DNA of 59,682 bases from Planctomyces sp. SH-PL62 (GTDB lineage Bacteria > Planctomycetota > Planctomycetia > Planctomycetales > Planctomycetaceae). The translations under genes and the position numbers were made by a program. Location: the NCBI GenBank assembly GCA_945893075.1, contig CAMDDX010000004.1:1-59682 (forward strand). Reading direction: 5' to 3'. Of this stretch, positions 1 through 59,682 are shown piece after piece. Position 1 is the stretch's first letter. Each line of letters opens with the position of its first letter. The notes under the pieces were generated by a model. The model ran no database searches and had not been told where the DNA came from. It saw only the letters and a program-made list of their open reading frames with translations.

Positions 1-207
1 GCGACCACGATGGCCAACGACAAAGTCCGCACTCACGAAGAGAAGGTCAAGGAGTTGTACCGCTGGGTCTACTCCCGCGAACCGAACGCCGACGAGTCGA
101 AGATCGCGCTGGCACATCTCGCCAAGCACGAAGCCACCCCGAAGATTGCCTATGAGGACATCCTGTGGGCACTCATCAACACGAAAGAGTTCCTGTTCAA
201 TCACTAA
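1..207 (+). CDS. C-terminal end of a DUF1553 (PSD1) protein, truncated by the window edge
   Basis: The frame is open from base 1 to the TAA at 205-207. Only the last 68 or so residues are inside the window. The ending, ILWALINTKEFLFNH, is the usual C-terminus of planctomycete PSCyt1-DUF1549-DUF1553 proteins, in which an LLWALLNSKEFLFNH-like ending is common. The ATG at 10 is therefore most likely internal. The preceding part, with helices and a YRWVYSREPNADE stretch, fits the helical tail of DUF1553. This family is thought to be envelope-located, haem-binding and of unsettled function. The next gene downstream is a PPC-domain giant, a common neighbour of DUF1549/DUF1553 and DUF1501 genes in this phylum. 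Confidence 0.8.
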   Translation, partial: ATTMANDKVRTHEEKVKELYRWVYSREPNADESKIALAHLAKHEATPKIAYEDILWALINTKEFLFNH

Positions 208-236
208 ACCGTTCGTTGTTCTGGTGAAAGCAATTC

Positions 237-305
237 GCAGAGGAATGGAGGCTCCGGAGTGAATCGACTTTGATCGAGATCATTCCCCTGCCCACATTCC
301 TCTGC
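237..305. repeat. inverted repeat, GCAGAGGAATG arms
   Basis: Arms 237-247 and 295-305 are perfect 11-bp reverse complements (GCAGAGGAATG / CATTCCTCTGC). The right side read on the minus strand gives GCAGAGGAATG followed by a GGG-rich word and CAGGGGAATGATC. A related word occurs inside the ATP-grasp gene at 10962-10990, so this is probably a dispersed repeat rather than only a terminator of the preceding gene. Confidence 0.55.
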
Positions 306-352
306 CGTTTTTGAGCCTCAGTTTTTTCCCGCCTTCCCTGATGAGAGTTGCC

Positions 353-3300
353 ATGACTCGCACATTTGCGCTCGTCGCCGCCACGGCCTTGATTGGAGCG
401 ACGTCCGCGTTCGCTCAGCTTCCTCAGGCGAAACTGTTTTCAGTGTTCCCGCCGGGAGCACAAGTCGGAGTCGCCACGGAGGTCGCCATCTCCAATGGTG
501 TGGAGATGGATGAAGCCAATCGGCTGATCTTCAACCATCCAGGGATCACGGCCGCGCAGAAGGTCACCGACGCCAACGGTGTGAAGACTCCAGTCGTCAA
601 CACGTTCGTCGTCACCGTCGCGGCCGGCGTGCCCGATGGAATCTATGAAGTGCGATTCAGCGGCCGCTTCGGCGTCAGCAATCCGCGCAGCTTCGTCGTC
701 GGATCACGCAAAGAGATCAACGAAATCGAACCGAACAACGCACGCGAACAGGCGACACCGGTCGAATTGAATTCGACGGTCAGTGGCCGCACCGACGGCA
801 GCGCCTACGACTACTTCAAGTTCACCGGCAAGGCGGGGCAGCGCGTCTTGTGTCTTTGCCAGGCCGGCCGAATCGACTCAAAGCTCAAAGCCCAAATCGA
901 ACTTTACGATGCAGCAGGCGTCATCCCCCCGGCGGTGGCTGGCGCGGCCGCTGCGCCGAGTCCACAGGCCGCTCAAACCGGTCGGCGTTTGGCATTTTCT
1001 CGTGGTGCCGCAAGACGTGATGCGTTGCTCGACGTGACGCTCCCGGCCGACGGTGATTACTTCCTGCGAATCATCGACCAGGTCTATGGCGGCAGTGTCG
1101 ATCACTTCTACCGGCTGACGATCACGACCGGCCCCTACATCGACTTCGCGTTACCTCCCGCCGGAGTCGCGGGATCAAACACGCAAGTCACGCTCTTCGG
1201 CCGCAATCTTCCCGGCGGGCAACCGGCCGGAGTCAGTGTTGATGGCCGGCCGCTCGAAAAGGTCGCCGTGTCCGTTACGGTGCCGGGCGATGCCGAGAAT
1301 ACGCAAGCGGCCGACAACCTGGGCGCGATTCAGGGCGGAGTGGATGCCTTCAGCTATGTGTGGAATACGCCCGCCGGCAATGCGAATCCTCTGACGTTGT
1401 TTGTCGCTCCTGCACCAGTCGGACTGGAACAAGAGCCGAACGACACGCCAGCCCAAGCCAACAAGATCACCGTCCCGGCCGAGATCGCCGGACAGTTTCA
1501 GGCGAGCCGCGACGTAGACTTCTTCACGTTCGACGCGAAGGCTCAAGAGGTCTATTGGATTGAAGCCTTCGGCGACCGGCACGGCTCGCTGGCAGACCCG
1601 TACATCACACTTGACCGAGTCACGAAAGATGACAAAGGAGTTGAGACCGTCCAACGGATCACGGCTCAAGACGACACCGGAGTGAACTTGATCCCGAACG
1701 TCTTCGAGACGCTCAGCGACGATCCGGCGTTTCAGTTTGTTGTCCCGGCGGACGGTACTTATCGACTGACGATCCGCGACCGTTATTACGAGTCGCGCGG
1801 TGACGCTCGCATGGTTTACCGGCTGTCGATTCGCAAGGAAGCTCCCGACTTCAAAGTCGTGGTGCTGCCGGAAGCTCCTCTGGCCGACAACAACACGACC
1901 GCCGCGACGTATCCCGCCAACCTCCGTAAGGGAGAAAACTTCTCTTGCCGAGTCATCGCGTTCCGCCGCGACGGCTACAACGGCGCGATCGACGTCACCG
2001 TCGAAAACCTGCCGCCGGGGATCACCTGCAAAGGGACGAGCATCGGCCCCGGCCAGACGAATGCAACGATCGTGTTCTCGGCCAATGAGGACGCGGCCGA
2101 CGGAACATTCGGATTCGCGAAGATCGTGGCGAAGGCCCGCATCGAAGACAACGCGAAGGTCAAAGCTGTCGCTGACACCAAGGCGGCTGTGAAGCCAGCG
2201 GTCGATGCGTTGCCGAAGACCCTACAAGACACCGCCAAGGCTGCCGAGGACGAAAAGAAATTCCTCGCCACGCGACAGGCTGCAGAGACGAAGTTCACCG
2301 CCGATGCCGATCTCGCCAAGAAAGCGGCCGACGCGAAGGTCGTCTCTGACAAGAAAGCGACCGACACCGCGGCCTCGCTCAAGGTCGCCATCGAAAAACT
2401 TGCGGCGGCGAAGACGGAACTCGACAAAGACAAGGACAAACAAGAATTGAAAGACGCTTTCGCGGCCGCAGAGAAAGCCGCGAACGAAGCCGACGCTGCC
2501 ACGAAAGCGGCTGTTCAAGAGAAGACGGTTGCTGACAAAGCGGCGACTGATACGGCCAATGTTTTGAAGACCACCGAGCAAGCCAAAACCAAGGCGGTCA
2601 CGGAACACGATCAATCCGTCGTGAAACTCAAGGCCGCGACGGACGCTCAAGCCGCGGCCGAGAAGAGAATCGCGGATGCCAACACCGCAGTGACCGCGGC
2701 CATCGCGGCACAAAATGCAGCGGCTCGCAACGTCGCCCACGTCGGCCGAGCAGCGACAACAGTTTGGGACGGCAACGCTGCGGTGGCCGGCCCAATCTCA
2801 CGACTCTCACGAGACCTTTGCTTGGCGATCACACCGGAAGCTTACCCCTTCCAAGTCAACACCGATGTCTTCCGAGTCGATGCCAATCACAACCGGCAGA
2901 TCCTCATACCGGTGAAACTCCTCAAGCGAAATGGCTTCGATGAAAACGTGACCCTGACGTTTGTCGGTACGCCTCAGAACGCTCAAGTGGAAAACAAACC
3001 GATCAACAAGGGCGCGGCCGAAGGGGTCTATCGCATCTTCCTTCCGAACAACGTGCCGGTCGGGACTTACACGCTCTACATGAAGGCGACCGCCGCCGTG
3101 CAATACCGCCGCCGGCCGGAACTCGCCGACAAAGCCAAAGCCGTGCTCGACCTGGCGACCGCCGCCGCGACTCAAGCGACAGAAGCGCTGACCAAAGCCA
3201 ACGCCGAAAAAGACGCGGTCACCAAGAAGGCCGTCGAGACGGACGCCGCGTTCAAGAAAGCAACCACCGATAAAGAGGCGGCTGCCAAGAAAGTCACCGA

Positions 3301-3979
3301 AACCACCGAGGCCGTGAAGAAGGCAACTGAAGCCAAAGACAAAGCCACGACTGATGCGGACAAGGAAGCGACCGCGAAGGCGCTCACGACCGCTCAAGAG
3401 GAAGCCAAGAAAGCGACAGATGCATTGGCTGTCGCCGACAAAGCTCTCGCCGATTCCGACGCCGCGAACAAATCGGCCATCGCCGCCAAGACGAAGGGCG
3501 AAGCGGACGCGAAAGCCGCCGACGACAAGAACAAAGCGGCTCTGGCCGACAAAGTCGCCAAAGAAAAAGTTCTCACCGATACTAACACCGCAACGAAGGC
3601 GAACCCCGTCAACGTCTTCACCCCCTCGACCCCCATCGTCATCACCGTGAAGCCCAACGCCGTGAACGTGACGACTGCTCCGGCCAATGCCGGAGCGGTC
3701 AAGCGTGGCGACAAAGTCGAAGTCAAAGTTACGATCCAGCGAGTCAACGGATTCGCGGGGCCAGTGACTCTCGAACTCGTTCCGCCTCCGGGCACCGTCG
3801 GACTCGCGGCCGAGAAGGTCACGATCCCTGCCGACAAAGCGGAAAGCGCGGTGATCGTCACCGCTACGGCCGATGCCACCGAAGGCGCGATCGCCAATGC
3901 CGTCATCCGCGCGTCCGCCGACTTCGACGGAGCGGTGGCAGCCTCAGACGGAGCCGTCACGATCAACGTGCAAAAATAA
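353..3979 (+). CDS. Secreted PPC-domain giant with two Ala/Lys-rich coiled coils
   Basis: About 1208 residues. The ATG at 353 gives a clean signal peptide (MTRTFALVAATALIGATSAFA, cut before QLPQ). An ATG at 341 and a TTG at 311 are alternatives in frame. Two bacterial pre-peptidase C-terminal (PPC) beta-sandwich domains are visible: residues about 125-260 (EPNNAREQATP ... YDYFKFTGKAGQ ... YRLTI) and about 358-492 (EPNDTPAQANK ... DVDFFTFDAKAQEVYWIEAFGDR ... YRLSIRKE). Residues about 600-790 and 920-1080 are TolA-like Ala/Lys/Asp/Thr-rich helices, with an Ig-like segment between them and another at the C-terminus (VEVKVTIQRVNGFAGPVTLEL). It probably acts as a cell-surface or periplasmic adhesion or scaffold protein. 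The PSCyt1-WD40 gene close by has a similar coiled coil, which suggests partnership. No catalytic motif was seen. Confidence 0.85.
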   Translation: MTRTFALVAATALIGATSAFAQLPQAKLFSVFPPGAQVGVATEVAISNGVEMDEANRLIFNHPGITAAQKVTDANGVKTPVVNTFVVTVAAGVPDGIYEVRFSGRFGVSNPRSFVVGSRKEINEIEPNNAREQATPVELNSTVSGRTDGSAYDYFKFTGKAGQRVLCLCQAGRIDSKLKAQIELYDAAGVIPPAVAGAAAAPSPQAAQTGRRLAFSRGAARRDALLDVTLPADGDYFLRIIDQVYGGSVDHFYRLTITTGPYIDFALPPAGVAGSNTQVTLFGRNLPGGQPAGVSVDGRPLEKVAVSVTVPGDAENTQAADNLGAIQGGVDAFSYVWNTPAGNANPLTLFVAPAPVGLEQEPNDTPAQANKITVPAEIAGQFQASRDVDFFTFDAKAQEVYWIEAFGDRHGSLADPYITLDRVTKDDKGVETVQRITAQDDTGVNLIPNVFETLSDDPAFQFVVPADGTYRLTIRDRYYESRGDARMVYRLSIRKEAPDFKVVVLPEAPLADNNTTAATYPANLRKGENFSCRVIAFRRDGYNGAIDVTVENLPPGITCKGTSIGPGQTNATIVFSANEDAADGTFGFAKIVAKARIEDNAKVKAVADTKAAVKPAVDALPKTLQDTAKAAEDEKKFLATRQAAETKFTADADLAKKAADAKVVSDKKATDTAASLKVAIEKLAAAKTELDKDKDKQELKDAFAAAEKAANEADAATKAAVQEKTVADKAATDTANVLKTTEQAKTKAVTEHDQSVVKLKAATDAQAAAEKRIADANTAVTAAIAAQNAAARNVAHVGRAATTVWDGNAAVAGPISRLSRDLCLAITPEAYPFQVNTDVFRVDANHNRQILIPVKLLKRNGFDENVTLTFVGTPQNAQVENKPINKGAAEGVYRIFLPNNVPVGTYTLYMKATAAVQYRRRPELADKAKAVLDLATAAATQATEALTKANAEKDAVTKKAVETDAAFKKATTDKEAAAKKVTETTEAVKKATEAKDKATTDADKEATAKALTTAQEEAKKATDALAVADKALADSDAANKSAIAAKTKGEADAKAADDKNKAALADKVAKEKVLTDTNTATKANPVNVFTPSTPIVITVKPNAVNVTTAPANAGAVKRGDKVEVKVTIQRVNGFAGPVTLELVPPPGTVGLAAEKVTIPADKAESAVIVTATADATEGAIANAVIRASADFDGAVAASDGAVTINVQK

Positions 3980-4024
3980 GTCTGTGAGACCGCAACGTTC
4001 GGTGCGAATCACAGGAGCCCTCAG

Positions 4025-4669
4025 ATGACCACGGCCACCTTACCGGAACTGACAACATCCCCGCCGCAGCCGACTGCGCTCGCAGAGTGCGAACCGGCCT
4101 GGGACGTGGCGCAGTTGTTTCCGAACCAAGGCAATTGGAGCAAGTACGACTACCTCGATCTGCCCGGCAACCGACTGGTCGAGTTCGACAATGGACGTAT
4201 CGAGGTGCTCCCCATGCCCAGTATTCGGCATCAAGTTGTCTTAGGCAACATTTTCGTGTCATTGCGGGTTCATGTTCAGTCGCACGAACTGGGTACTGTG
4301 CTCTGCGCTCCGATTCCCGTGCTGGTCGCTGCGCTCAAGTTTCGCGAGCCGGATATCGTCTTCACTCGTTCCGCCGCACCCGAAGAATCTGATGGCGACA
4401 AATACCTCGAAAACGCCGAACTCGTCATCGAGATCGTCAGCGAAGGTGCTTCCAATCGAAAGCGGGATCTGATCGACAAAAGGGCCGATTACGCCAAGGC
4501 AGGCATCACCGAGTATTGGCTCGTCGATCCCGAAACACAGGAAGTCACCGTGCTAGAACTGCAAGGCAGCGAATATGTGGAGTTAGGTCCGTTCGGTCTT
4601 TCAGACGTCGTTCGATCAACCGTGGTGCCGGGATTTGAGATTCCGGTTTCCAAAGTCTTTGCCAAGTGA
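4025..4669 (+). CDS. Uma2 family endonuclease (DUF820, PD-(D/E)XK fold)
   Basis: 214 residues, the usual length for Uma2. The restriction-endonuclease-like core is recognisable: FREPDIVF (catalytic Asp region), LVIEIVSEGASNRKRDLIDK (the Glu and downstream Lys of the E-x-K type motif) and YAKAGITEYWLVDPETQEV, the family hallmark. The N-terminal NRLVEFDNGRIEVLPMPS is the usual substrate-side strand. Uma2 proteins are predicted nucleases, very numerous in cyanobacteria and planctomycetes, usually orphan genes without a known partner. Here the gene sits between two envelope-protein genes on the same strand, 45 bp after one and 44 bp before the next, so co-transcription is possible. Its biological role is unknown. 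Confidence 0.9.
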   Translation: MTTATLPELTTSPPQPTALAECEPAWDVAQLFPNQGNWSKYDYLDLPGNRLVEFDNGRIEVLPMPSIRHQVVLGNIFVSLRVHVQSHELGTVLCAPIPVLVAALKFREPDIVFTRSAAPEESDGDKYLENAELVIEIVSEGASNRKRDLIDKRADYAKAGITEYWLVDPETQEVTVLELQGSEYVELGPFGLSDVVRSTVVPGFEIPVSKVFAK

Positions 4670-4713
4670 TTCCGCCTCGCGGAAAGATTCCATCCTTTTG
4701 AAAGAGTCCCGCC

Positions 4714-7578
4714 ATGCGTCCCACCTCGTTCCTCTTGATCTGTGGTTTGACCGTTCTCGGTTCCTCGTCGTTGATGGCTCAGGAAGCCAAGCCGGCTGCC
4801 GGTGCGATCACACCGGAAGCGATCAACCTCGGCCGTCCGGTCGATTTCGACAAGGACATCCTGCCGATCCTCGAAAACAACTGCATCGCCTGCCACAACC
4901 TTGGCCAGCAGGAGAGCAAGCTGAACCTGGAGAAGCTCGACGCGATGATCAAAGGCGGCAAGCGTGGCCCGTCGATCGTTCCGAAGGATCCGGACAAGAG
5001 TTTGTTGTACGTCGTGGCCTCGCGCAGCAAAGGCCCGGCGATGCCCCCTTTGCCGAACAAAGTCGATGCGAAGGCGCTCACTCCCAAGGAACTTGGCATC
5101 TTGCGGCAGTGGATTCTCGAAGGTGCGTCTGGCGGCATGGGAGGCATGAAAGACCAGGTCAATTGGCAACCGGTGCCGACCACCGCGAAGGCGATTTACT
5201 CGGTGGCGATGGCTCCTTGGGGACGTTACGTCGCGGCCGGGCGAGCCAATCAAGTGTTGCTGCTCGATGTTGAAACCGGCGACGAAATTGGACGTCTGCT
5301 CGATCCGAATCTCAACGCGATTCTACACAACGGCAAGCCGATGTATCCGACCGGAGCCGCGCATCGCGACTTCGTTCACTCGCTGGCGTTCAGCCCGGAT
5401 GGATTGACGATTGCGTCGGGTGGATATCGCACGGTGAAACTGTGGCGTCGTCCGGCGACCAATCGCACGCGAGAGATCGCTGTTGGCGCTGTCGTGACGA
5501 CGGTGGCCGTCAGTCCCAACGGGCAGACGCTCGCGACGGCCGGAGCCGATAACGCCATCAAGTTGTGGAACCTCGCGGACGGAGCGGCTGGCAAAGTATT
5601 GGCCGGCCACGCGGCAGCGATTCACAGCCTCGCGTTCAGCGCTGATGGAGCGAAGCTGGCATCCGCTTCCGAAGACAAGACGATCCGCGTTTGGAACCTT
5701 GCCGACGGCACCGAAGCCAACAAGATTGAATCACCCGCACCGGCCAAGGCGGTTGTCTTCACCGCGGACGGAGCCAAGGTGATCGTCGGCCAAGCGGACA
5801 ACATCATTCGCATCTGGCCAATTCCGGCTGTGGCACCGTTCACGCCCGAGAAAGAAATCAAAGGCCACACGGGTCCGATCAATGCGATCGCGCTCATCGC
5901 CCCTGGCGCTCAAATCTTGTCCGGCAGTGAAGACCAAACGGCTCGCGTTTGGGATCTCGCCGCCGGTACCCAAGTCCGACAGTTTGCTCACGGTGGCCCG
6001 GTCAATTCGGTGGCTGTTCGAGCCGATGGGTTGTTCGTCGCGACCGGCAGTCCGAACAACATCGCCAAGCTGTGGAACAACCAGACCGGCGCACAAGTCG
6101 CGGAACTCAAGGGAGACGTGACGCTCAACCGAGCCGTCGTGGAACGGACCGAAGACCAGAAGGTCGCGCAGCAATTCAAGGCGCTGGCCGACGCCACGTT
6201 CAAGGCGTCAGAGACCAATCAAAAGGAACGGGACGAAGCGGTCAAGAAGGCGAACGAAGCCAAGACCAATGCCGACAAGGCTGTGGCCGAACAAGATCCG
6301 AAAGTGAAGGAAGCCGTCACGAAGGCCGAAGCCGCCAAGAAAGCGGCGGACGAGAAGAAGGATGATGCTGCCCTCGCAAAGGCCTCAACCGATGCCGCGG
6401 CAGAAGTCACGAAGCAGATGGATGAATTGAAGAAACGGCAAGACACCGTGGCTTCAGCCATGCGAGCGATCACACTGGCGGAAACGGCCGCGAAGTCGGC
6501 CGTCGAACAAGTCGCCGCCGCCAAGGCTCAGCAAGACGCGATGACGGCCGGAGTCACGAAAGCCGATGCCGATTTAAAAGCGGCGACCGATGCTGATGTT
6601 GCTGGATTGAAGCCAGTGAAGGGTGTTGCGTTCTCCGTCGATGGCAAGCGGCTGCTCTCGTCGTCCGACGACAATCTGATTCACGTCTGGGACAGCACCA
6701 CCGGCAAAGCGATCGAAACCTTCGCCGGCCACAAGGCTCCCGTCGGTGCGATCGTCACCGGCCCGAACGGGCTCGTCGTGAGCGGTTCGGCCGATCAAAC
6801 GGCTGCCGTGTGGACGACGATCCCGACTTGGTCGCTAATCGGTCAGCTCGGCCCGAAGAAGGAAACACCGCTCGACTTCGCGGGTTCACCGTTCGCGGCT
6901 CGCGTGCTGAGCCTCGCGTTCAGCCGTGATGGCAAGTGGCTCGCGACGGGCGGCGGCGAAGCCTCTCGTAGCGGCGAGCTTTTCATTTGGGACGTCGCCG
7001 CTCAAACGATGGCCAAGGAATTCAAAGACGCTCACAGCGATACGGTGATGAGCATCGAGTTCAGCCGCGACGGCAAGTACCTCGTCACCGGCGCGGCGGA
7101 CAAGTTCGTCAAGCTGTGGGACATCGCTGCCGGCAAACTAATCAAGGCGTTTGAAGGGCACACGCATCACGTCCTGGGTGTCTCGATCAAAGCCGACAAC
7201 AGCCTGTTGGCCAGTGCCGGTGCCGACAACGCCATCAAAATTTGGAACGTCGAAACCGGCGAACAAGCCCGGACGATCCCCGGATATACCAAGCAGGTCA
7301 CGTCAATCCGCTTCCTGGGAGTGACTGAGAACGTGATCAGCTCCGGTGGCGACAAGACCGTTCGCTACCACAACGCGACCAATGGCTCGCAGCCGCGAGC
7401 CTTTGCTGGAGGGACCGACTTCATGTATTGCGCCGCTGCCTCTCGCGACGAGCAAATCGTCGTCGCGGCTGGTGAAGACGGAGTGCTCCGCGTCTGGAAC
7501 GGCACGAACGCTCAGCCGATTCGCCAGTTCGATCCCCCAAAGCCGCCAGAGACGACCGCTCAAGCCGCCGCGAAGTAA
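4714..7578 (+). CDS. PSCyt1 haem domain fused to WD40 propellers, with an internal coiled coil
   Basis: 954 residues. Signal peptide (MRPTSFLLICGLTVLGSSSLMAQ), then a planctomycete cytochrome C domain, PSCyt1, with FDKDILPILENNCIACH; the haem-binding CxxCH is residues 57-61 and the Met-containing GPAMPPLP follows. WD40 repeats occupy about 160-465 and 630-945 (recurring LAFSPDG, LASASEDKTIRVWNL, IKLWN). Between the two WD40 blocks, residues about 470-630 form an Ala/Lys/Asp/Glu-rich helical stretch, resembling the coiled coils of the PPC giant upstream. Probably a periplasmic or envelope electron-transfer or scaffold protein, function unproven. The propeller interruption is unusual: the insert lies between blades, so both halves could still fold. 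The start is the ATG preceding the signal sequence. Confidence 0.88.
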   Translation: MRPTSFLLICGLTVLGSSSLMAQEAKPAAGAITPEAINLGRPVDFDKDILPILENNCIACHNLGQQESKLNLEKLDAMIKGGKRGPSIVPKDPDKSLLYVVASRSKGPAMPPLPNKVDAKALTPKELGILRQWILEGASGGMGGMKDQVNWQPVPTTAKAIYSVAMAPWGRYVAAGRANQVLLLDVETGDEIGRLLDPNLNAILHNGKPMYPTGAAHRDFVHSLAFSPDGLTIASGGYRTVKLWRRPATNRTREIAVGAVVTTVAVSPNGQTLATAGADNAIKLWNLADGAAGKVLAGHAAAIHSLAFSADGAKLASASEDKTIRVWNLADGTEANKIESPAPAKAVVFTADGAKVIVGQADNIIRIWPIPAVAPFTPEKEIKGHTGPINAIALIAPGAQILSGSEDQTARVWDLAAGTQVRQFAHGGPVNSVAVRADGLFVATGSPNNIAKLWNNQTGAQVAELKGDVTLNRAVVERTEDQKVAQQFKALADATFKASETNQKERDEAVKKANEAKTNADKAVAEQDPKVKEAVTKAEAAKKAADEKKDDAALAKASTDAAAEVTKQMDELKKRQDTVASAMRAITLAETAAKSAVEQVAAAKAQQDAMTAGVTKADADLKAATDADVAGLKPVKGVAFSVDGKRLLSSSDDNLIHVWDSTTGKAIETFAGHKAPVGAIVTGPNGLVVSGSADQTAAVWTTIPTWSLIGQLGPKKETPLDFAGSPFAARVLSLAFSRDGKWLATGGGEASRSGELFIWDVAAQTMAKEFKDAHSDTVMSIEFSRDGKYLVTGAADKFVKLWDIAAGKLIKAFEGHTHHVLGVSIKADNSLLASAGADNAIKIWNVETGEQARTIPGYTKQVTSIRFLGVTENVISSGGDKTVRYHNATNGSQPRAFAGGTDFMYCAAASRDEQIVVAAGEDGVLRVWNGTNAQPIRQFDPPKPPETTAQAAAK

Positions 7579-7672
7579 TGATCGTTCCGAGATTTCTCAC
7601 TTGTCAGTTTTCGTGAGTCGAGGCAAAAATCCTCACCGTATTGGAATACGCTCAACGCACTCTGCCCTTGGT

Positions 7673-7680
7673 CAAAGGAG
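7673..7680 (+). promoter_or_regulatory. Shine-Dalgarno site of the DUF1326 gene
   Basis: CAAAGGAG ends 4 bases before the ATG at 7685. The open frame extends upstream to 7346, inside the previous gene, so this site is what fixes the start. Confidence 0.7.
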
Positions 7681-7684
7681 CTTG

Positions 7685-8365
7685 ATGATGAAGGTATTTA
7701 CTCTGCTGCTGACGACGATTTTGTGGATGGTCTCGGTTCAGGCCGCGCTCGCGGACAAGATCACCGGCGAGTACTTAGAGGCTCGAACCTGCGACGTTTA
7801 CACCGGGCCGTGTTTCGCCAATGCGGAGATGGGCCTGGCGGGCAAAGAAGCGGTGATGGCCTGGAAAGTGGACCAGGGAAGTTGGAAGAACGTCACCTTG
7901 GATGGGCTGGGAGTGGCCCTCATCGTGAAGGCTCAAGGAACTCTGGGCACCGACGGAGTGTTCCCGATGCAAGCCGGTAAGACGGCGGCGGTCATCATCG
8001 TCGATGAGAACGCTTCTTCCGAGCAACGCGGCGCTCTGATCGCGTTCGTTAAAGACAACGCGAAAGAATTGACCACGAATGTCATCAACGTTGTCTCCGC
8101 GCCAATCTCGCTGAAGAACGATCATCTCGAAGGCAAAGGGGTCTTTTCGGCCGGCAAGCTCGCCGCGATCGAGACTCGTCAGATGAAGAAGACCGACTGC
8201 ATCTGTACAAACGAGTTGGTCTTTTATCAACCGCTGACGAAGGTCGATAATTTCTCGCCGGCTTACGCTCTGAGTCAGTCGTTCCAGGGCGAAGGACTGA
8301 ACGGAAAATGGACGAACAACAATTCTCGCAGCGCGTTCCTGGCGACGTTTCGCGTGAAGTCGTAG
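7685..8365 (+). CDS. Secreted DUF1326 domain protein
   Basis: 226 residues from the ATG at 7685, chosen because a strong AAAGGAG lies just upstream and because it starts a typical signal peptide (MMKVFTLLLTTILWMVSVQAALA). The mature start, GEYLEARTCDVYTGPCFANAEMG, is the DUF1326 hallmark with its paired Cys residues (CDVYTGPC). A second Cys pair lies later in the protein (KKTDCICTNELVFYQPL). DUF1326 proteins are small, of unknown function, sometimes found with metal- or copper-related genes; the spaced Cys pairs would allow metal binding or a disulfide, which is inference. It is followed by a strong palindromic region and then by two more small genes on the same strand. Confidence 0.85.
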   Translation: MMKVFTLLLTTILWMVSVQAALADKITGEYLEARTCDVYTGPCFANAEMGLAGKEAVMAWKVDQGSWKNVTLDGLGVALIVKAQGTLGTDGVFPMQAGKTAAVIIVDENASSEQRGALIAFVKDNAKELTTNVINVVSAPISLKNDHLEGKGVFSAGKLAAIETRQMKKTDCICTNELVFYQPLTKVDNFSPAYALSQSFQGEGLNGKWTNNNSRSAFLATFRVKS

Positions 8366-8372
8366 TTGTCTC

Positions 8373-8435
8373 GTCGCCCGACTCTCCGAGTCAGGCAATC
8401 GAATGCAAGAGGCGCGATTCGGAGAGTCAGGCGAC
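8373..8435. repeat. inverted repeat (17-bp arms)
   Basis: Arms 8373-8389 (GTCGCCCGACTCTCCGA) and 8419-8435 (TCGGAGAGTCAGGCGAC) pair at 16 of 17 positions, the odd one being G/T-compatible. It starts 7 bases after the DUF1326 stop codon. It may be a transcript-end hairpin or one of the dispersed palindromes of this genome. Confidence 0.65.
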
Positions 8436-8446
8436 GTTGGATTCGC

Positions 8447-8474
8447 AGCCCGGCTGTTCTCGAACAGCCGGGCT
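8447..8474 (+). terminator. perfect 13-bp hairpin, probable terminator
   Basis: AGCCCGGCTGTTC (8447-8459) and GAACAGCCGGGCT (8462-8474) are perfect reverse complements separated by 2 bases. The T-rich GTTGTGTTTG follows, a weak U-tract. Placed 80 bp after the DUF1326 gene and 83 bp before the next gene, it would fit a terminator, but a palindromic repeat copy is equally possible. Confidence 0.5.
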
Positions 8475-8557
8475 GTTGTGTTTGATGAAAACGGCGAACG
8501 GCACGACTAACATCCTCGCCAGATCATCGTCCACTTTTTGATGAGGAGACTCGTTCG

Positions 8558-9229
8558 ATGCATTTGAGAATTCTTGTCGCGGCGTTTGTGATCGCTGCGT
8601 TGTGGTCAATCACCGGTTCGGTTCAAGCCGAAAGCAAGCTCGAAGCGGTCGCGGCACTGCCTGACGGTTTGTCGAAAGAGATCGCGGCCCTCGTGGACCC
8701 GAAAGGCCAAGCCGTGGTTGGCAAAGAGGGCGCGGTCTGCTCGGTGTGGTTGGTCAAAGAGGTGCCGACGAAAGCGAACTTCAAACCGACGCTCAACGTG
8801 AAGTACCCGTTTGCACCGGGTGAGCTGATCGGTGTGCTGCAAGTGCAAGCGAAGAAGAAATACACTGACTTCCGCGGGCAAGAGATCAAGCCGGGTGTTT
8901 TCACGCTGCGATACGGTCAGCAACCGGAAGACGGCAACCACGTCGGCACGAGCGATCTGTCGGATTTTCTGTTGGCGATACCTGCCGCGGTGGATACCGA
9001 TCCAAAACCAATCGGTCCGTTCAAGACATTGGCGGAGCGCAGCGCTAAGACAGCGGGATCGACGCACCCGGCCATCTTCTCACTGTTGCCGGGTGAGAAG
9101 CCGGTTGAGAAGCCGACGCTGACGCATGATGGCGACAAGGATCACACGATGCTCAGCGTGGTATTGCCCGCGAAGGGTGGCACCAAGATCGCGTTGCGAA
9201 TGGTCGTGATTGGCAAGTCAGGCGAATAG
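8558..9229 (+). CDS. Secreted protein of unknown function
   Basis: 223 residues. A signal peptide is clear (MHLRILVAAFVIAALWSITGSVQA). The mature protein is rich in beta-forming residues, has one Cys (VCSVWLVKEVPTK) and contains LNVKYPFAPGELIGVLQV, FRGQEIKPGVFTLRYGQQPEDGNHVG and HTMLSVVLPAKGGTKIALRMVVIG. It looks like a single beta-sandwich domain. I do not recognise the family. It stops 2 bases before the start of the next gene, so the two are almost certainly translated together and may function as a pair in the envelope. Confidence 0.7.
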   Translation: MHLRILVAAFVIAALWSITGSVQAESKLEAVAALPDGLSKEIAALVDPKGQAVVGKEGAVCSVWLVKEVPTKANFKPTLNVKYPFAPGELIGVLQVQAKKKYTDFRGQEIKPGVFTLRYGQQPEDGNHVGTSDLSDFLLAIPAAVDTDPKPIGPFKTLAERSAKTAGSTHPAIFSLLPGEKPVEKPTLTHDGDKDHTMLSVVLPAKGGTKIALRMVVIGKSGE

Positions 9230-9231
9230 TT

Positions 9232-9780
9232 ATGTGGAGCCGTTGGGTCATCAGCCTGGGATTCGCGCTCATCGCTCTGGCGTGGTGTCTCGCCAAAGAG
9301 CCGGCGTCTGTTCCGGTCGCGGAAACGGTTGCGAACTCCAAAGCCGTTGCCAAAGACAAAGACGACTCGGCGAAAGAGCTGTTCAGCGGCAAGGTCGTGA
9401 TCGTGCAAGACGCTCTGAAACGTCGTGGGGTCAAGGCGTTTGACGAGTTCAAGTCGCTGGTCGCGTTGGAGACAGACGACGGTGAGTTGATCCCGATCGT
9501 GCCGGACTGGCGCGGTCGGGCCTTTTATCAGGACGAGCGACTGCGCGATCGGCGTGTCGATCTAGTGGGGACGCGACGGAAGGCGGCTCCGTACTTGCAG
9601 GTGTTGATGATCTTCGTGTTCGATGAAATGGGGGCTCGGCAATACATGGATTACTGGTGCGACATCTGCTCGATCCCGATGTACGAGATCAAGCCATGCG
9701 ACTGCTGCCAGGCGGAGAATCGTTTGCGGACTCAGCCACAGGAGTTACCGGCGTTCGTGAAGAAGAAGGTGTCGAAGTAA
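9232..9780 (+). CDS. Cys-rich exported protein of unknown function
   Basis: 182 residues. It starts 2 bases after the stop of the preceding gene (TAG TT ATG), suggesting translational coupling. The N-terminus has a hydrophobic signal-like stretch (WVISLGFALIALAWCLA). The C-terminal third has a conspicuous Cys cluster, YWCDICSIPMYEIKPCDCCQ, i.e. CxxC followed after 10 residues by CxCC, which would suit Zn, Fe or Cu binding. The middle part (VVIVQDALKRRGVKAFDEF, LETDDGELIPIVPDWRGRAF) resembles a short beta domain often described only as hypothetical in planctomycetes. Function unknown; with the DUF1326 gene upstream it could belong to a metal-handling group, which is only inference. Confidence 0.72.
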   Translation: MWSRWVISLGFALIALAWCLAKEPASVPVAETVANSKAVAKDKDDSAKELFSGKVVIVQDALKRRGVKAFDEFKSLVALETDDGELIPIVPDWRGRAFYQDERLRDRRVDLVGTRRKAAPYLQVLMIFVFDEMGARQYMDYWCDICSIPMYEIKPCDCCQAENRLRTQPQELPAFVKKKVSK

Positions 9781-9875
9781 AACTTCAAACAGGCCCCCAC
9801 AAAGCTTGCGTCAGTGGAGGGCGTTTGACGCGAGGTCGCCTCGAAGTGTTTCCGGAGAGACAAGAGAGAATCAAC

Positions 9876-10826
9876 ATGTCGGTGATGCTCAACAAGCGAG
9901 CGAACGAATTGGTCGAGCCGATGCTCTCGCGGATCGGTGATCTGCGCGGCACGTTTGTGGAACTCGACAACGGCGGGCAACTCGTTGACCTTGGCGTGAA
10001 GGCGGAAGGAAGTCTTGAAGCCGGTCGATTCTTGGCCGAGGTTTGTTTGGGGGGACTCGGCGAAGTGCGAATCGTGCCGGGTGAAGTTGGTGGGATCGCT
10101 TGGCCGCACGTCCAAGTTGTCACCGACTGGCCGGTCGAGGCGTGCTTGCTCAGTCAATATGCCGGTTGGCAGATCAGCGTCGGCAAATTCTTTGCAATGG
10201 GTTCCGGGCCAATGCGAGCGGCGGCGGCTCGCGAAGAGTTGTTCGCGAAGTTGGATTACCGCGAGGCGGCCTCCCATGCGATTGGAGTTCTCGAAACCGG
10301 CAAGCTGCCGACGGCCGAGGTCTTTGATTTGATCGCGGAGAAAACTGGAGTGCCGGCGGACATGACCGTGTTACTGGCAGCTCGGACGGCGAGCCTCGCG
10401 GGGAACTTTCAGGTGGTGGCTCGGTCGGTCGAGACTTCGCTGCACAAGCTGTTTGAACTCGGCTTCGACGTGTGGCGTGTGAGGTCGGCGATTGGTGTCG
10501 CTCCGTTGCCTCCCGTAGCCAAGGATGACTTCGCGGGGATCGGTCGGACGAACGACGCGATCTTGTACGGCGGCCGAGTGACATTGATGGTGCGCGGTGA
10601 TGATGAGTCGATCGCCGCCATCGGACCGCGCGTGCCGTCGAGCGGCTCGGCGGCTCATGGCAAGCCGTTTGCCGACATCTTTGAAGACGCGGGACGCGAC
10701 TTCTACAAGATCGATCAGCATCTCTTCAGCCCGGCTGAGGTCGTGTTCCACAATCTTGACACGGGGCGCGTGCAGGCGTTTGGCGGCGTCACGCCGGATG
10801 TCGTGCGGCGTTCGTTCGGCCTCTGA
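9876..10826 (+). CDS. mch: Methenyltetrahydromethanopterin cyclohydrolase
   Basis: 316 residues from the ATG at 9876, which follows a purine-rich GGAGAGACAAGAGAG leader; the frame is open further upstream into the previous gene. The enzyme hydrolyses N5,N10-methenyl-H4MPT to a formyl-H4MPT in the cofactor-linked C1 oxidation route. The Mch signature is clear: YAGWQISVGKFFAMGSGPMRA at about residues 94-114, plus NDAILYGGRVTLMV and the C-terminal FHNLDTGRVQAFGGV. Length matches the family. Planctomycetes are known to have H4MPT-linked C1 genes, shared with methanogens and methylotrophic proteobacteria. The next gene, 15 bp downstream, is an ATP-grasp ligase of the sort found in such clusters, so both probably serve formaldehyde oxidation or detoxification. 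Confidence 0.93.
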   Translation: MSVMLNKRANELVEPMLSRIGDLRGTFVELDNGGQLVDLGVKAEGSLEAGRFLAEVCLGGLGEVRIVPGEVGGIAWPHVQVVTDWPVEACLLSQYAGWQISVGKFFAMGSGPMRAAAAREELFAKLDYREAASHAIGVLETGKLPTAEVFDLIAEKTGVPADMTVLLAARTASLAGNFQVVARSVETSLHKLFELGFDVWRVRSAIGVAPLPPVAKDDFAGIGRTNDAILYGGRVTLMVRGDDESIAAIGPRVPSSGSAAHGKPFADIFEDAGRDFYKIDQHLFSPAEVVFHNLDTGRVQAFGGVTPDVVRRSFGL

Positions 10827-10831
10827 AAGTT

Positions 10832-10837
10832 GGAGAG
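10832..10837 (+). promoter_or_regulatory. Shine-Dalgarno site deciding a GTG start
   Basis: GGAGAG lies 4 bases before the GTG at 10842. It overlaps the alternative in-frame TTG at 10830, which argues for the GTG as the start of the ATP-grasp gene. Confidence 0.6.
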
Positions 10838-10841
10838 CAAC

Positions 10842-11789
10842 GTGCTGATCGGTGTACTCGGCAATTCGGACAGTTGGTACGTGCGGGAATTGCAGCGGGC
10901 CGGGAGCGAGCTGGGGCACGAGGTCGTGCGGCTGGAGTTTTCACGAATTGTGGCGGCGTGTGGGCAGAGGAATGGGGCCAGAGGAATAGGAACTCAGACC
11001 ACGTCGCACGCGAGTTGGCCGGGAATACATGGACTGTCGATCTCAGAGTCTTCCGGAGGAACCAACGACGCGTCGTTGTCGTTGACCGAACTGAATGCGG
11101 TCATCATTCGAACGATGCCGCCGGGGTCGTTAGAGCAAGTCGTCTATCGGATGGATGTGCTCGCGCGGCTGGAGGCGAGCGGGGTTGTCGTCCTCAATTC
11201 GCCGAAGTCGGTCGAGTGTGCGGTGGATAAGTATCTGACAACGGCGAAGCTCGAAGAGGCTGGCTTGCCAGTGCCGGCGACCGTCGTGTGCGAGAACTCG
11301 GACGATGCGCTGGTGGCGTTTGAGCGGCTCTGTGGAGATGTCGTTGTGAAGCCGATCTTCGGGTCGGAGGGGCGCGGCATCTTGCGAGTCAGCGATCCGG
11401 ACCTCGCGCTGCGGACGTTTCGGACGCTCGAACGATTGGATGCCGTGTTGTACTTGCAGCGTTTCGTCGATCATCCGGGTTGCGACATTCGCGTTCTAGT
11501 GCTGGATGGCCGCGTGCTCGGAGGGATGCGGCGTGTGTCGGATGGCGACTTCCGGACGAATGTGTCGCGTGAGGGGCGTGGTGAAGCTCACGTCGTCACG
11601 GACACGGAAGCGGAGTGGGCGTTGCGAGCGGCGGCGGCGACGGGGGCTCGGTTTGCCGGCATCGACATCTTGTACGATCGTGACGGCAACGGCTTCGTGA
11701 TCGAGGTCAACGCGGTGCCGGGCTGGCGGGCGTTTGAGAAGGTGACGGGGATGGACGTCGCACGCGTGGTGATTGAGGCGGTGACGTAG
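10842..11789 (+). CDS. ATP-grasp ligase, RimK/MptN-like (H4MPT cluster type)
   Basis: 315 residues from the GTG at 10842; a TTG at 10830 is the longer option. The ATP-grasp fold is shown by VDKYLTTAKLEEAGLPVP, DVVVKPIFGSEGRGI (Lys and glycine loop for ATP), HPGCDIRVLVLDGRV and GIDILYDRDGNGFVIEVNAVPGW (Mg-binding Glu-x-Asn). It resembles RimK and MptN, which add glutamate to proteins or to H4MPT. Genes of this class accompany mch in methylotroph and planctomycete C1 clusters, so a role in tetrahydromethanopterin side-chain formation is the best guess. Residues about 40-80 are low in conservation and contain a repeat-derived stretch (10962-10990, GQRNGARGIGTQ). It ends 16 bp before a long palindrome. 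Confidence 0.85.
   Translation: MLIGVLGNSDSWYVRELQRAGSELGHEVVRLEFSRIVAACGQRNGARGIGTQTTSHASWPGIHGLSISESSGGTNDASLSLTELNAVIIRTMPPGSLEQVVYRMDVLARLEASGVVVLNSPKSVECAVDKYLTTAKLEEAGLPVPATVVCENSDDALVAFERLCGDVVVKPIFGSEGRGILRVSDPDLALRTFRTLERLDAVLYLQRFVDHPGCDIRVLVLDGRVLGGMRRVSDGDFRTNVSREGRGEAHVVTDTEAEWALRAAAATGARFAGIDILYDRDGNGFVIEVNAVPGWRAFEKVTGMDVARVVIEAVT
10962..10990. repeat. GCAGAGGAATG-type repeat word inside the ATP-grasp gene
   Basis: The stretch contains two CAGAGGAAT words separated by GGGGC and resembles the minus-strand reading of the intergenic repeat at 237-305. It is read in frame and encodes GQRNGARGIG in a variable part of the enzyme. Confidence 0.45.
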
Positions 11790-11805
11790 CACGGGCACGC
11801 GCGAA

Positions 11806-11892
11806 GGGGTCGGGAGTCTTTTTCAGGCCGCCGTTACCAGTTCCGACTCTTTTGCACCACTGACCGGCGGCCTGAAAAAGACTCCCGACCCC
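11806..11892. repeat. perfect 28-bp inverted repeat between convergent genes
   Basis: Arms 11806-11833 and 11865-11892 are perfect reverse complements, starting GGGGTCGGGAGTCTTTTTCA on the left; the loop is 31 bases. It occupies nearly all of the 108 bp between two convergent stop codons (11789 and 11898). The outer 20 bp of each arm recur exactly at 48400-48485, also between convergent genes. It may act as a bidirectional transcription barrier, a REP-like element, or both. Confidence 0.9.
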
Positions 11893-11897
11893 GTGGC

Positions 11898-13343
11898 TCA
11901 ATCCCACCACCAGCGTTTGGCGTCGAGGTCGCTGGGGGGCGTCTCTTTCGAGCGGCGGCTGGAGACTTCGCTGGCCTTTTCGGAATTGAAGCCGGCCTTC
12001 GTGACGACGTGCTGGCTGTCGATGATGACTCCGCCACTGAGCAATCCGATCGCCAGACCGCCGTTAGCCATCTTCATGTTGAGCAGCGTCTTCGTGTGCT
12101 TCGGGACGGGACCGCGCAGGACCGGTACTTTCGCGTCGTCGAGCAACAGGCCCGGTTGCCAGTTGGCTTTTTGCGGAAGCTGTTCCCGCTTCATCAATGC
12201 GACGAGGACCGAGATGTCGAACAGGTTTTGCAGTTCGGCAAAGACCGACATGCGTTTCGTCAGCTCCGGAAACTTTTCGGTGAAGCCTTTGGCGAATTGC
12301 TGCGTGCTGACCTGTGTGAAAGGCGCGTCCGAGCGTTTGCCGAAGGCGTCGGCTTGTTCTTCTTGCGACATCAGTTGGCAGCGCTGGCCGGAAAACTCAA
12401 AAGCAAGTCCGTCACCGCTGGTCTTAAACGAGTCATACAGCGGCATGAACCACCAACGCTTAAGGCTATTGTTTCCCGGTTGCACGAGGGCGAGATGACT
12501 CTTCAAGCCCGGCACCTTCGGATCTTCAAGGCCGATGGCGATCAACTTCATGTGATAGTCGGCTTCGACCAGCGCGTGCGCGAAATGCGTGTCGTCGGGG
12601 ACGCCGAAGACTTTGACGTCCTGGTCGCCGAGGATCTTTTGCATCTGGCGGAATCGGCCTTGAGCAGCGTTGGCCGTGACGGCATTCGAGTTCGCCTTCA
12701 CGAAGCGTTGCAGATCGGCAAGCCGTTCCTCGACCGGATCAATTGAGCAACCGAACTGCGATGTCCGTTCGGCAGTGCGCATCGCGACCAGAAGGTCGTC
12801 GAGCCTCAGCACCGGCCGGCCGCTGTTGATGCTGATGGCTCGGCCAGTTGGATCGGGCGCGAACGCATCGGCGGGGCCGGCGATGACGAGGTCTTTGGTT
12901 TCTGGAAAGACGAAGACGAAGTCGATCCGCTGCAAGCCGGCGAGGTACTGCATCGACTCCGGCACCGGCTGATCTTTCTCACGCAACTCGGCAATGGCGC
13001 GCTCCAACCGCACGAGCGACACTTTCCGCAAGGAACTGCTGCGACTGATGTCTTCGGGAAGGTACTGCTTCGCGAGTTCCTGCATCCGCTTCTTAGCGAC
13101 CTCGGCGGAGATCGTCTTTGCCTTCGGCGATGAGAGCACCCCGTCACCGTCGATGGTGATGCCACCGGCCGCCTGAAAACCGCCACCTTGTCCGCCGCCC
13201 TGCCCGCCTCCTCCTTGGCCACCGCCTCCGAATCCACCTCCTCCTCCAAAGCCGCCGCCACCACCGCCGCCGAATTGAGCGAACGCGGATGACTGCAAGC
13301 TCATCAACAGCACGAGAGTCAGGACGGTTAAGCGATGAGGCAT
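11898..13343 (-). CDS. Secreted DUF1598 family protein with Gly-rich N-terminus
   Basis: 481 residues. Signal peptide (MPHRLTVLTLVLLMSLQSSAFA) followed by a Gly/Gln-rich linker at residues about 23-56. The rest matches planctomycete-specific DUF1598: FVFVFPETKDLVIAGPADAF, GRPVLRLDDLLVAMRTA, FGCSIDPVEERL, RWWFMPLYDSF, AFEFSGQRCQLMSQEE and FTEKFPELTKRMSVFAELQNLFD. The function of this family is not established; many members are secreted. The C-terminus is rich in basic and Trp residues (DLDAKRWWWD). It is separated by 2.1 kb from mch but convergent with it, so it is not part of that transcript. Transcription may run from the region near 13344-13394, which carries a dispersed repeat. Confidence 0.85.
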   Translation of the reverse strand: MPHRLTVLTLVLLMSLQSSAFAQFGGGGGGGFGGGGGFGGGGQGGGGQGGGQGGGFQAAGGITIDGDGVLSSPKAKTISAEVAKKRMQELAKQYLPEDISRSSSLRKVSLVRLERAIAELREKDQPVPESMQYLAGLQRIDFVFVFPETKDLVIAGPADAFAPDPTGRAISINSGRPVLRLDDLLVAMRTAERTSQFGCSIDPVEERLADLQRFVKANSNAVTANAAQGRFRQMQKILGDQDVKVFGVPDDTHFAHALVEADYHMKLIAIGLEDPKVPGLKSHLALVQPGNNSLKRWWFMPLYDSFKTSGDGLAFEFSGQRCQLMSQEEQADAFGKRSDAPFTQVSTQQFAKGFTEKFPELTKRMSVFAELQNLFDISVLVALMKREQLPQKANWQPGLLLDDAKVPVLRGPVPKHTKTLLNMKMANGGLAIGLLSGGVIIDSQHVVTKAGFNSEKASEVSSRRSKETPPSDLDAKRWWWD

Positions 13344-13364
13344 GATCGACTCCGATCTAAAATC

Positions 13365-13413
13365 AAAAGTGAGATAACGGCTATCGGCGGTCGGCTAACG
13401 GCACTCGGCCGGA
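13365..13413. repeat. ATAACGGCTATCGGC-type dispersed repeat
   Basis: The stretch GAGATAACGGCTATCGGC and the following GGTCGGCTAACGGCACTCGGCC belong to a family also found near 24631-24700, 37994-38037, 46063-46126 and (reverse) 52376-52412. Here it runs into the end of the PTPS-like gene and provides its last codons and TAG stop. Confidence 0.7.
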
Positions 13414-13895
13414 AGTTGGCAGATGGCCCACTGGCCGAAGTTCTCTTCGACTTCCACTTGGATGGTTTCGATGTTCGCGTTTGGTTGAGCATTCACGATG
13501 TCTCGCAGCCGAGTCGCGATCCAGGCGGCGATTTCTTCGGCGGTTGTGTTCTCGACGGGAAGCAGCACACAGTCCTCACGCGGAAAGATCCAGCGTCTGG
13601 CCTCGAAGGTCGCGGTAACTTCGCGTTCGTCGGCTTGCACTCGAATCTGATGATGCTTTGTCGGCAGCAGGACGTGGTGATCGAGTTCATTCACGATCTT
13701 CTGCATCGCATCGCGCAGGGCGATGAAGTCGAAGACATAGCGATTCTCGTCGAGCGGCCCAGAGAGTTCGACGGCGGTGCGCCAGTTGTGGCCGTGCAGC
13801 CGTTCGCAGATGTTGCCGTTGAATGTGATGAAGTGGGCCGCGCTGAAGACCAGATGATCTTTGGTGACTCGCACGCGGTAACGAGGATCGCTCAT
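13395..13895 (-). CDS. 6-pyruvoyl-tetrahydropterin synthase (PTPS/QueD) family protein
   Basis: 166 residues. The zinc ligands of the PTPS fold are visible: the His of FSAAHFI and the HGH of GNICERLHGHNW; the Cys of GNIC is in the catalytic position, and ELDHHVLL supplies the catalytic His region. The C-terminal ENTTAEEIAAWIATRL and VEVEENFGQWAICQ complete the T-fold. The family makes 6-pyruvoyl-tetrahydropterin, or carboxy-tetrahydropterin for queuosine (QueD), and related proteins occur in C1 clusters. Being near mch, a pterin role for H4MPT is possible, but QueD cannot be excluded. The final residues (LPAECR) and stop codon come from a dispersed repeat. Confidence 0.88.
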   Translation of the reverse strand: MSDPRYRVRVTKDHLVFSAAHFITFNGNICERLHGHNWRTAVELSGPLDENRYVFDFIALRDAMQKIVNELDHHVLLPTKHHQIRVQADEREVTATFEARRWIFPREDCVLLPVENTTAEEIAAWIATRLRDIVNAQPNANIETIQVEVEENFGQWAICQLPAECR

Positions 13896-13956
13896 GGTTG
13901 CCTCCGGTTTGCGGCGAGATTGTCACGATGATGGCCGGGCACGGGGAAGGGGTCGC

Positions 13957-15219
13957 TCAGGGAAACACGCCGTCTGGAGGATCAGCGTCTGTCTCAAACG
14001 TTGGCAGGTCCACGCCGTCGCGAGCGAACATCGTGAATTGCGAATCGCGATAGGCTCGCCGCCAGCCCTCCGCCGAGGTCATCGCGTCAACGATTCGCAT
14101 CCGATTCGGGGCCAGCACGACGTCGGCCGGATAATTATTGAGGATCGACTGCCAATTCTTCTGAGCATCGAAGAAGTCGATGTCCTCTTCCAATCGCCAC
14201 GCGGGGTACGCGACCTCATACCGGCTGTCGAAAGAAATCTGCACGTCGGGGCCGAGCTTCCACATCACATACGAGCCCCAGTCATACGGCACGAAGACGT
14301 TGCCTTTGAAATGGTGCTCGGCCAGATGATTGACTGCTCCGACAGGATAGAGGACGTGCTCGCCGGCTCCGATGATCGAGCGACTGGGGACTCGCAGACG
14401 CCACGGTTCAGAGGCGATCGCTTTCGCAAACAGCAGCACTGTCGCAACCGCGAACGTGGCGGCAAATCCTTTCTGATACTTCCACCACCAGCGCCACAGG
14501 TCTTTGCCAAGTTCAATCCGGCTGAGCATTCCCGGCAAGTAGCAGGCATAGACGATCGCGTAGAACGCAAGAAAGCGATTGCTCTTCACGCCCGCGAGCC
14601 CCGTCGCGACCAACAACAAGATACCGGGGAACTTTCGCCAGCGGCCATCGCGCAGCACGAGCCACGCCAAGAGGACCGACACGCCGAACGCCAGCAAGTG
14701 ATGCAGTTCTCCCTCGGCCCACAGCGGAGCCCATTCGGCGATGCTCGGTCGCTTCATCGTGATCGCGCGGGCCAAGTATTCGTGATAGTGCCAGCCCCAC
14801 GGATTCAGCAGAGCCAGCGGGATCAATGACAAACCGGCCGCCAACAAGTGCCGATGCGGCCGGCGGCGAACGAGTTGCTCGATCCAGTGCGCACCGAGCA
14901 AACCCGCTCCGACCAAACAGCCGCCGTGCAGGTTCACCCACAACGGAAACAGCAGCAGCAATCCAATCAGCCAACGGCGATCACCGGCTCGGTCGCGATC
15001 AAACCCCCAGAGCAACAGAACCGTGAGCAGGTACGAATACATCTGCGCTCGGATCGTCGCGAAGCTGTAGTCGGCCAGCACGATTGCCAATCCACAAACG
15101 ATGCCGACGGCTAAGACACTGGCTCCACGTTGTCTCGCCACGCACCAGCAGACGCTTCCCAATCCGAAGATCAACGCGAACTTGGCAAGCAGGATTCCGG
15201 CAGAGCCGAATGCTTGCAT
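13957..15219 (-). CDS. Membrane protein, downstream part of a gene split by an in-frame stop
   Basis: 420 residues from an ATG two codons after the in-frame TAA at 15223-15225. About eight to ten hydrophobic segments are seen (for example LLAKFALIFGLGSVCWCVA, VLAVGIVCGLAIVLA, WLIGLLLLFPLWVNLHGG, FPGILLLVATGLAGV), with a soluble C-terminal domain of about 130 residues (FVPYDWGSYVMWKLGPDVQISFDSRYE, ADVVLAPNRMR). This arrangement resembles large planctomycete membrane proteins of the glycosyltransferase-39-like or O-antigen type, but I do not see a catalytic motif. It joins in frame to the 73-residue ORF upstream: without the TAA the protein would be about 495 residues. See the entry for 15223-15444. 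Confidence 0.7.
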   Translation of the reverse strand: MQAFGSAGILLAKFALIFGLGSVCWCVARQRGASVLAVGIVCGLAIVLADYSFATIRAQMYSYLLTVLLLWGFDRDRAGDRRWLIGLLLLFPLWVNLHGGCLVGAGLLGAHWIEQLVRRRPHRHLLAAGLSLIPLALLNPWGWHYHEYLARAITMKRPSIAEWAPLWAEGELHHLLAFGVSVLLAWLVLRDGRWRKFPGILLLVATGLAGVKSNRFLAFYAIVYACYLPGMLSRIELGKDLWRWWWKYQKGFAATFAVATVLLFAKAIASEPWRLRVPSRSIIGAGEHVLYPVGAVNHLAEHHFKGNVFVPYDWGSYVMWKLGPDVQISFDSRYEVAYPAWRLEEDIDFFDAQKNWQSILNNYPADVVLAPNRMRIVDAMTSAEGWRRAYRDSQFTMFARDGVDLPTFETDADPPDGVFP

Positions 15220-15222
15220 CAG

Positions 15223-15444
15223 TTAGTACGCGATCATTCCCGCGCCCCATTCGTGATGCACGACGATGTCGAGTTTCGGCGTGTAGGCGAAATGATCCTG
15301 CCACGGGACGTGCCCCGATTCCATGACTTCGCGAGCCAGAGCCAATTCGTGCCAGAGATCGAGATCGACGACGCAACTCGCCGTGCGCGAGAACAAGAAC
15401 GCCAACAGACCGGCGATCAGCAGCCACTTGGCGAGTCGGTGCAT
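15223..15444 (-). pseudogene. N-terminal fragment of the membrane protein, ended by an in-frame TAA
   Basis: 73 residues: signal-anchor (WLLIAGLLAFLFS), then VDLDLWHELALAREVMESGHVPWQDHFAYTP, a luminal loop typical of membrane glycosyltransferase-like proteins, ending HHEWGAGMIAY and TAA. The reading continues in the same frame as CTG ATG CAA ..., the start of the 420-residue ORF. The codon TAA differs from CAA (Gln) by one base. Either the gene is broken by a nonsense mutation, the base is a sequencing error, or translation restarts at the ATG 3 bases after the stop. I cannot distinguish these. Confidence 0.6.
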
Positions 15445-15519
15445 TCGAGGTCACTCCATTGATCTTCGACGGGGCCGTGTTGCGGGGCCGTGCGGCAATT
15501 TTTTTTGATCGGAGGAAGT

Positions 15520-15593
15520 GCCCGACGAATGGAAGGAGACGACGAATTTGAACCGCAGTCCAATCATTCGTCGTCTCCTTCGATTCGTCGGGC
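15520..15593. repeat. 28-bp inverted repeat (27/28 paired)
   Basis: Arms 15520-15547 and 15566-15593, loop 18 bases; the left arm begins GCCCGACGAAT. It lies 32 bp after the stop of the AddB-like gene and 75 bp before the start of the membrane-protein gene, both on the minus strand. An ORF of 110 codons that begins inside it on the plus strand is spurious. Confidence 0.85.
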
Positions 15594-15625
15594 TCCTTGA
15601 TTTCGACTCAATTCGCCCTTCGGAA

Positions 15626-18514
15626 CTACTCCGCACCGAAGACCCCCACCTGGCAAATGTCGTCGAACTCGCGAAACGCGCCAGTCGGAAGTTTCACGGC
15701 AGGCCAGAACACGCGATTCGCAATGCCGCGCGCGATCGTCTTCGCGACTTCGTCCGCTTCGGCGAAATCGTTGGGAGACCATTCGGCGAATTCGGGGCCG
15801 ACTCCCGCCAAGTCCTTCGGCAAGTTGATGTAGCCCAACAGCGGCTCTGAGGGCAACGCGAGGTGGCGTGCGAGGTGCCGATACAACGGCAGTTGCAGGT
15901 CGATCCAATCTCCGTTTCGTTTGCGATGACTGTCGCCCGGCTTCTGCCCTTTGTCGCCGGACTTGTAATCGAAGATCGCGCACTGGCCGTTGTCTTCGTG
16001 GCAGTCGATGCGATCCAAGCGGCCATGCAGCCAGATCTCGATGCCATCGACGATCAGAGAAGGGGGCGTCTCGCCGCCTGGTTCGGGGCGGATTGCGCAC
16101 TCGACATGTTCGATTCGCCAACCGGAGCTACGCCACTTGGCTTGCCAATGAGCGAACGCCTCCAGCCGTGCTTCCAATTGCTTCAATTGCACATTGACGG
16201 CTGCTCTGCGGCGCGTGCCGTAGCGCTGTCGCGCGACTTCGTCCAACCGTTCCAGCAGGCAGCGTCGCAGTCGAGCTTCATCGGCGGAGTCACGAGCATC
16301 CGACTCGCCGAATAATCGCAGCACGTCATGCAGCACGTTGCCGAACGCCAGCGCGTCCAATTCCACCGCCTGATCATCCAGCGATTCCAGCTTCAGCACA
16401 TGCTTCAGAAAATAACGGTACGGGCATGCGAGGTACGACTTGAACTCGGTCACGTTCAGCTTCAAGACCTGAGTCGGTTGCTGCAACTCCGTCAGACCGA
16501 GCGACGCGATGATAAGCGTCGGATGCGGGACGCTCAGGCCAGCGGCATCGGGAGCGCGAGGCTCCCGCCGAGCCGCTGTGGCGAACTCGTTCGTGGTCAC
16601 CGCCGACGGCTCGGCGGGAGCCTCGCCCTCCCGGTTCATCAACAGGAGCACTCGCTCAGGCAACTCATCCGACGGAACCGCGAACAACAACCGGCTGGGG
16701 ATCTGTGGATTGCCATCGAGATCACGGCAACTGACCAACCACACGACCTCGCGCCGAGCGTGTTGCAACAGCGTCACCGCATACGCATCGCGGGCGTATC
16801 GCCGAGCGTTATCGTTCAGCCCCAATCGCTGCCGCAGTTCATTCGGCAGAAATAAATCTGAGTTCAAACTCGTCGGCACAAACCCCTCGTTGAACGAGGT
16901 GACGATCGCAGCCGGTGTGTCGTCCAAAGGCAACTCCAGCCAGCCGAGCAGTTCGACGGCATCTACTTCGGGCTCCGGCGGGACGACCTCTTCGGACAGG
17001 CGTTTGACGGCGCAACGCACGGCATCCGCCGCGCTCACAAGCGGCGCGATCGACGGCGGAACTTCAGCCAACTCTTCGATCGCCTGATTCAGTTCCTTGA
17101 GAGCTTTGACCAGGATGCGACCTTCGCGGCTCGAGTCGTCCACTTCGCGGTCGCCATAGATCCCGGCCAACCAGGTTCGCAGCGGAATCGCCCATTCGTT
17201 CAATGCTCGCGACGAACCCTGCAAGGGAGCGAACACATTGCGCAAGGTTCGCAACAATTCGTGGGGCAGGTTTTCAACCTGCCCGTCCCCCTTGGAAGAA
17301 CGTCGCCGCCGCGCGTTCGGCTGTTCGAGAATCGCGAGCAGCGTCTCCGGCCCCAGCGGCAGATGCGTTTGATAGAGCGCATCCAACTCCGCCAAGTCGA
17401 TCGGATTCTTCAGCACCAACGCGGCATCGAGATCCGGGTGCCGCACGACTGCCGCGAAATCATCGAAGCGGCTGCGCTCCAGAAAGTCCGCCAGCGCGGC
17501 CAGCAATCGACAGGGACCAGAGTCCGCCAGACGTGTCCCTTCGATCCAGCGAGTCGCCACGTCGCACTCGGCAAGCCGGCGCTCGACGAACGATCCCAAG
17601 CGATCATCGGCCAAGCCGATGACGACTTCATCGGCTCGGAATCGCTCGCCCATTGCCGACAGTTCGCGAGCGACCTGTTCCGCTTGCTCGGTCGGGCCAT
17701 CGCAAACTCGAAGCCGCTCCGCCGGAATGTCCACGGCGATCTCGGTCCAGGCCGCCGGTAACAGACAGCCTTGCGAGTCAAACGACTCCGCGCGATCTGG
17801 CGGCGCGGCGATCAGCGCGGTCACTCGGTCTGCCACGAGATTCAGAATTTGCTGTGTCGATTGATTCTGATCGACAGTCCCAACCAGCACGATGTCACGA
17901 TCTGTTTGTGGTTCGCGGTGCTTGATCGCCACCAGCCGAGCGGTCTGCACTTCCCACAATTTCAGTTCGTCGAGCGTTCGCAGATACGCTTTCTGCACCT
18001 TCTGCAACGTGTCCCATCGGGCCGCTTCTGCGAAGTCCGGCAATTGACGACCGAGCTTCGCGACATCGCCGAAGTCACGGCCATCCGCCGCCAGTTCGCG
18101 ATGCTGATTCCACAGCAGCGTCCCCAGCGACCACCAGGCGAGCACGTCATCGTCGCCAGGGGGACGAGGGATGATTTTCTCCAACAGGCTGCGGTCTGAT
18201 TCGCGCAGCACCTTCGCCCACGTCAGTTGTTGAACCAGATCGCTCGCCAGCGGCTTCTGTAATGGATACAGCCGCTCCGGCAATTCGCCGAGCGTCACGA
18301 TCTGCGGCGGCGTGAGCCGGAGTCGTTCGTTCTCCGCCCGCAGGACCAGCAGTTCCAACAACCGCCGTCCCGCTCGCCGACCGGGCACAACGACAGTCAC
18401 TTCGCCCAGAGTTAGCTCGTCTTTCGCCGCATATTTCCGAGCAAGCCACTCGACCGCTGATGGCAACAGCGGCTGCTCCCAACCCAGAAATTCTCGCGTG
18501 ATCGACGTCGGCAT
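15626..18514 (-). CDS. AddB/RecB-like PD-(D/E)XK nuclease
   Basis: About 962 residues from the ATG at 18514; the frame extends 47 codons upstream but that part lacks protein character. The N-terminal half resembles AddB (inactive helicase-like): TLGEVTVVVPGRRAGRRLLELLV, DIVLVGTVDQN, RFRADEVVIGLADDRLGSFVERRLAE, LPLDDTPAAIVTSFNEGFVPTS. The C-terminus is a RecB-type nuclease: LNVTEFKSYLACPYRYFLKHVLKLES, ALAFGNVLHDVLRLFG, LHGRLDRIDCHE and CAIFDYKSG (catalytic D, D and K), then DLQLPLYRHLARHL. Likely role: processing of double-strand breaks; no AddA gene is in the window. AddB Fe-S cysteines are not all visible (one Cys in ACPYRYF). Two in-frame palindromic repeats add the peptides REGEAPAEP and GQVENLPHE. 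Confidence 0.8.
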   Translation of the reverse strand: MPTSITREFLGWEQPLLPSAVEWLARKYAAKDELTLGEVTVVVPGRRAGRRLLELLVLRAENERLRLTPPQIVTLGELPERLYPLQKPLASDLVQQLTWAKVLRESDRSLLEKIIPRPPGDDDVLAWWSLGTLLWNQHRELAADGRDFGDVAKLGRQLPDFAEAARWDTLQKVQKAYLRTLDELKLWEVQTARLVAIKHREPQTDRDIVLVGTVDQNQSTQQILNLVADRVTALIAAPPDRAESFDSQGCLLPAAWTEIAVDIPAERLRVCDGPTEQAEQVARELSAMGERFRADEVVIGLADDRLGSFVERRLAECDVATRWIEGTRLADSGPCRLLAALADFLERSRFDDFAAVVRHPDLDAALVLKNPIDLAELDALYQTHLPLGPETLLAILEQPNARRRRSSKGDGQVENLPHELLRTLRNVFAPLQGSSRALNEWAIPLRTWLAGIYGDREVDDSSREGRILVKALKELNQAIEELAEVPPSIAPLVSAADAVRCAVKRLSEEVVPPEPEVDAVELLGWLELPLDDTPAAIVTSFNEGFVPTSLNSDLFLPNELRQRLGLNDNARRYARDAYAVTLLQHARREVVWLVSCRDLDGNPQIPSRLLFAVPSDELPERVLLLMNREGEAPAEPSAVTTNEFATAARREPRAPDAAGLSVPHPTLIIASLGLTELQQPTQVLKLNVTEFKSYLACPYRYFLKHVLKLESLDDQAVELDALAFGNVLHDVLRLFGESDARDSADEARLRRCLLERLDEVARQRYGTRRRAAVNVQLKQLEARLEAFAHWQAKWRSSGWRIEHVECAIRPEPGGETPPSLIVDGIEIWLHGRLDRIDCHEDNGQCAIFDYKSGDKGQKPGDSHRKRNGDWIDLQLPLYRHLARHLALPSEPLLGYINLPKDLAGVGPEFAEWSPNDFAEADEVAKTIARGIANRVFWPAVKLPTGAFREFDDICQVGVFGAE
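16550..16632. repeat. 26-bp inverted repeat inside the AddB-like gene
   Basis: Arms 16550-16575 and 16607-16632 pair at 25 of 26 positions. Read on the gene strand, the right arm encodes REGEAPAEP and the left arm ARREPRAP, both in frame. The insertion lies between the helicase-like part and the nuclease domain, where extra residues would be tolerated. Confidence 0.88.
17264..17284. repeat. GGGCAGGTTGAAAACC-type palindrome inside the AddB-like gene
   Basis: 9-bp arms around TTC. Read on the gene strand it encodes GQVENLP. The same sequence, 19 bases identical, occurs at 39970-39989 in a different gene and again encodes QVENLP in frame. Confidence 0.75.
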
Positions 18515-18778
18515 GGGGACGAATTGTGAGGCTCCCCAATGACGATTGCCAGCCGCGCGTGTGCCGACGTCGCTCGCCATTCTGCGGCGTGGCGATACAC
18601 TCTGCCCCGCCTTACGGCTGAAAACGACCGACGGTTGCGACAACTCGACGGTCAACCCATCACGCTTTTTGCGAATCCCTGCCTATTCCGCTTCACATTG
18701 CTACTGCGGCCATCAGTTGCCGCCACTTCCGAGGTTCGCCTTGTGGAGTGATCTTCTCGCCCACGAAAGGGGCCGATC

Positions 18779-21253
18779 ATGTCTGACGACACACAACAAC
18801 CCATTCCAGAGATTGACGCCGCATTGCCGCTTGAGCATGTCGAGCCAATCGAAGCCAGCGCCGATTGTCACGACGGCGATTCCATCAGCCGCAGGGCGCT
18901 AGCCCTCGGTTCGAGCGAGGAATCCGACCTGGAACCGGACGCTAGCGCGTGCCGGCTGATCTCGTCAGAAGAGCCGGTCGCTTCCATTCTTGACGGCGAA
19001 CCGGAGACCGAAGTGATCGAGCACGGCATGTTCGACGATGCCTCGGATGATTTCGCCTACGAAGCGGCGGACGAAGAAGAGTCCGAAGCGGACATGGAAT
19101 CCGAAGACGACTCGGCCCCGTATGACTATGACGGCGTGGTTGACGAGGAATTCGATCCGGCCCCGAAGCAGGAGCGCGAGAACTCCTACGGCAAAAAGAA
19201 AGACAAGAAGAAGAAAGCACTCGCGGACGAGTCGGGCATTTCTGAAGTGAGCGAGTTCGATGGCGACAACGACCCGTCACCGGGGGCGCGTTTGAAAAAG
19301 CATGAGCACACCGGGCCGGCGAAGTTTGCTCCGCAGAGGCTGGCGAAGATTCTGGCGGCAGCGGGGATTGATGCTCGGCGGAAGTGCGAGGAGTTCGTCA
19401 CGACCGGTCGCGTCACGGTTGATGGCAAGGTCATCACCGACGTTGCGTTTCGAGCCGATCCGTATTCGCAGAAGATTGAGCTCGACGGCGAGAAGCTCAA
19501 GGTGCATCGCAAAGTCTACTTCGTGCTCAACAAGCCGCGCGGAGTGCTCTGCACGAACTTCGATCCCTCGGGCAAGCCGCGAGTCATCGACTTGTTCCCG
19601 CAGTTCAAGGAGCGGATCTTCGCGATCGGAAGACTCGACGAAGAATCCGAAGGTTTGCTGCTGGTCACGAACGACGGCGAGCTGGCCAATCGGATGGCTC
19701 ACCCGCGTTATCGAGTGCCAAAGTTTTACATCTGTCATGTGAAGGGAGTACCGACTTCCGAAACGCTCGCCGAACTGAAGCGGGGCATGTACTTCGACGA
19801 AGGCAAGTTCTCCGTCGAAGGGGTGCGGATGAAGAAGGCGGTGGGAGATAGCTCGTACTTGGACATCGTGCTGAACGAAGGCCAGAACCGCGAGATTCGC
19901 CGGCTGCTGGCTCGCGTGAATCACAAGGTCATGCGTTTGAAGCGCGTTGGGTTCGGCCCAATCCGGCTCGGCGATTTGCCGGTCGGTGCGTTTCGGCAAT
20001 TGACGACTCCGGAAGTCGCGTTGCTCAACGATCTCTCGCAACAGCGAGCCCATCTCGACAACACGGCCGGCCGCGGTCGCAAGAAGAAGTTCGGCGAGAA
20101 AACAAAATTCGGCAGCAAGCCGTTCGGTGCTCGGACTGAGTCTCCCGCATCCACCGAGTTTTCGAGCGAAGGTCGCCCGCCGCGCAAATCGAACTACGGG
20201 AAACCTGCGGCTGGATCAGGACAGCCGGACCGAGCGCCTCGTGGTGGCGAGTCGTCCTACGGAGATCGACCGCCACGCCGCCAGTTTGTCTCGCAGACCG
20301 ACGACGGAGTGAATGCTTCGTCGAGCGGCGATGAGGCAGCTCAAGGCAACACTCGCCAACGCCGTCCTGAAGGCCGGCCGCGACCCGGTGCATATTCTCA
20401 AGGGGGCGAAGGCCAAGGTGGACCGCGCCGCTACGGACGACGCGACGAAGAACAACAAGGAGGCGAGCAAACTGCGGGGCCGCGCCGCTACGGTCGTCGC
20501 GACGACAATCAACAGCAAGGGGACTCGCAAGCGGGACCGCCACGTCGGTACTCGCAAGGGAGTCGTCCGCCGAATCGCCAAGGTGGCTATGGTCAAGGTG
20601 GTCCACCTGCTCAGCGTCGATCCTCACAAGGAGACGGTGATTCGCGAGGGGGCTACTCATCGGGTCCGCCACAAGGGAGCCGTCCGCCGCGCCGCTATCA
20701 ATCGGATCAAGCGGGCGAAGAATTCCAATCGCAGTCCAATCAGTCGCAATCGCAGTCCAACGACAACGACGGGGACTTCAATGGTGGTCGTCGTCGATTC
20801 GTCACGGACGACACTCCCGAATCGTCATTCACTCGCCGACCTCCCGCTCAGGATGGAGGACCGCCACCACGTCGGCGAGCCTACAACGACGAGAACTCTC
20901 CGCCGCCAGCAGGTGGCTATTCCTCGCAACGGCGTCCGCCGCAGCGACGAAGCACCAACAACGATCAGTACCCACAGCCACAAGCGGGTGGATATTCCGC
21001 GCAACGTCGTCCGGCTCGCGGCTCGCGCCCTTATGGCCAAGCGGGAAATCGAGAACTGCCCGTTCGAGGCCAGCGCGGTGCTCGGCCACCGAAGCCCATG
21101 ACGGCTGACGGAAAAGAAATTCTCGAAGGCAAGGTGACCGGGTATCGGTCGCTGACCAAAGATGGCCCGGCTCGTCGTCGCTACAAGCCAATTCTGGGAA
21201 TGCAGGTCAATCGCAAGAAGCGTCAGGAAAAACGCAAGAAGACTGAAGAATAA
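18779..21253 (+). CDS. RsuA/RluB/E/F-family pseudouridine synthase with acidic head and RG/Q-rich tail
   Basis: 824 residues, versus about 240-300 for the catalytic core. Residues 1-175 are acidic, ending in a Lys run (KKKDKKKKA). The S4 RNA-binding domain (about 185-240: RLAKILAAAGIDARRKCEEFV) precedes the synthase domain (about 243-420: VLNKPRGVLCTN, GRLDEESEGLLLVTNDGELANRM with the catalytic Asp, NEGQNREIRRLLARVNHKVMRLKRV). From about residue 425 to 760 the protein is low-complexity Gly/Arg/Gln/Ser/Pro, with GPRRYGRRD repeated, then a basic end (QVNRKKRQEKRKKTEE). It isomerises a uridine in rRNA, probably 23S. The tail may bind RNA or promote condensation; inference. A degraded palindromic repeat lies in the acidic head (18887-18957). 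Confidence 0.9.
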   Translation: MSDDTQQPIPEIDAALPLEHVEPIEASADCHDGDSISRRALALGSSEESDLEPDASACRLISSEEPVASILDGEPETEVIEHGMFDDASDDFAYEAADEEESEADMESEDDSAPYDYDGVVDEEFDPAPKQERENSYGKKKDKKKKALADESGISEVSEFDGDNDPSPGARLKKHEHTGPAKFAPQRLAKILAAAGIDARRKCEEFVTTGRVTVDGKVITDVAFRADPYSQKIELDGEKLKVHRKVYFVLNKPRGVLCTNFDPSGKPRVIDLFPQFKERIFAIGRLDEESEGLLLVTNDGELANRMAHPRYRVPKFYICHVKGVPTSETLAELKRGMYFDEGKFSVEGVRMKKAVGDSSYLDIVLNEGQNREIRRLLARVNHKVMRLKRVGFGPIRLGDLPVGAFRQLTTPEVALLNDLSQQRAHLDNTAGRGRKKKFGEKTKFGSKPFGARTESPASTEFSSEGRPPRKSNYGKPAAGSGQPDRAPRGGESSYGDRPPRRQFVSQTDDGVNASSSGDEAAQGNTRQRRPEGRPRPGAYSQGGEGQGGPRRYGRRDEEQQGGEQTAGPRRYGRRDDNQQQGDSQAGPPRRYSQGSRPPNRQGGYGQGGPPAQRRSSQGDGDSRGGYSSGPPQGSRPPRRYQSDQAGEEFQSQSNQSQSQSNDNDGDFNGGRRRFVTDDTPESSFTRRPPAQDGGPPPRRRAYNDENSPPPAGGYSSQRRPPQRRSTNNDQYPQPQAGGYSAQRRPARGSRPYGQAGNRELPVRGQRGARPPKPMTADGKEILEGKVTGYRSLTKDGPARRRYKPILGMQVNRKKRQEKRKKTEE
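18887..18957. repeat. degraded GCGCTAGC repeat inside the pseudouridine synthase
   Basis: Its left arm starts AGCCGCAGGGCGCTAGCCC, 19 bases identical to the reverse complement of the right arm of the repeat at 55569-55627. The two arms here pair at about 19 of 26 positions around a shared GCGCTAGC core. It is translated in frame as SRRALALGS ... DASACRL. Confidence 0.65.
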
Positions 21254-21276
21254 GCGGATCAAGCAGCGATGCGGCT

Positions 21277-21333
21277 AAAGTAGACGAGTCACTCCGTGAC
21301 TCGAATCCAGTCACGGAGTGACTCGTCTACTTT
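21277..21333. repeat. perfect 25-bp inverted repeat with nested palindrome
   Basis: Arms 21277-21301 and 21309-21333, 7-base loop. Each arm itself contains AGTCAC-TCC-GTGACT, so each arm could fold alone. It begins 23 bp after the pseudouridine synthase stop and could serve as terminator; the strand following it is TTTGGC, without a long T-run. Confidence 0.85.
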
Positions 21334-21498
21334 GGCTCGCGTCCCGACCAAGTTTTCGGCGTTGACGAACTCAACCGGTAGCCTCAATCAGCCGATGAAT
21401 GGTCGTGCCTCAGGTTCGACTGACCGGCAGGGATCGCTCAATTGACAAAGTCCCCCGAAAGTCGAGACAACTTCGGGCGTCTCGCATCGCGGCAGTTC

Positions 21499-21561
21499 GT
21501 CGGTTGTGTCTCCAACCTGACGGAATGTACTCAAGCGGGTCGGGTCGGAGACCCAACCTAC
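21499..21561. repeat. imperfect inverted repeat, GTAGGTTGGGTCTCCGAC type
   Basis: Arms 21499-21520 and 21540-21561 pair at 18 of 22. The right arm reads GTAGGTTGGGTCTCCGAC on the minus strand. Confidence 0.65.
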
Positions 21562-21653
21562 TTCCCACCACGAAACCACATCTGGCTCAGTGTCTCGTCC
21601 TCTGAGCCTTGATCCTCGGCCCCCTTAACGGCACACCAGGAGTCGCATCCGCA

Positions 21654-23531
21654 ATGTCAACCGCCACCTTGGAAGCTCCCGCATCCAGCAACGGCAAGAA
21701 GTTAGAGAATCTCGAAACAGTCGTCATCCGCTTCTGCGGTGACTCCGGCGACGGAATGCAGTCGGTCGGAATCCAGATGACGAACGCTTCGGCGATTTTC
21801 GGCAACGACGTCTGTACGTTCCCCGACTTCCCCGCCGAGATTCGTGCTCCTGCCGGTTCGCTCTTCGGAGTGTCGGGCTATCAGTTGTGCTTCTCGAACC
21901 ATGACATCTTCACGCCCGGTGACGACGTGGACACGCTCGTCGCGATGAACCCGGCGGCGCTCAAGACCAACGTTGCCGATCTCAAACGCGGCGGCACGTT
22001 GATCGTCAACGAGGAAGAGTTCAACAAGGGCGGTTTGCAAAAAGCGTTGTACGACGCGAACCCGCTCGACGACGAAACCTTGATGGCCAAGTTCCGTGTT
22101 CACAAAGTGCCGATGACGCGGCTCAATCGCGATGCGGTCGAGGGACTGGGACTCACATTGAAAAACGCGGACTTGTGCCGCAACTTCTTCGCACTCGGCT
22201 TGGTCTACTGGCTGTACGATCGAGATCCAAAGCCGACCGAAGAGGCCATTCGGTCGAAGTTCGCCAAGAAGCCGGATGTCGTCGAAGCCAACTTGCGGGC
22301 GCTGCGAGCCGGGATGAATTACGGCTTCTCGACGGAATCCTTCACAGTTCACTATCACGTTCCGCCAGCCAAGCTTTCGCCGGGCAAATACCGCAAGATC
22401 ACTGGCAACGAAGCGGTCGCGATGGGTTTGGCGACCATGGCCAGGCTCTCCGGCAAGACGGTCGTCTTCAGCGGCTATCCAATCACGCCGGCCAGCGACA
22501 TCTTGCATGATCTGTCGATGTATAAGCACTTCGGCGTGAAGACGTTTCAGGCCGAAGACGAAATCGCCGCGATGTCTTCGTGCGTGGGAGCCGCCTTCGC
22601 CGGAGAACTGGCAGTCACCGCCAGCAGCGGTCCCGGCATCTGCCTGAAGGGCGAGGCGATGGGCTTGGGAATGATGACCGAGTTGCCAATGGTCATCATT
22701 GACGTCCAGCGCGGCGGGCCGAGCACCGGCCTACCGACCAAGACAGAACAATCTGACTTGTTGCTCGCCATGTACGGTCGCAACGGCGAATCGCCGCTGC
22801 CGATCGTCGCGGCGAGTGGTCCCGGCGATTGCTTCACGATGATTCAAGAAGCGTTTCGCATCGCCACCGAGTTCATGTGCCCGGTGATCTTCCTTTCCGA
22901 CGGCTACATCGCGAACGGAGCCGAGCCGTGGCGAATCCCGAATGTGGAAGACTTGCCCCGTTTGAAGATCGACCACATTACAACTGCCAATGGCGAGAAT
23001 GGCGCATACTTGCCGTACAAGCGAAACGAGAAACTCGCTCGCCCGTGGGTCAAGCCGGGGACGAAGGGCTTGGAGCACCGCATCGGCGGACTCGAAAAGA
23101 AGGACGTCACCGGCAACATTGATTACTCGCCGAAGAACCATCAGCACATGACCAACACGCGAGCTCAGAAGGTCGCGAACATCGCCAATTTCATTCCCGA
23201 ACAAACGGTCGATGGTCCGGCAAAGGGCAAGCTGCTCGTCATCAGTTGGGGCGGCACTTACGGAGCCGTTCGCACGGCGGTGCATCAAGCTCAGGAGGCG
23301 GGGAAATCCGTCGCGCACACACACCTGCGATACATGAACCCCTTCCCGCGCAACCTCGGTGCGATCCTCAAGAGCTACGAAAAGGTGCTCGTGCCGGAAC
23401 TGAACTGCGGCCAATTGAGTTTGCTCCTACGCAATCAGTTCCTCGTCGACGCGAAAGGCTACAACAAGGTCGAAGGCAAGCCGTTCCTCGTCAACGAACT
23501 GGTCAATGTGATCAACGAGTTCCACGGTTGA
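21654..23531 (+). CDS. korA: 2-oxoacid:ferredoxin/acceptor oxidoreductase, fused gamma-alpha subunit
   Basis: 625 residues from the ATG at 21654; AGGAG lies 11 bases upstream and a TTG at 21609 is less likely. The N-terminal gamma domain (about 20-200) has the family motif [17 protein letters not shown] and the strands [11 protein letters not shown]. The alpha domain (from about 220) has [53 protein letters not shown] and [22 protein letters not shown]-like sequence, the pyruvate/2-oxoglutarate ferredoxin oxidoreductase signature. With korB 57 bp downstream it forms a heterodimeric KorAB-type enzyme that oxidatively decarboxylates a 2-oxoacid (probably 2-oxoglutarate) to acyl-CoA, reducing ferredoxin. 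No ferredoxin (delta) gene is adjacent. Confidence 0.92.
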
Positions 23532-23542
23532 TACCCACCACT

Positions 23543-23572
23543 TTTAATTTCAAATCTCAAATCTGCAATCAC
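23543..23572. repeat. AAATCTCAAATCT word between korA and korB
   Basis: AT-rich TTTCAAATCTCAAATCTGCAATC, similar to 27095-27127 inside the DUF1553 gene and to the words at 50290-50340. It fills most of the 57-bp korA-korB gap. Confidence 0.5.
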
Positions 23573-23588
23573 AAAAGGTAACTCCGCG

Positions 23589-24623
23589 ATGTCAGTCGAT
23601 CTTCCCACTCTTCCGACTCCGACTCTTCAATCGAAGGATTTCGCCAGCGACCAAGAAGTCCGCTGGTGCCCGCGCTGCGGCGATTACTCGATTCTCGCCC
23701 AGATGAAAAAGGTGCTGCCCACGCTGGGCATTCCCAAGGAAAAGTTTTGTTTCGTGTCGGGGATCGGTTGCAGCAGCCGCTTTCCGTATTACGTCAACAC
23801 CTACGGCCTGCACAGCATCCACGGCCGCGCTCCGGCGGTTGCGACGGGCGTGAAGTTGGCCAATCCCGAACTGCAAGTCTGGGTCATCACCGGTGACGGC
23901 GACGCCCTGTCGATCGGCGGCAATCACTTCCTGCACGCGATCCGCCGCAACATCGACATGAAGATCATCCTCTTCAACAACCAAATTTATGGTCTGACCA
24001 AAGGCCAGTACTCGCCAACCAGCCCGGTGGGCAAGAAGAGCAAGAGCACGCCCTATGGCTCGATCGATCACCCGCTCACGCCGCTCTCCGTCGCGATTGG
24101 AGCCGAAGCCACGTTCGTCGCTCGTTCGGTCGATGTGGATATCAAGCATCTCACAATGGTTCTCGAACGAGCCGCTCATCACAAAGGGACGGCCTTCGTC
24201 GAGGTCTATCAAGACTGCAACGTCTTCAACCCCGGAGCGTTCAGCTACGCCACCGAGAAGGAGACACGCAGCGACAGCATCGTCTATCTCGAACACGGCA
24301 AGCCGTTGATCTACGGCAAGAATCGTGAGAAGGGAATTCGAGTTGCCGAAGGTAACCGCGTGGAAATCGTCCAACTCGGCGGCGACGTGAAGGAAGACGA
24401 CCTCCTCTTCCACGACGAGAAGACTCCGGAGCCATCGCTCGCATTCTTGCTCTCGCGGATGCGACATCCGGAATTCCCCGAACCGATGGGTATTTTCCGA
24501 GCCGTCGAACGCTCGACCTACGACGAGTCCGTCACGAAGCAAGTCGAGGCCGCTCGCGCGAAACTCGGCGAAGGCGATGTCGAAAAACTGCTCAACAGCG
24601 GCGACACATGGTTCGTGAATTGA
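23589..24623 (+). CDS. korB: 2-oxoacid:ferredoxin/acceptor oxidoreductase, beta subunit
   Basis: 344 residues, usual for KorB. It binds thiamine pyrophosphate and a [4Fe-4S] cluster. Visible motifs: VRWCPRCGDYSIL (cluster Cys), FVSGIGCSSRFPYYV (third Cys), HGRAPAVATGVKLA, the TPP/Mg motif GDGDALSIGGNHFLHAIRRN and ILFNNQIYGLTKGQYSPTS, and a distal CNVFNPGAFSY Cys. The start ATG follows a short repeat-filled gap behind korA, with a weak AAAAGGTAACTC leader. Joint expression with korA is very likely. A repeat-derived palindrome follows within 8 bases of the stop. Confidence 0.93.
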   Translation: MSVDLPTLPTPTLQSKDFASDQEVRWCPRCGDYSILAQMKKVLPTLGIPKEKFCFVSGIGCSSRFPYYVNTYGLHSIHGRAPAVATGVKLANPELQVWVITGDGDALSIGGNHFLHAIRRNIDMKIILFNNQIYGLTKGQYSPTSPVGKKSKSTPYGSIDHPLTPLSVAIGAEATFVARSVDVDIKHLTMVLERAAHHKGTAFVEVYQDCNVFNPGAFSYATEKETRSDSIVYLEHGKPLIYGKNREKGIRVAEGNRVEIVQLGGDVKEDDLLFHDEKTPEPSLAFLLSRMRHPEFPEPMGIFRAVERSTYDESVTKQVEAARAKLGEGDVEKLLNSGDTWFVN

Positions 24624-24630
24624 AAGTCGA

Positions 24631-24700
24631 ATAACGGTGATCGGCCATCGGCAATCTGCTTCTGGCCGAACGCCGTCAGCCGAATGCCGACAGCCGTTAT
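24631..24700. repeat. ATAACGGC-family inverted repeat after korB
   Basis: Arms 24631-24652 and 24679-24700 pair at 17 of 22 positions; both ends read ATAACGG outward-in. It fills the gap between korB and the next gene. Confidence 0.65.
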
Positions 24701-24713
24701 ACCGTTTTTCATT

Positions 24714-25181
24714 ATGTCTCAACCTGCGATTCTTCTCGTCGGCGATTGGCAACGCTCGGAGATGTCGCCCATCCGCGACTGGATCAACTCGCTCAGCTCG
24801 CGTGCGATCGTGCAACAGATGGATCATCTGCCTGGAGTGATGATCGAACCGCCCGATCTGGTCATCGTCTGCCATTCGTGGCCGGACGAATTCTCGGCGG
24901 AGGAAGTCTCCGCGGCGCTGGGCCGCTGGCCGCTCGCATTGTGGATCTGCTGTTACGGAGCATGGTGCGACTCCGACGGTCGAACGCGCACGATCTGGCC
25001 GATCAGCGTGCGAGTTCCCGTGCGCGAGGCCGCATCCCGATTGAACCACGTTTGGCAAATCCTCAACGGACAGCACGGCGATCCGCTGCCGCTCACCGCT
25101 TCACGCGATGAGGCGTTTGCGTTCGATCACTGCTCCGGCGACTTCATTCCCGCCGATCCGAGCGATACTCTGAGCCGTTAA
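24714..25181 (+). CDS. Small protein of unknown function
   Basis: 155 residues from the ATG at 24714. The upstream part of the open frame is repeat sequence, so the later start is preferred. The protein looks like a compact alpha/beta domain: PAILLVGDWQRSEMSP, then DLVIVCHSWPDEFSAEEVSAALGRWPLALWICCYGAWCDSDGR, a pattern like a receiver or Rossmann-type fold with several Cys residues (ICCYGAWC). I do not recognise a named family. It lies between korB and the PSCyt1-DUF1549 gene and stops 13 bp before that gene, so it may be transcribed with it. Confidence 0.65.
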   Translation: MSQPAILLVGDWQRSEMSPIRDWINSLSSRAIVQQMDHLPGVMIEPPDLVIVCHSWPDEFSAEEVSAALGRWPLALWICCYGAWCDSDGRTRTIWPISVRVPVREAASRLNHVWQILNGQHGDPLPLTASRDEAFAFDHCSGDFIPADPSDTLSR

Positions 25182-25194
25182 TCGCTCGTCCTCA

Positions 25195-27732
25195 ATGACC
25201 TCGCAAGGCTGTCGCATGTTTCCACGACCCGCATATTTCGCTCTCCTCGCTCTCATGATCGGCTTCACCAGCAGCCTGGTCGCTCAGGATCGGCCCACCG
25301 CATCGGCCGATGACGTGGCGTTCTTTGAGAAAGAAGTCTTGCCGATCCTCAAAGCCAATTGCTTCGCCTGTCATGGTTCGGAAAAGAAGCTGCAAGGTGG
25401 ACTGCGGTTGACGAACCGCGACGAGATTCTGAAAGGCGGCGAAAGCGGCCCCGCGGTGGATTTGAAAAAGCCGGACGAAAGCCTGTTGCTGCAAGCGATC
25501 AACTACGACGGCCTGATGATGCCGCCGAAAGGGAGATTGCCGAAGGCTCAAATCGACACACTCACGAAGTGGGTCACGCGCGGTCTCGCCTGGTCGGAGA
25601 AGGCGGTCGAAGCGGCCACGAAGGGCCACGGCGTGCCAGTCGTCGATGACGAGGCCCGCAACTTCTGGGCGTTCCGACCGGTCGTGCGACACGACACCCC
25701 AACGGTCAAAGACACAAAGTGGGTACGGACGCCAATTGACGCCTTCGTACTCGCGAAGCTCAACGAAAACGGCGTCCGCCCCGCACCGCCCGCCTCGAAA
25801 GAGACGCTGCTGCGGCGACTGTTCTACACGCTCACCGGCTTGCCTCCGTCGCCAAAGGATGTGGCCGAGTTCGACAACGATCAATCGCCGGATGCCTACG
25901 AGAAGGTCGTCGATCGGCTGCTCGAATCGCGGCACTACGGCGAGCACTGGGCGCGGCATTGGCTCGACCTCGTCCGCTATGCCGAGTCCAACAGCTTTGA
26001 GCGAGACAACCCGAAGCCATTCGTCTGGCGGTATCGCGACTACGTGATCTGCTCGCTCAACGCCGACAAGCCCTATGACCAATTCATCCGCGAACAGTTG
26101 GCCGGCGATGAACTCGACGAAGTCACGCCCGATTCGATTATCGCGACCGGCTACTATCGGCTCGGCTTGTGGGACGACGAACCGGCCGATCGACCGCTGG
26201 CGTTTTACGACGGGCTGGATGACATCGTGGCCACCACTTCGCAGACGATGCTCGGACTGACGGCCAATTGTGCTCGCTGCCATGACCACAAGATCGATCC
26301 TTTCACCCAGCGCGACTATTACTCGCTGCTGGCATTCTTTCACGGCATCAAGCCCTACGGCGGTGACAACGAAATTCTGAGATTCATTGGCGATGCCGCG
26401 ACTCGTACACGGCAAGCGGCCGCGACTGCCGACTGGGATGCCAAGCTGGCCGAGGTGAAGAAACAGATCCTTGCCGTCGAGGACGCAATCAAGGACAAAC
26501 TTCCTGGCGGTGAGATCGACGATTTCAAGTTCGACGGCAAGCGACGTGAGATCCTCCGTAAGCAACGTGGCAAGCTGATCTCGAAAGAAGACCACGACCG
26601 TTACGAGTCGCTGCACAAAGAACGCAACGAACTCGAACGTCAGCGGCCACGCTCCCTCGAACAAGCGTTGTGCGTTAAAGAAGAGGGCCGACCTCGCGAC
26701 ACGTTCCTCTTGCTGCGAGGCAATCCGCAGTCGCAAGGCGATCGTGTCGAACCGGCGTTTCCATCCGTGCTGCAGGCGGCGAATGCCAAACCACCGGAGT
26801 TACCCACACCTCGCGAAGAATCGGAATCCTCTGGCCGCCGCCGCGTGCTCGCCGATTGGATCGCGAGCCCGTCGAACCCGCTGACCGCGCGGGTGATGGT
26901 CAACCGCGTCTGGCAATTCCACTTCGGCCGCGGCCTCGTCCGCTCGTCGAGCAACTTCGGCTACATGGGATCTCCGCCGACACATCCCGAACTGCTCGAC
27001 TGGCTCGCCAGCGAATTTGTTCGGACCGGCTGGAAGCTCAAGCCGTTGCATCGGCTGATTGTCACGTCAAACGCTTTTCGCATGTCGAGTGTTATTTCCA
27101 AATCCGAGATCTCAAATCTCAAATCACACGATTCAGATCCAGAAAACGACCTGCTCTCGCGCTTCGATCTGCGCCGCCTGTCGGCCGAGGAAGTCCGCGA
27201 TTCGATCCTCGTTGCCTGCGGGAACTTGAACCTCAACAAGACCGAAGGGCCGAGCGTCTACCCGGTAATCCCGCGTGAGGTGCTCGCCGGCCAGTCCGTG
27301 CCCGGGCGAAATTGGGAGAAGTCGTCTCCCGAAGAGGCGGCCTCACGCAGTGTCTTCATCCACATCAAGCGTTCGTTGGCTGTGCCGCTATTGTCGGCGT
27401 TCGATTCCGCCGATCCCGACTCACCATGCCCGGTCCGCTTCGCGACGACTCAACCTGCGCAGGCTCTCGCACTCATCAACAGCACTTTCGCGAACGAGCA
27501 AGCCGCCCTCTTCGCCCGCAGCCTGCGGCGCGAGGCGGGCGACAACGCGACGGCCTGCGTGAAAGCTGCACTGACTCGCGTTTTGCAACGCTCACCGAGC
27601 GAAAGAGAAATCGCTCGCGGCGTGAAGTTCCTTGATCACAATATCCAGCATGACAAAGTCTCGGCCGATGAAGCTCTGAGGCGATTCTGCCTGCTGGCGA
27701 TCAACCTGAATGAGTTTGTGTATCTCGATTGA
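25195..27732 (+). CDS. PSCyt1-DUF1549-DUF1553 protein
   Basis: 845 residues from the ATG at 25195 (a second ATG at 25216 gives a tidier signal peptide, MFPRPAYFALLALMIGFTSSLVA). PSCyt1 holds the haem motif CFACH at residues 56-60 and GLMMPPKGRL. DUF1549 (about 175-390) includes WVRTPIDAFVLAKL, RHWLDLVRYAESN and a second CxxCH, NCARCHDHKIDPF. A coiled segment (about 405-475) precedes DUF1553 (about 555-840), with NPLTARVMVNRVWQFHFGRGLVRSSSNFG. The family is exported and di-haem; its role may be redox or polysaccharide-related, unproven. DUF1501 follows 76 bp later, the standard pair. Residues about 632-646 (SKSEISNLKS) come from a repeat. Confidence 0.93.
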   Translation: MTSQGCRMFPRPAYFALLALMIGFTSSLVAQDRPTASADDVAFFEKEVLPILKANCFACHGSEKKLQGGLRLTNRDEILKGGESGPAVDLKKPDESLLLQAINYDGLMMPPKGRLPKAQIDTLTKWVTRGLAWSEKAVEAATKGHGVPVVDDEARNFWAFRPVVRHDTPTVKDTKWVRTPIDAFVLAKLNENGVRPAPPASKETLLRRLFYTLTGLPPSPKDVAEFDNDQSPDAYEKVVDRLLESRHYGEHWARHWLDLVRYAESNSFERDNPKPFVWRYRDYVICSLNADKPYDQFIREQLAGDELDEVTPDSIIATGYYRLGLWDDEPADRPLAFYDGLDDIVATTSQTMLGLTANCARCHDHKIDPFTQRDYYSLLAFFHGIKPYGGDNEILRFIGDAATRTRQAAATADWDAKLAEVKKQILAVEDAIKDKLPGGEIDDFKFDGKRREILRKQRGKLISKEDHDRYESLHKERNELERQRPRSLEQALCVKEEGRPRDTFLLLRGNPQSQGDRVEPAFPSVLQAANAKPPELPTPREESESSGRRRVLADWIASPSNPLTARVMVNRVWQFHFGRGLVRSSSNFGYMGSPPTHPELLDWLASEFVRTGWKLKPLHRLIVTSNAFRMSSVISKSEISNLKSHDSDPENDLLSRFDLRRLSAEEVRDSILVACGNLNLNKTEGPSVYPVIPREVLAGQSVPGRNWEKSSPEEAASRSVFIHIKRSLAVPLLSAFDSADPDSPCPVRFATTQPAQALALINSTFANEQAALFARSLRREAGDNATACVKAALTRVLQRSPSEREIARGVKFLDHNIQHDKVSADEALRRFCLLAINLNEFVYLD
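27095..27127. repeat. AAATCTCAAATC repeat word in frame inside the DUF1553 gene
   Basis: The AT-rich stretch TTTCCAAATCCGAGATCTCAA and following bases resembles 23543-23572. It encodes SKSEISNLKSH between two conserved DUF1553 blocks and is clearly more AT-rich than its surroundings. Confidence 0.6.
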
Positions 27733-27745
27733 ACTCCTCTGCGTC

Positions 27746-27786
27746 CTCCGTGCCTCTGCGTTGCCTTCAACGCAGAGACGCGGAGA
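27746..27786. repeat. CTCTGCGTTG/CAACGCAGAG palindrome before the DUF1501 gene
   Basis: Perfect 10-bp arms 27754-27763 and 27768-27777; with mismatches the pairing extends outward (CTCCGTGC ... GCGGAG). It lies just upstream of the DUF1501 start, within 50 bp, so it would be in the leader of any joint transcript. Confidence 0.6.
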
Positions 27787-27808
27787 GAGCCGAGGCGGAG
27801 ATGAAAAC

Positions 27809-29266
27809 ATGACAGCAAATTTTTGCGGCCGAACCCGACGAGAATTCTTGTGGCAAACCGGCGGCGGTTTCACCGGTGTCGCGCTCGCCGGGATGCTCGA
27901 TCAACCGTTCTTTGCCAATTCGGCGCGTCCGGCTGATGGAGGCACCAAGGTCTTTGCGAATCCGCTCGCGCCAAAGAAGCCGCACTTCGATGCGCCGGCC
28001 AAGAGCGTCATTTTTCTCTATATGTATGGTGGTCCTAGTCATATCGACACGTTTGATTATAAGCCGACGATGATCGGCCGCGACAACGAGACGATCGCGG
28101 TCAAGACGTTCGGCCGCGGCGGAAAGAAGAATCAAGGACGGATCGTCGAGCCGCGTTGGAAGTTCCAGCAGTACGGCCAGTGCGGTCATTGGGTCAGCGA
28201 GCTGTTTCCCAATCTTGCGAAGCATGTGGACGACATCGCGTTCCTACATTCGATGACGGCCGACTCGCCGATTCACGGCTCGGCAATGTTGCAGATGAAT
28301 ACGGGCAAAGTGCAGAGCGGTTCGCCGTGCATCGGTTCGTGGGTGAATTACGGACTCGGCACCGAGAACGAAAACCTGCCGGGCTTCGTCGTGATGCTCG
28401 ACCCGCGCGGCGGACCGATCAGCGGCGCGAAAAATTGGAACAGCGGCTACATGCCGGCGCAATACGAGGGGACAATCTTCCGTTCGCAGGGCACGCCGAT
28501 TCTTGATCTGGCTCGTCCGGCGGAATTGAGCGAGGCCGGGCAACGACGATTGCTGGATACGCTGCGCGAATTCAATGACGACCACGCGGCGCGGCTAGGC
28601 AATGATTCCAAACTCGCCGCTCGCGTCGCGAGCTATGAGTTGGCGTTCAAGATGCAATCGTCCGCGCCGGAGGCTGTTGATTTCGCGCAGGAACCGCAGC
28701 ACATCCAAGCGATGTACGGCCTCAACGACAAACGTTGCGGCACGGTGGCTCGGCAATGCTTGCTTGCACGACGGTTGGTCGAACGAGGCGTCCGCTTCGT
28801 GCAGATTTATTCCGGCGGAGCACACAACGACGACAACTGGGATGCTCACGGTGATCTCAAACAGAATCACGATCTGCACGCGGGTGAGACCGATCAACCG
28901 ATCGCTGCGCTGTTGACTGATTTGAAAGCGCGCGGGTTGCTCGATTCGACGCTGATCGTCTGGGGCGGTGAGTTCGGCCGACAGCCGACCGCCGAGTACG
29001 AAAAGGGGACCGGCCGCGATCACAACGCCTACGGCTTCACGATGTGGGCTGCGGGCGGCGGCGTCAAAGGGGGCATTTCCGTTGGCACGACGGATGAACT
29101 CGGCAGCGCGGCGGTCGAGAAGCCGTTCCACGTCAAACACCTGCACGCCACGATGCTGAATCAACTCGGTCTCGAGCCGGATCGGCTGACGTACTTCTAC
29201 GGTGGCCTCGATCAGAAACTGGTCGGCGTCGAAGGGGCCGAGCCGATTCGTGAGATCATGGGCTGA
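27809..29266 (+). CDS. Tat-exported DUF1501 protein
   Basis: 485 residues from the ATG at 27809. A twin-arginine signal (RTRREFLWQTGGGFTGVALAG) indicates folded export. DUF1501 belongs to the alkaline-phosphatase/sulfatase-like fold: SVIFLYMYGGPSHIDTFDYKP (metal-side Asp and His), FLHSMTADSPIHGSAMLQMNTG, GVRFVQIYSGGAHNDDNWDAHGDL and LIVWGGEFGRQPTAEYEKGTGRDHN are diagnostic. The enzyme activity is not established. It forms a unit with the PSCyt1-DUF1549-DUF1553 gene upstream. The part of the open frame before the start (27710-27808) is repeat sequence and not coding. Confidence 0.93.
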   Translation: MTANFCGRTRREFLWQTGGGFTGVALAGMLDQPFFANSARPADGGTKVFANPLAPKKPHFDAPAKSVIFLYMYGGPSHIDTFDYKPTMIGRDNETIAVKTFGRGGKKNQGRIVEPRWKFQQYGQCGHWVSELFPNLAKHVDDIAFLHSMTADSPIHGSAMLQMNTGKVQSGSPCIGSWVNYGLGTENENLPGFVVMLDPRGGPISGAKNWNSGYMPAQYEGTIFRSQGTPILDLARPAELSEAGQRRLLDTLREFNDDHAARLGNDSKLAARVASYELAFKMQSSAPEAVDFAQEPQHIQAMYGLNDKRCGTVARQCLLARRLVERGVRFVQIYSGGAHNDDNWDAHGDLKQNHDLHAGETDQPIAALLTDLKARGLLDSTLIVWGGEFGRQPTAEYEKGTGRDHNAYGFTMWAAGGGVKGGISVGTTDELGSAAVEKPFHVKHLHATMLNQLGLEPDRLTYFYGGLDQKLVGVEGAEPIREIMG

Positions 29267-29281
29267 TTCACGCTGCAGTTT

Positions 29282-29345
29282 ATCATTCTGTTCCCCATGA
29301 TTTTGCCACCAAGTTTTTGGGCAAAATCATGGGGAACAGAATGAT
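29282..29345. repeat. perfect 26-bp inverted repeat between convergent genes
   Basis: Arms 29282-29307 and 29320-29345, 12-base loop. Its right end touches the stop codon (29346-29348) of the convergent large gene; its left end is 15 bp after the DUF1501 stop. Inner arm TTCCCCATGATTTTGCC. It fits a bidirectional terminator or a palindromic mobile repeat. Confidence 0.88.
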
Positions 29346-32300
29346 TTAAGCCAGAGGCTCGGGTGGCTTCTTCTTGGAGGCACGCTTGCGGGGCGTGAGT
29401 TGCAGCCATGAGTCGAGTTGTTTGCTGATGTCGTCCATGCTGACGACGCGCGGTGTGACGTTGAACTCGGCTTCGGCGGGGGAGTTGGCGGACGACGGGA
29501 AGTTGAGTCGCAGGACTTCCTTTTCGAGGTTCTGCATCCAGGCGGGAAGCTCGATTCCGGAGCCGGTGCTGTCGGCGAGGTAGGCGTCGATCTCGCGGCG
29601 CAGGCTGTCGAAGGACGGTGACTCGGCGCGTTGAGCTTGAGCGTCAGCGACCACTTGCGGGAGGTGCGCGAGCATCCGGTTCACGGCCAGCGGCTTGGTG
29701 AAATGCTCGTTGAGGCGGTCGCTGACGGCGGGGAGTCTCATGCCGTATTTGCGTTCGGCAGCGTTCAGGCGACGAAGATGTCCGGTGGCGGATTCGCGGG
29801 CGCGTTTCTCGAAACTGCGTTCCCAGGCGGCGACGGCTTCTTGCAGGTTTCCATGACAGAGGACTTGGTGGACCAGATTCAGCGGCGTGAAGTTCCAAGC
29901 ATCGCGGTCGTAGTCCGCTTCGACGCGCAGGAAGTCGAGCAGGAAGAAAAACTTCTCGCCATAGTCGGACTGAGTCGTGGTCGTATTGTATTCGAGGAAC
30001 CGGTCGAACTTGTCGACGACGGTCATGTAGATCAGTTCGAGCACATGCACGACGTGATCGGTTTCGATCGCGCCGCTGTCGAGAGCTTCCAGCAGCGGAC
30101 TGGGGCGCAGCGGGTCTTGTGACTCGGCGAGGAAATTCAAGAACCACGGGATGCCGTTGTGCAGGATCGCTCGCACGTTGCCGAGCGTCAGCATCTTGGC
30201 GTGGAACAGTTCGGCTCCGAACTTGGTGATGAACTCGCGGACTTCATCCCAGACGGCGTCGCGCTTCATGCTCTCGACGGCCGAGAGACGCATTGTCGCA
30301 CTGTGGCTGACCCATTCCTCGACGAACGGTTTCATCAGGCTGTGCAGCAGTTCGACCAGTTTTTCTTGCGGGAAGGTGCCTTCGTCCCAGGTCGCGGCCG
30401 AACGCAGCAACGCTTCGGCCGAGAAACGGACGGCCGTGCGGAACAGGCGGTCGAACTCGGTGACGGCCATCTCGCCGGGACGCGACGATTTCTCCATGCG
30501 GTGCGCGGTCCGCAGCAGATGCCACGTTTCTTTGAGCAGTCCGAATCGCGGAAGCTGCGTGAGCAGGAAGCGGATGTCCGATTGCAGCAGCCGCGCGGCG
30601 AGCACTTGCTTGGGATGACCGCCGACATCGAGCGGCACATACAAGAGCGGCTTGCGGGCGAGCATCGTCAGCAGACTGGGGAGCGTCGCTTTGACCTCGT
30701 CCACATCGCCGCGCAAGACTGCTCGATACAGCGCGGTCATGTGCAGGTCGTCGTTCGCGGCCTTGGATTTCTTGCGGGTGTCGCTGCCGGGCAGGAAGCA
30801 GCCGAGGCCACGTTCGCCGATTCGGCAGGCGAGCTGCGCGGCGATCACCGTCTGTACCATGTAGAGCTTCGTCTGCAATTGCAGATCGTATTCGACGTTC
30901 GAGTCGTGTTCGCCGGAGGGCGTGGCGATCTCGAAATCCCACAATGCTCCCATCAGCTTGCGGAGTCCGTGCTGCATCTCGCCGAGATGTTTAACCCAGC
31001 CGCTGATCACCGCCTGCGGGTCTTCGAGATCGGGCCGCCGAGCCTCTTTCGGATTGCGTTGCAGTCCGGCCGGCGGATTGCGCATCAAGCACGCGACCGC
31101 CATTTGCCACAACTGAGCCAGCGTGACCGAGAACTTCAGCCGCGGCTCCAGGGCCTTGCTGAGATATTCCATCTCGGTCGAGCCGGTGGCGGCACCGTCG
31201 TCCATCAACTCGCCGGAGACACCGTCGTCCGCACTGTCTTTGAACGAGACATCTTCATACGCATTGCGAAACGGGTTGTCTTCGTCGTCCTCGTCGTCCG
31301 GGTCGAGCAGTCCACCGTCATCGTCATCGAAGTCGCCGAGGTCATCGTCGAGCGTTTCTGGCTTCGGCTTCTTCTTTTTCTTGGGGCGATCATCGGCGAG
31401 TCCGTCGAGCACGGGGACTTCCCAGAACTCGCCGGCGTTGACTTCGAGGTACGCGAAAAACCGCCGGATCAGCGGCCACCGATCGGGCTGCGGCGAGCCG
31501 TCGGTCGGCTCGGCGGTGACTTGCGTCATCCATTCGGTCAGCAGCGCCGGGAGCGAGTACGAACCGGACTCGATGCCGACCTCTTCATTTTGGCTCAACC
31601 ATTGCATCAAGAGCGCCGTCGCGGCGACGTAGTCTTCTTTGTCGAGCAAGGCTTTGACGACGAGGGCATACGACTTCGCGGTCGTGAAGCGGTCGATGTG
31701 CCGCCGCCAAAAGCTGACGTCACCCGCCGCTTCGCCAGCCGCTCGCCATTCGGAGAGGACGTCGGCAACGTGCGTGGCCGACTCCCAACTCTCGCGGCCG
31801 GCGACGTGCGGCATGTCTTCGACAGTGACGCTCGCGAACTGATCCCAATACTCGGCGAACGTGCGGAAGCACTCGGACAACCGGCGTGTGAGTTCGCGAT
31901 CCCCCTGTGCGGCGGACTCACCCAAGGCTCGCGAATAGACCGAGAGGTACTGCTCGACGATCGACAGCAGTTCCTCCAATCGCTGGTCGGGGATGCTGTC
32001 CTCACGCGACGAGAACAACGGAAACAGTCCCTGAAAGCCGAGGATATTCCACGGATCGGGGAACGCTCCGCATTCGATGCCCCGTTTGAAATAGTCTTCG
32101 ATTTCCGCGATCAGCGACACCGCCGGCAGAAGCTGGCCGGAACTGAGATGCCGATGCGCGGCAGTCATCCGCCAATGCACTTCGCAGGCGAAGCGCGCGG
32201 CGACCGAGGGGATCACGGCCGCGGTTTCTCGCGCAGCCTGCGGCCGACCGAGCATCGCGTACAACCCCGCGAGATGCCGGTACTGAATTTGTCTCGCTCC

Positions 32301-33482
32301 ATAATTCGCGAGATACAAATTGAGCGACTGCCGCACATGTCCGAACGGCTGTTGCGTTTTCTTCGCGGCGGCCTTCAACCGTTGTCCGCGTTCGCCTTTC
32401 GCATCGTCCAGCAGGCGTTCGTAGAACGCATCGCGCTGTCGAGCGACACGCGGCAGCAGAGACGTCAGCGTAATCGTCGAGTCGTGTGTGTCCGGTCCCG
32501 AACCGCTGATCGCCGAGGCCATCAACATCGTACCGCACAGCACCGAGGCCGCGTCGAATAGCGATTCCTCCGGCGGCTGCTCGGTCTGCTCGGCCATCCA
32601 ATTCAGCAACGAGTCCAAAATGATCTTCCGCAAAATAAATCGGCGGAAGTTCCCTTTCGTGTCGATGACGTGCGGATCCCATTCGCCGAACATGTAGTTC
32701 GTGCGTTTGTAAACCGGATGATTGTGATCGTGAGCACGTACGTCGCAGGCGATCTCCTCCAAATTTCGCAGATCAAAAAAAGCGTTCTGACACAGGTTCG
32801 CCGGCACTCCCTGCATCAACTCCATCGTCTTGGTGATGAGTTCCTGATACGGCCCGCGCCCCGCACCGACTCCTTGAAAATAAATCGGAACCGGCCGGAA
32901 GCGTTCCTTCGGATACGGCTCCATCTTGCGTTCGTTTTCCAGAATCGCAACCGGGCGAAAGCCAATGAAGTCGTTAAGAGAGTCGAGTGCCCCGCTGACA
33001 ATCCGCTCGGTCTCTTCCCAAGGGGATCCTTGAGCCAGCACCGCCTCAAACAGTCGAGCGAGAAACAACGGCTGCTGGAAATCGGCGTCGCTGAGATGAA
33101 ACAGCAAATCTCCATGATGCTGCCGATACGCCGGCCAGAGATCATGAAACGTGAGCTTGAGAACGGCTCGCGCCTGCGCCGAATCTTTGAACGCCGCCGA
33201 AGTCGTTTCGAGTTCGCCGAGCCGCGCGAGCAGCGCCGCCTCAAACGAACCCCACGGATTCGGCCAACCCCATTCCGGATGACAGCGATTCAAGCGATCC
33301 TGAAATTTCACATCCGGCTTGCCGCCGGAGAAATTCAGATAGCCCAGAATGTCCTGAAACCCGCTGGCCAGCGCGGCTGTCGGGACATCTTTCGGGACAC
33401 TGGGAGCGACAGCGTTCGGCACACTCTCCGGCTCAGGCGGAGTTGACTCGGCGGCATCCCCGGTTGGCTGACTTCCCGACAT
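29346..33482 (-). CDS. Very large helical protein of unknown function
   Basis: About 1378 residues from the ATG at 33482 (a TTG two codons earlier is less likely). No signal peptide or membrane segment is seen. The sequence is mostly helical, reminiscent of TPR/HEAT-type repeats (many Leu/Ala-rich helices such as QIQYRHLAGLYAMLGRPQAA and SYALVVKALLDKEDYVAAT). Near residues 700-745 there is a Lys run (KKKKKPKP) followed by an Asp-rich stretch (DDDLGDFDDDDGG, DPDDEDDEDN). Specific blocks include HDHNHPVYKRTNYMFGEWDPHVIDTKGNFRRF at about 255-290. I do not recognise the family. It is monocistronic, convergent with DUF1501 and divergent from the HNH cassette. Confidence 0.85.
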   Translation of the reverse strand: MSGSQPTGDAAESTPPEPESVPNAVAPSVPKDVPTAALASGFQDILGYLNFSGGKPDVKFQDRLNRCHPEWGWPNPWGSFEAALLARLGELETTSAAFKDSAQARAVLKLTFHDLWPAYRQHHGDLLFHLSDADFQQPLFLARLFEAVLAQGSPWEETERIVSGALDSLNDFIGFRPVAILENERKMEPYPKERFRPVPIYFQGVGAGRGPYQELITKTMELMQGVPANLCQNAFFDLRNLEEIACDVRAHDHNHPVYKRTNYMFGEWDPHVIDTKGNFRRFILRKIILDSLLNWMAEQTEQPPEESLFDAASVLCGTMLMASAISGSGPDTHDSTITLTSLLPRVARQRDAFYERLLDDAKGERGQRLKAAAKKTQQPFGHVRQSLNLYLANYGARQIQYRHLAGLYAMLGRPQAARETAAVIPSVAARFACEVHWRMTAAHRHLSSGQLLPAVSLIAEIEDYFKRGIECGAFPDPWNILGFQGLFPLFSSREDSIPDQRLEELLSIVEQYLSVYSRALGESAAQGDRELTRRLSECFRTFAEYWDQFASVTVEDMPHVAGRESWESATHVADVLSEWRAAGEAAGDVSFWRRHIDRFTTAKSYALVVKALLDKEDYVAATALLMQWLSQNEEVGIESGSYSLPALLTEWMTQVTAEPTDGSPQPDRWPLIRRFFAYLEVNAGEFWEVPVLDGLADDRPKKKKKPKPETLDDDLGDFDDDDGGLLDPDDEDDEDNPFRNAYEDVSFKDSADDGVSGELMDDGAATGSTEMEYLSKALEPRLKFSVTLAQLWQMAVACLMRNPPAGLQRNPKEARRPDLEDPQAVISGWVKHLGEMQHGLRKLMGALWDFEIATPSGEHDSNVEYDLQLQTKLYMVQTVIAAQLACRIGERGLGCFLPGSDTRKKSKAANDDLHMTALYRAVLRGDVDEVKATLPSLLTMLARKPLLYVPLDVGGHPKQVLAARLLQSDIRFLLTQLPRFGLLKETWHLLRTAHRMEKSSRPGEMAVTEFDRLFRTAVRFSAEALLRSAATWDEGTFPQEKLVELLHSLMKPFVEEWVSHSATMRLSAVESMKRDAVWDEVREFITKFGAELFHAKMLTLGNVRAILHNGIPWFLNFLAESQDPLRPSPLLEALDSGAIETDHVVHVLELIYMTVVDKFDRFLEYNTTTTQSDYGEKFFFLLDFLRVEADYDRDAWNFTPLNLVHQVLCHGNLQEAVAAWERSFEKRARESATGHLRRLNAAERKYGMRLPAVSDRLNEHFTKPLAVNRMLAHLPQVVADAQAQRAESPSFDSLRREIDAYLADSTGSGIELPAWMQNLEKEVLRLNFPSSANSPAEAEFNVTPRVVSMDDISKQLDSWLQLTPRKRASKKKPPEPLA

Positions 33483-33661
33483 AAACAATGCAATTCCCGG
33501 CAGGCTCAGAAAAACTTTTCGGCGGCAGTTTCGCGAACGGTCGAAGGGTTGGGAAGGATCGCGACTTGATGCACCGAATGACTCTGAAAAGATCGTGCTT
33601 GGGATGGACTTTCGCGGCTGTTAGACTGCTCTCGTTTCCGAGGTATGGCATTTCAATCTCT

Positions 33662-33666
33662 AAGGA
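33662..33666 (+). promoter_or_regulatory. Shine-Dalgarno site of the HNH cassette
   Basis: AAGGA lies 7 bases before the ATG at 33674. The open frame extends 62 codons upstream without protein character, so this site decides the start. Confidence 0.6.
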
Positions 33667-33673
33667 ATCGCGA

Positions 33674-33961
33674 ATGGCAACTCGTTCTCTGACGGCTCGC
33701 TCCCCTCGCGCTAATGCCCGGCGAGACCTTGCGCCGGCAATTGATTTGCTGAAGAAGCTCGCCGGTTACGAATTGGAAACGGGTGTTGACCGCTTGATGT
33801 TGGAATTGGGCGAGAACAAAGAATCGCTCACTCCGGCGCAACACCGCGTTCTCACCGATCTGGTGGAGTTCACTCAGCAACGGACGATCGAGAAGTTTGA
33901 AGCTCGCGTCGCCTTGCAACGGTTGAAGCATTTCGCTCCGCAGCTCGTGGACGAACTGTGA
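33674..33961 (+). CDS. Small basic helical protein, partner of an HNH nuclease
   Basis: 95 residues. The N-terminus is basic (MATRSLTARSPRANARRDLAP) and the rest strongly helical (AIDLLKKLAGYELETGVDRLMLELGENKE, HRVLTDLVEFTQQRTIEKFEARVALQRLKHF). The stop overlaps the GTG start of the next gene by 4 bases (GTGA), so translation is coupled. No known DNA-binding motif was recognised. It could be the regulator, chaperone or antitoxin of the HNH protein encoded next, but this rests only on the arrangement. Confidence 0.7.
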   Translation: MATRSLTARSPRANARRDLAPAIDLLKKLAGYELETGVDRLMLELGENKESLTPAQHRVLTDLVEFTQQRTIEKFEARVALQRLKHFAPQLVDEL

Positions 33962-34380
33962 GCAAAATCCCACTCCGAATTCGCCAGGCGGTGGCCGAAC
34001 GCGCCGCCAAACAGTGCGAATACTGCCAGCTTCCTGTCTCCGGTCAGGTTGCCACGTTTCCCGTCGATCATGTCGTTCCCGAAAGTCAGTCAGGACCGAC
34101 GGCGATGAACAACCTGGCTCTGGCCTGCCCGCATTGCAACAGTTCCAAGTGGGCTTGCGAGCGTGATACCGATCCGGTGACCGGCCAAGTCGTCGCACTG
34201 TTCAATCCCCGCACTCAAGATTGGTCCGACCATTTCCAATGGTCGCGACGAAATCCACTCCGGCTGGACGGCACGACTCCGTGTGGGCGGGCTACCGTCG
34301 AGCGACTGCAAATCAATGCTCCGGCGATGCTGGAAGCACGCCGAATCCTACGGCTCGCCGGACTGAAGGTCGGCGGGTGA
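33958..34380 (+). CDS. HNH endonuclease
   Basis: 140 residues from a GTG that overlaps the preceding stop by 4 bases. The HNH core is complete: CEYCQLP (first zinc CxxC), TFPVDHVVPESQSG (catalytic DH), NNLALACPHCNSSK (the N and second zinc CxxC plus downstream Lys). The C-terminus (FNPRTQDWSDHFQWSRRNPLRLDGTTPCGRATVERLQINAP) matches the stand-alone HNH family common in cyanobacteria and planctomycetes. It cleaves DNA, target unknown. Converges with the Nramp-like gene, 12 bp away, with no hairpin between. Confidence 0.9.
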   Translation: MSKIPLRIRQAVAERAAKQCEYCQLPVSGQVATFPVDHVVPESQSGPTAMNNLALACPHCNSSKWACERDTDPVTGQVVALFNPRTQDWSDHFQWSRRNPLRLDGTTPCGRATVERLQINAPAMLEARRILRLAGLKVGG

Positions 34381-34392
34381 CGATCCTCTTCC

Positions 34393-36222
34393 TTACACGA
34401 CCCCGGCGAACTTGAGCACGCCCATCACGCCGAGGAATGAGAAGTACACGCCACCGATCGCCATCAGCACGCGGATTGCCATGTGCGGACGGAGTTGGCG
34501 CGGCAACAGCGTGCTGTTGATGACGATCGTGTGCCAGCAACTGAAGGCGAAGGCGAAGTTGTAGCCGGTCGTCGCCAGCTTAAAGACGGTGCTCGGCTCG
34601 CTGCCGGCCACCCAGATAATCGTCAGGCAACAAGTCGCGTAGCCGAGCAGCACGAAAAAGTAGAGATACTTGATGAACTTCGTGTCGAGCTCGCGCAAAC
34701 GCGGAATTGCCGTCCAGCAGACATCGACCCAGCGGCGCACGAAACCGTCGATCGTCGAGATCATGCTGGTCATCAACACCAGGAATCCGCAGAACAGCGT
34801 CGCGATGCGGAGACTCTCGGCCCAGCCCGACCCGGTCAGCCACGAGAACGCGGGGATCGCGGCCAGCGTGCCAGGGGTCGGATTCGTGACGGTCCTCGCG
34901 ACTCCTTCCGAGGTCATCGACGCGACCACCGCGCCCGGCACTTCGGTGCCGCGCGGCATAAAGCCGACCGACAGGATGCTCGGCAGCGACACGCCGATCA
35001 GGCACGCCATCATCCAGACACAAATCTGATCGCGAGCCACATGCTTATACCACCGCTTCCAGCGCGGCAACGACTCGTCCGTCACCTGAAACACGCAGCC
35101 GACATGCGACAGTTCAATGCCGTGTCCGCCCACGATGCTGGGGATCGCTCCGACATGATGCCCCATGCCCCAGCCTTGGTCACGCGTGAAGTTGCTGATC
35201 GGCGTGTTGGTCAGTCCGCCGTTTCCAGCGATGGCGGCCAGCCCCGCGATGAACCCGATCAGCGACCAATCCACCTTCGGCCAGCGGCCCTCGGTGAGAA
35301 ACGAGACGACGAAGTTGTCGATGTTCGCTCCGTCTTGTTTGCCGTCGCCATCTTCGTCCAGAAAGGAAACGGGCCGGCCGAGGCTGTCCTTGTCCCAAGC
35401 GTCAGGCTTGCCGTCACCGTTCGTGTCCACGCTCTTCGGCAGTGATTTTTCAACGACATCCAGATGCCCGTCGCTATCGAAGTCCTCGCCGAGATCGAGA
35501 GTTCCATTTCCGTTGCGGTCTTCGCCCTGGATGATCGGCACGGTCCCGACCTTGAACAGCCCGGACGCGATCTCGAACCAATGCGTCGGCCGCGCATAAA
35601 CCGCTGACACAAACAACAAGAAGCCGATCACGATCACCAGCTTTGCCGACATGATGACCTTCAGCGAGTTGAAGACCTTGCCACCCACCAGCAGCGGCAG
35701 CACGCACAGCACGAAGATGCCGGTCGAGACCAGCTTGTGGACCCACCAATGCGTGGTCTCTGGATCGAAGTTGTCGCCGATAAACATTTTTTCGAGAGTG
35801 ACCGCCGCGCCAACCACGAGATACGGGAAGATCGCCCCCCAATCGAGCAGCAGATACAGCACCAACCAAAACATGGGATGCGGCGGGATGCGGAACTTGC
35901 CCGTGAAGATCGGCTCGCCGGTATAGAGCGTGTAGCGGCTGATCTCGATGTTGTAGAGCACCTGCACCAGGATGCTGACCGTGGCAACCCACAGCAGCGC
36001 GGCACCGTACTTCGCGGTCACGGCTGGCCCCGACAACCACTCACCGCCGCCAATGGCCGAGGCTCCCATTACCAAGCCAGGCCCGATCATCGCCAGCAGG
36101 CTTTGCCGCGTGAAGATAGGAGCGTCAATCAATTCGCCCGTCGTCCAGCGCGGCATGTTTCGCGAGCCAGGATGCGGAGCTTGAAACGATGCCGTGGACG
36201 ACGACGGAGATTGATCGGACAT
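34393..36222 (-). CDS. Nramp-like metal transporter with EF-hand-like insert
   Basis: 609 residues. The integral membrane core resembles Nramp: SLLAMIGPGLVMGASAIGGGEWLSGPAV at TM1, then about ten further hydrophobic segments (for example VLYLLLDWGAIFPYLVVGAAVTL, LVIVIGFLLFVSAVYA, TLFCGFLVLMTSMISTIDGFVRR). The canonical DPG-N of Nramp TM1 is not kept, so the substrate (Mn, Fe or other) is uncertain. Residues about 230-305 form a polar loop with four Ca-binding type motifs (DRNGNGTLD, DSDGHLD, DTNGDGKPD, DEDGDGKQDG), which is unusual inside a transporter. The EF-hand-like loops may sense Ca in the periplasm; inference. Convergent with HNH and divergent from the motor cassette. Confidence 0.82.
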   Translation of the reverse strand: MSDQSPSSSTASFQAPHPGSRNMPRWTTGELIDAPIFTRQSLLAMIGPGLVMGASAIGGGEWLSGPAVTAKYGAALLWVATVSILVQVLYNIEISRYTLYTGEPIFTGKFRIPPHPMFWLVLYLLLDWGAIFPYLVVGAAVTLEKMFIGDNFDPETTHWWVHKLVSTGIFVLCVLPLLVGGKVFNSLKVIMSAKLVIVIGFLLFVSAVYARPTHWFEIASGLFKVGTVPIIQGEDRNGNGTLDLGEDFDSDGHLDVVEKSLPKSVDTNGDGKPDAWDKDSLGRPVSFLDEDGDGKQDGANIDNFVVSFLTEGRWPKVDWSLIGFIAGLAAIAGNGGLTNTPISNFTRDQGWGMGHHVGAIPSIVGGHGIELSHVGCVFQVTDESLPRWKRWYKHVARDQICVWMMACLIGVSLPSILSVGFMPRGTEVPGAVVASMTSEGVARTVTNPTPGTLAAIPAFSWLTGSGWAESLRIATLFCGFLVLMTSMISTIDGFVRRWVDVCWTAIPRLRELDTKFIKYLYFFVLLGYATCCLTIIWVAGSEPSTVFKLATTGYNFAFAFSCWHTIVINSTLLPRQLRPHMAIRVLMAIGGVYFSFLGVMGVLKFAGVV

Positions 36223-36648
36223 GAGCGCTCCCTTGCCAGCGAAAAGCCAAATTCAAAAGTCGCGTGACAATATCCCTGCCCTCACGCGCTTGCCAGCGTC
36301 ACATCCTGGAGTGCTGCGGCTCGACGCAGCCCTCCATTCATTTGAAATAGCGACCCTCAATGTTCAAGAAACGCTGATACGCGTACGAAATGACGGATCT
36401 CGGTTTTTGGTTTATCGACGTCGTCATTCCAATTTCATGGAGGGCGGCGTCAAGCCTCCGCACTCCAGGGTTCGGCCGAACTCGCCGAACAAACTCTGAC
36501 TTCCGAGCAAGCCTCGGATTGGGTTCAACCGCTTGCGAATCTGCGCCGATGTTATGGGTCGTAGTGGTCGCAGCAGCGGCGAGGTCGTGAGACCTGCGCC
36601 GATCGCCGGCTCATCGGCATTTGTTGCCGGCCGCTTCAAGGGGGGAAC
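36223..36648. other. 426-bp divergent region between the Nramp-like and ExbB-like genes
   Basis: It must hold both promoters. It includes the imperfect repeat with a long loop (36305-36469) and a G-rich ribosome site directly before 36649 (AAGGGGGGA). No gene is convincing in it, and I could not identify clear -35/-10 boxes. Confidence 0.5.
36305..36469. repeat. 32-bp inverted repeat with ~100-base loop
   Basis: Arms 36305-36336 and 36438-36469 pair at 28 of 32 positions; the left arm starts CCTGGAGTGCTGCGGCT. The loop includes a TTCGAAATAG-like AT-rich part. Same design as the other palindromes but with a much larger loop. Confidence 0.75.
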
Positions 36649-37968
36649 ATGACGCAGGCAACAACCGCGTCGTCCTGGCAGGACGACGCTGAGGTCAGTG
36701 TGTGGAGCAAGCTGCAATCGTCGCCCATTATCTGGGGTGGCATCGCGACCGCGTTTTTCTACTTGCTGATTCCGTATTCGCCGCTGTGGAAGGCTGAGAT
36801 CACTCGGTACTTCGCCGGGCACTGGATCGAATACGTCACGAGCGGCCTGTCCTTCATTGGACTCGCGATCCTTGTCAAAAAGGCCATCCGGATCGCGACC
36901 GAATCGCAAGCCGCACGTTGGTCCGGCTGGACCGGTTCCGACGCGATGCCGCTGAACGATGTCGTCGCGACGGCGAAGCAGGTCGAGCGGAACGCTCAGT
37001 CTGCGCCGGACGCATGGCACTCAACACATATCGCTCGCCGCATTCGCGAGGTGTGCAGCTTCATCCTCGGCCGTCGATCGGCGGCGGGGCTTGAAGAGCA
37101 CCTGCGATATCTTGGCGAACTGGCTGCGGGCGATTTGCATTCGAGCTACTCGCTAGTGCGGACAGTGACGTGGGCAGTCCCGATCCTGGGCTTCTTGGGG
37201 ACGGTCGTGGGCATCACGGACGCGATCGCGCACCTCACGCCGGAACAAATGGAAGCCTCGCTCGACAGCGTCACCGCGGGCCTCGGCACGGCGTTCGATA
37301 CGACCGCGCTGTCGCTCGGTTGGTCGATGGTGATCGTCTTCACAACGCTCTTCATCGAACGCAGAGAGCAGGCACTGCTCACCGAAGTCGAAGAGTTCGG
37401 CACGCGACGACTCGCGACCCTCTTTGCCGACGGCGAACAACTCGGCACGCAGTTGCTCGCCGCTGAAGGAGAAGCTGCCGACCAACTGCTGCGCAAGACA
37501 GAGACGCTGATCAACTGGCAAACGTCGGCCTGGCAAGAATCGCTCGACGCACTGCGGCAACGTTGGGCGGTCACGCTGGGACAACAACAAACGCAGCTTG
37601 AGCAAGGACTGCAAACGGCGATGTCACAGTCATTGGCACAGCACGATCAACAGCTTGCCGAGGCTCGCACGGCTTTGCTTGGCGATGTTCAGCAACTTGC
37701 CGCCGGGATTCATCAAGCGGCTGAGACCTCACGAGACGGGCTGCAAGCGATGCTCGTCGCGACGCAGTCATTGACTGCGGAACTGCACTCGCAAGGCCAA
37801 CTCCTGTTGCAGCTCGTCGATCAAGAGGCGGGCCTGCAACGGTCGCAAGACGTGCTCACCGCCAACCTGCAAGCAGTCCGGCAATCGGCGACGTTCGAGG
37901 AAACCTTGCACGCGCTCAACGCGGCGGTGCATCTGCTGACGAACCGCGTGCAGTTGAGAGCAGCGTGA
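36649..37968 (+). CDS. MotA/TolQ/ExbB proton-channel family protein with long coiled tail
   Basis: 439 residues, longer than ExbB (about 240). Membrane segments: about 26-47, 62-80, 168-190 (VRTVTWAVPILGFLGTVVGITDAI, the hallmark GxxGTVxGI) and 212-235 (TAFDTTALSLGWSMVIVFTTLF). After TM4 comes a Gln/Ala/Leu-rich helical tail of about 200 residues (residues 240-439) that must lie in the cytoplasm. The channel family converts proton flow into movement of partner proteins. The next two genes encode ExbD-like single-span proteins, so these three make a stator-like complex. The long tail is like that of ZorA of the Zorya system, but no zorB, zorC or zorD gene is present. Confidence 0.87.
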   Translation: MTQATTASSWQDDAEVSVWSKLQSSPIIWGGIATAFFYLLIPYSPLWKAEITRYFAGHWIEYVTSGLSFIGLAILVKKAIRIATESQAARWSGWTGSDAMPLNDVVATAKQVERNAQSAPDAWHSTHIARRIREVCSFILGRRSAAGLEEHLRYLGELAAGDLHSSYSLVRTVTWAVPILGFLGTVVGITDAIAHLTPEQMEASLDSVTAGLGTAFDTTALSLGWSMVIVFTTLFIERREQALLTEVEEFGTRRLATLFADGEQLGTQLLAAEGEAADQLLRKTETLINWQTSAWQESLDALRQRWAVTLGQQQTQLEQGLQTAMSQSLAQHDQQLAEARTALLGDVQQLAAGIHQAAETSRDGLQAMLVATQSLTAELHSQGQLLLQLVDQEAGLQRSQDVLTANLQAVRQSATFEETLHALNAAVHLLTNRVQLRAA

Positions 37969-37993
37969 GTCGGGACCGCTGACGGTTTGAAAA

Positions 37994-38037
37994 AGTGAGA
38001 TAACGGCTATCGGCTTTCGGCCATCGGCTGTCGGCCA
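37994..38037. repeat. ATAACGGCTATCGGC-family repeat before the first ExbD-like gene
   Basis: GAGATAACGGCTATCGGC followed by TTTCGGCCATCGGCTGTCGGCC, close kin of 13365-13413 and 46063-46126. It takes up about half of the 91-bp gap between the ExbB-like and first ExbD-like gene. Confidence 0.65.
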
Positions 38038-38059
38038 AACACGGACCAGTGCCCCATCC

Positions 38060-40012
38060 ATGTCTCGACGACCAACCAATACCGCTGCGGGCGTTTCGCT
38101 CTTTCCGTTTCTCGCCGTGCTGGTTTGCACGATGGGTTCGCTGATCCTGTTGCTGCTGGTGACGACCAAACGGATTCGAGCGGCGGCGATCGAGAAGGCT
38201 CGACAGGCGGTCGTGCCGGAAGAGACGCCAGTTTCTGAAGCACCGCCAATCATCATCGCCGCCGAACCAGAACCGGAAGACGATCCGACGCCCGAATGGC
38301 AAACGCAGGTCGAGCAACTGACCGCCGAACGTGACCTCTTGCGCGGTCACCTTTCGCAGTCGAAGAGCAAGCTCGACTCGACGCAAGCGGCGATGCTGCG
38401 GACGAAGGTCAAAGTCGCCTCGGCGGCCGATCGGATCAAAGACATCCGCGAACAACAGGAACAGACCGCCGCCGAGCGGGAGCGACTGCAAGCCGAAATC
38501 GACTCGCTGCAAAGCGACCTGACCGATGCCGAACTTCGGCTCTCCAAAGCGGCCGAGCGACAGAAGACGGCGAAGAGCAAATTCGCGTTCCTGCCGTTCG
38601 ACGGCCGCACCGGAACGACCAAGCGGCCAGTCCTCATCGAATGCACTCAGGACTACATTCGGTTTCTGCCCGAAGACGTGCGGCTGTCACCGGCCGACCT
38701 CAACGGGTTCACGTCGGGGTTCAATCCGCTGCTGATCGCGTCGCGTGAGTTGATTCACTATTGGAAAGCCTACGAGCGGGTTCACGAACCGACGACCTCT
38801 CCCGCGAAAGACATCGACGCCTTCGAGACCGACTTGGCTGCGCTCAACGATAAAGAGCGTGAGCCGTATGTGCTGTTGTTGGTGAGGCCGAACGGAGCGG
38901 TCGCGTTTCACATCGCGAAGGGATTCCTGTCGCAGCTCAAAGTGCCGCACGGCTACGAACTCATCACGGACGACATGGAGATCGACTCGTCGAATCCCGA
39001 TCCCGATGCCAAACAGATCTGCCAAACGGCGGTCGCTCAAGTGATGGCCGAACGAGAGAAGGTTTTGGTGGCGCTGACTCGCAACCGCGAAGGGCAGCGA
39101 GATCAACTTCAGTTGGAACCGACCGCTCGGACGTTCGTGCCGAAAGAGGTGAGCGAACCGGCGAATGCCTTTGAACGCCCGAAATCTGGATCGCAGACGG
39201 TAACTCGGACGCCTACGTCCGAGCGCCCGGACGTAGGCGTCCGGGCTACAAACGGCGGACGAGACACACCGTCAGCCGGCTCAGAATCACGCGGTGCTCC
39301 GCAAACCGGGGGGCTGACGCTCCCCGCTCGCCAAAGCAGTGGGCTGACGGGACAGTCGCAGGTCGGTGATGAACCCCCTGAAGAGCCGTTGCCGAAAGCT
39401 CGGCAATACGAGAACGACGACACGAAGCCGTTCCCGCTGGCTCGCGGCGAGAAAACGAAATCATCTCCAGCGAAGTCCACTGACACGCCTTCGCCCTTCG
39501 GAAAACCCAAGACTCAGGCCGGAGCCGCACAACGCCCCAGCAATGATCCGCGTGCGGCGAACAATTCGTCGAATGGCAACAATTTCGCGAAGATGAAACG
39601 GCGCTATCTGATGCCGCGCGCCGGGATCGGACTCGAAAAGTCGATCCCGATTCGTATCGAATCAAATCGCGTGGTGATCGGCGGCGAGTTCGAAATTCCG
39701 GTCGATCCCAGCCTGCGCACCGAAAGCCTGATCGACCGCGTGCTGATGGCCATGGACCGCCTGCAATCTGGCTGGCCGAGCGCGGGCGCGGGATATCACT
39801 GGGTGCCAACGATCAAATACGAAGTCGTCCCCGGCGGCGAACAAGTGCATCAGCGTTTGAACTCCGGGCTGTTCGACCTCGGTCTCGTTTCGAGTGTCGA
39901 GTATTTGAACGCGGACCCCGTGGGACAGGATTCCAACCTGCCCGCCCAGAAAAAGTCATCGGCGAAGAAGCAGGTTGAAAACCTGCCCCGCGAAAGCGGA
40001 GGTGTGCGATGA
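38060..40012 (+). CDS. ExbD-like single-span protein, aspartate-less paralogue (A19)
   Basis: 650 residues. Residues 1-37 form MSRRP then FLAVLVCTMGSLILLLLVTT, a single span; Ala19 sits where ExbD has its essential Asp. A coiled stretch (about 75-170) leads to a soluble domain (about 175-345: RPVLIECTQDYIRFLPEDVRL, REPYVLLLVRPNGAVAFHIAKGFL). Residues about 355-510 are low complexity and hold repeat-derived peptides (TRTPTSERPDVGVRAT; GGLTLPARQSSG). A C-terminal domain (about 515-620: MPRAGIGLEKSIPIRIES, IDRVLMAMDRLQSGWPSAGAGYHW) ends the protein before KQVENLPRES. N-terminus aligns without gaps with the next gene product. It overlaps that gene by 4 bases (ATGA). Confidence 0.82.
   Translation: MSRRPTNTAAGVSLFPFLAVLVCTMGSLILLLLVTTKRIRAAAIEKARQAVVPEETPVSEAPPIIIAAEPEPEDDPTPEWQTQVEQLTAERDLLRGHLSQSKSKLDSTQAAMLRTKVKVASAADRIKDIREQQEQTAAERERLQAEIDSLQSDLTDAELRLSKAAERQKTAKSKFAFLPFDGRTGTTKRPVLIECTQDYIRFLPEDVRLSPADLNGFTSGFNPLLIASRELIHYWKAYERVHEPTTSPAKDIDAFETDLAALNDKEREPYVLLLVRPNGAVAFHIAKGFLSQLKVPHGYELITDDMEIDSSNPDPDAKQICQTAVAQVMAEREKVLVALTRNREGQRDQLQLEPTARTFVPKEVSEPANAFERPKSGSQTVTRTPTSERPDVGVRATNGGRDTPSAGSESRGAPQTGGLTLPARQSSGLTGQSQVGDEPPEEPLPKARQYENDDTKPFPLARGEKTKSSPAKSTDTPSPFGKPKTQAGAAQRPSNDPRAANNSSNGNNFAKMKRRYLMPRAGIGLEKSIPIRIESNRVVIGGEFEIPVDPSLRTESLIDRVLMAMDRLQSGWPSAGAGYHWVPTIKYEVVPGGEQVHQRLNSGLFDLGLVSSVEYLNADPVGQDSNLPAQKKSSAKKQVENLPRESGGVR
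39204..39245. repeat. 20-bp inverted repeat inside the ExbD-like gene
   Basis: Arms 39204-39223 and 39226-39245 pair at 18 of 20 (core GGACGCCTACGTCC). In frame it encodes RTPTSERPDVGVRAT. Loop 2 bases. Confidence 0.8.
39970..39989. repeat. GCAGGTTGAAAACCTGCCCC word at the end of the ExbD-like gene
   Basis: Shares 19 bases with the reverse complement of 17264-17284. Encodes QVENLP in frame, as in the AddB-like gene. The preceding 39925-39955 (GGACAGGATTCCAACCTGCCC) is another word of the same kind. Confidence 0.7.
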
Positions 40013-41064
40013 GCCGTCGGCCGCCTCCGGCAGAACAACAATTTGGTTCTGACTCATTTCTCGATGTCGTCGCCAACGTGGTCGGCATTCTCATCATCCT
40101 GATGGTGCTGGCCGGCGTGCGCGCCGGGAAAGCGCCGGTGAAACTGACCAACGATCCTCCACCAGTCGCAGTGGCATCACCTCTTCCCATCGTCACTGCG
40201 TCGGCATCCGCCGAAGACCAGGAACAAGCCTCGGCTCGGCGGCGTGAATTGGCCGGACTGCAATTGCAGTCCGACGAACTGCAAAGTGAACTCGATCGCC
40301 TGCGCAGCGCGGCGGGTGAGCACGAGACAAAGCTCAGCGAACTCCAATCGCAAGACGCCGTGAATCGCAATCGCGCCGCTGCGCTCGGTTCAAATCTCGA
40401 AGGGCAATTGGCTGAACTCCGGACCAACCAACAGCAGACGCAAGAACTATTGGCCGCCGCACAGGCCGTGCGGATTCGATTGAAGAAAAAGGCTGCCGAG
40501 GCCGCTGCCGCCGAGAAGCAACCCAACCGCGTCGAACAGTTGCAGCATTACATCACGCCGGTCAGCCGAGTCATCACCGAGAACGAAACCGAGCTGCACT
40601 TCCGCTGCCTCGGCGCAGCGGTCACGACGGTGCCGATCGACCAACTTGTCGAACGCATGAAAGCTCAGATGGAACGGCAGCGCGAAGTCATCCTGCGTCT
40701 GAAAAAGTATTCCGGTTCGGTTGGCCCGGTGCGCGGCTGGAACCTGAATTACCTCATCGAAACACAACAACATCTCGGTCTGGTCCGAGCCAGCGTGTCG
40801 CAGTTTGAACTCATCCCCGAATCCGACCTCGACGCCGAACGGGCCGAAGTCGCCTTGCGGCCGGACTCCGTGTTCCGCAACGAACTCCGCAAAGCCGAGC
40901 CGGGGAGCACGATCACCTTCTGGGTCTATCCCGACAGTTTTGTGTTGTTTCGGAAGCTGCAAGCGCTCGCTCACCGCGAGGGCTTCACCGTCGCCGCCCG
41001 GCCGCTTCCGGAAGGGACGCCAATCATGGGCTCACCGCACGGCAGCCGATCCGCAGCGCAGTGA
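40009..41064 (+). CDS. ExbD-like single-span protein with conserved aspartate (D19)
   Basis: 351 residues. Start ATG overlaps the stop of the previous gene (ATGA). MSRRP, then FLDVVANVVGILIILMVLAG: Asp19 before a hydrophobic span corresponds to the FIDV motif of ExbD, whose Asp carries the protons. After the span come a linker, a coiled coil (about 65-160: LQLQSDELQSELDRLRSAAGEHE) and a soluble domain (about 165-335: EQLQHYITPVSRVITENETELHFRCLG, RGWNLNYLIETQQHLG, STITFWVYPDSFVLFRKLQALAHREGF). There is no OmpA-type peptidoglycan-binding motif. It should pair with the Ala19 paralogue in the ExbB-like channel; inference. Confidence 0.85.
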   Translation: MSRRPPPAEQQFGSDSFLDVVANVVGILIILMVLAGVRAGKAPVKLTNDPPPVAVASPLPIVTASASAEDQEQASARRRELAGLQLQSDELQSELDRLRSAAGEHETKLSELQSQDAVNRNRAAALGSNLEGQLAELRTNQQQTQELLAAAQAVRIRLKKKAAEAAAAEKQPNRVEQLQHYITPVSRVITENETELHFRCLGAAVTTVPIDQLVERMKAQMERQREVILRLKKYSGSVGPVRGWNLNYLIETQQHLGLVRASVSQFELIPESDLDAERAEVALRPDSVFRNELRKAEPGSTITFWVYPDSFVLFRKLQALAHREGFTVAARPLPEGTPIMGSPHGSRSAAQ

Positions 41065-41164
41065 AACTTTTCAGCCAGGCTCTCCAAATCCGTGTTTGTT
41101 CCGCGTCATCCGTGTTTTCCGTGTTCGACCGTTTGCAAAAGCATACGGAGGGTGCGGGGCAGAA

Positions 41165-42229
41165 TTACTGTCCGTTGAGCGCTTTCGTCGGATCGAGAAC
41201 GACGTGACGCACACGCAGTCGTTTCCAAGTGTAGGTGATGTGGACCAGTCCGTCGGCCGTTTGAATGACGGCCGGATAGCTGTATTCGCCCGGTTCGCTT
41301 TCGAGCACGAGTGCGGGTTGCCAATCCTGACCGTCGCGCGAGACCGCGACGTTAAGCGGCGAGCGGCCCTTCGGCGTGTGGTTGTAGACGATTAAGTGCC
41401 GGCCATCTTTGAGCGTGACTGCATCCGTTCCCGCGTTGGGATTCGGAAGCGACGTCAACGACATCGCTCCCCAAGTCCGGCCCAAGTCATCAGACGCCAC
41501 TTGAAAGACCTTGCCTTGCTTCGTACGACCGACGGCCAGCAGTCGGTCGCCACCGAGAAACAGGATGCTCGGCTGAATTGCTCCGATTTCTTTCCCGTCG
41601 TTGATCGGCCCCGTCCGCTGCCAAGTGCGGCCGAGATCACTGGTCCGTTCCAAGTGAACTCGCCAGCCATCGTGCTCGGTGCTGGAACCGCAGAGCAAAT
41701 CGCCGTTGGGAAGTTGCACCGGTTTGTTCTTCACGGGGCCGTCGATGTGTTCGGGCAAACGACGCGGCGTTGACCACGTCACGCCCCCATCATCGCTAGT
41801 CATCAACATGCCCCACCAAGTGCTGGGGCTGGGGCCAACTTTGTAGAAGAGCATCAGCGATCCGCTCTTCGGCTGGAACAGCACCGGATTCCAACACGGA
41901 TGCCGATGCACCGAACCATCCGGCTTCTGGTACTGCACGCCGTTCGCGATTTCAACCGGCGCGGTCCAGCGGCCCTCGACTTGCCGCGTCACCCACACAC
42001 CAACGTCGGGATGTTTTTCATACTTCCCGCCAAACCATGCAGCGACCAACGATCCCTTCGTCGTTTCCGCGATGGTCGAAGCGTGACAACTCGGAAACGG
42101 AGCGGTCTCGAACAGGAACTCGGACTTAAGAACGCCTGGCGGTAACTGCTGCGACTTGTCCTGAGACTTCACTGCGGAACCAGACAATACGCAGATCGCG
42201 AGCACAGCAAATGCGAGAAGCGATTTCAT
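41165..42229 (-). CDS. Secreted sialidase-like (BNR) protein
   Basis: 354 residues from the ATG at 42229; the frame is open further upstream but the signal peptide starts here (MKSLLAFAVLAICVLSGSAVKS). The sialidase six-blade propeller is indicated by Asp-box-like repeats SDDGGVTWSTP, SDLGRTWQRTG, SDDLGRTWGAMS and SRDGQDWQP. Other blocks: FLFETAPFPSCHASTI, AAWFGGKYEKHPDVGVWVTRQ, HRHPCWNPVLFQ. Such exo-alpha-sialidase-like proteins of planctomycetes probably attack or bind complex glycans; substrate unknown. It lies 11 bp after the CnoX-like gene on the same strand, and the two may be cotranscribed. The gap of 100 bp to the convergent ExbD-like gene carries a TCCGTGTTTTCCGTGTTC word, likely another repeat. 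Confidence 0.82.
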   Translation of the reverse strand: MKSLLAFAVLAICVLSGSAVKSQDKSQQLPPGVLKSEFLFETAPFPSCHASTIAETTKGSLVAAWFGGKYEKHPDVGVWVTRQVEGRWTAPVEIANGVQYQKPDGSVHRHPCWNPVLFQPKSGSLMLFYKVGPSPSTWWGMLMTSDDGGVTWSTPRRLPEHIDGPVKNKPVQLPNGDLLCGSSTEHDGWRVHLERTSDLGRTWQRTGPINDGKEIGAIQPSILFLGGDRLLAVGRTKQGKVFQVASDDLGRTWGAMSLTSLPNPNAGTDAVTLKDGRHLIVYNHTPKGRSPLNVAVSRDGQDWQPALVLESEPGEYSYPAVIQTADGLVHITYTWKRLRVRHVVLDPTKALNGQ

Positions 42230-42240
42230 CGGAGAGTTCC

Positions 42241-43101
42241 TCAGTACCACGCGGTCGCCAGTTTGCGGCGGTACTCGCCAGCAAGTTCGGAAGCCGGACC
42301 CAGCAATCCGAGGATTTTGACCATCGCCTCTTTGGCTTGCGGGCCGATGCCCGCTTTGTCGCGAGCGATCAATGCCAAACACAATTCCAACGCTTCCGTG
42401 TGCTTGCCTGCGATAGCGAGCGCATCGGCGAGGCCGATTTGCAGCGGCAAGTCATTCGGGTTCGCGGCGGCCGCTCGGCGAGCCTCTTCCACGCCACCCG
42501 ATTCCTCAGCCGAGGCGCGGACTTCGAGTTCGTCCTTGATCGCTTGGCCTTCCGGTTCCAAGAAGCCGCGCTCTTCGAGTTGCTCGATCAGCCGCCGAGC
42601 TTCTTCGTCGCGGTTCTGAGCCATGATGACTCGCGCCAACGCGATCTTCAGCACGTCCGCTTTCGGTTCGAGATTCAGAGCCTCGCGGAATTTCACTTCC
42701 GCTCCGGCCGGGTCCGTCTCTTCGAGCTTCATCCCCGCCATCATCGCCATCTGCGCGGCAGAGGGCAGGAACGTCGCCAACCATTCTCGAATCTGCGGCT
42801 CCGGAACCACACCGACGAATTCGTTGACCAGTTGCCCGTCGCGAAACGCGACAACCAGCGGGATCGACTGAATCTGAAACGCCTGAGCGATCTGCTGCTC
42901 GACTTCGATATTGATCTTCACCAGCAAGAATTTGCCGGCGTACTCATCCGCGAGCCGCTCCAGCACGGGACCAAGTTGCTTGCACGGCTGGCACGATGGA
43001 CCCCAAAAGTCGACGACGACTGGCAGCTCGAATGATTTTTTGATGACGTCCGCTTCAAACGTGGCGGTGGTCGAATCTTTGATCCAGGCAGAGATGGGCA
43101 T
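42241..43101 (-). CDS. Thioredoxin-TPR protein (CnoX/YbbN type)
   Basis: 286 residues. N-terminal thioredoxin fold with the active site CQPC (residues 37-40) in PVVVDFWGPSCQPCKQLGPVLERLA, and cis-Pro in IQSIPLVVAF. From about 120 to 280 are TPR-like helices (PAGAEVKFREALNLEPKADVLKIALARV, AANPNDLPLQIGLADALAIAGKHTEAL). The layout is that of CnoX (formerly YbbN), a chaperedoxin that protects proteins from oxidation and works with chaperonin. E. coli CnoX lacks redox Cys, but many other bacteria retain CxxC as here. It lies in a tight minus-strand block with the sialidase-like and nucleotidyltransferase genes. Confidence 0.87.
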   Translation of the reverse strand: MPISAWIKDSTTATFEADVIKKSFELPVVVDFWGPSCQPCKQLGPVLERLADEYAGKFLLVKINIEVEQQIAQAFQIQSIPLVVAFRDGQLVNEFVGVVPEPQIREWLATFLPSAAQMAMMAGMKLEETDPAGAEVKFREALNLEPKADVLKIALARVIMAQNRDEEARRLIEQLEERGFLEPEGQAIKDELEVRASAEESGGVEEARRAAAANPNDLPLQIGLADALAIAGKHTEALELCLALIARDKAGIGPQAKEAMVKILGLLGPASELAGEYRRKLATAWY

Positions 43102-43128
43102 AGTGGGTTCGTTAATCGGTGGGAGGGG

Positions 43129-43731
43129 TTATTCAGGGTTGTCAATCAGCTCTTGCAGTCGCGCCGCCAACTCCGGCGCGAAGCGAGCCGGCCAACTGGC
43201 GTCAATCAATCCAAGCTCGATCATGTCGCGCAGATGCGTCCGATCCTTGTCGCGAAACGACGTGAGTTTCATTCGGACCAACGCATCGAGTGCCACCACT
43301 TGAAAATGTTTACCGGGCTGCGATTCGGAGACGTCGGCCGTTGGCGCGGCGTATTCGGGGCGCACCTTCTCGCCCGCGAAGAGCAAATGCACGCCGTCTC
43401 GAAATTTGGCGTTGGGACCATCGAGAAAGAAGTCGATTCCAGCCGCGTGACGATGCTCGAAGCCCGCCTGTTCCAACGCCGCGATGACTGCATCCAGGTC
43501 TTGCCGGCGGATCAGGATGTCAACGTCCGCCGTGTTTCGCACCGCAGCCTCATCGACTTCCGAGACCCACGCGGCGACGGCGTTGCCACCGGCCACGGCA
43601 TACGGAATTCCGGCCGCGGCCAACGCCCCGGCAACACGGCGAACTCGTTCGCGTACTTTTTCCACGGCGCGCACCATTCGATCGAGGGTGTCGTCACGCA
43701 TCCGATAATCAGGTGAGGTCATCGCGACCAT
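43129..43731 (-). CDS. Nucleotidyltransferase (AbiEii-like or stand-alone NTase)
   Basis: 200 residues; ATGs at 43731 and 43722 are both possible. NTase motifs: IPYAVAGGNAVAAWVSE, then RNTADVDILIRRQDLDAVI, with the G-G and D-x-D of the polymerase-beta fold, and a later FFLDGPNAKFRDGVHLLFAG. Planctomycete stand-alone NTases of this size resemble AbiEii/AbiGii toxins and uncharacterised DNA- or tRNA-nucleotidyl transferases. No antitoxin-like gene (AbiEi) is next to it, so it need not be a toxin. It is 27 bp upstream of the CnoX-like gene. Confidence 0.8.
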   Translation of the reverse strand: MVAMTSPDYRMRDDTLDRMVRAVEKVRERVRRVAGALAAAGIPYAVAGGNAVAAWVSEVDEAAVRNTADVDILIRRQDLDAVIAALEQAGFEHRHAAGIDFFLDGPNAKFRDGVHLLFAGEKVRPEYAAPTADVSESQPGKHFQVVALDALVRMKLTSFRDKDRTHLRDMIELGLIDASWPARFAPELAARLQELIDNPE

Positions 43732-43831
43732 GAAACCAACCTGCCATTGCCAGAATCATTCATCACCAGCCCGACGCGGGCTGGTCATGGTGAGCACTCT
43801 ATCGTCCCCACGAGAGGGATCACAGACCCCA

Positions 43832-45328
43832 TCACGTCCATGCGAACCAGCGAGCAAACAGCCGCTTGACGAATGGCGTCAGCCGTCGCCGAGAAAATTG
43901 ATCGGCCAGCCGTTTGATGACTTCGCTCTGAGTCGGATATGGATGAATCGTCTTTGCCAATACTCCCATGCCCAGCTTCGTCGTCATCGCCAATGTGATC
44001 TCGTTGAGCATGTCGCCGGCATTAGATGCCACAATCGTCGCGCCGACGATCTGGTCGGTGCCGCGTTCCAGCAGCAGCTTCGCGAAGCCAGCCGTTTCGC
44101 CGTCGAGGACGGCGCGGTCGTTGTGTGACATCTCTTCGACAAGAACATCGACCGCGACACCGCGCTCGCGAGCCTCCACTTCGGTTAGTCCGACGGCAGC
44201 GACTTCAGGATCGGTGTAGGTACATCGCGGGATCACCAGCGACGAGCCTTTGCCGCGTCCCGGAAACAGAGCGTTCTGCAAAACGATGCGAGCCATCGCG
44301 TCCGCCGCGTGCGTGAACTGAAATCGCGAGCAGACATCCCCCGCCGCGAAGACGGCTCGATTCGTCGTGCGGAATTGATCGTCCACTCGAATTCCATTTT
44401 GAACGTCGAACTCAACGTCGGCAATTCGCAAACCCAGGTCGTCCACATTTGGCACGCGGCCGACGGCGACTAGCAACTCATCCGCAGAACGGTTGCACGA
44501 GTCGCCGCCTCGTTCAATCCAGACATGCGCCTCGCCATCATCGCGGCTGACTCGTGAGACACGAGCGTTCGTCAGTAACTCAATCCCGTCACGACGCAAC
44601 GCGGCTTCCACGACCGTTGCCGCGTCGGCATCTTCCTTCGCCAGAATGTTTGGCCCGGAAGCGATCAACGTCACCTGCGATCCGAACCGCGCGAACGCTT
44701 GAGCCAACTCGCAGCCGATGGGGCCAGCTCCGATCACGACCAAACGGCGCGGCAACGACGTGAGCGAAAAGACCGTCTCGTTCGTGACGAAGCCCGCCTC
44801 GGCCAATCCGGGAATGTCGGGAACTGCGGCGCGTCCACCGGTCGCAATCAATGCACGACGGAATCGCAGCGGTTGACCGGCCACATCTATCGTGTCACGG
44901 CCCGCGAACCGGCCCGCGCCGAAAAAGACATCGACGCCAAGTCCTCGAAACCGCTCGGCGGAATCGTGCGGAGCCAGCGACGCTCGCAGTTGTCGCATTC
45001 GATTCAGCACCGTGCCGAAATTGACGCGAGTGCCGGCCGGCACTTCGACGCCGAACTCGGCCGCGTCGCGAACCGTTGCCGCGACACGAGCCGACTTCAG
45101 CAACGCCTTCGAGGGAACGCATCCGTAAACCAAGCAGTCGCCACCGAGCCGATGCTTCTCAATCAAAGCGACCTTCGCGCCGAGGCCCGCCGCTCCCGCC
45201 GCCGCGACCAGTCCCGCAGGCCCGCCACCAATCACGACCAGATGATAGCGCTTCGCTGGAATTGGATTGGTCCAATCCGCCGGAGCGACCTGCCGGTCGA
45301 GTTCGCCGTCGAAGGGATCGCCACTCAT
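43832..45328 (-). CDS. FAD-dependent disulfide oxidoreductase (mercuric reductase-like)
   Basis: 498 residues. Features of class I pyridine nucleotide-disulfide oxidoreductases: FAD motif VVIGGGPAGLVAAAGAA (residues 32-48), redox Cys pair GGDCLVYGCVPSK (Cys65, Cys70), NAD(P) motif VVIGAGPIGCELAQAF, FAD ribityl motif FAAGDVCSR, and the C-terminal catalytic HPYPTQSE (about 462-469; His and Glu). It is most like the mercuric reductase-like family without MerA's N-terminal HMA domain or vicinal C-terminal Cys pair, so its true substrate is unknown. Overlaps the TVP38 gene by 4 bases; this pair recurs in many bacteria, so the two products may act together on a membrane-associated redox process. 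Confidence 0.9.
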   Translation of the reverse strand: MSGDPFDGELDRQVAPADWTNPIPAKRYHLVVIGGGPAGLVAAAGAAGLGAKVALIEKHRLGGDCLVYGCVPSKALLKSARVAATVRDAAEFGVEVPAGTRVNFGTVLNRMRQLRASLAPHDSAERFRGLGVDVFFGAGRFAGRDTIDVAGQPLRFRRALIATGGRAAVPDIPGLAEAGFVTNETVFSLTSLPRRLVVIGAGPIGCELAQAFARFGSQVTLIASGPNILAKEDADAATVVEAALRRDGIELLTNARVSRVSRDDGEAHVWIERGGDSCNRSADELLVAVGRVPNVDDLGLRIADVEFDVQNGIRVDDQFRTTNRAVFAAGDVCSRFQFTHAADAMARIVLQNALFPGRGKGSSLVIPRCTYTDPEVAAVGLTEVEARERGVAVDVLVEEMSHNDRAVLDGETAGFAKLLLERGTDQIVGATIVASNAGDMLNEITLAMTTKLGMGVLAKTIHPYPTQSEVIKRLADQFSRRRLTPFVKRLFARWFAWT

Positions 45329-46032
45329 ACCTGCTCCCCTTCGACAACAGCGGTCGCGTCCGCCAACGCCTTCCTGGCGATGCGTGCCATCACGACCGTG
45401 ACCGCCAGCGTCGCGAGCAGGCCGACTCCCAACAGGATTTTCTGAGCGACGCCTCCTTCAGATCGTCCCGCCACGATGTCGCTCAAACTCTTCGCCGCCG
45501 AACCGATCGAGACGTACAACAGCGTCCCCGGAAACATGCCGATCCACGAGGCCAGCACGAAGTCGCGCAGCCGAACCTTCGTCAGTCCAAAGGCGTAATT
45601 CAGTAGATTGAACGGCAGCACCGGCGAGAGCCGCGTCAAGAACACGATCTTGAATCCTTGCTCGGCGACGGCCGCATCGAGTGCTCGAAATCGCGCGTCT
45701 CCCGCGACCTTCGGCTCGATGAAACGTCGCAGTAGCGTCCGCCCGGCAAGGAACGCCGAGGTCGCTCCAACCGTGCTGCCAATCGACACGGCGATCAGCG
45801 TCTTCACGACACCGAAGGCGAAGCCCCCCGCCAACGTCAGCAGCGACGCGGGAAAGAAGAACAAGCTCGCGGGAATGTATGACAACGCAAGCCACACCAA
45901 GCCGACATCACCCTGAGCCTGCAACGCTTCGACAAACCGCTTGGTCTGCTCACGCACGTCGATCCCCGAACTCACGGCCAACACCGCGACAACGGTCAGC
46001 AGCACCACCACGATTCCAATTCGCCACTTCAT
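45325..46032 (-). CDS. TVP38/TMEM64 family (DedA-like) membrane protein
   Basis: 235 residues with a membrane core: MKWRIGIVVVLLTVVAVLAVSSG, then VWLALSYIPASLFFFPASLLTLAGGFAFG (the family motif with FFFPASLLT), VGATSAFLAGRTLL, FLTRLSPVLPFNLLNYAFGLT (another hallmark) and a C-terminal hydrophobic pair. The VTT/TVP38 family probably moves lipids across the membrane. Its stop overlaps the start of the FAD oxidoreductase gene by 4 bases, so they are one translation unit. Start ATG at 46032 is immediately upstream of the repeat at 46063-46126. Confidence 0.9.
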   Translation of the reverse strand: MKWRIGIVVVLLTVVAVLAVSSGIDVREQTKRFVEALQAQGDVGLVWLALSYIPASLFFFPASLLTLAGGFAFGVVKTLIAVSIGSTVGATSAFLAGRTLLRRFIEPKVAGDARFRALDAAVAEQGFKIVFLTRLSPVLPFNLLNYAFGLTKVRLRDFVLASWIGMFPGTLLYVSIGSAAKSLSDIVAGRSEGGVAQKILLGVGLLATLAVTVVMARIARKALADATAVVEGEQV

Positions 46033-46062
46033 CAGGTTTGCATTCCAACTTAAAAAAATGAG

Positions 46063-46126
46063 ATAACGGCGGGTCGGCCATCGGCAAACGGCTTTCGGCC
46101 GGCAGCCGATCGCCGATGGCCGTTAT
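46063..46126. repeat. ATAACGGC-family inverted repeat in a divergent promoter region
   Basis: Arms 46063-46085 (ATAACGGCGGGTCGGCCATC) and 46105-46126 pair with one gap; both ends read ATAACGGC. It lies between the TVP38 start (46032) and the sugar isomerase-like gene (46194), so between two divergent genes. Confidence 0.7.
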
Positions 46127-46193
46127 CCTTTTCCTTGTTCCCAAACAGTATCCTGCACGCAGTCCACACGCTTGTCCGTCCAGGGAGTTCGCG

Positions 46194-47153
46194 ATGAGTA
46201 TCTTGCCACCCAACGATTCCGCCAGTCGCAGGACGTTCTTGAAAACGCTCGGAGCGGCGGCGGCCGGCGGCATTTCGCCAGTCATCACCTTCGGTGCCGA
46301 TGAGCCGCCACCGCGAATACCGATCGGCTTCAGCCTGTACGGCATGAAGAGCCTGCCGGTCGCGGACGCTCTGAAGGTTTGCTCGGAGATCGGCTACGAG
46401 TGCGTTGAACTCGCAGCCATGACCGATTGGCCCTGCGCGCCGGAGAAGCTGTCGGCCGAGCAGCGTCGAGACCTTCGTCAGCAGTTGAAAGACCGTCAAC
46501 TCCAGCTCGCATCGCTGATGGAGAACTTGCCGCTGACCATCGACGGCGAAAAGCATCGCGACAATCTCGATCGCTTCAAACGAGCGTTTGAACTTTCACG
46601 CGACCTCTCGCCCAAGCAAACCCCGTTGATCGAGACGATCCTGGGTGGCTCGCCCGACAAGTGGGAGATGTTGAAGGACAAATTCGTCGAACGCCTGCGC
46701 GACTGGTCCGCCGTCGCGGCCGAGCACAAAGCGATCATCGCCATCAAAGCTCACGTCGCCGGAGCATTGCACTTGCCCCGCGACGCCGCAGAACTCGTGC
46801 AGACGATCAATTCGCCGTCGCTGCAACTGACGTTCGACCAGAGCCATTTCCAGCTTCGCGATGTGCCAATGGCGGACGCCTGGAAGATGATGGCCGAGCG
46901 AACGCGATTCGTGCATGTCAAAGATGGCCGAGGCAAACCGGGAGCGTTTCAGTTTCTGCTTCCAGGTGACGGCACGATCGACTACGTCGAGTTGTTTCGC
47001 TTGCTGAAATCCAGCCGCTACTCCGGCCCGGTCGTCGTCGAGGTCAGCGGTCAACTGAGTTCCAAGCCCGACTACGATCCCATCGCCGCCGCGAGGAAGT
47101 GCTGGCCGGTGCTACGCGATGCGCGGAAGAGGGCAATGGAAAATGAGAAATGA
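46194..47153 (+). CDS. Tat-exported sugar phosphate isomerase/epimerase-like TIM-barrel protein
   Basis: 319 residues from the ATG at 46194; further upstream the frame is repeat sequence. Tat motif SRRTFLKTLGAAAAGG (Arg12-Arg13). The TIM barrel of the xylose isomerase-like AP-endonuclease-2 family is recognisable: GFSLYGMKSLPVADALKVCSEIGYECVELAAM, VAAEHKAIIAIKAHVAG, LQLTFDQSHF, FVHVKDGRGKPGAFQFLLPGDGTIDY and GPVVVEVSGQL. The metal-binding acid and His residues appear kept. Probably acts on a sugar in the periplasm. The last codons (MENEK) and the TGA stop come from a palindromic repeat (47136-47214). Confidence 0.87.
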   Translation: MSILPPNDSASRRTFLKTLGAAAAGGISPVITFGADEPPPRIPIGFSLYGMKSLPVADALKVCSEIGYECVELAAMTDWPCAPEKLSAEQRRDLRQQLKDRQLQLASLMENLPLTIDGEKHRDNLDRFKRAFELSRDLSPKQTPLIETILGGSPDKWEMLKDKFVERLRDWSAVAAEHKAIIAIKAHVAGALHLPRDAAELVQTINSPSLQLTFDQSHFQLRDVPMADAWKMMAERTRFVHVKDGRGKPGAFQFLLPGDGTIDYVELFRLLKSSRYSGPVVVEVSGQLSSKPDYDPIAAARKCWPVLRDARKRAMENEK

Positions 47154-47214
47154 AAAGTGCAAAATGAAATGATCGACATTTTGCATTCTCTATTTCTCAT
47201 TTCTCATTTTCCAT
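47136..47214. repeat. GGAAAATGAGAAATG imperfect inverted repeat after the isomerase-like gene
   Basis: Left arm 47136-47166 and right arm 47177-47214 contain the complementary words GGAAAATGAGAAATG and CATTTCTCATTTTCC plus GCAAAATG and CATTTTGC, with a spacing difference of about 7 bases. It supplies the stop codon of the upstream gene and is far more AT-rich than flanking sequence. Confidence 0.75.
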
Positions 47215-47246
47215 TTCCTCCTCCTCGCACCAGAATCCCACCGACG

Positions 47247-47252
47247 AAAGGA
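47247..47252 (+). promoter_or_regulatory. Shine-Dalgarno site deciding a GTG start
   Basis: AAAGGA stands 6 bases before the GTG at 47259. The ATG at 47252 is in another frame and closes after five codons, so the GTG is the start of the site-2 protease gene. Confidence 0.65.
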
Positions 47253-47258
47253 TGAGTC

Positions 47259-48380
47259 GTGGATCAACGTGAACCGATTGAGTTGCCTGTCGAACATATC
47301 TCGAATGCCCCCACATCCGAGACATCGCGTCCGTTCGTTTTCCAATTTCAATTTGGCGTCCAAGGTTCGCGCCCCACCCAATCGCGGCTGTTGCAAGAGC
47401 CAACTCGGCGCAGGCGACTGCTGCCGTTGCTGCTCTTCCTCGCGACCTGCCTGAGCACGTTCTTCGTGGGCAGCCAGTTTTTCGACCACAGCCGCCTCAT
47501 CATGAATCCGCTTCCTGGAGCAGTGCCGCGCATCGAAATTGAAGTCGCCTCAATGCTGCTGGGAGGGCTGCAATACTCATTCGGAATCATGGCCATTCTG
47601 GTGGCTCATGAGATGGGACACTTCTTGCAAGCACGGCGCTACGGAGTCCCCGCGAGCTGGCCGTGGTTTATCCCGATTCCGTTCTTGCCATTCGGGACGA
47701 TGGGGGCGGTCATCGTCCAAGCGGCTGGTCGTGCCGACCGCAAACAGATGTTTGATATCGGCATCACCGGCCCGCTGGCCGGACTGGTGCTCACGATTCC
47801 GTTCATAATCTTGGGACTTCACGACAGCGAAATCAAAACTCTCGCTGACTTCGGCGGCGGCATGAGCTTCGGAAATCCACCACTCTTGCAGTGGCTGGCC
47901 GAATGGCACTTCGGCCGGCCGCTCCTGCCCACCGAGGATGTCGTGCTGACACCATTCTTACACGCCGGATGGGTCGGCATCTTCGTGACCGCCTTGAACC
48001 TCATGCCCATCGGCCAGCTTGATGGCGGTCATATCTTGTACGGCTTGATCGGCCGCAAGGCCCATCGAGTAGCGGTGATCCTTCTGTGGACGGCAATATT
48101 CTGGATGCTCTCCACGGGGAATTGGTCGTACTGGCCCATCGTTTTCCTGTTGATAGTGACGGGAGTTCGTCATCCCCCCACACGCGACGATTCGGTGCCG
48201 CTGGGTGGCCTTCGAGTGGTGCTCGGCTGGGTGACGCTGCTGTTTGTCTTGATTGGGTTCACCCCCAATCCCATCAGCATTGATGACCGCATGCCTCGGC
48301 ATCCGCAATTGAATGTGAAACCCGACATCGTTTATGTGTGGCGATATTCGGAGAAGTCGGAGCCGGCAAAGGAACGGTGA
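47259..48380 (+). CDS. Site-2 protease family (M50) membrane metalloprotease
   Basis: 373 residues, GTG start. After a soluble N-terminus of about 60 residues come membrane segments; the zinc-binding HEMGH is residues 117-121 in SFGIMAILVAHEMGHFLQAR, and the third ligand is in NLMPIGQLDGGHILYG (Asp near residue 255). Such proteins cut substrates inside the membrane to release regulators; target unknown. There is no PDZ domain between the two zinc motifs, so it is of the non-RseP type. It converges with the CPBP gene, with the long palindrome at 48400-48485 filling the gap. Confidence 0.92.
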   Translation: MDQREPIELPVEHISNAPTSETSRPFVFQFQFGVQGSRPTQSRLLQEPTRRRRLLPLLLFLATCLSTFFVGSQFFDHSRLIMNPLPGAVPRIEIEVASMLLGGLQYSFGIMAILVAHEMGHFLQARRYGVPASWPWFIPIPFLPFGTMGAVIVQAAGRADRKQMFDIGITGPLAGLVLTIPFIILGLHDSEIKTLADFGGGMSFGNPPLLQWLAEWHFGRPLLPTEDVVLTPFLHAGWVGIFVTALNLMPIGQLDGGHILYGLIGRKAHRVAVILLWTAIFWMLSTGNWSYWPIVFLLIVTGVRHPPTRDDSVPLGGLRVVLGWVTLLFVLIGFTPNPISIDDRMPRHPQLNVKPDIVYVWRYSEKSEPAKER

Positions 48381-48399
48381 GAACTCGAGCGGGCGCGAC

Positions 48400-48485
48400 G
48401 GGGTCGGGAGTCTTTTTCATACCGCACAACACGAGTCAATCAACCTAACTCTCTCGACTGCGGCATGAAAAAGACTCCCGACCCC
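48400..48485. repeat. 26-bp inverted repeat between convergent genes, kin of 11806-11892
   Basis: Arms 48400-48425 and 48460-48485 pair at 25 of 26 positions. The outer 20 bases, GGGGTCGGGAGTCTTTTTCA, equal those at 11806. It ends 1 base before the stop codon of the convergent CPBP gene (48487) and begins 20 bases after the M50 stop. Loop sequences differ between the two copies. Confidence 0.9.
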
Positions 48486-48486
48486 T

Positions 48487-49269
48487 TCACCGGGCAGCCA
48501 TCGTCAGCGCGATGTTCCACAGGTTGAAGAAGGCGTGAGCGATGACCACAGAGAGGTAGCTGCGACGCCGGTCATACAGAAGTCCCAGCAGCAGCGCCAG
48601 CGGCAGCAACGCGGCTCCGTCGAGCGGTCCGTGAACCATCGCGAACGCAATCGACGAAATCCCAATCGCGTGCGTGGAAGAAGTCTTCGTCTTAAGCCAG
48701 CCCAATAGGATGACTCGGAAGAGCAGCTCTTCCAGCAGCGGGGCACAAATCACGGCGGCGACCAAAACCCAGGCGAGCGTGACCAGCCCGACGTCCTGTT
48801 CCAAGAGCCGCAGCAACAGATTCTTCTCGGCCGGTTGTCGCCACCAAGAGGTCGCCAGCAACAGGGCGAGCACCGGAAGAAAGCTGGCGTGCGCGGTCTC
48901 CAATCCGTCGGAGATTTGTCGCCGCCAATGGTCGAGCGTGAATCCAAAACCGCGCAGCGATCGAGACTCAAAACCCAACAGCGCACACAGAAGTCCGGCC
49001 GTCAGAATCCGCGTCGCACAAGCCGCTTGCACGGCCGACAACGAGATCGTCTTCGCAGGCTCACGAACTTCCGGAGTCACCACGGCGATCAAGCTCAGCC
49101 AGACATAGGTGATCGTCAACAACAGCGCGACGATGTTGATCGGAGTCGGTGGAAACGATTCGCTCGGACAGATTTCGCCGAATCGCCGCCAGCGACGCCA
49201 CCATAACCACCACACCGCCGCGCTGATGGCGATCATCACCACCACGATCGCCGCTTGAGCGTTCGCCAT
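48487..49269 (-). CDS. CPBP family intramembrane glutamic endopeptidase
   Basis: 260 residues, about seven hydrophobic segments. The catalytic motif EELLFR (near residue 178, in VICAPLLEELLFRVILLGWLKTK) and the downstream His motifs (ISSIAFAMVHGPLDG; VVIAHAFFNLWNI) are typical of CPBP/Abi proteins, the Rce1-like group. These proteases work in membranes on prenylated or signal-type substrates; here target unknown. The gene is 6 bp downstream of the alcohol dehydrogenase gene on the same strand. Confidence 0.9.
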   Translation of the reverse strand: MANAQAAIVVVMIAISAAVWWLWWRRWRRFGEICPSESFPPTPINIVALLLTITYVWLSLIAVVTPEVREPAKTISLSAVQAACATRILTAGLLCALLGFESRSLRGFGFTLDHWRRQISDGLETAHASFLPVLALLLATSWWRQPAEKNLLLRLLEQDVGLVTLAWVLVAAVICAPLLEELLFRVILLGWLKTKTSSTHAIGISSIAFAMVHGPLDGAALLPLALLLGLLYDRRRSYLSVVIAHAFFNLWNIALTMAAR

Positions 49270-49275
49270 AACCGA

Positions 49276-50244
49276 CTACTTTCGATACGCCGGGAACTCG
49301 ACGAAGACTTTGATCGCTCCGTCGCGGCGGTCGCGGAAGGTCTCGAACGCGGTTTGCATCTCGGCCAGCTTATAGGTGTGAGTCACCAGCGGATTCACAT
49401 CGACTCGGCGTTCGGCGATCCACTGCATTGCCAGCGGAAAGTCGCGACGGAAGTCGGGATTGATGCTGGTATGGACCGTCCCGTTCTTGAAGATCAGATC
49501 GCGCCACCGCAGCCCGTTGATGATCTCCGGAGCGACTCCGAAATACAGGATGCGGCCGCCGTAGCCAAGCAACTCGATGCACAGGTTGAATTGCTGCTCG
49601 GCATGTCCGACCGCCTCGATGACGATGTCCGCCCCTTTACCGCCGGTCAGCTCTTTGAGCTTGGCCGCCGGATCTTCGACCGCGTTGCAGATCGTCGAAG
49701 TCACCCCGCATTTCCAACTGGTCTTCAATCGCGATTCGAGCTTATCGATCCCGATCACCTGCCGAGCACCGAGCGCCTTCACGCTCATGTTGAAGATCTG
49801 CCCCATCGGGCCTTGGCCGACGATGGCCACGTCGAGATCAACCAGCGTCGGCAGCTTCTTCAGCGCGAAAATGGCCGTCCCCAACGGTTGAGCCAACACC
49901 GCTTCCTGATCCGAACATCGCGGATCGATCGCGACACACTGATTTTCAGAGACCGTGTATCGCTCCCACAAACCGTTCTGTTCGGGAGGCACACAGAGCA
50001 CTCGTTCGCCGACCTTCCAGCGTTGGCCGTTCGTGGCGACGACGCTGCCGATCATCTCGTGCAACGAATGCCCCAGACGGATCGGCCATTCGCCGCTGTG
50101 GGTGAAGTACGGCGTGTCCGACCCACACAGGCAGGTCAACTCCGGCTGAAAGATGATCTCACCGCTGCCTCCCGGCGTGAGCTGCGGTTCGGGAGCTTCC
50201 ACGAGATCAATGCGATGCGGTGCGGTGAATCGTCCTGCGAGCAT
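49276..50244 (-). CDS. Zinc-dependent medium-chain alcohol dehydrogenase family protein
   Basis: 322 residues. MDR signs: LTCLCGSD (catalytic zinc Cys40), LGHSLHEMIG (His/Glu pair, His62-Glu63), VAIVGQGPMGQIFNMSVKALGARQVIGID (NAD(P)-binding Rossmann) and the C-terminal ITHTYKLAEMQTAFETF-like strand (written here as THTYKLAEMQTAFETF). The structural-zinc loop with four Cys is absent, so this resembles the sorbitol/threonine-type or a degraded member. Substrate unknown. Its stop is 6 bp before the start of the CPBP gene. Confidence 0.85.
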   Translation of the reverse strand: MLAGRFTAPHRIDLVEAPEPQLTPGGSGEIIFQPELTCLCGSDTPYFTHSGEWPIRLGHSLHEMIGSVVATNGQRWKVGERVLCVPPEQNGLWERYTVSENQCVAIDPRCSDQEAVLAQPLGTAIFALKKLPTLVDLDVAIVGQGPMGQIFNMSVKALGARQVIGIDKLESRLKTSWKCGVTSTICNAVEDPAAKLKELTGGKGADIVIEAVGHAEQQFNLCIELLGYGGRILYFGVAPEIINGLRWRDLIFKNGTVHTSINPDFRRDFPLAMQWIAERRVDVNPLVTHTYKLAEMQTAFETFRDRRDGAIKVFVEFPAYRK

Positions 50245-50289
50245 GTGGTTCCTTTGGAGTTATTGTCGGGGTGAGGCCGATTTGTCGTG

Positions 50290-50470
50290 TCTTGAATGTC
50301 CAATTTCCAAATCTCAATGACCAATGAAATCTCAATGTCCAATGTCCAATTCGGAATCGTGGCACTCGAATATGAGGGCGGAGAACCACTTCTGCTGATT
50401 GGACCTTGGGACTTGGTCATTGATTGGACATTGGAGCTTGGACCTTGGTCATTGGCTATTTGCCAATGCA
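50290..50470. repeat. CCAATGTCCAAT / TTGGACATTGG word-repeat field
   Basis: About 180 bp in which CCAATGTCCAATT- and CCAATGAAATCTCAATG-like words face TTGGTCATTGATTGGACATTGG-like words, giving an imperfect long inverted repeat. The PQQ-propeller gene ends inside it (stop at 50456-50458). Like the AAATCTCAAATC words it is AT-rich against a GC-rich background. Confidence 0.6.
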
Positions 50471-51691
50471 ATACAGCACCTTGTCCGATCGCGAAAACAT
50501 CTGGCCTCGCGACGGCGTCAGCGAGGCTCGGAAGAGTTCTTTCTCAGAAGCGGGCAGCGTGTTCTGAGCGACGATCTCCAGCTTCGGGCCGGGTTTGATG
50601 ACGGTTGTTTTTCCATCATCGTCCTGAAGATACGCCAAGCCGTTGGCGGCGATCGGCGAGGAGGTGAAGTTGCCGCCCAGCCGTTCGTTCCAGAGTTCTT
50701 TGCCGGTCGTCGCGTCGTAGCACGAGCCGACGCCTGCCATGCTGACCACGATCACGAACTCGCCGACAACAATTGGCGACGGCTGATCGCGGCCGCTTTT
50801 GCGAGGCGTATGCCAGGCCATGTGCGACTGCGTGACGTCGCCTTCACCACCCGGTCGCAGAGCGTAGAAATCGCCCGGCTTCCCGTTGGCCACGAACAGC
50901 AATCCGTGTCCCGGCGTCACCGTCGGCTCGCCTCGGCCGTTGAAGGTTTTGCACGTCCAGAGCTTCTTGCCAGAGGTCGGATCGTATCCGGTAACGACGT
51001 CCTCGCCGTTGAGCACTAATTCACGGTGCGCTCCCGCATCGACGAGCACCGGAGAACTCCAACCGCCGCGTGGCGGAATTTGGCGGGGCGTTTGCCACAC
51101 GATGCTGCCCGTCTTTAAGTCGATCGCCACCAGCGACGCTTCACCTTCGGCATCACAATTCTGAATGGCCAGACCATCCACGATCAGCGGCGAGGCTCCC
51201 GCGCCCCACGGGCCGTTGAACGGACCGAGATCTTTCGACCAGAGCTTCTTCCCGGCGACATCAAAGCCGTGCATCCCGCCGCGTCCGAAGAAAGCAACGA
51301 CATGCTTGCCGTCTGTCGCACAGGTCGCCGAAGCCCATCCATTCATCTTGTGGGATACCTCGGGCGCACCGGTCCAGACAGTTTCTTGCCAGACGATCTT
51401 GCCGCTCTTCCGATCCACGCCAAAGACAACACGCTGCCGCCCCGCTTCAAGCGCCGTCGTCAGAAAAATGCGGTCGCCCACGATGACCGGCGACGACTGA
51501 CCGCTCCCCGGCAACTCCGTCTTCCAAACGATTGAGCTTTGATCCCACTTCACTGGCAAATTCGTCTCCGACGAATGCCCGTCGCTCAACGGCCCGCGCC
51601 ACTGCGGCCAGTCACCGTCCGCAGCCAGCGCGGACTGCCACAGCCCTGCACTCATCAAGCCCACCAACAGCCAACCTCGAATCGCATTCAT
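50456..51691 (-). CDS. Secreted PQQ-binding-like beta-propeller protein
   Basis: 411 residues from the ATG at 51691 (upstream is repeat). Signal peptide MNAIRGWLLVGLMSAGLWQSALA; mature start ADGDWPQWRGPLSDG, the family hallmark. Repeated WKTELPGSGQSSPVIVGDRIF, VDRKSGKIVWQETV, VAIDLKTGSIVWQTP, YDPTSGKKLWT, YDATTGKELWNERLGG blades. These outer-envelope propellers occur in large numbers in planctomycetes; actual PQQ binding is not implied. The end of the gene (GK, then TAG) is in the repeat field at 50290-50470, and the leader carries the repeat at 51706-51789. Confidence 0.9.
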   Translation of the reverse strand: MNAIRGWLLVGLMSAGLWQSALAADGDWPQWRGPLSDGHSSETNLPVKWDQSSIVWKTELPGSGQSSPVIVGDRIFLTTALEAGRQRVVFGVDRKSGKIVWQETVWTGAPEVSHKMNGWASATCATDGKHVVAFFGRGGMHGFDVAGKKLWSKDLGPFNGPWGAGASPLIVDGLAIQNCDAEGEASLVAIDLKTGSIVWQTPRQIPPRGGWSSPVLVDAGAHRELVLNGEDVVTGYDPTSGKKLWTCKTFNGRGEPTVTPGHGLLFVANGKPGDFYALRPGGEGDVTQSHMAWHTPRKSGRDQPSPIVVGEFVIVVSMAGVGSCYDATTGKELWNERLGGNFTSSPIAANGLAYLQDDDGKTTVIKPGPKLEIVAQNTLPASEKELFRASLTPSRGQMFSRSDKVLYCIGK

Positions 51692-51705
51692 GGAAATCTC
51701 CGTGT

Positions 51706-51789
51706 CGTAGGTCAGGCTTTCTAGCCTGACCCGATTCTTGAACCAGGGTCGCACCAACATTCGGGTCAGCCTGGAAAGGCTGACCTACG
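51706..51789. repeat. 29-bp inverted repeat (26/29) between the RidA and PQQ-propeller genes
   Basis: Arms 51706-51734 and 51761-51789; left arm starts CGTAGGTCAGGC. The right arm contains the TAG stop codon (51785-51787, minus strand) of the RidA gene, and the left arm is in the leader of the PQQ-propeller gene. Confidence 0.85.
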
Positions 51790-52228
51790 TTTTGATCTCA
51801 AAAATCGCCTCGACCTCAACCGCCGGCCCCGTCGGCAGCGACGCGAAGCCCAGCGCACTGCGAGCGTGCCAGCCATCACCCTCTTTGCCGAAGAGCTGAT
51901 GCACGAGGTCCGACGCTCCGTTGATGACCAAGTGCTGATCGGTGAAGTCCAGCGTCGAATTCACGCAACCCAACAGCTTCACGCACCGCAGGCCGTTCAG
52001 CGTGCCGTGAGTAAAATGCACCGAGTTCAGAATCTTGACCATGCACTCGCGAGCCGCCGCATAGCCTTGCTCAACGGTCAGATCGCGGCCGAGCTTCCCC
52101 TTCATGTCGCTGGTGTGCCCGGACGTGAACAGCAGATTGCCCGCCTTCGCGCACAGGTTGAGATATCCGGGCTTCACTTCAGAAAACGTCAGGCCAAGTT
52201 CTTTCGCGAGCTGCTCAGGGCTATTCAT
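51785..52228 (-). CDS. RidA (YjgF/YER057c/UK114) family protein
   Basis: 147 residues from the ATG at 52228; a longer open frame upstream lacks family similarity. RidA-like blocks: GYLNLCAKAGNLLFTSGHTSDMKGKLGRDLTVEQGYAAARECMVKIL, then VKLLGCVNSTLDFTDQHLVINGASDLVHQLFG and HARSALGFASLPTGPAVEVEAIFEI. RidA proteins hydrolyse reactive enamine/imine intermediates; the catalytic Arg is expected in the A-R-S-A stretch (HARSALG). It may protect amino-acid metabolism; distant subfamilies differ. It is divergent from the hydrolase gene at 52381. Its stop codon comes from the repeat at 51706-51789. Confidence 0.85.
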   Translation of the reverse strand: MNSPEQLAKELGLTFSEVKPGYLNLCAKAGNLLFTSGHTSDMKGKLGRDLTVEQGYAAARECMVKILNSVHFTHGTLNGLRCVKLLGCVNSTLDFTDQHLVINGASDLVHQLFGKEGDGWHARSALGFASLPTGPAVEVEAIFEIKT

Positions 52229-52375
52229 GGTCGGCACCTTGTCGTTGGACGTTGAGTTATGTTCTGATTCCCGCCACATCCGCCGCCGACGGTCGGCGAC
52301 AGGTTGAGCAGAATACTCTCCCCCCCGCGAGTTCGGAAATGAACGTACCTTCCCCACACCACAATGCCGTCATCC

Positions 52376-52412
52376 GGCCGATGGCTGATGGCCGATGGCT
52401 GATGGCTGTTAT
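52376..52412. repeat. GGCTGATGGCCGATGGCTG repeat at the hydrolase gene start
   Basis: Minus-strand relative of the ATAACGGCTATCGGC family: GCCGATGGCTGATGGC- and GGCTGTTAT-words, ending GTTATC. Two in-frame ATGs (52381, 52402) of the hydrolase gene lie inside it. Confidence 0.6.
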
Positions 52413-54672
52413 CACACTTTGTGTTGTCGCCGCGTATTGGAGAACTCCCGCGCAGGCCGCCGATGATGAGCTCATCAAGAGTCTGCAATCTCTCGATGCG
52501 CAGGTCGTCCCCGCTGCCGAACGCGAGACCTTTACTAATCAAGTGCGCGAGCAACAGCGTCGCCTGATGCGCGATGCCAACGAACACAGTTCCGCCGAAT
52601 GGCGACAGATCAAGTCTCGCGACGATTGGGAACGCTTTCGTCGCGAGAAGCTCACCGCCTTGAAGAAGTCGCTCGGCTCGTGGCCGGAACCGCCGGCATC
52701 GGTTCCCGTGCGAGTGACATCAACCTTTGAGGGCGATGGATTCGTCATCGAGAACATCGTATTTCAGAGTCGCCCCGGCTGGTGGGTGACGGCGAATCTG
52801 TATCGCCCCGCAAAGCCTCGCGAGTCGATGCCCGGCCTCTTGATTTGTCATGCCCACCACACGCCCAAGGAACATGGCGAACTGCAAGACATGGGCATGA
52901 CGTGGGTGAGAGCCGGTTGCCTGGTGCTCGTGATGGATCAAGTTGGCCACGGCGAACGGCGTCAGCATCCGTTTGCAACCGCCGCCGACTTCGACAAACC
53001 GTATCGAGTCGGACACGCCGACTACTCATTCCGCTACGACAGCGCGATGCAACTACAACTCGTCGGCGAAAGTCTCGTGGGCTGGATGGCGTGGGACATG
53101 ATGCGCGGTGTCGATGTGCTGCTGGCTCGGCCGGGCATCGATCCGAAGCGATTGATTCTGCTCGGAGCCGTCGCTGGCGGAGGCGATCCCGTCGCCGTGA
53201 CCGGCGCGCTGGATGAACGGTTCGCGGCCGTCGTGCCGTTCAACTTCGGCGGTCCACAACCGGAGTCTCGGTACCCGTTGCCCGACGATGCCGAGACCTC
53301 GTTCAATTATGCGGGCGGCGGCAGTTGGGAATCGACTCGCAACCTGCGAGATTCGGCCTCACACGGCTTTCTGCCGTGGGTGATCGTCGGCGGCATCGCG
53401 CCGCGCCGACTGGTCTACGCTCACGAGTTCAACTGGGATCAAGAACGTGACCCCGTTTGGAAACGGCTGCAAACGATCTTCGGCTTTTACGACCACACGG
53501 ACTTCCTCGCATTCACTCTCGGCCGAGGAGCCGTCACCGGCTCGTCGCCACAGGACACACATTGCACGCACATCGGCAAGACGCATCGCATCCGCATTCA
53601 CGAAGCATTCCGCTCGTGGTTCGGCATCGAGATCTCACTGGAAACGGAATTCAGTTCGCGCCTGCCGGCCGACCGCTTGCGGTGCTGGACTCCAGAACTG
53701 AAACAAGAGCTGCAACCAAAATCGCTCGCCGAGATGACGACCGCGCTGGCGGATCAATTCGCAGCGACAAACGTCCGTGACCGACAGACACGACTCGTCG
53801 CCAGCGAGAGCCGTCGTGACTTCCGCCGCCGCTGGACCGAACTGCTGCGCGTCGCGTCCGACGACCCGCTGGTCGTGGAGCAACGTCTCCGGCAAGAGAC
53901 TGCGGCGACCGTTCGCGTGGAGGCGGTCGCGCTCATGAGTTCGTCGGGCAATCGTACCCCGCTCGTGCTGCTCACGCCGCAGAAGTTGCGTGACGGACAA
54001 CCGGTCGTCGTCGCACTTTGCTCACAAGGCAAAGAGAGACTGCTCAAGGAACGCTCACGCGACGTCGCCGAGTTGCTCGCACGAGGTGCCGCCGTCTGTC
54101 TGGTCGATCCACGCGGGATCGGCGAGTCGAAGCTCGGCGACAGTCACGGCCGGCGCAGTTCCGCCACGTCGATGTCATCCACGGCGTTGATGCTCGGCAC
54201 ACCACTGCTCGGCCATCAACTGCGTGATGTGCGGCTCGCACTGACTTGGCTGCGCAAGCAACCCGAACTGAAAGGCCGCCGCTTCGCGTTGTGGGGCGAA
54301 TCACTCACGCCACCGAATCCCAATACCGCACTGTTTCGTCAACCACGAGACGACGACCAAGCCTTGCCCGCGCCGTCCGAACCGCAAGCTCCACTGCTCG
54401 CGCTGCTCGCCGGATTGTTTGAAGACGACGTCTCAGCGATCTACACGGCCGGTGGTCTGTCGAGTTGGCGTTCGCTGCTCGCCGAGTACTTAGTTCTCAC
54501 GGCCCACGACAGCATCGTTCCCGGTGTACTCACCGCAGGTGACCTGACCGATCTGATCGAGCCTTTTCGTTCCGACCGCCGAGTCCGCATTGAAGCCGCT
54601 GTGGACGGCTGGAACCGACTTGTGCCTGCCAACTCAAAACGCGAAGGCCCGGTGAAGTGGCTCGTGGAATAG
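52381..54672 (+). CDS. Secreted double alpha/beta hydrolase-fold protein
   Basis: 763 residues from the ATG at 52381, inside a repeat; a second ATG at 52402 is possible. Signal peptide region AVITLCVVAAYWRTPAQA. First hydrolase domain (about 95-400): VTANLYRPAKPRESMPGLLICHAHHTPKEH, MDQVGHGERRQHPF; the nucleophile elbow reads LLGAVAGGGDPVAV, with Ala (codon at 53173) where acetyl-xylan-esterase-like relatives have Ser (GxSGGG). Second domain (about 520-760): DGQPVVVALCSQGKERLL, AAVCLVDPRGIGESKLGD, ALTWLRKQPELKGRRFALWGESL, where GES supplies a possible nucleophile Ser. Perhaps a glycan-ester hydrolase whose first domain has become structural. Inference. Confidence 0.8.
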   Translation: MADGRWLMAVITLCVVAAYWRTPAQAADDELIKSLQSLDAQVVPAAERETFTNQVREQQRRLMRDANEHSSAEWRQIKSRDDWERFRREKLTALKKSLGSWPEPPASVPVRVTSTFEGDGFVIENIVFQSRPGWWVTANLYRPAKPRESMPGLLICHAHHTPKEHGELQDMGMTWVRAGCLVLVMDQVGHGERRQHPFATAADFDKPYRVGHADYSFRYDSAMQLQLVGESLVGWMAWDMMRGVDVLLARPGIDPKRLILLGAVAGGGDPVAVTGALDERFAAVVPFNFGGPQPESRYPLPDDAETSFNYAGGGSWESTRNLRDSASHGFLPWVIVGGIAPRRLVYAHEFNWDQERDPVWKRLQTIFGFYDHTDFLAFTLGRGAVTGSSPQDTHCTHIGKTHRIRIHEAFRSWFGIEISLETEFSSRLPADRLRCWTPELKQELQPKSLAEMTTALADQFAATNVRDRQTRLVASESRRDFRRRWTELLRVASDDPLVVEQRLRQETAATVRVEAVALMSSSGNRTPLVLLTPQKLRDGQPVVVALCSQGKERLLKERSRDVAELLARGAAVCLVDPRGIGESKLGDSHGRRSSATSMSSTALMLGTPLLGHQLRDVRLALTWLRKQPELKGRRFALWGESLTPPNPNTALFRQPRDDDQALPAPSEPQAPLLALLAGLFEDDVSAIYTAGGLSSWRSLLAEYLVLTAHDSIVPGVLTAGDLTDLIEPFRSDRRVRIEAAVDGWNRLVPANSKREGPVKWLVE

Positions 54673-54686
54673 AGCAGGACCATTGG

Positions 54687-54752
54687 GTAGCCGCGTTTCG
54701 CCAGAACGCGGGCCTGTCATTGAACACCCGCGTTCTGGCGAAACGCGGCTAC
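54687..54752. repeat. perfect 26-bp inverted repeat
   Basis: Arms 54687-54712 (GTAGCCGCGTTTCGCC start) and 54727-54752, 14-base loop. It lies between the hydrolase stop (54672) and the aldolase start (54764), on the same strand. Confidence 0.88.
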
Positions 54753-54763
54753 GAAGGCATTTC

Positions 54764-55615
54764 ATGATTCGCAACGCCGTCAAACACAAACTCCGCGAAG
54801 GCGGAGTCTCCATCGGCACGATGATGTTCGAGTTCAACACCACCGGCATCGCCCGCATCGTCGCGAACGCCGGTGCCGAGTTCGCCGTCTTCGACATGGA
54901 ACATAGCGGCTGGAGCATCGAGACGATCCGCATGTTGATCGCCACGACTCCGAAGGCCGAGATGGTCCCGATCGTCCGCATTCCCGCCACCGAGTATCAC
55001 TTCGTCGCCAACGTGCTCGACATGGGCGCGATGGGCGTCATGGTCCCGATGTGCGAAAGCGCAGACCAAGCTCGCCTGCTGGTCAACTCGGCAAAGTACC
55101 CGCCGGACGGTCGCCGCGGTGCCGCCTTCAGCATCGCTCATGACGACTACCGCGGCGGTTCAATCCCGGACATCATTCGTTCCGCGAACGACGAAACGCT
55201 GCTGATTGCGCAGATCGAAACCGCTCACGGCCTGGACAACGTCGAAGAGATTGCTGCCGTCCCCGGCATTGATGCGTTGTGGATCGGCCTCTACGACCTC
55301 ACCCTCTCGCTCGGCGTCCCCGGCCAAATGAATCACCCGGATGTCCTCGCCGCCACCGATCGCGTCTTCGCCGCCTGTCATGCACACAACAAGTCACCGG
55401 CCGTGCTCGTCACCAGCATCGCCGAGGGGGAATCTCAACTGAAACGCGGCTTCAAACTGATCGCTTACGGTGGCGACCTGTGGCTCTATCAAGCCGCGCT
55501 CCGTGTCGGGATTGCATCGCTTAGGAACGAGGTCGCAATAACTTCCAGAAGTGAAACCGTCTGCTATGAGCCGCAGAGCGCTAGCCCCGGTTCGGATGAC
55601 ACAAACCGGGGCTAG
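54764..55615 (+). CDS. HpcH/HpaI aldolase/citrate lyase family protein
   Basis: 283 residues from the ATG at 54764. Family motifs: SIGTMMFEFNTTGIARIVANAGAEFAVFDMEHSGWSIE, VPIVRIPATEYHFVANVLDMGAMGVMVPMCESADQA, LLIAQIETAHGLDNVEEIAAVPGIDALWIGLYDLTLSLGVPGQ (metal-binding Glu and Asp). It most likely cleaves a 2-keto-3-deoxy sugar acid to pyruvate and an aldehyde. The C-terminus after about residue 258 (SRSETVCYEPQSASPGSDDTNRG) is not family-like and comes from a palindromic repeat that also gives the TAG stop (55613-55615). Confidence 0.88.
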   Translation: MIRNAVKHKLREGGVSIGTMMFEFNTTGIARIVANAGAEFAVFDMEHSGWSIETIRMLIATTPKAEMVPIVRIPATEYHFVANVLDMGAMGVMVPMCESADQARLLVNSAKYPPDGRRGAAFSIAHDDYRGGSIPDIIRSANDETLLIAQIETAHGLDNVEEIAAVPGIDALWIGLYDLTLSLGVPGQMNHPDVLAATDRVFAACHAHNKSPAVLVTSIAEGESQLKRGFKLIAYGGDLWLYQAALRVGIASLRNEVAITSRSETVCYEPQSASPGSDDTNRG

Positions 55616-55627
55616 CGCCCTGCGGCT
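55569..55627. repeat. 24-bp inverted repeat giving the C-terminus and stop of the aldolase gene
   Basis: Arms 55569-55592 and 55604-55627 pair at 23 of 24 positions (core GCGCTAGCCCCGGTT). The TAG of GGGGCTAGCG closes the aldolase frame. Kin of the degraded repeat at 18887-18957. Confidence 0.85.
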
Positions 55628-55815
55628 GATCGGAACGAGCAACCCAACGGTGCGGTCAGCAGCAAGTCATTAGAGATCGAGCGGTGATCCGAGCGAGCCA
55701 ACGCGCTAGATGCGACGCCTGTGACGCTGTCCGCAGTCCGTCGGCAGCGTGCGGCGCGTGGCGGTCGATATTGCCGAAGTTGTGCGAAGTCCGCCCTGTC
55801 GTTCGGAGACGTTCC

Positions 55816-56862
55816 ATGCGTGCGTTGCTGTCGCTCTTTGTGGTGTGTGCGTTGTCGTCGGTCGCCTGTGGCGCGGATGAGTTGGTGATTGCATCGACTC
55901 GTCCGGGGACAACGACGGTGCCGACTCCGTTCGATCTCGTGGTCGTCCTGCCTGGAGGGTGGACGCCGACAATGATCACGGTCAATGACGTGGAGGTGCC
56001 GCTTCCCGTGAAGGCTCCGACGGCCGACTTCGTGCTGTTGTCGATCCCGAAGGCGCAGCAGCAACCAGTCGCTGCCGACTACAAGATTCTGGTGATTGCG
56101 AAGACCGCCGATCTGAAAACGAAGACGGCGACAGCGACGGTGAAATTGGATGCTCAAGGCTTGCCGGTCGTGGCTCCCAAGCCGACGTTGCAGACGGGTG
56201 GTCTGTTTGGGGCAGCGGCGAAGACGTCGGCGGATGTGCTGAAGGGGGCGGGGACCGAGATCGGAGCCAATTCAGCCGCGACCGCCACGAAGATTTCCGA
56301 CATGCTGAACTCGACGGCGTTGGGATGGACGGTGAAGGGTGTCGCTCGGCGCGGGGTGGCTCGGCGGGATATCGACCCGATTGAAACGACGACGCGATTG
56401 GAAACGATCTTCAGCGAGTTCGCCTGGCGTGCGTATCAAGAGCATCACGCCGGAAAAACAGACGTGGCGAAGCTGGAAGCGGATCTGCATCAGGCGATTC
56501 GGGACCGCGTCTGGACTTCCGGACCCTTTGTGCAAGAGGAATGGAAGCCGTATCTGGAGGCGGTGGAAGCGTCGATGCGTCGGCTGGCGGACTCGGACAA
56601 ATTGAAACTCACGAATGGCCTGCATGTGTCGTTGGTGCTCGCCGCGTTGGGCGACGGGTTCGGTAAACTGAAGTCCTTTCACGAGACGTTCGACAAGTTT
56701 TTTGTCGGCTCGGCGGTTGGGAATAGCGGAGCGATGGGCGGAGTTCATTCCGGTTTCGGCGGTTCCGGTGTCTCTGGTTCGTCCGGTCGTTGCGGCTGTG
56801 ACGACTGTTGCCGGCGGCGGCACCGCGCGACCTGTTTGCGAATCGTTCTCTTGGGGCTATGA
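55816..56862 (+). CDS. Secreted protein of unknown function with Cys-rich end
   Basis: 348 residues from the ATG at 55816, where a signal peptide starts (MRALLSLFVVCALSSVACGA). An Ig-like beta domain follows (about 25-110: LVIASTRPGTTTVPTPFDLVVVLPGGWTPTMITVNDVEVPLP). Residues about 140-200 are Ala/Thr-rich and may anchor or extend. The rest is helical (TTRLETIFSEFAWRAYQEHHAGKTDVAKLEADLHQAIRDRVW). The end is unusual: GVHSGFGGSGVSGSSG, then RCGCDDCCRRRH and a short hydrophobic tail, which might bind a metal, unless a frameshift near 56750 altered it. No family is recognised. The matrixin-like gene starts 47 bp later on the same strand. Confidence 0.65.
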   Translation: MRALLSLFVVCALSSVACGADELVIASTRPGTTTVPTPFDLVVVLPGGWTPTMITVNDVEVPLPVKAPTADFVLLSIPKAQQQPVAADYKILVIAKTADLKTKTATATVKLDAQGLPVVAPKPTLQTGGLFGAAAKTSADVLKGAGTEIGANSAATATKISDMLNSTALGWTVKGVARRGVARRDIDPIETTTRLETIFSEFAWRAYQEHHAGKTDVAKLEADLHQAIRDRVWTSGPFVQEEWKPYLEAVEASMRRLADSDKLKLTNGLHVSLVLAALGDGFGKLKSFHETFDKFFVGSAVGNSGAMGGVHSGFGGSGVSGSSGRCGCDDCCRRRHRATCLRIVLLGL

Positions 56863-56909
56863 CACTCCCTTGGCTCACGGATCAATCAGCACGACAAAGG
56901 CGACAAACG

Positions 56910-57752
56910 ATGGACCCATTGACGATTCTCAGTTTGATCACGACAGCGGCGAGTATCTTAGGAAAGGCGAACGGTGCTCCGCCGGTGGACGCGATCATCG
57001 CGTTGCTGAAGAAATTGAACGACACCGGAATCGTAAAATTGCCCAAGGAACTGTCAGAGGGACAATTTGACGAGGCCGTTCAGAAGCTGGTGGGAAGCCT
57101 GAAGGACTGGCTGCCGTTCCTGCGAGACAAAGCGGGGTTGCCGGCCGGCGGCTTGGACTCGGCGTTGGTGGCAGCGATTCAAAAGCTCTGCCTGGGCAGT
57201 CCGACGGGTTCGACGACCGGCGGAGTCGCGACCCGCGCGCGGTTCGACGCGGCAACGCATGCCGAGGTGAATCTCTCGCCGGAGATGAAGGCGGAGATCG
57301 GCGACCCCGGCAAGTGGCTGCGGGTCTTTCTGACTCCCAACGCGATCATCGACCGCGATCTGCTGACACGCGCCTTCGTGGCGTGGCAAGACGTGATCGG
57401 TATGCGCGTGCGGATCGTGCATGACGAAAACGCGGCGAACGTGATCATTAATGTGGTGCCGCTGGATGGTCTGGGTGGCAAGCTGGCCGAAGCGACGGTC
57501 GGCGACGGCCCTGGTTCGCCGCTCGTGAGCACGCTGAGCATCGACCAGTCCGAAGACTGGACGCCGGAGAAATACTTGTACGCGATGGAGCACGAGATTG
57601 GGCATCTGCTGGGCTTGGAGCACATCAACGATGGCGCGGCACTGATGAACCCGATGTTGCAACTGGATGCCGCCGGGCAACCCAAGTTCACGGCCCCGCA
57701 GTCCATCGACATCGCCACTGCGAAACAGACTTGGGGCGAGCCGATCCCGTAA
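56910..57752 (+). CDS. Matrixin-like (M10-type) zinc metalloprotease without signal peptide
   Basis: 280 residues from the ATG at 56910; earlier starts overlap the preceding gene. The metzincin motif HEIGHLLGLEH is residues 228-238 and is followed by the Met-turn-like ALMNPM. Other M10 features: KWLRVFLTPNAIIDRDLLTRAFVAWQDVIGMRVRIVHDENAANVIINVVP and AEATVGDGPGSPLVSTLSI. The N-terminus (MDPLTILSLITTAASILGKANG) is helical and only mildly hydrophobic, not a clear signal. No cysteine-switch propeptide is seen. It may leave the cell by a leaderless route or act inside; inference. It is convergent with the lipoprotein gene, 27 bp away. Confidence 0.82.
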   Translation: MDPLTILSLITTAASILGKANGAPPVDAIIALLKKLNDTGIVKLPKELSEGQFDEAVQKLVGSLKDWLPFLRDKAGLPAGGLDSALVAAIQKLCLGSPTGSTTGGVATRARFDAATHAEVNLSPEMKAEIGDPGKWLRVFLTPNAIIDRDLLTRAFVAWQDVIGMRVRIVHDENAANVIINVVPLDGLGGKLAEATVGDGPGSPLVSTLSIDQSEDWTPEKYLYAMEHEIGHLLGLEHINDGAALMNPMLQLDAAGQPKFTAPQSIDIATAKQTWGEPIP

Positions 57753-57779
57753 CCAGAAAGACTCGGCCATGCCACGGCT

Positions 57780-58748
57780 TCATTTGGCAGTCGGCTGAAT
57801 CGGCAAGTCTTCCGTGGCGGCGGCTGGGGCCGGCGGAGCGAGCGGCGGGTTGACCGGTGTGCCTGGCGTGCAGGTCTGCTGGTCCGACGCGCACGAGGTG
57901 CAGCCTGGCTGACACCAGCGGCTGAACCAGCCCTGTTTTTTCGTCTTGCAGTTGGTCTGACACGGTCGGCAGGGAGCCTTGAGGGGCAGGCGTCGCGGCG
58001 CAGACTCTTCGACACGCGGTTGCTGCATGGCGACCCCCAGCGTCAGCGGGATCACGAGCGGAATATCCGTGACCTGGAGCGACTCACGCAGTGGTGCCTT
58101 GGGGGGCGGTTCTTCGAGCGGCAGGCGGAGTGGTTGCGCACAATCGTTGGGGACGCAGACCGGTGGTGCGCTGTTCGCGCACCACTCGGCACTCTTGCCA
58201 TTGGGGAAACCGGACTGGGGGCTAGGTTCAGGATTCATCAGCGCTGCACGTTGTCGGCGTTGCCAGTCGGCCATCCGTTGCTCGTGCAGCGCTTCACGCA
58301 ACTCGGACGTCCTCTGCCGTTCGGCCATCAACCGCTTGAGTCGCTCGGCATCCACTTCGGGTTGACCGAGCGTAAAGCCTTGATCGACATTCAGCCCCAA
58401 TTTCGTCCGGACCTCTTCCTTGAACGCAGCGGAGTGGTCGTCTTGGCTTCGTTCAGCGTCTCCTCGTAGCGCCGCCTTGCGGTAGGCATGGCAGCGTTGG
58501 ACCTCGTCGAGATCGGCTTGGGCTTCTTCCACGAGTGCTTCACGTTCGGCATTGAGTTCATCCAGCAAGATCTGCCGTTCGCGGTCTTTGAGCGCGTGGG
58601 CCGCCGCGAAGTTCTTATCGACCTGCTCGGACACCGTGGTGAGACTCTGAACGAGTCGGCCAGGGAGCGTGGCCACGGAGGCAACGGTCGCGCAACCGGA
58701 AAGTGCGGAAAAGAGAGCGGCAATGGGGAGGACGGTTCGGAGGGTCAT
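57780..58748 (-). CDS. Putative lipoprotein with coiled coil and Cys-rich C-terminus
   Basis: 322 residues from the ATG at 58748. Lipobox: LSGC with Cys19 in TLRTVLPIAALFSALSGCATV. Residues about 45-185 are helical and charged (LLDELNAEREALVEEAQADLDEVQRC). The C-terminal third is Pro-rich with many Cys: CRPCQTNCKTKK, WCQPGCTSCASDQQTCTP, suggesting disulfides. No known family is recognised. The pattern, lipid anchor, coiled coil and a Cys/Pro-rich end, fits an envelope spacer protein. Convergent with the matrixin-like gene. Confidence 0.7.
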   Translation of the reverse strand: MTLRTVLPIAALFSALSGCATVASVATLPGRLVQSLTTVSEQVDKNFAAAHALKDRERQILLDELNAEREALVEEAQADLDEVQRCHAYRKAALRGDAERSQDDHSAAFKEEVRTKLGLNVDQGFTLGQPEVDAERLKRLMAERQRTSELREALHEQRMADWQRRQRAALMNPEPSPQSGFPNGKSAEWCANSAPPVCVPNDCAQPLRLPLEEPPPKAPLRESLQVTDIPLVIPLTLGVAMQQPRVEESAPRRLPLKAPCRPCQTNCKTKKQGWFSRWCQPGCTSCASDQQTCTPGTPVNPPLAPPAPAAATEDLPIQPTAK

Positions 58749-58981
58749 ACGGAAGATCCTGCGCGCGAGAGTGATCCGGAGGCTGCGCAGATGATCGGAT
58801 CGCGCAGACCGTTTTCCGCAGAATAACCGTGCGTGCCGGTGCAAGCGTTACCGTCGCCACAAGCGGGCTAACCTGAATTCTTCATAACCGGACACAAAAT
58901 GGTCTCGTCGTGTTTCCAACTGGTGGAATTGATTGCCAATTGAAGACTCCCACGAAGGCCACCCGCGAATAACTGCGGAAG

Positions 58982-59374
58982 ATGCTACGCGACGGCAAAC
59001 GCGCTGGGCGTGAAGAAGCCAAACGAACTCCATCAGCAATTGCGGTCAAGTACGATCATCCCACCAAGAGCGTCTCCGTCGCGCTGAGCAATCATTGTCG
59101 TTTGATGGTGCCGCTCACGCTCTTGCCGGAACTCGGTCCGGCGACTCCGAAGCAACTGGCCAACGTGGTGATCGAACCCGCCGGCATTGGCATCGAATCG
59201 CCGCAGCTCGACCAGCAGTTTCTGGTGTCGCACTTGCTGGCGGACGTTTGTGGCCCCGGATTGCTGATGCGGGAACTCGGCCGACGAGGCGGACAAGTCA
59301 CCTCCCGCGCCAAGACGAAAGCCGCGCGACGCAATGGAGCACTCGGCGGCAGGCCCAGCACGCGAAAGACATGA
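58982..59374 (+). CDS. DUF2442 domain protein with basic tail
   Basis: 130 residues. The middle fits DUF2442: YDHPTKSVSVALSNHCRLMVPLTLLPELGPATPKQLANVVIEPAGIGIESPQLDQQFLVSHLLADVCG; compare the family's L-P-L-x-W-x-P, ATPEQ, G-x-G-I-x-W-P-x-L-D-x-D blocks. The N-terminal MLRDGKRAGREEAKRT and the C-terminal GRRGGQVTSRAKTKAARRNGALGGRP are basic, perhaps nucleic-acid-binding. DUF2442 proteins are often encoded next to DUF4160 partners and are suspected toxin-antitoxin modules, but no DUF4160 gene is visible here. Confidence 0.75.
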   Translation: MLRDGKRAGREEAKRTPSAIAVKYDHPTKSVSVALSNHCRLMVPLTLLPELGPATPKQLANVVIEPAGIGIESPQLDQQFLVSHLLADVCGPGLLMRELGRRGGQVTSRAKTKAARRNGALGGRPSTRKT

Positions 59375-59398
59375 CCATGACCACAACCAACGTCGAAG

Positions 59399-59682
59399 TC
59401 ATGATGCGACGAACTTGCCGTCGCGTAGGCGGCGGGCGGTGCCGGTGAGCACGAGGGTTTCTAGAACTTCTGCGATTCGTTCGGCGTTGGCGCGGGTGAA
59501 GAGTTTGGTGACGTCGGTGGCGGCGAGCGGCTTCTCGGCGGTCGCGAGGTGTTGGCGGATGGCTTGGACTTGGTCGGGGAGTGACTTGGGCCAAGCGACT
59601 TTCTTCGTAGCCGTCTCACTCCGCGAGACGATTGCCGAAGGTTTGACGGCTTTGGTCGTGGACTTGCCTTTGACCACTCGCT
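59399..59682 (-). CDS. C-terminal end of a larger protein, possibly a DNA methyltransferase, truncated by the window edge
   Basis: The frame is open to the window edge; a GTG at 59677 is in frame but need not be the start. The visible end (WPKSLPDQVQAIRQHLATAEKPLAATDVTKLFTRANAERIAEVLETLVLTGTARRLRDGKF) looks like the small winged-helix that closes many class I SAM-dependent DNA methyltransferases of Eco57I or type IIG kind, though similar endings occur elsewhere. The preceding Ser/Thr/Lys-rich part resembles a linker. Identity beyond this needs sequence outside the window. Confidence 0.5.
   Translation of the reverse strand, partial: RVVKGKSTTKAVKPSAIVSRSETATKKVAWPKSLPDQVQAIRQHLATAEKPLAATDVTKLFTRANAERIAEVLETLVLTGTARRLRDGKFVAS

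Follow-up and report, generated by a model that had tools for sequence, protein, structure and literature searches.

The question raised by this locus is whether the axle of an ion-driven membrane motor can consist of two unlike proteins of which just one keeps the ion-carrying residue. Known motors with five channel and two axle subunits (5:2) are generally described as having a pair of identical axle chains and a pair of ion-binding acids. In MotA/ExbB motors, two axle helices stand in a channel pentamer and the aspartate of each takes ions in turn, ten per revolution (PMC9389320 and general background). The window analyzed here, 59,682 nucleotides from Planctomyces sp. SH-PL62, holds a cassette at 36649-41064 of three plus-strand open reading frames, found exactly where a preliminary description had placed them: gene A (36649-37968), encoding a channel protein of the MotA/TolQ/ExbB type with 439 residues; gene B (38060-40012), encoding a single-span ExbD-like protein of 650 residues; and gene C (40009-41064), encoding a second single-span ExbD-like protein of 351 residues, with B and C overlapping by 4 bases. 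The B protein begins with MSRRPTNTAAGVSLFPFLAVLVCTMG and the C protein with MSRRPPPAEQQFGSDSFLDVVANVVG, and the features that had drawn attention to the pair can be read directly in the sequence: MSRRP and Gly26 are common to both, and the FLxV motif near residue 19 reads FLAV in the B protein and FLDV in the C protein. Where the ion-carrying aspartate is expected, B has alanine (codon 19, 38114-38116, plus strand) and C has aspartate (codon 19, 40063-40065, plus strand).

Gene A was taken to encode an ExbB-like channel, and its match to Pfam MotA_ExbB (PF01618; E 9.9e-11, 41.9 bits against a curated cut-off of 22.9) bears this out. Alignment and motif counts show canonical pore motifs, GFLGTVVGIT in the third span and AFDTT, with Asp217, in the fourth, and the protein has a long tail whose conserved end reads ETLHALNAAVHLLTNR...RAA. 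Neither B nor C has a Pfam or NCBIfam match above cut-off, the weak matches being mostly to coiled-coil families. The Pfam search returned no match of either protein to the ExbD/TolR family (PF02472) at E ≤ 1, and none to the OmpA-like peptidoglycan-binding domain of the MotB/PomB type, in keeping with the earlier reading that their soluble domains lack OmpA-type motifs. Comparison of ten ordinary ExbDs of the same genome with the B and C alignments gave profile-comparison probabilities of 0.5% and 0.2%, respectively, and membership of B and C in PF02472 is supported neither by the Pfam search nor by this comparison. The two proteins look like old paralogues, since a comparison of their profiles aligns 205 columns, covering the span and the coiled coil, at a probability of 98% (a kind of score that coiled coils inflate), and each profile finds the other protein.

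AlphaFold models of the single chains place the first helix at residues 15-49 of B and 15-38 of C. The C model (mean pLDDT 78) has a coiled coil at 68-170 and a folded C-terminal domain at about 187-345, and a fold search returned no meaningful match for it, the long coiled coil perhaps being the cause. The B model (mean pLDDT 63) likewise has a coiled coil, together with two predicted mixed alpha/beta domains (about 191-301 and 523-615) and a low-confidence linker (about 349-507). It matched ExbD 8vgd_B with a Foldseek probability of 0.98 and a TM-score to the target of 0.71 at an E-value of only 0.07, and ExbD 8p9r_A with a probability of 0.87 at E 0.36; the order of strands and helices in the second domain, and less clearly in the first, is that known for ExbD/TolR. 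This suggests an ExbD-type periplasmic domain in B. Both proteins had been described as carrying large soluble domains that gave no hint of their output; the domains are there, and for B the second half of that statement may go too far, given a fold match with a weak E-value on a model of pLDDT 63.

Paired ExbD genes are common in this organism, whose ordinary ExbD genes lie mostly as tandem pairs beside ExbB genes (L001-L008). Sixteen ordinary ExbD matches were found; the residue is aspartate in all 14 that were read (two on contig C475 are unread), and six of the six ordinary tandem pairs read are Asp/Asp. Among the ExbD pairs read in this genome, only this cassette has a non-acidic partner.

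The same arrangement recurs across the class. The C profile matches 338 of 397 class genomes at E ≤ 0.001, and 295 of 339 of good quality, some of the 338 matches being weak and some possibly representing the sister system described below. A scan of named genomes yielded 21 loci, every one of them in a record with a planctomycete title. The records of L009, L011 and L013 are titled Candidatus Kuenenia stuttgartiensis; their cassette proteins group with those of the window, and the titles look wrong. The full set of 121 loci, less seven true duplicates, comprises 114 distinct loci, which are loci rather than genomes and come in part from close species. The gene set and its order are kept across the class: where all three genes are present they run in the same direction in 93 of 93 loci, as A-B-C in 87 and B-C-A in 6, and B adjoins C in most relatives in which both are readable. 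The membrane segment around the site is present in the B proteins read, so the variant without aspartate has kept its span in relatives.

The two sites behave differently. In C, the residue is aspartate in 105 of the 105 loci read among the 114 (unread: L020, L029, L091, L092 and L082-L086, in which C is unlinked). Four loci (L022, L028, L156 and L160) carry an arginine inside the C membrane helix (GIIxRLILV). In B, where 105 loci were also read (102 by script, with L022, L028 and L156 by eye; unread: L020, L029, L091, L092, L109, L119, L135, L146 and L160), alanine occupies the site in 78, serine in 14, aspartate in 12 and threonine in 1. All 14 serine loci belong to the sister paralogue system, and four of the 12 aspartate loci are the distant relatives L095-L098. 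The proposed Asp/Ala pairing is thereby upheld for C, and for B in so far as the residue is usually small and non-ionizable; Asp/Ala is the majority state rather than a universal one. As the majority state across these loci, alanine is not a local loss, an explanation that can be dismissed.

Alanine at position 19 of B is constrained rather than decaying, since it occupies 70 of 71 aligned rows with a canonical A (Thr in one). It is about as conserved as Pro16, Phe17, Leu18, Val20 and Gly26, with positions 22, 24, 27 and 30 varying. Each of positions 17, 18, 19, 26, 28 and 31 hardly varies among the B proteins or among the C proteins, which, with the adjacency of the two genes in relatives, marks the pair as more than a chance resemblance. 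These figures bear on the possibility that one aspartate is enough for the motor, that the second has decayed and that the Asp/Ala pair is the outcome of drift. Both B states occur within the genus of the window, and the aspartate in both partners of L095-L098 suggests that two acids may be ancestral. Drift, however, should leave a mixed site, and among the 102 rows of an unrooted C tree, the 74 with a canonical A show alanine in B in 73 cases, threonine in the remaining one and an acid in none, despite a median end-branch length of 0.49 changes per column. In the main lineage, moreover, the acid is limited to genomes with another channel. We consider a neutral leftover improbable.

This other channel, here called A', replaces A in some genomes. 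Its third-span motif reads GTVxHFG, with His, against GTVxGIT, with Gly, in A; in the fourth span an Asn (AFNTT) takes the place of the Asp of A (AFDTT). In the close relatives of the window treated below, A' shares 27-28% identity with A of the window, though their C proteins share 71-76% with its C. Eleven A' sequences lie together on one side of a fully supported branch. The A' protein of L010 scores 35.8 bits against PF01618, above the curated cut-off. Among 397 class genomes there are 29 A' channels, set apart by a score gap (at least 500 bits versus at most 292); the named canonical-A loci from the scan of 21 lay outside this genome-wide search. The histidine is present in 28 of the 29 (Tyr in one) and the asparagine in all 29. 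Canonical channels number 74, and the 72 that are readable have Gly at the histidine position without exception and the fourth-span Asp in 69, the remaining three having Asn, Gly or Ala at the Asp217 site together with Ala or Thr in B. Almost every channel read, whether canonical or A', retains the GTV and Thr-Thr motifs of the pore.

Six species near the window (L010-L015), four of them in its genus (L012-L015, which correspond to G638, G664, G513 and G456), have aspartate in B. Gene order is B-C-A' in 6/6, and in L011-L014, for which the upstream stretch is listed, the large gene upstream and the gene for a transporter are in place, A is missing and A' follows C. Homologues of B with aspartate, which had been named beforehand as telling against an Asp/Ala axle, do exist, even this close to the window; alanine nonetheless prevails, and main-lineage B proteins were seen to be acidic only alongside a different channel gene.

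The coupling between the two is one-sided. In rows of the C tree with A' alone, an acid is found in B in 17 of 25 (16 Asp and 1 Glu), the other eight having Ala (seven) or Ser (one); in each of the three rows that combine both channels, B has Ala. The tree leaves out the serine-type loci, L095-L098, loci in which B or C is unread, L016 and L023 (Ala in B, no channel gene found on the contig), G303, G603 and G640; it counts L130 and L156, whose pore motif is unread, as canonical and G634 as having both channels. A whole-genome search found canonical A absent from the A'-only G genomes (L010 and L011 lie outside that search). On supported branches the channel changed at least ten times and the acid, by gain or loss, at least six times, the best tree giving 14 and 9. 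About ten independent contrasts could be drawn, in which the acid followed the channel in 5.8, ran counter to it in 0.0 and showed no difference in 4.2 (averages); a sign test, which rests on about six informative pairs, gave a median p of 0.03 (range 0.03-0.06). A Fisher value, whose unit is the genome and not the evolutionary event, is no proper test of this coupling.

This covariation supports a position of the B helix inside the channel pore and is the best evidence for it here. It has to be set against an arrangement in which the axle is an ordinary homodimer of C (A5C2), with B a separate accessory membrane protein, related to C through an old duplication, that stays outside the channel. 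Such a division is compatible with the fact that B and C can be unlinked from the channel gene, that the sister C is unlinked from A and B in one genus, and that B has large domains of its own in the structure model. The B helix nevertheless keeps an axle-like pattern (F17, L18, G26, L28 and L31), and a protein that stays clear of the channel would hardly be expected to change its position 19 in step with the type of channel on independent branches. An accessory role for B therefore seems unlikely to us, and we infer from gene linkage and covariation that B and C pair within one pentamer.

The missing charge might also have moved. The ring of Asp217 residues in the channel could stand in for the missing aspartate of B, with A' removing this ring through its asparagine and the acid in B compensating for the loss. 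The canonical motor would then have its full complement of charge, and the asymmetry would reflect displaced charge and not half the number of ion sites. The near-constant Asp217 of canonical channels, the constant asparagine of A' and the appearance of the acid in main-lineage B proteins only with A' all fit such a relocation. Eight A'-only rows without an acid in B do not, and neither do the three canonical channels with Asn, Gly or Ala at the site, as no canonical row has an acid in B.

Two related systems bear on the same point. The sister system (L079-L090, L093 and L094) has a shorter B with serine at the site in 14/14 loci and aspartate in C wherever C is linked (nine cases); in one genus, represented by five genomes, the C gene lies elsewhere in the genome and is present with aspartate in 5/5. 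Several of its channel proteins start, as judged by eye, with a CxxC stretch. In two of its loci (L087 and L090) the channel has the fourth-span Asn and B is still Ser, against the exchange that relocation would predict. In the distant three-gene relatives L095-L098, B carries FxFQD, the aspartate of C lies in LLLDT or FLDA, and the channels read AFITT, AFDTT, AFETT and AFETT, so that an acid is present in both B and the channel in three of the four loci. Both partners have aspartate here without A', and the acid in B evidently needs no A' in these loci. L095-L098 and the A' rows with alanine contradict a strict rule whereby an acid in B would depend on loss of the channel aspartate. Charge relocation is, in our judgment, a serious alternative, though less likely than not.

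Genomes in intermediate states point to the order in which the changes may have occurred. G445 and G468 have both A and A' with both motifs intact, and alanine in B. In G634, A' accompanies a canonical A that has lost its Thr-Thr (AFDPV, L257), and B is again Ala. A' alone with alanine in B is found in G425, G453, G459, G528, G483, G462 and G409. A' with aspartate in B is found in the g1 relatives, G563, G375, G669, G645, G474, G644, G662, G383 and G451, and with glutamate in G533; in G640, which also has Asp in B, A' sits together with a canonical-type A whose pore motifs are ruined (GLVLGF/AFAPL, L243). From these states we infer that replacement of the channel would have come first and the acid second. 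Two further genomes have alanine in B: G603 (69% complete) with both channels, and G303 (no C recovered) with A' and another A-like gene beside B, in which the pore motif was not found by pattern. Pro16 of B is often released when the acid is present, standing in 71/71 canonical rows versus 10/18 acidic ones (the latter judged by eye, G640 included). In G551 (L244, 2228-5224), the membrane segment of a B-type protein is of the C type (FGSDSFLD), as though it had been exchanged; it was counted as Asp.

These observations enable us to propose a model for the cassette. The products would form an inner-membrane motor of the MotA/ExbB type (5:2), in which a B-C heterodimer serves as the axle within a pentamer of A. 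C would take the ion on Asp19, and B would contribute a helix whose conserved residue is small and non-ionizable, resulting in one ion-binding carboxylate rather than two. With B and C as the axle, only the aspartate of C would be usable, and about five steps per turn are predicted; should the standard 5:2 mechanism hold, about five ions would drive five steps of 72 degrees per turn, as opposed to ten 36-degree steps. Through their periplasmic domains, the two axle proteins would pass the force to a partner in the envelope. In several lineages A' has taken over from A, and many of these have an acid in B, which would give a two-acid axle. That the cassette encodes an ion-driven A5-B-C motor, whose axle has one ion-binding aspartate, or two with A', is the reading we favor, with some reserve. 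Somewhat less likely than not is the fuller proposal of an asymmetric A5-B-C motor with one non-acidic helix and five rather than ten ion steps, in which the B site switched its acid state six times or more, main-lineage acid came only after channel replacement, and channel type and ion-site number together act as a convertible gear. It is also conceivable that the proteins form a structural or signaling assembly derived from an ion motor: no phenotype was found in the literature searched, and B and C score above no curated family cut-off. The retention of GTV and Thr-Thr in nearly all channels read and the invariant aspartate of C in the loci read speak against this, and we regard it as very improbable.

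A candidate partner for the proposed A5-B-C motor lies upstream. A divergently transcribed gene on the minus strand (29346-33488) encodes a protein of 1380 residues, unassigned to any family and with no Pfam match at E ≤ 0.1. Comparison of neighbors in 111 loci (the distinct set without L029, L091 and L092) found it in 25, that of the window among them, and in every case it lies upstream on the opposite strand. The protein has the motif LGYLNFSGG, further copies are at L108 (7622-11680) and L129 (2431-6402), and it also occurs in loci without A.

The cassette shares features with several known systems. Like ExbB-ExbD and TolQ-TolR, it combines a channel of the same family with a single-span partner bearing aspartate in a short hydrophobic motif, and B has a predicted ExbD-like fold (weak E-value); it differs from them in the long channel tail, the coiled coils and the two unlike partners, one of which lacks the aspartate. 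Zorya is a patchily distributed defense system whose ZorA channel also has a long tail. ZorA is MotA-like, its partner ZorB is single-span, and a ZorA profile weakly matches A (1.7e-5). The ZorB profile, however, matches neither B nor C, and the cassette is present in most genomes of the class, in contrast to the patchiness of Zorya. With only weak ZorA similarity and no ZorB, identity with Zorya is ruled out. The ZorAB complex is reported to be 5:2 (PMC11890865).

The closest likeness in gene number is to AglRQS, the gliding motor of Myxococcus xanthus, in which one MotA/TolQ-type gene is followed by two different TolR/ExbD-like genes and AglQ and AglS match PF02472 (both points from sections of PMC3169522). 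According to passages of PMC9389320, AglQ and AglS both carry a conserved mid-membrane aspartate, and whether they form hetero- or homodimers is unknown. The cassette differs in that its B lacks the aspartate and neither B nor C matches PF02472. Heterologous axle pairs have been proposed for the vWA force-transducer clusters of the PVC group and TPH-vWA motors (Mol Biol Evol 2025; PMC12204202); the section concerned describes a conserved aspartate pair, one per monomer, for TPH-vWA proteins, and no Asp/Ala axle. Pfam detected no vWA domain in B or C. The main text of a paper on the essential genes of Planctopirus limnophila (PMC10632474) makes no mention of TolQ, ExbD, MotA, biopolymer or proton channel. 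Portions of PMC3169522, PMC9120999, PMC12505986, PMC11658791, PMC9389320, PMC10632474 and PMC12204202 contain no conserved non-acidic partner, and we found no description in the open-access literature of an Asp/Ala axle, of a conserved non-acidic partner or of an acid in such a partner tied to channel replacement.

Most planctomycetes examined thus seem, from their gene content, to carry a motor gene set with an axle of two different proteins. The family is widespread and has a conserved alanine in place of one acid, and its acidic relatives are tied to a different channel. Pairs of close relatives that differ in this respect would therefore offer a test of the number of ion sites that a rotary motor requires, and of how the channel must change when a second site is added.
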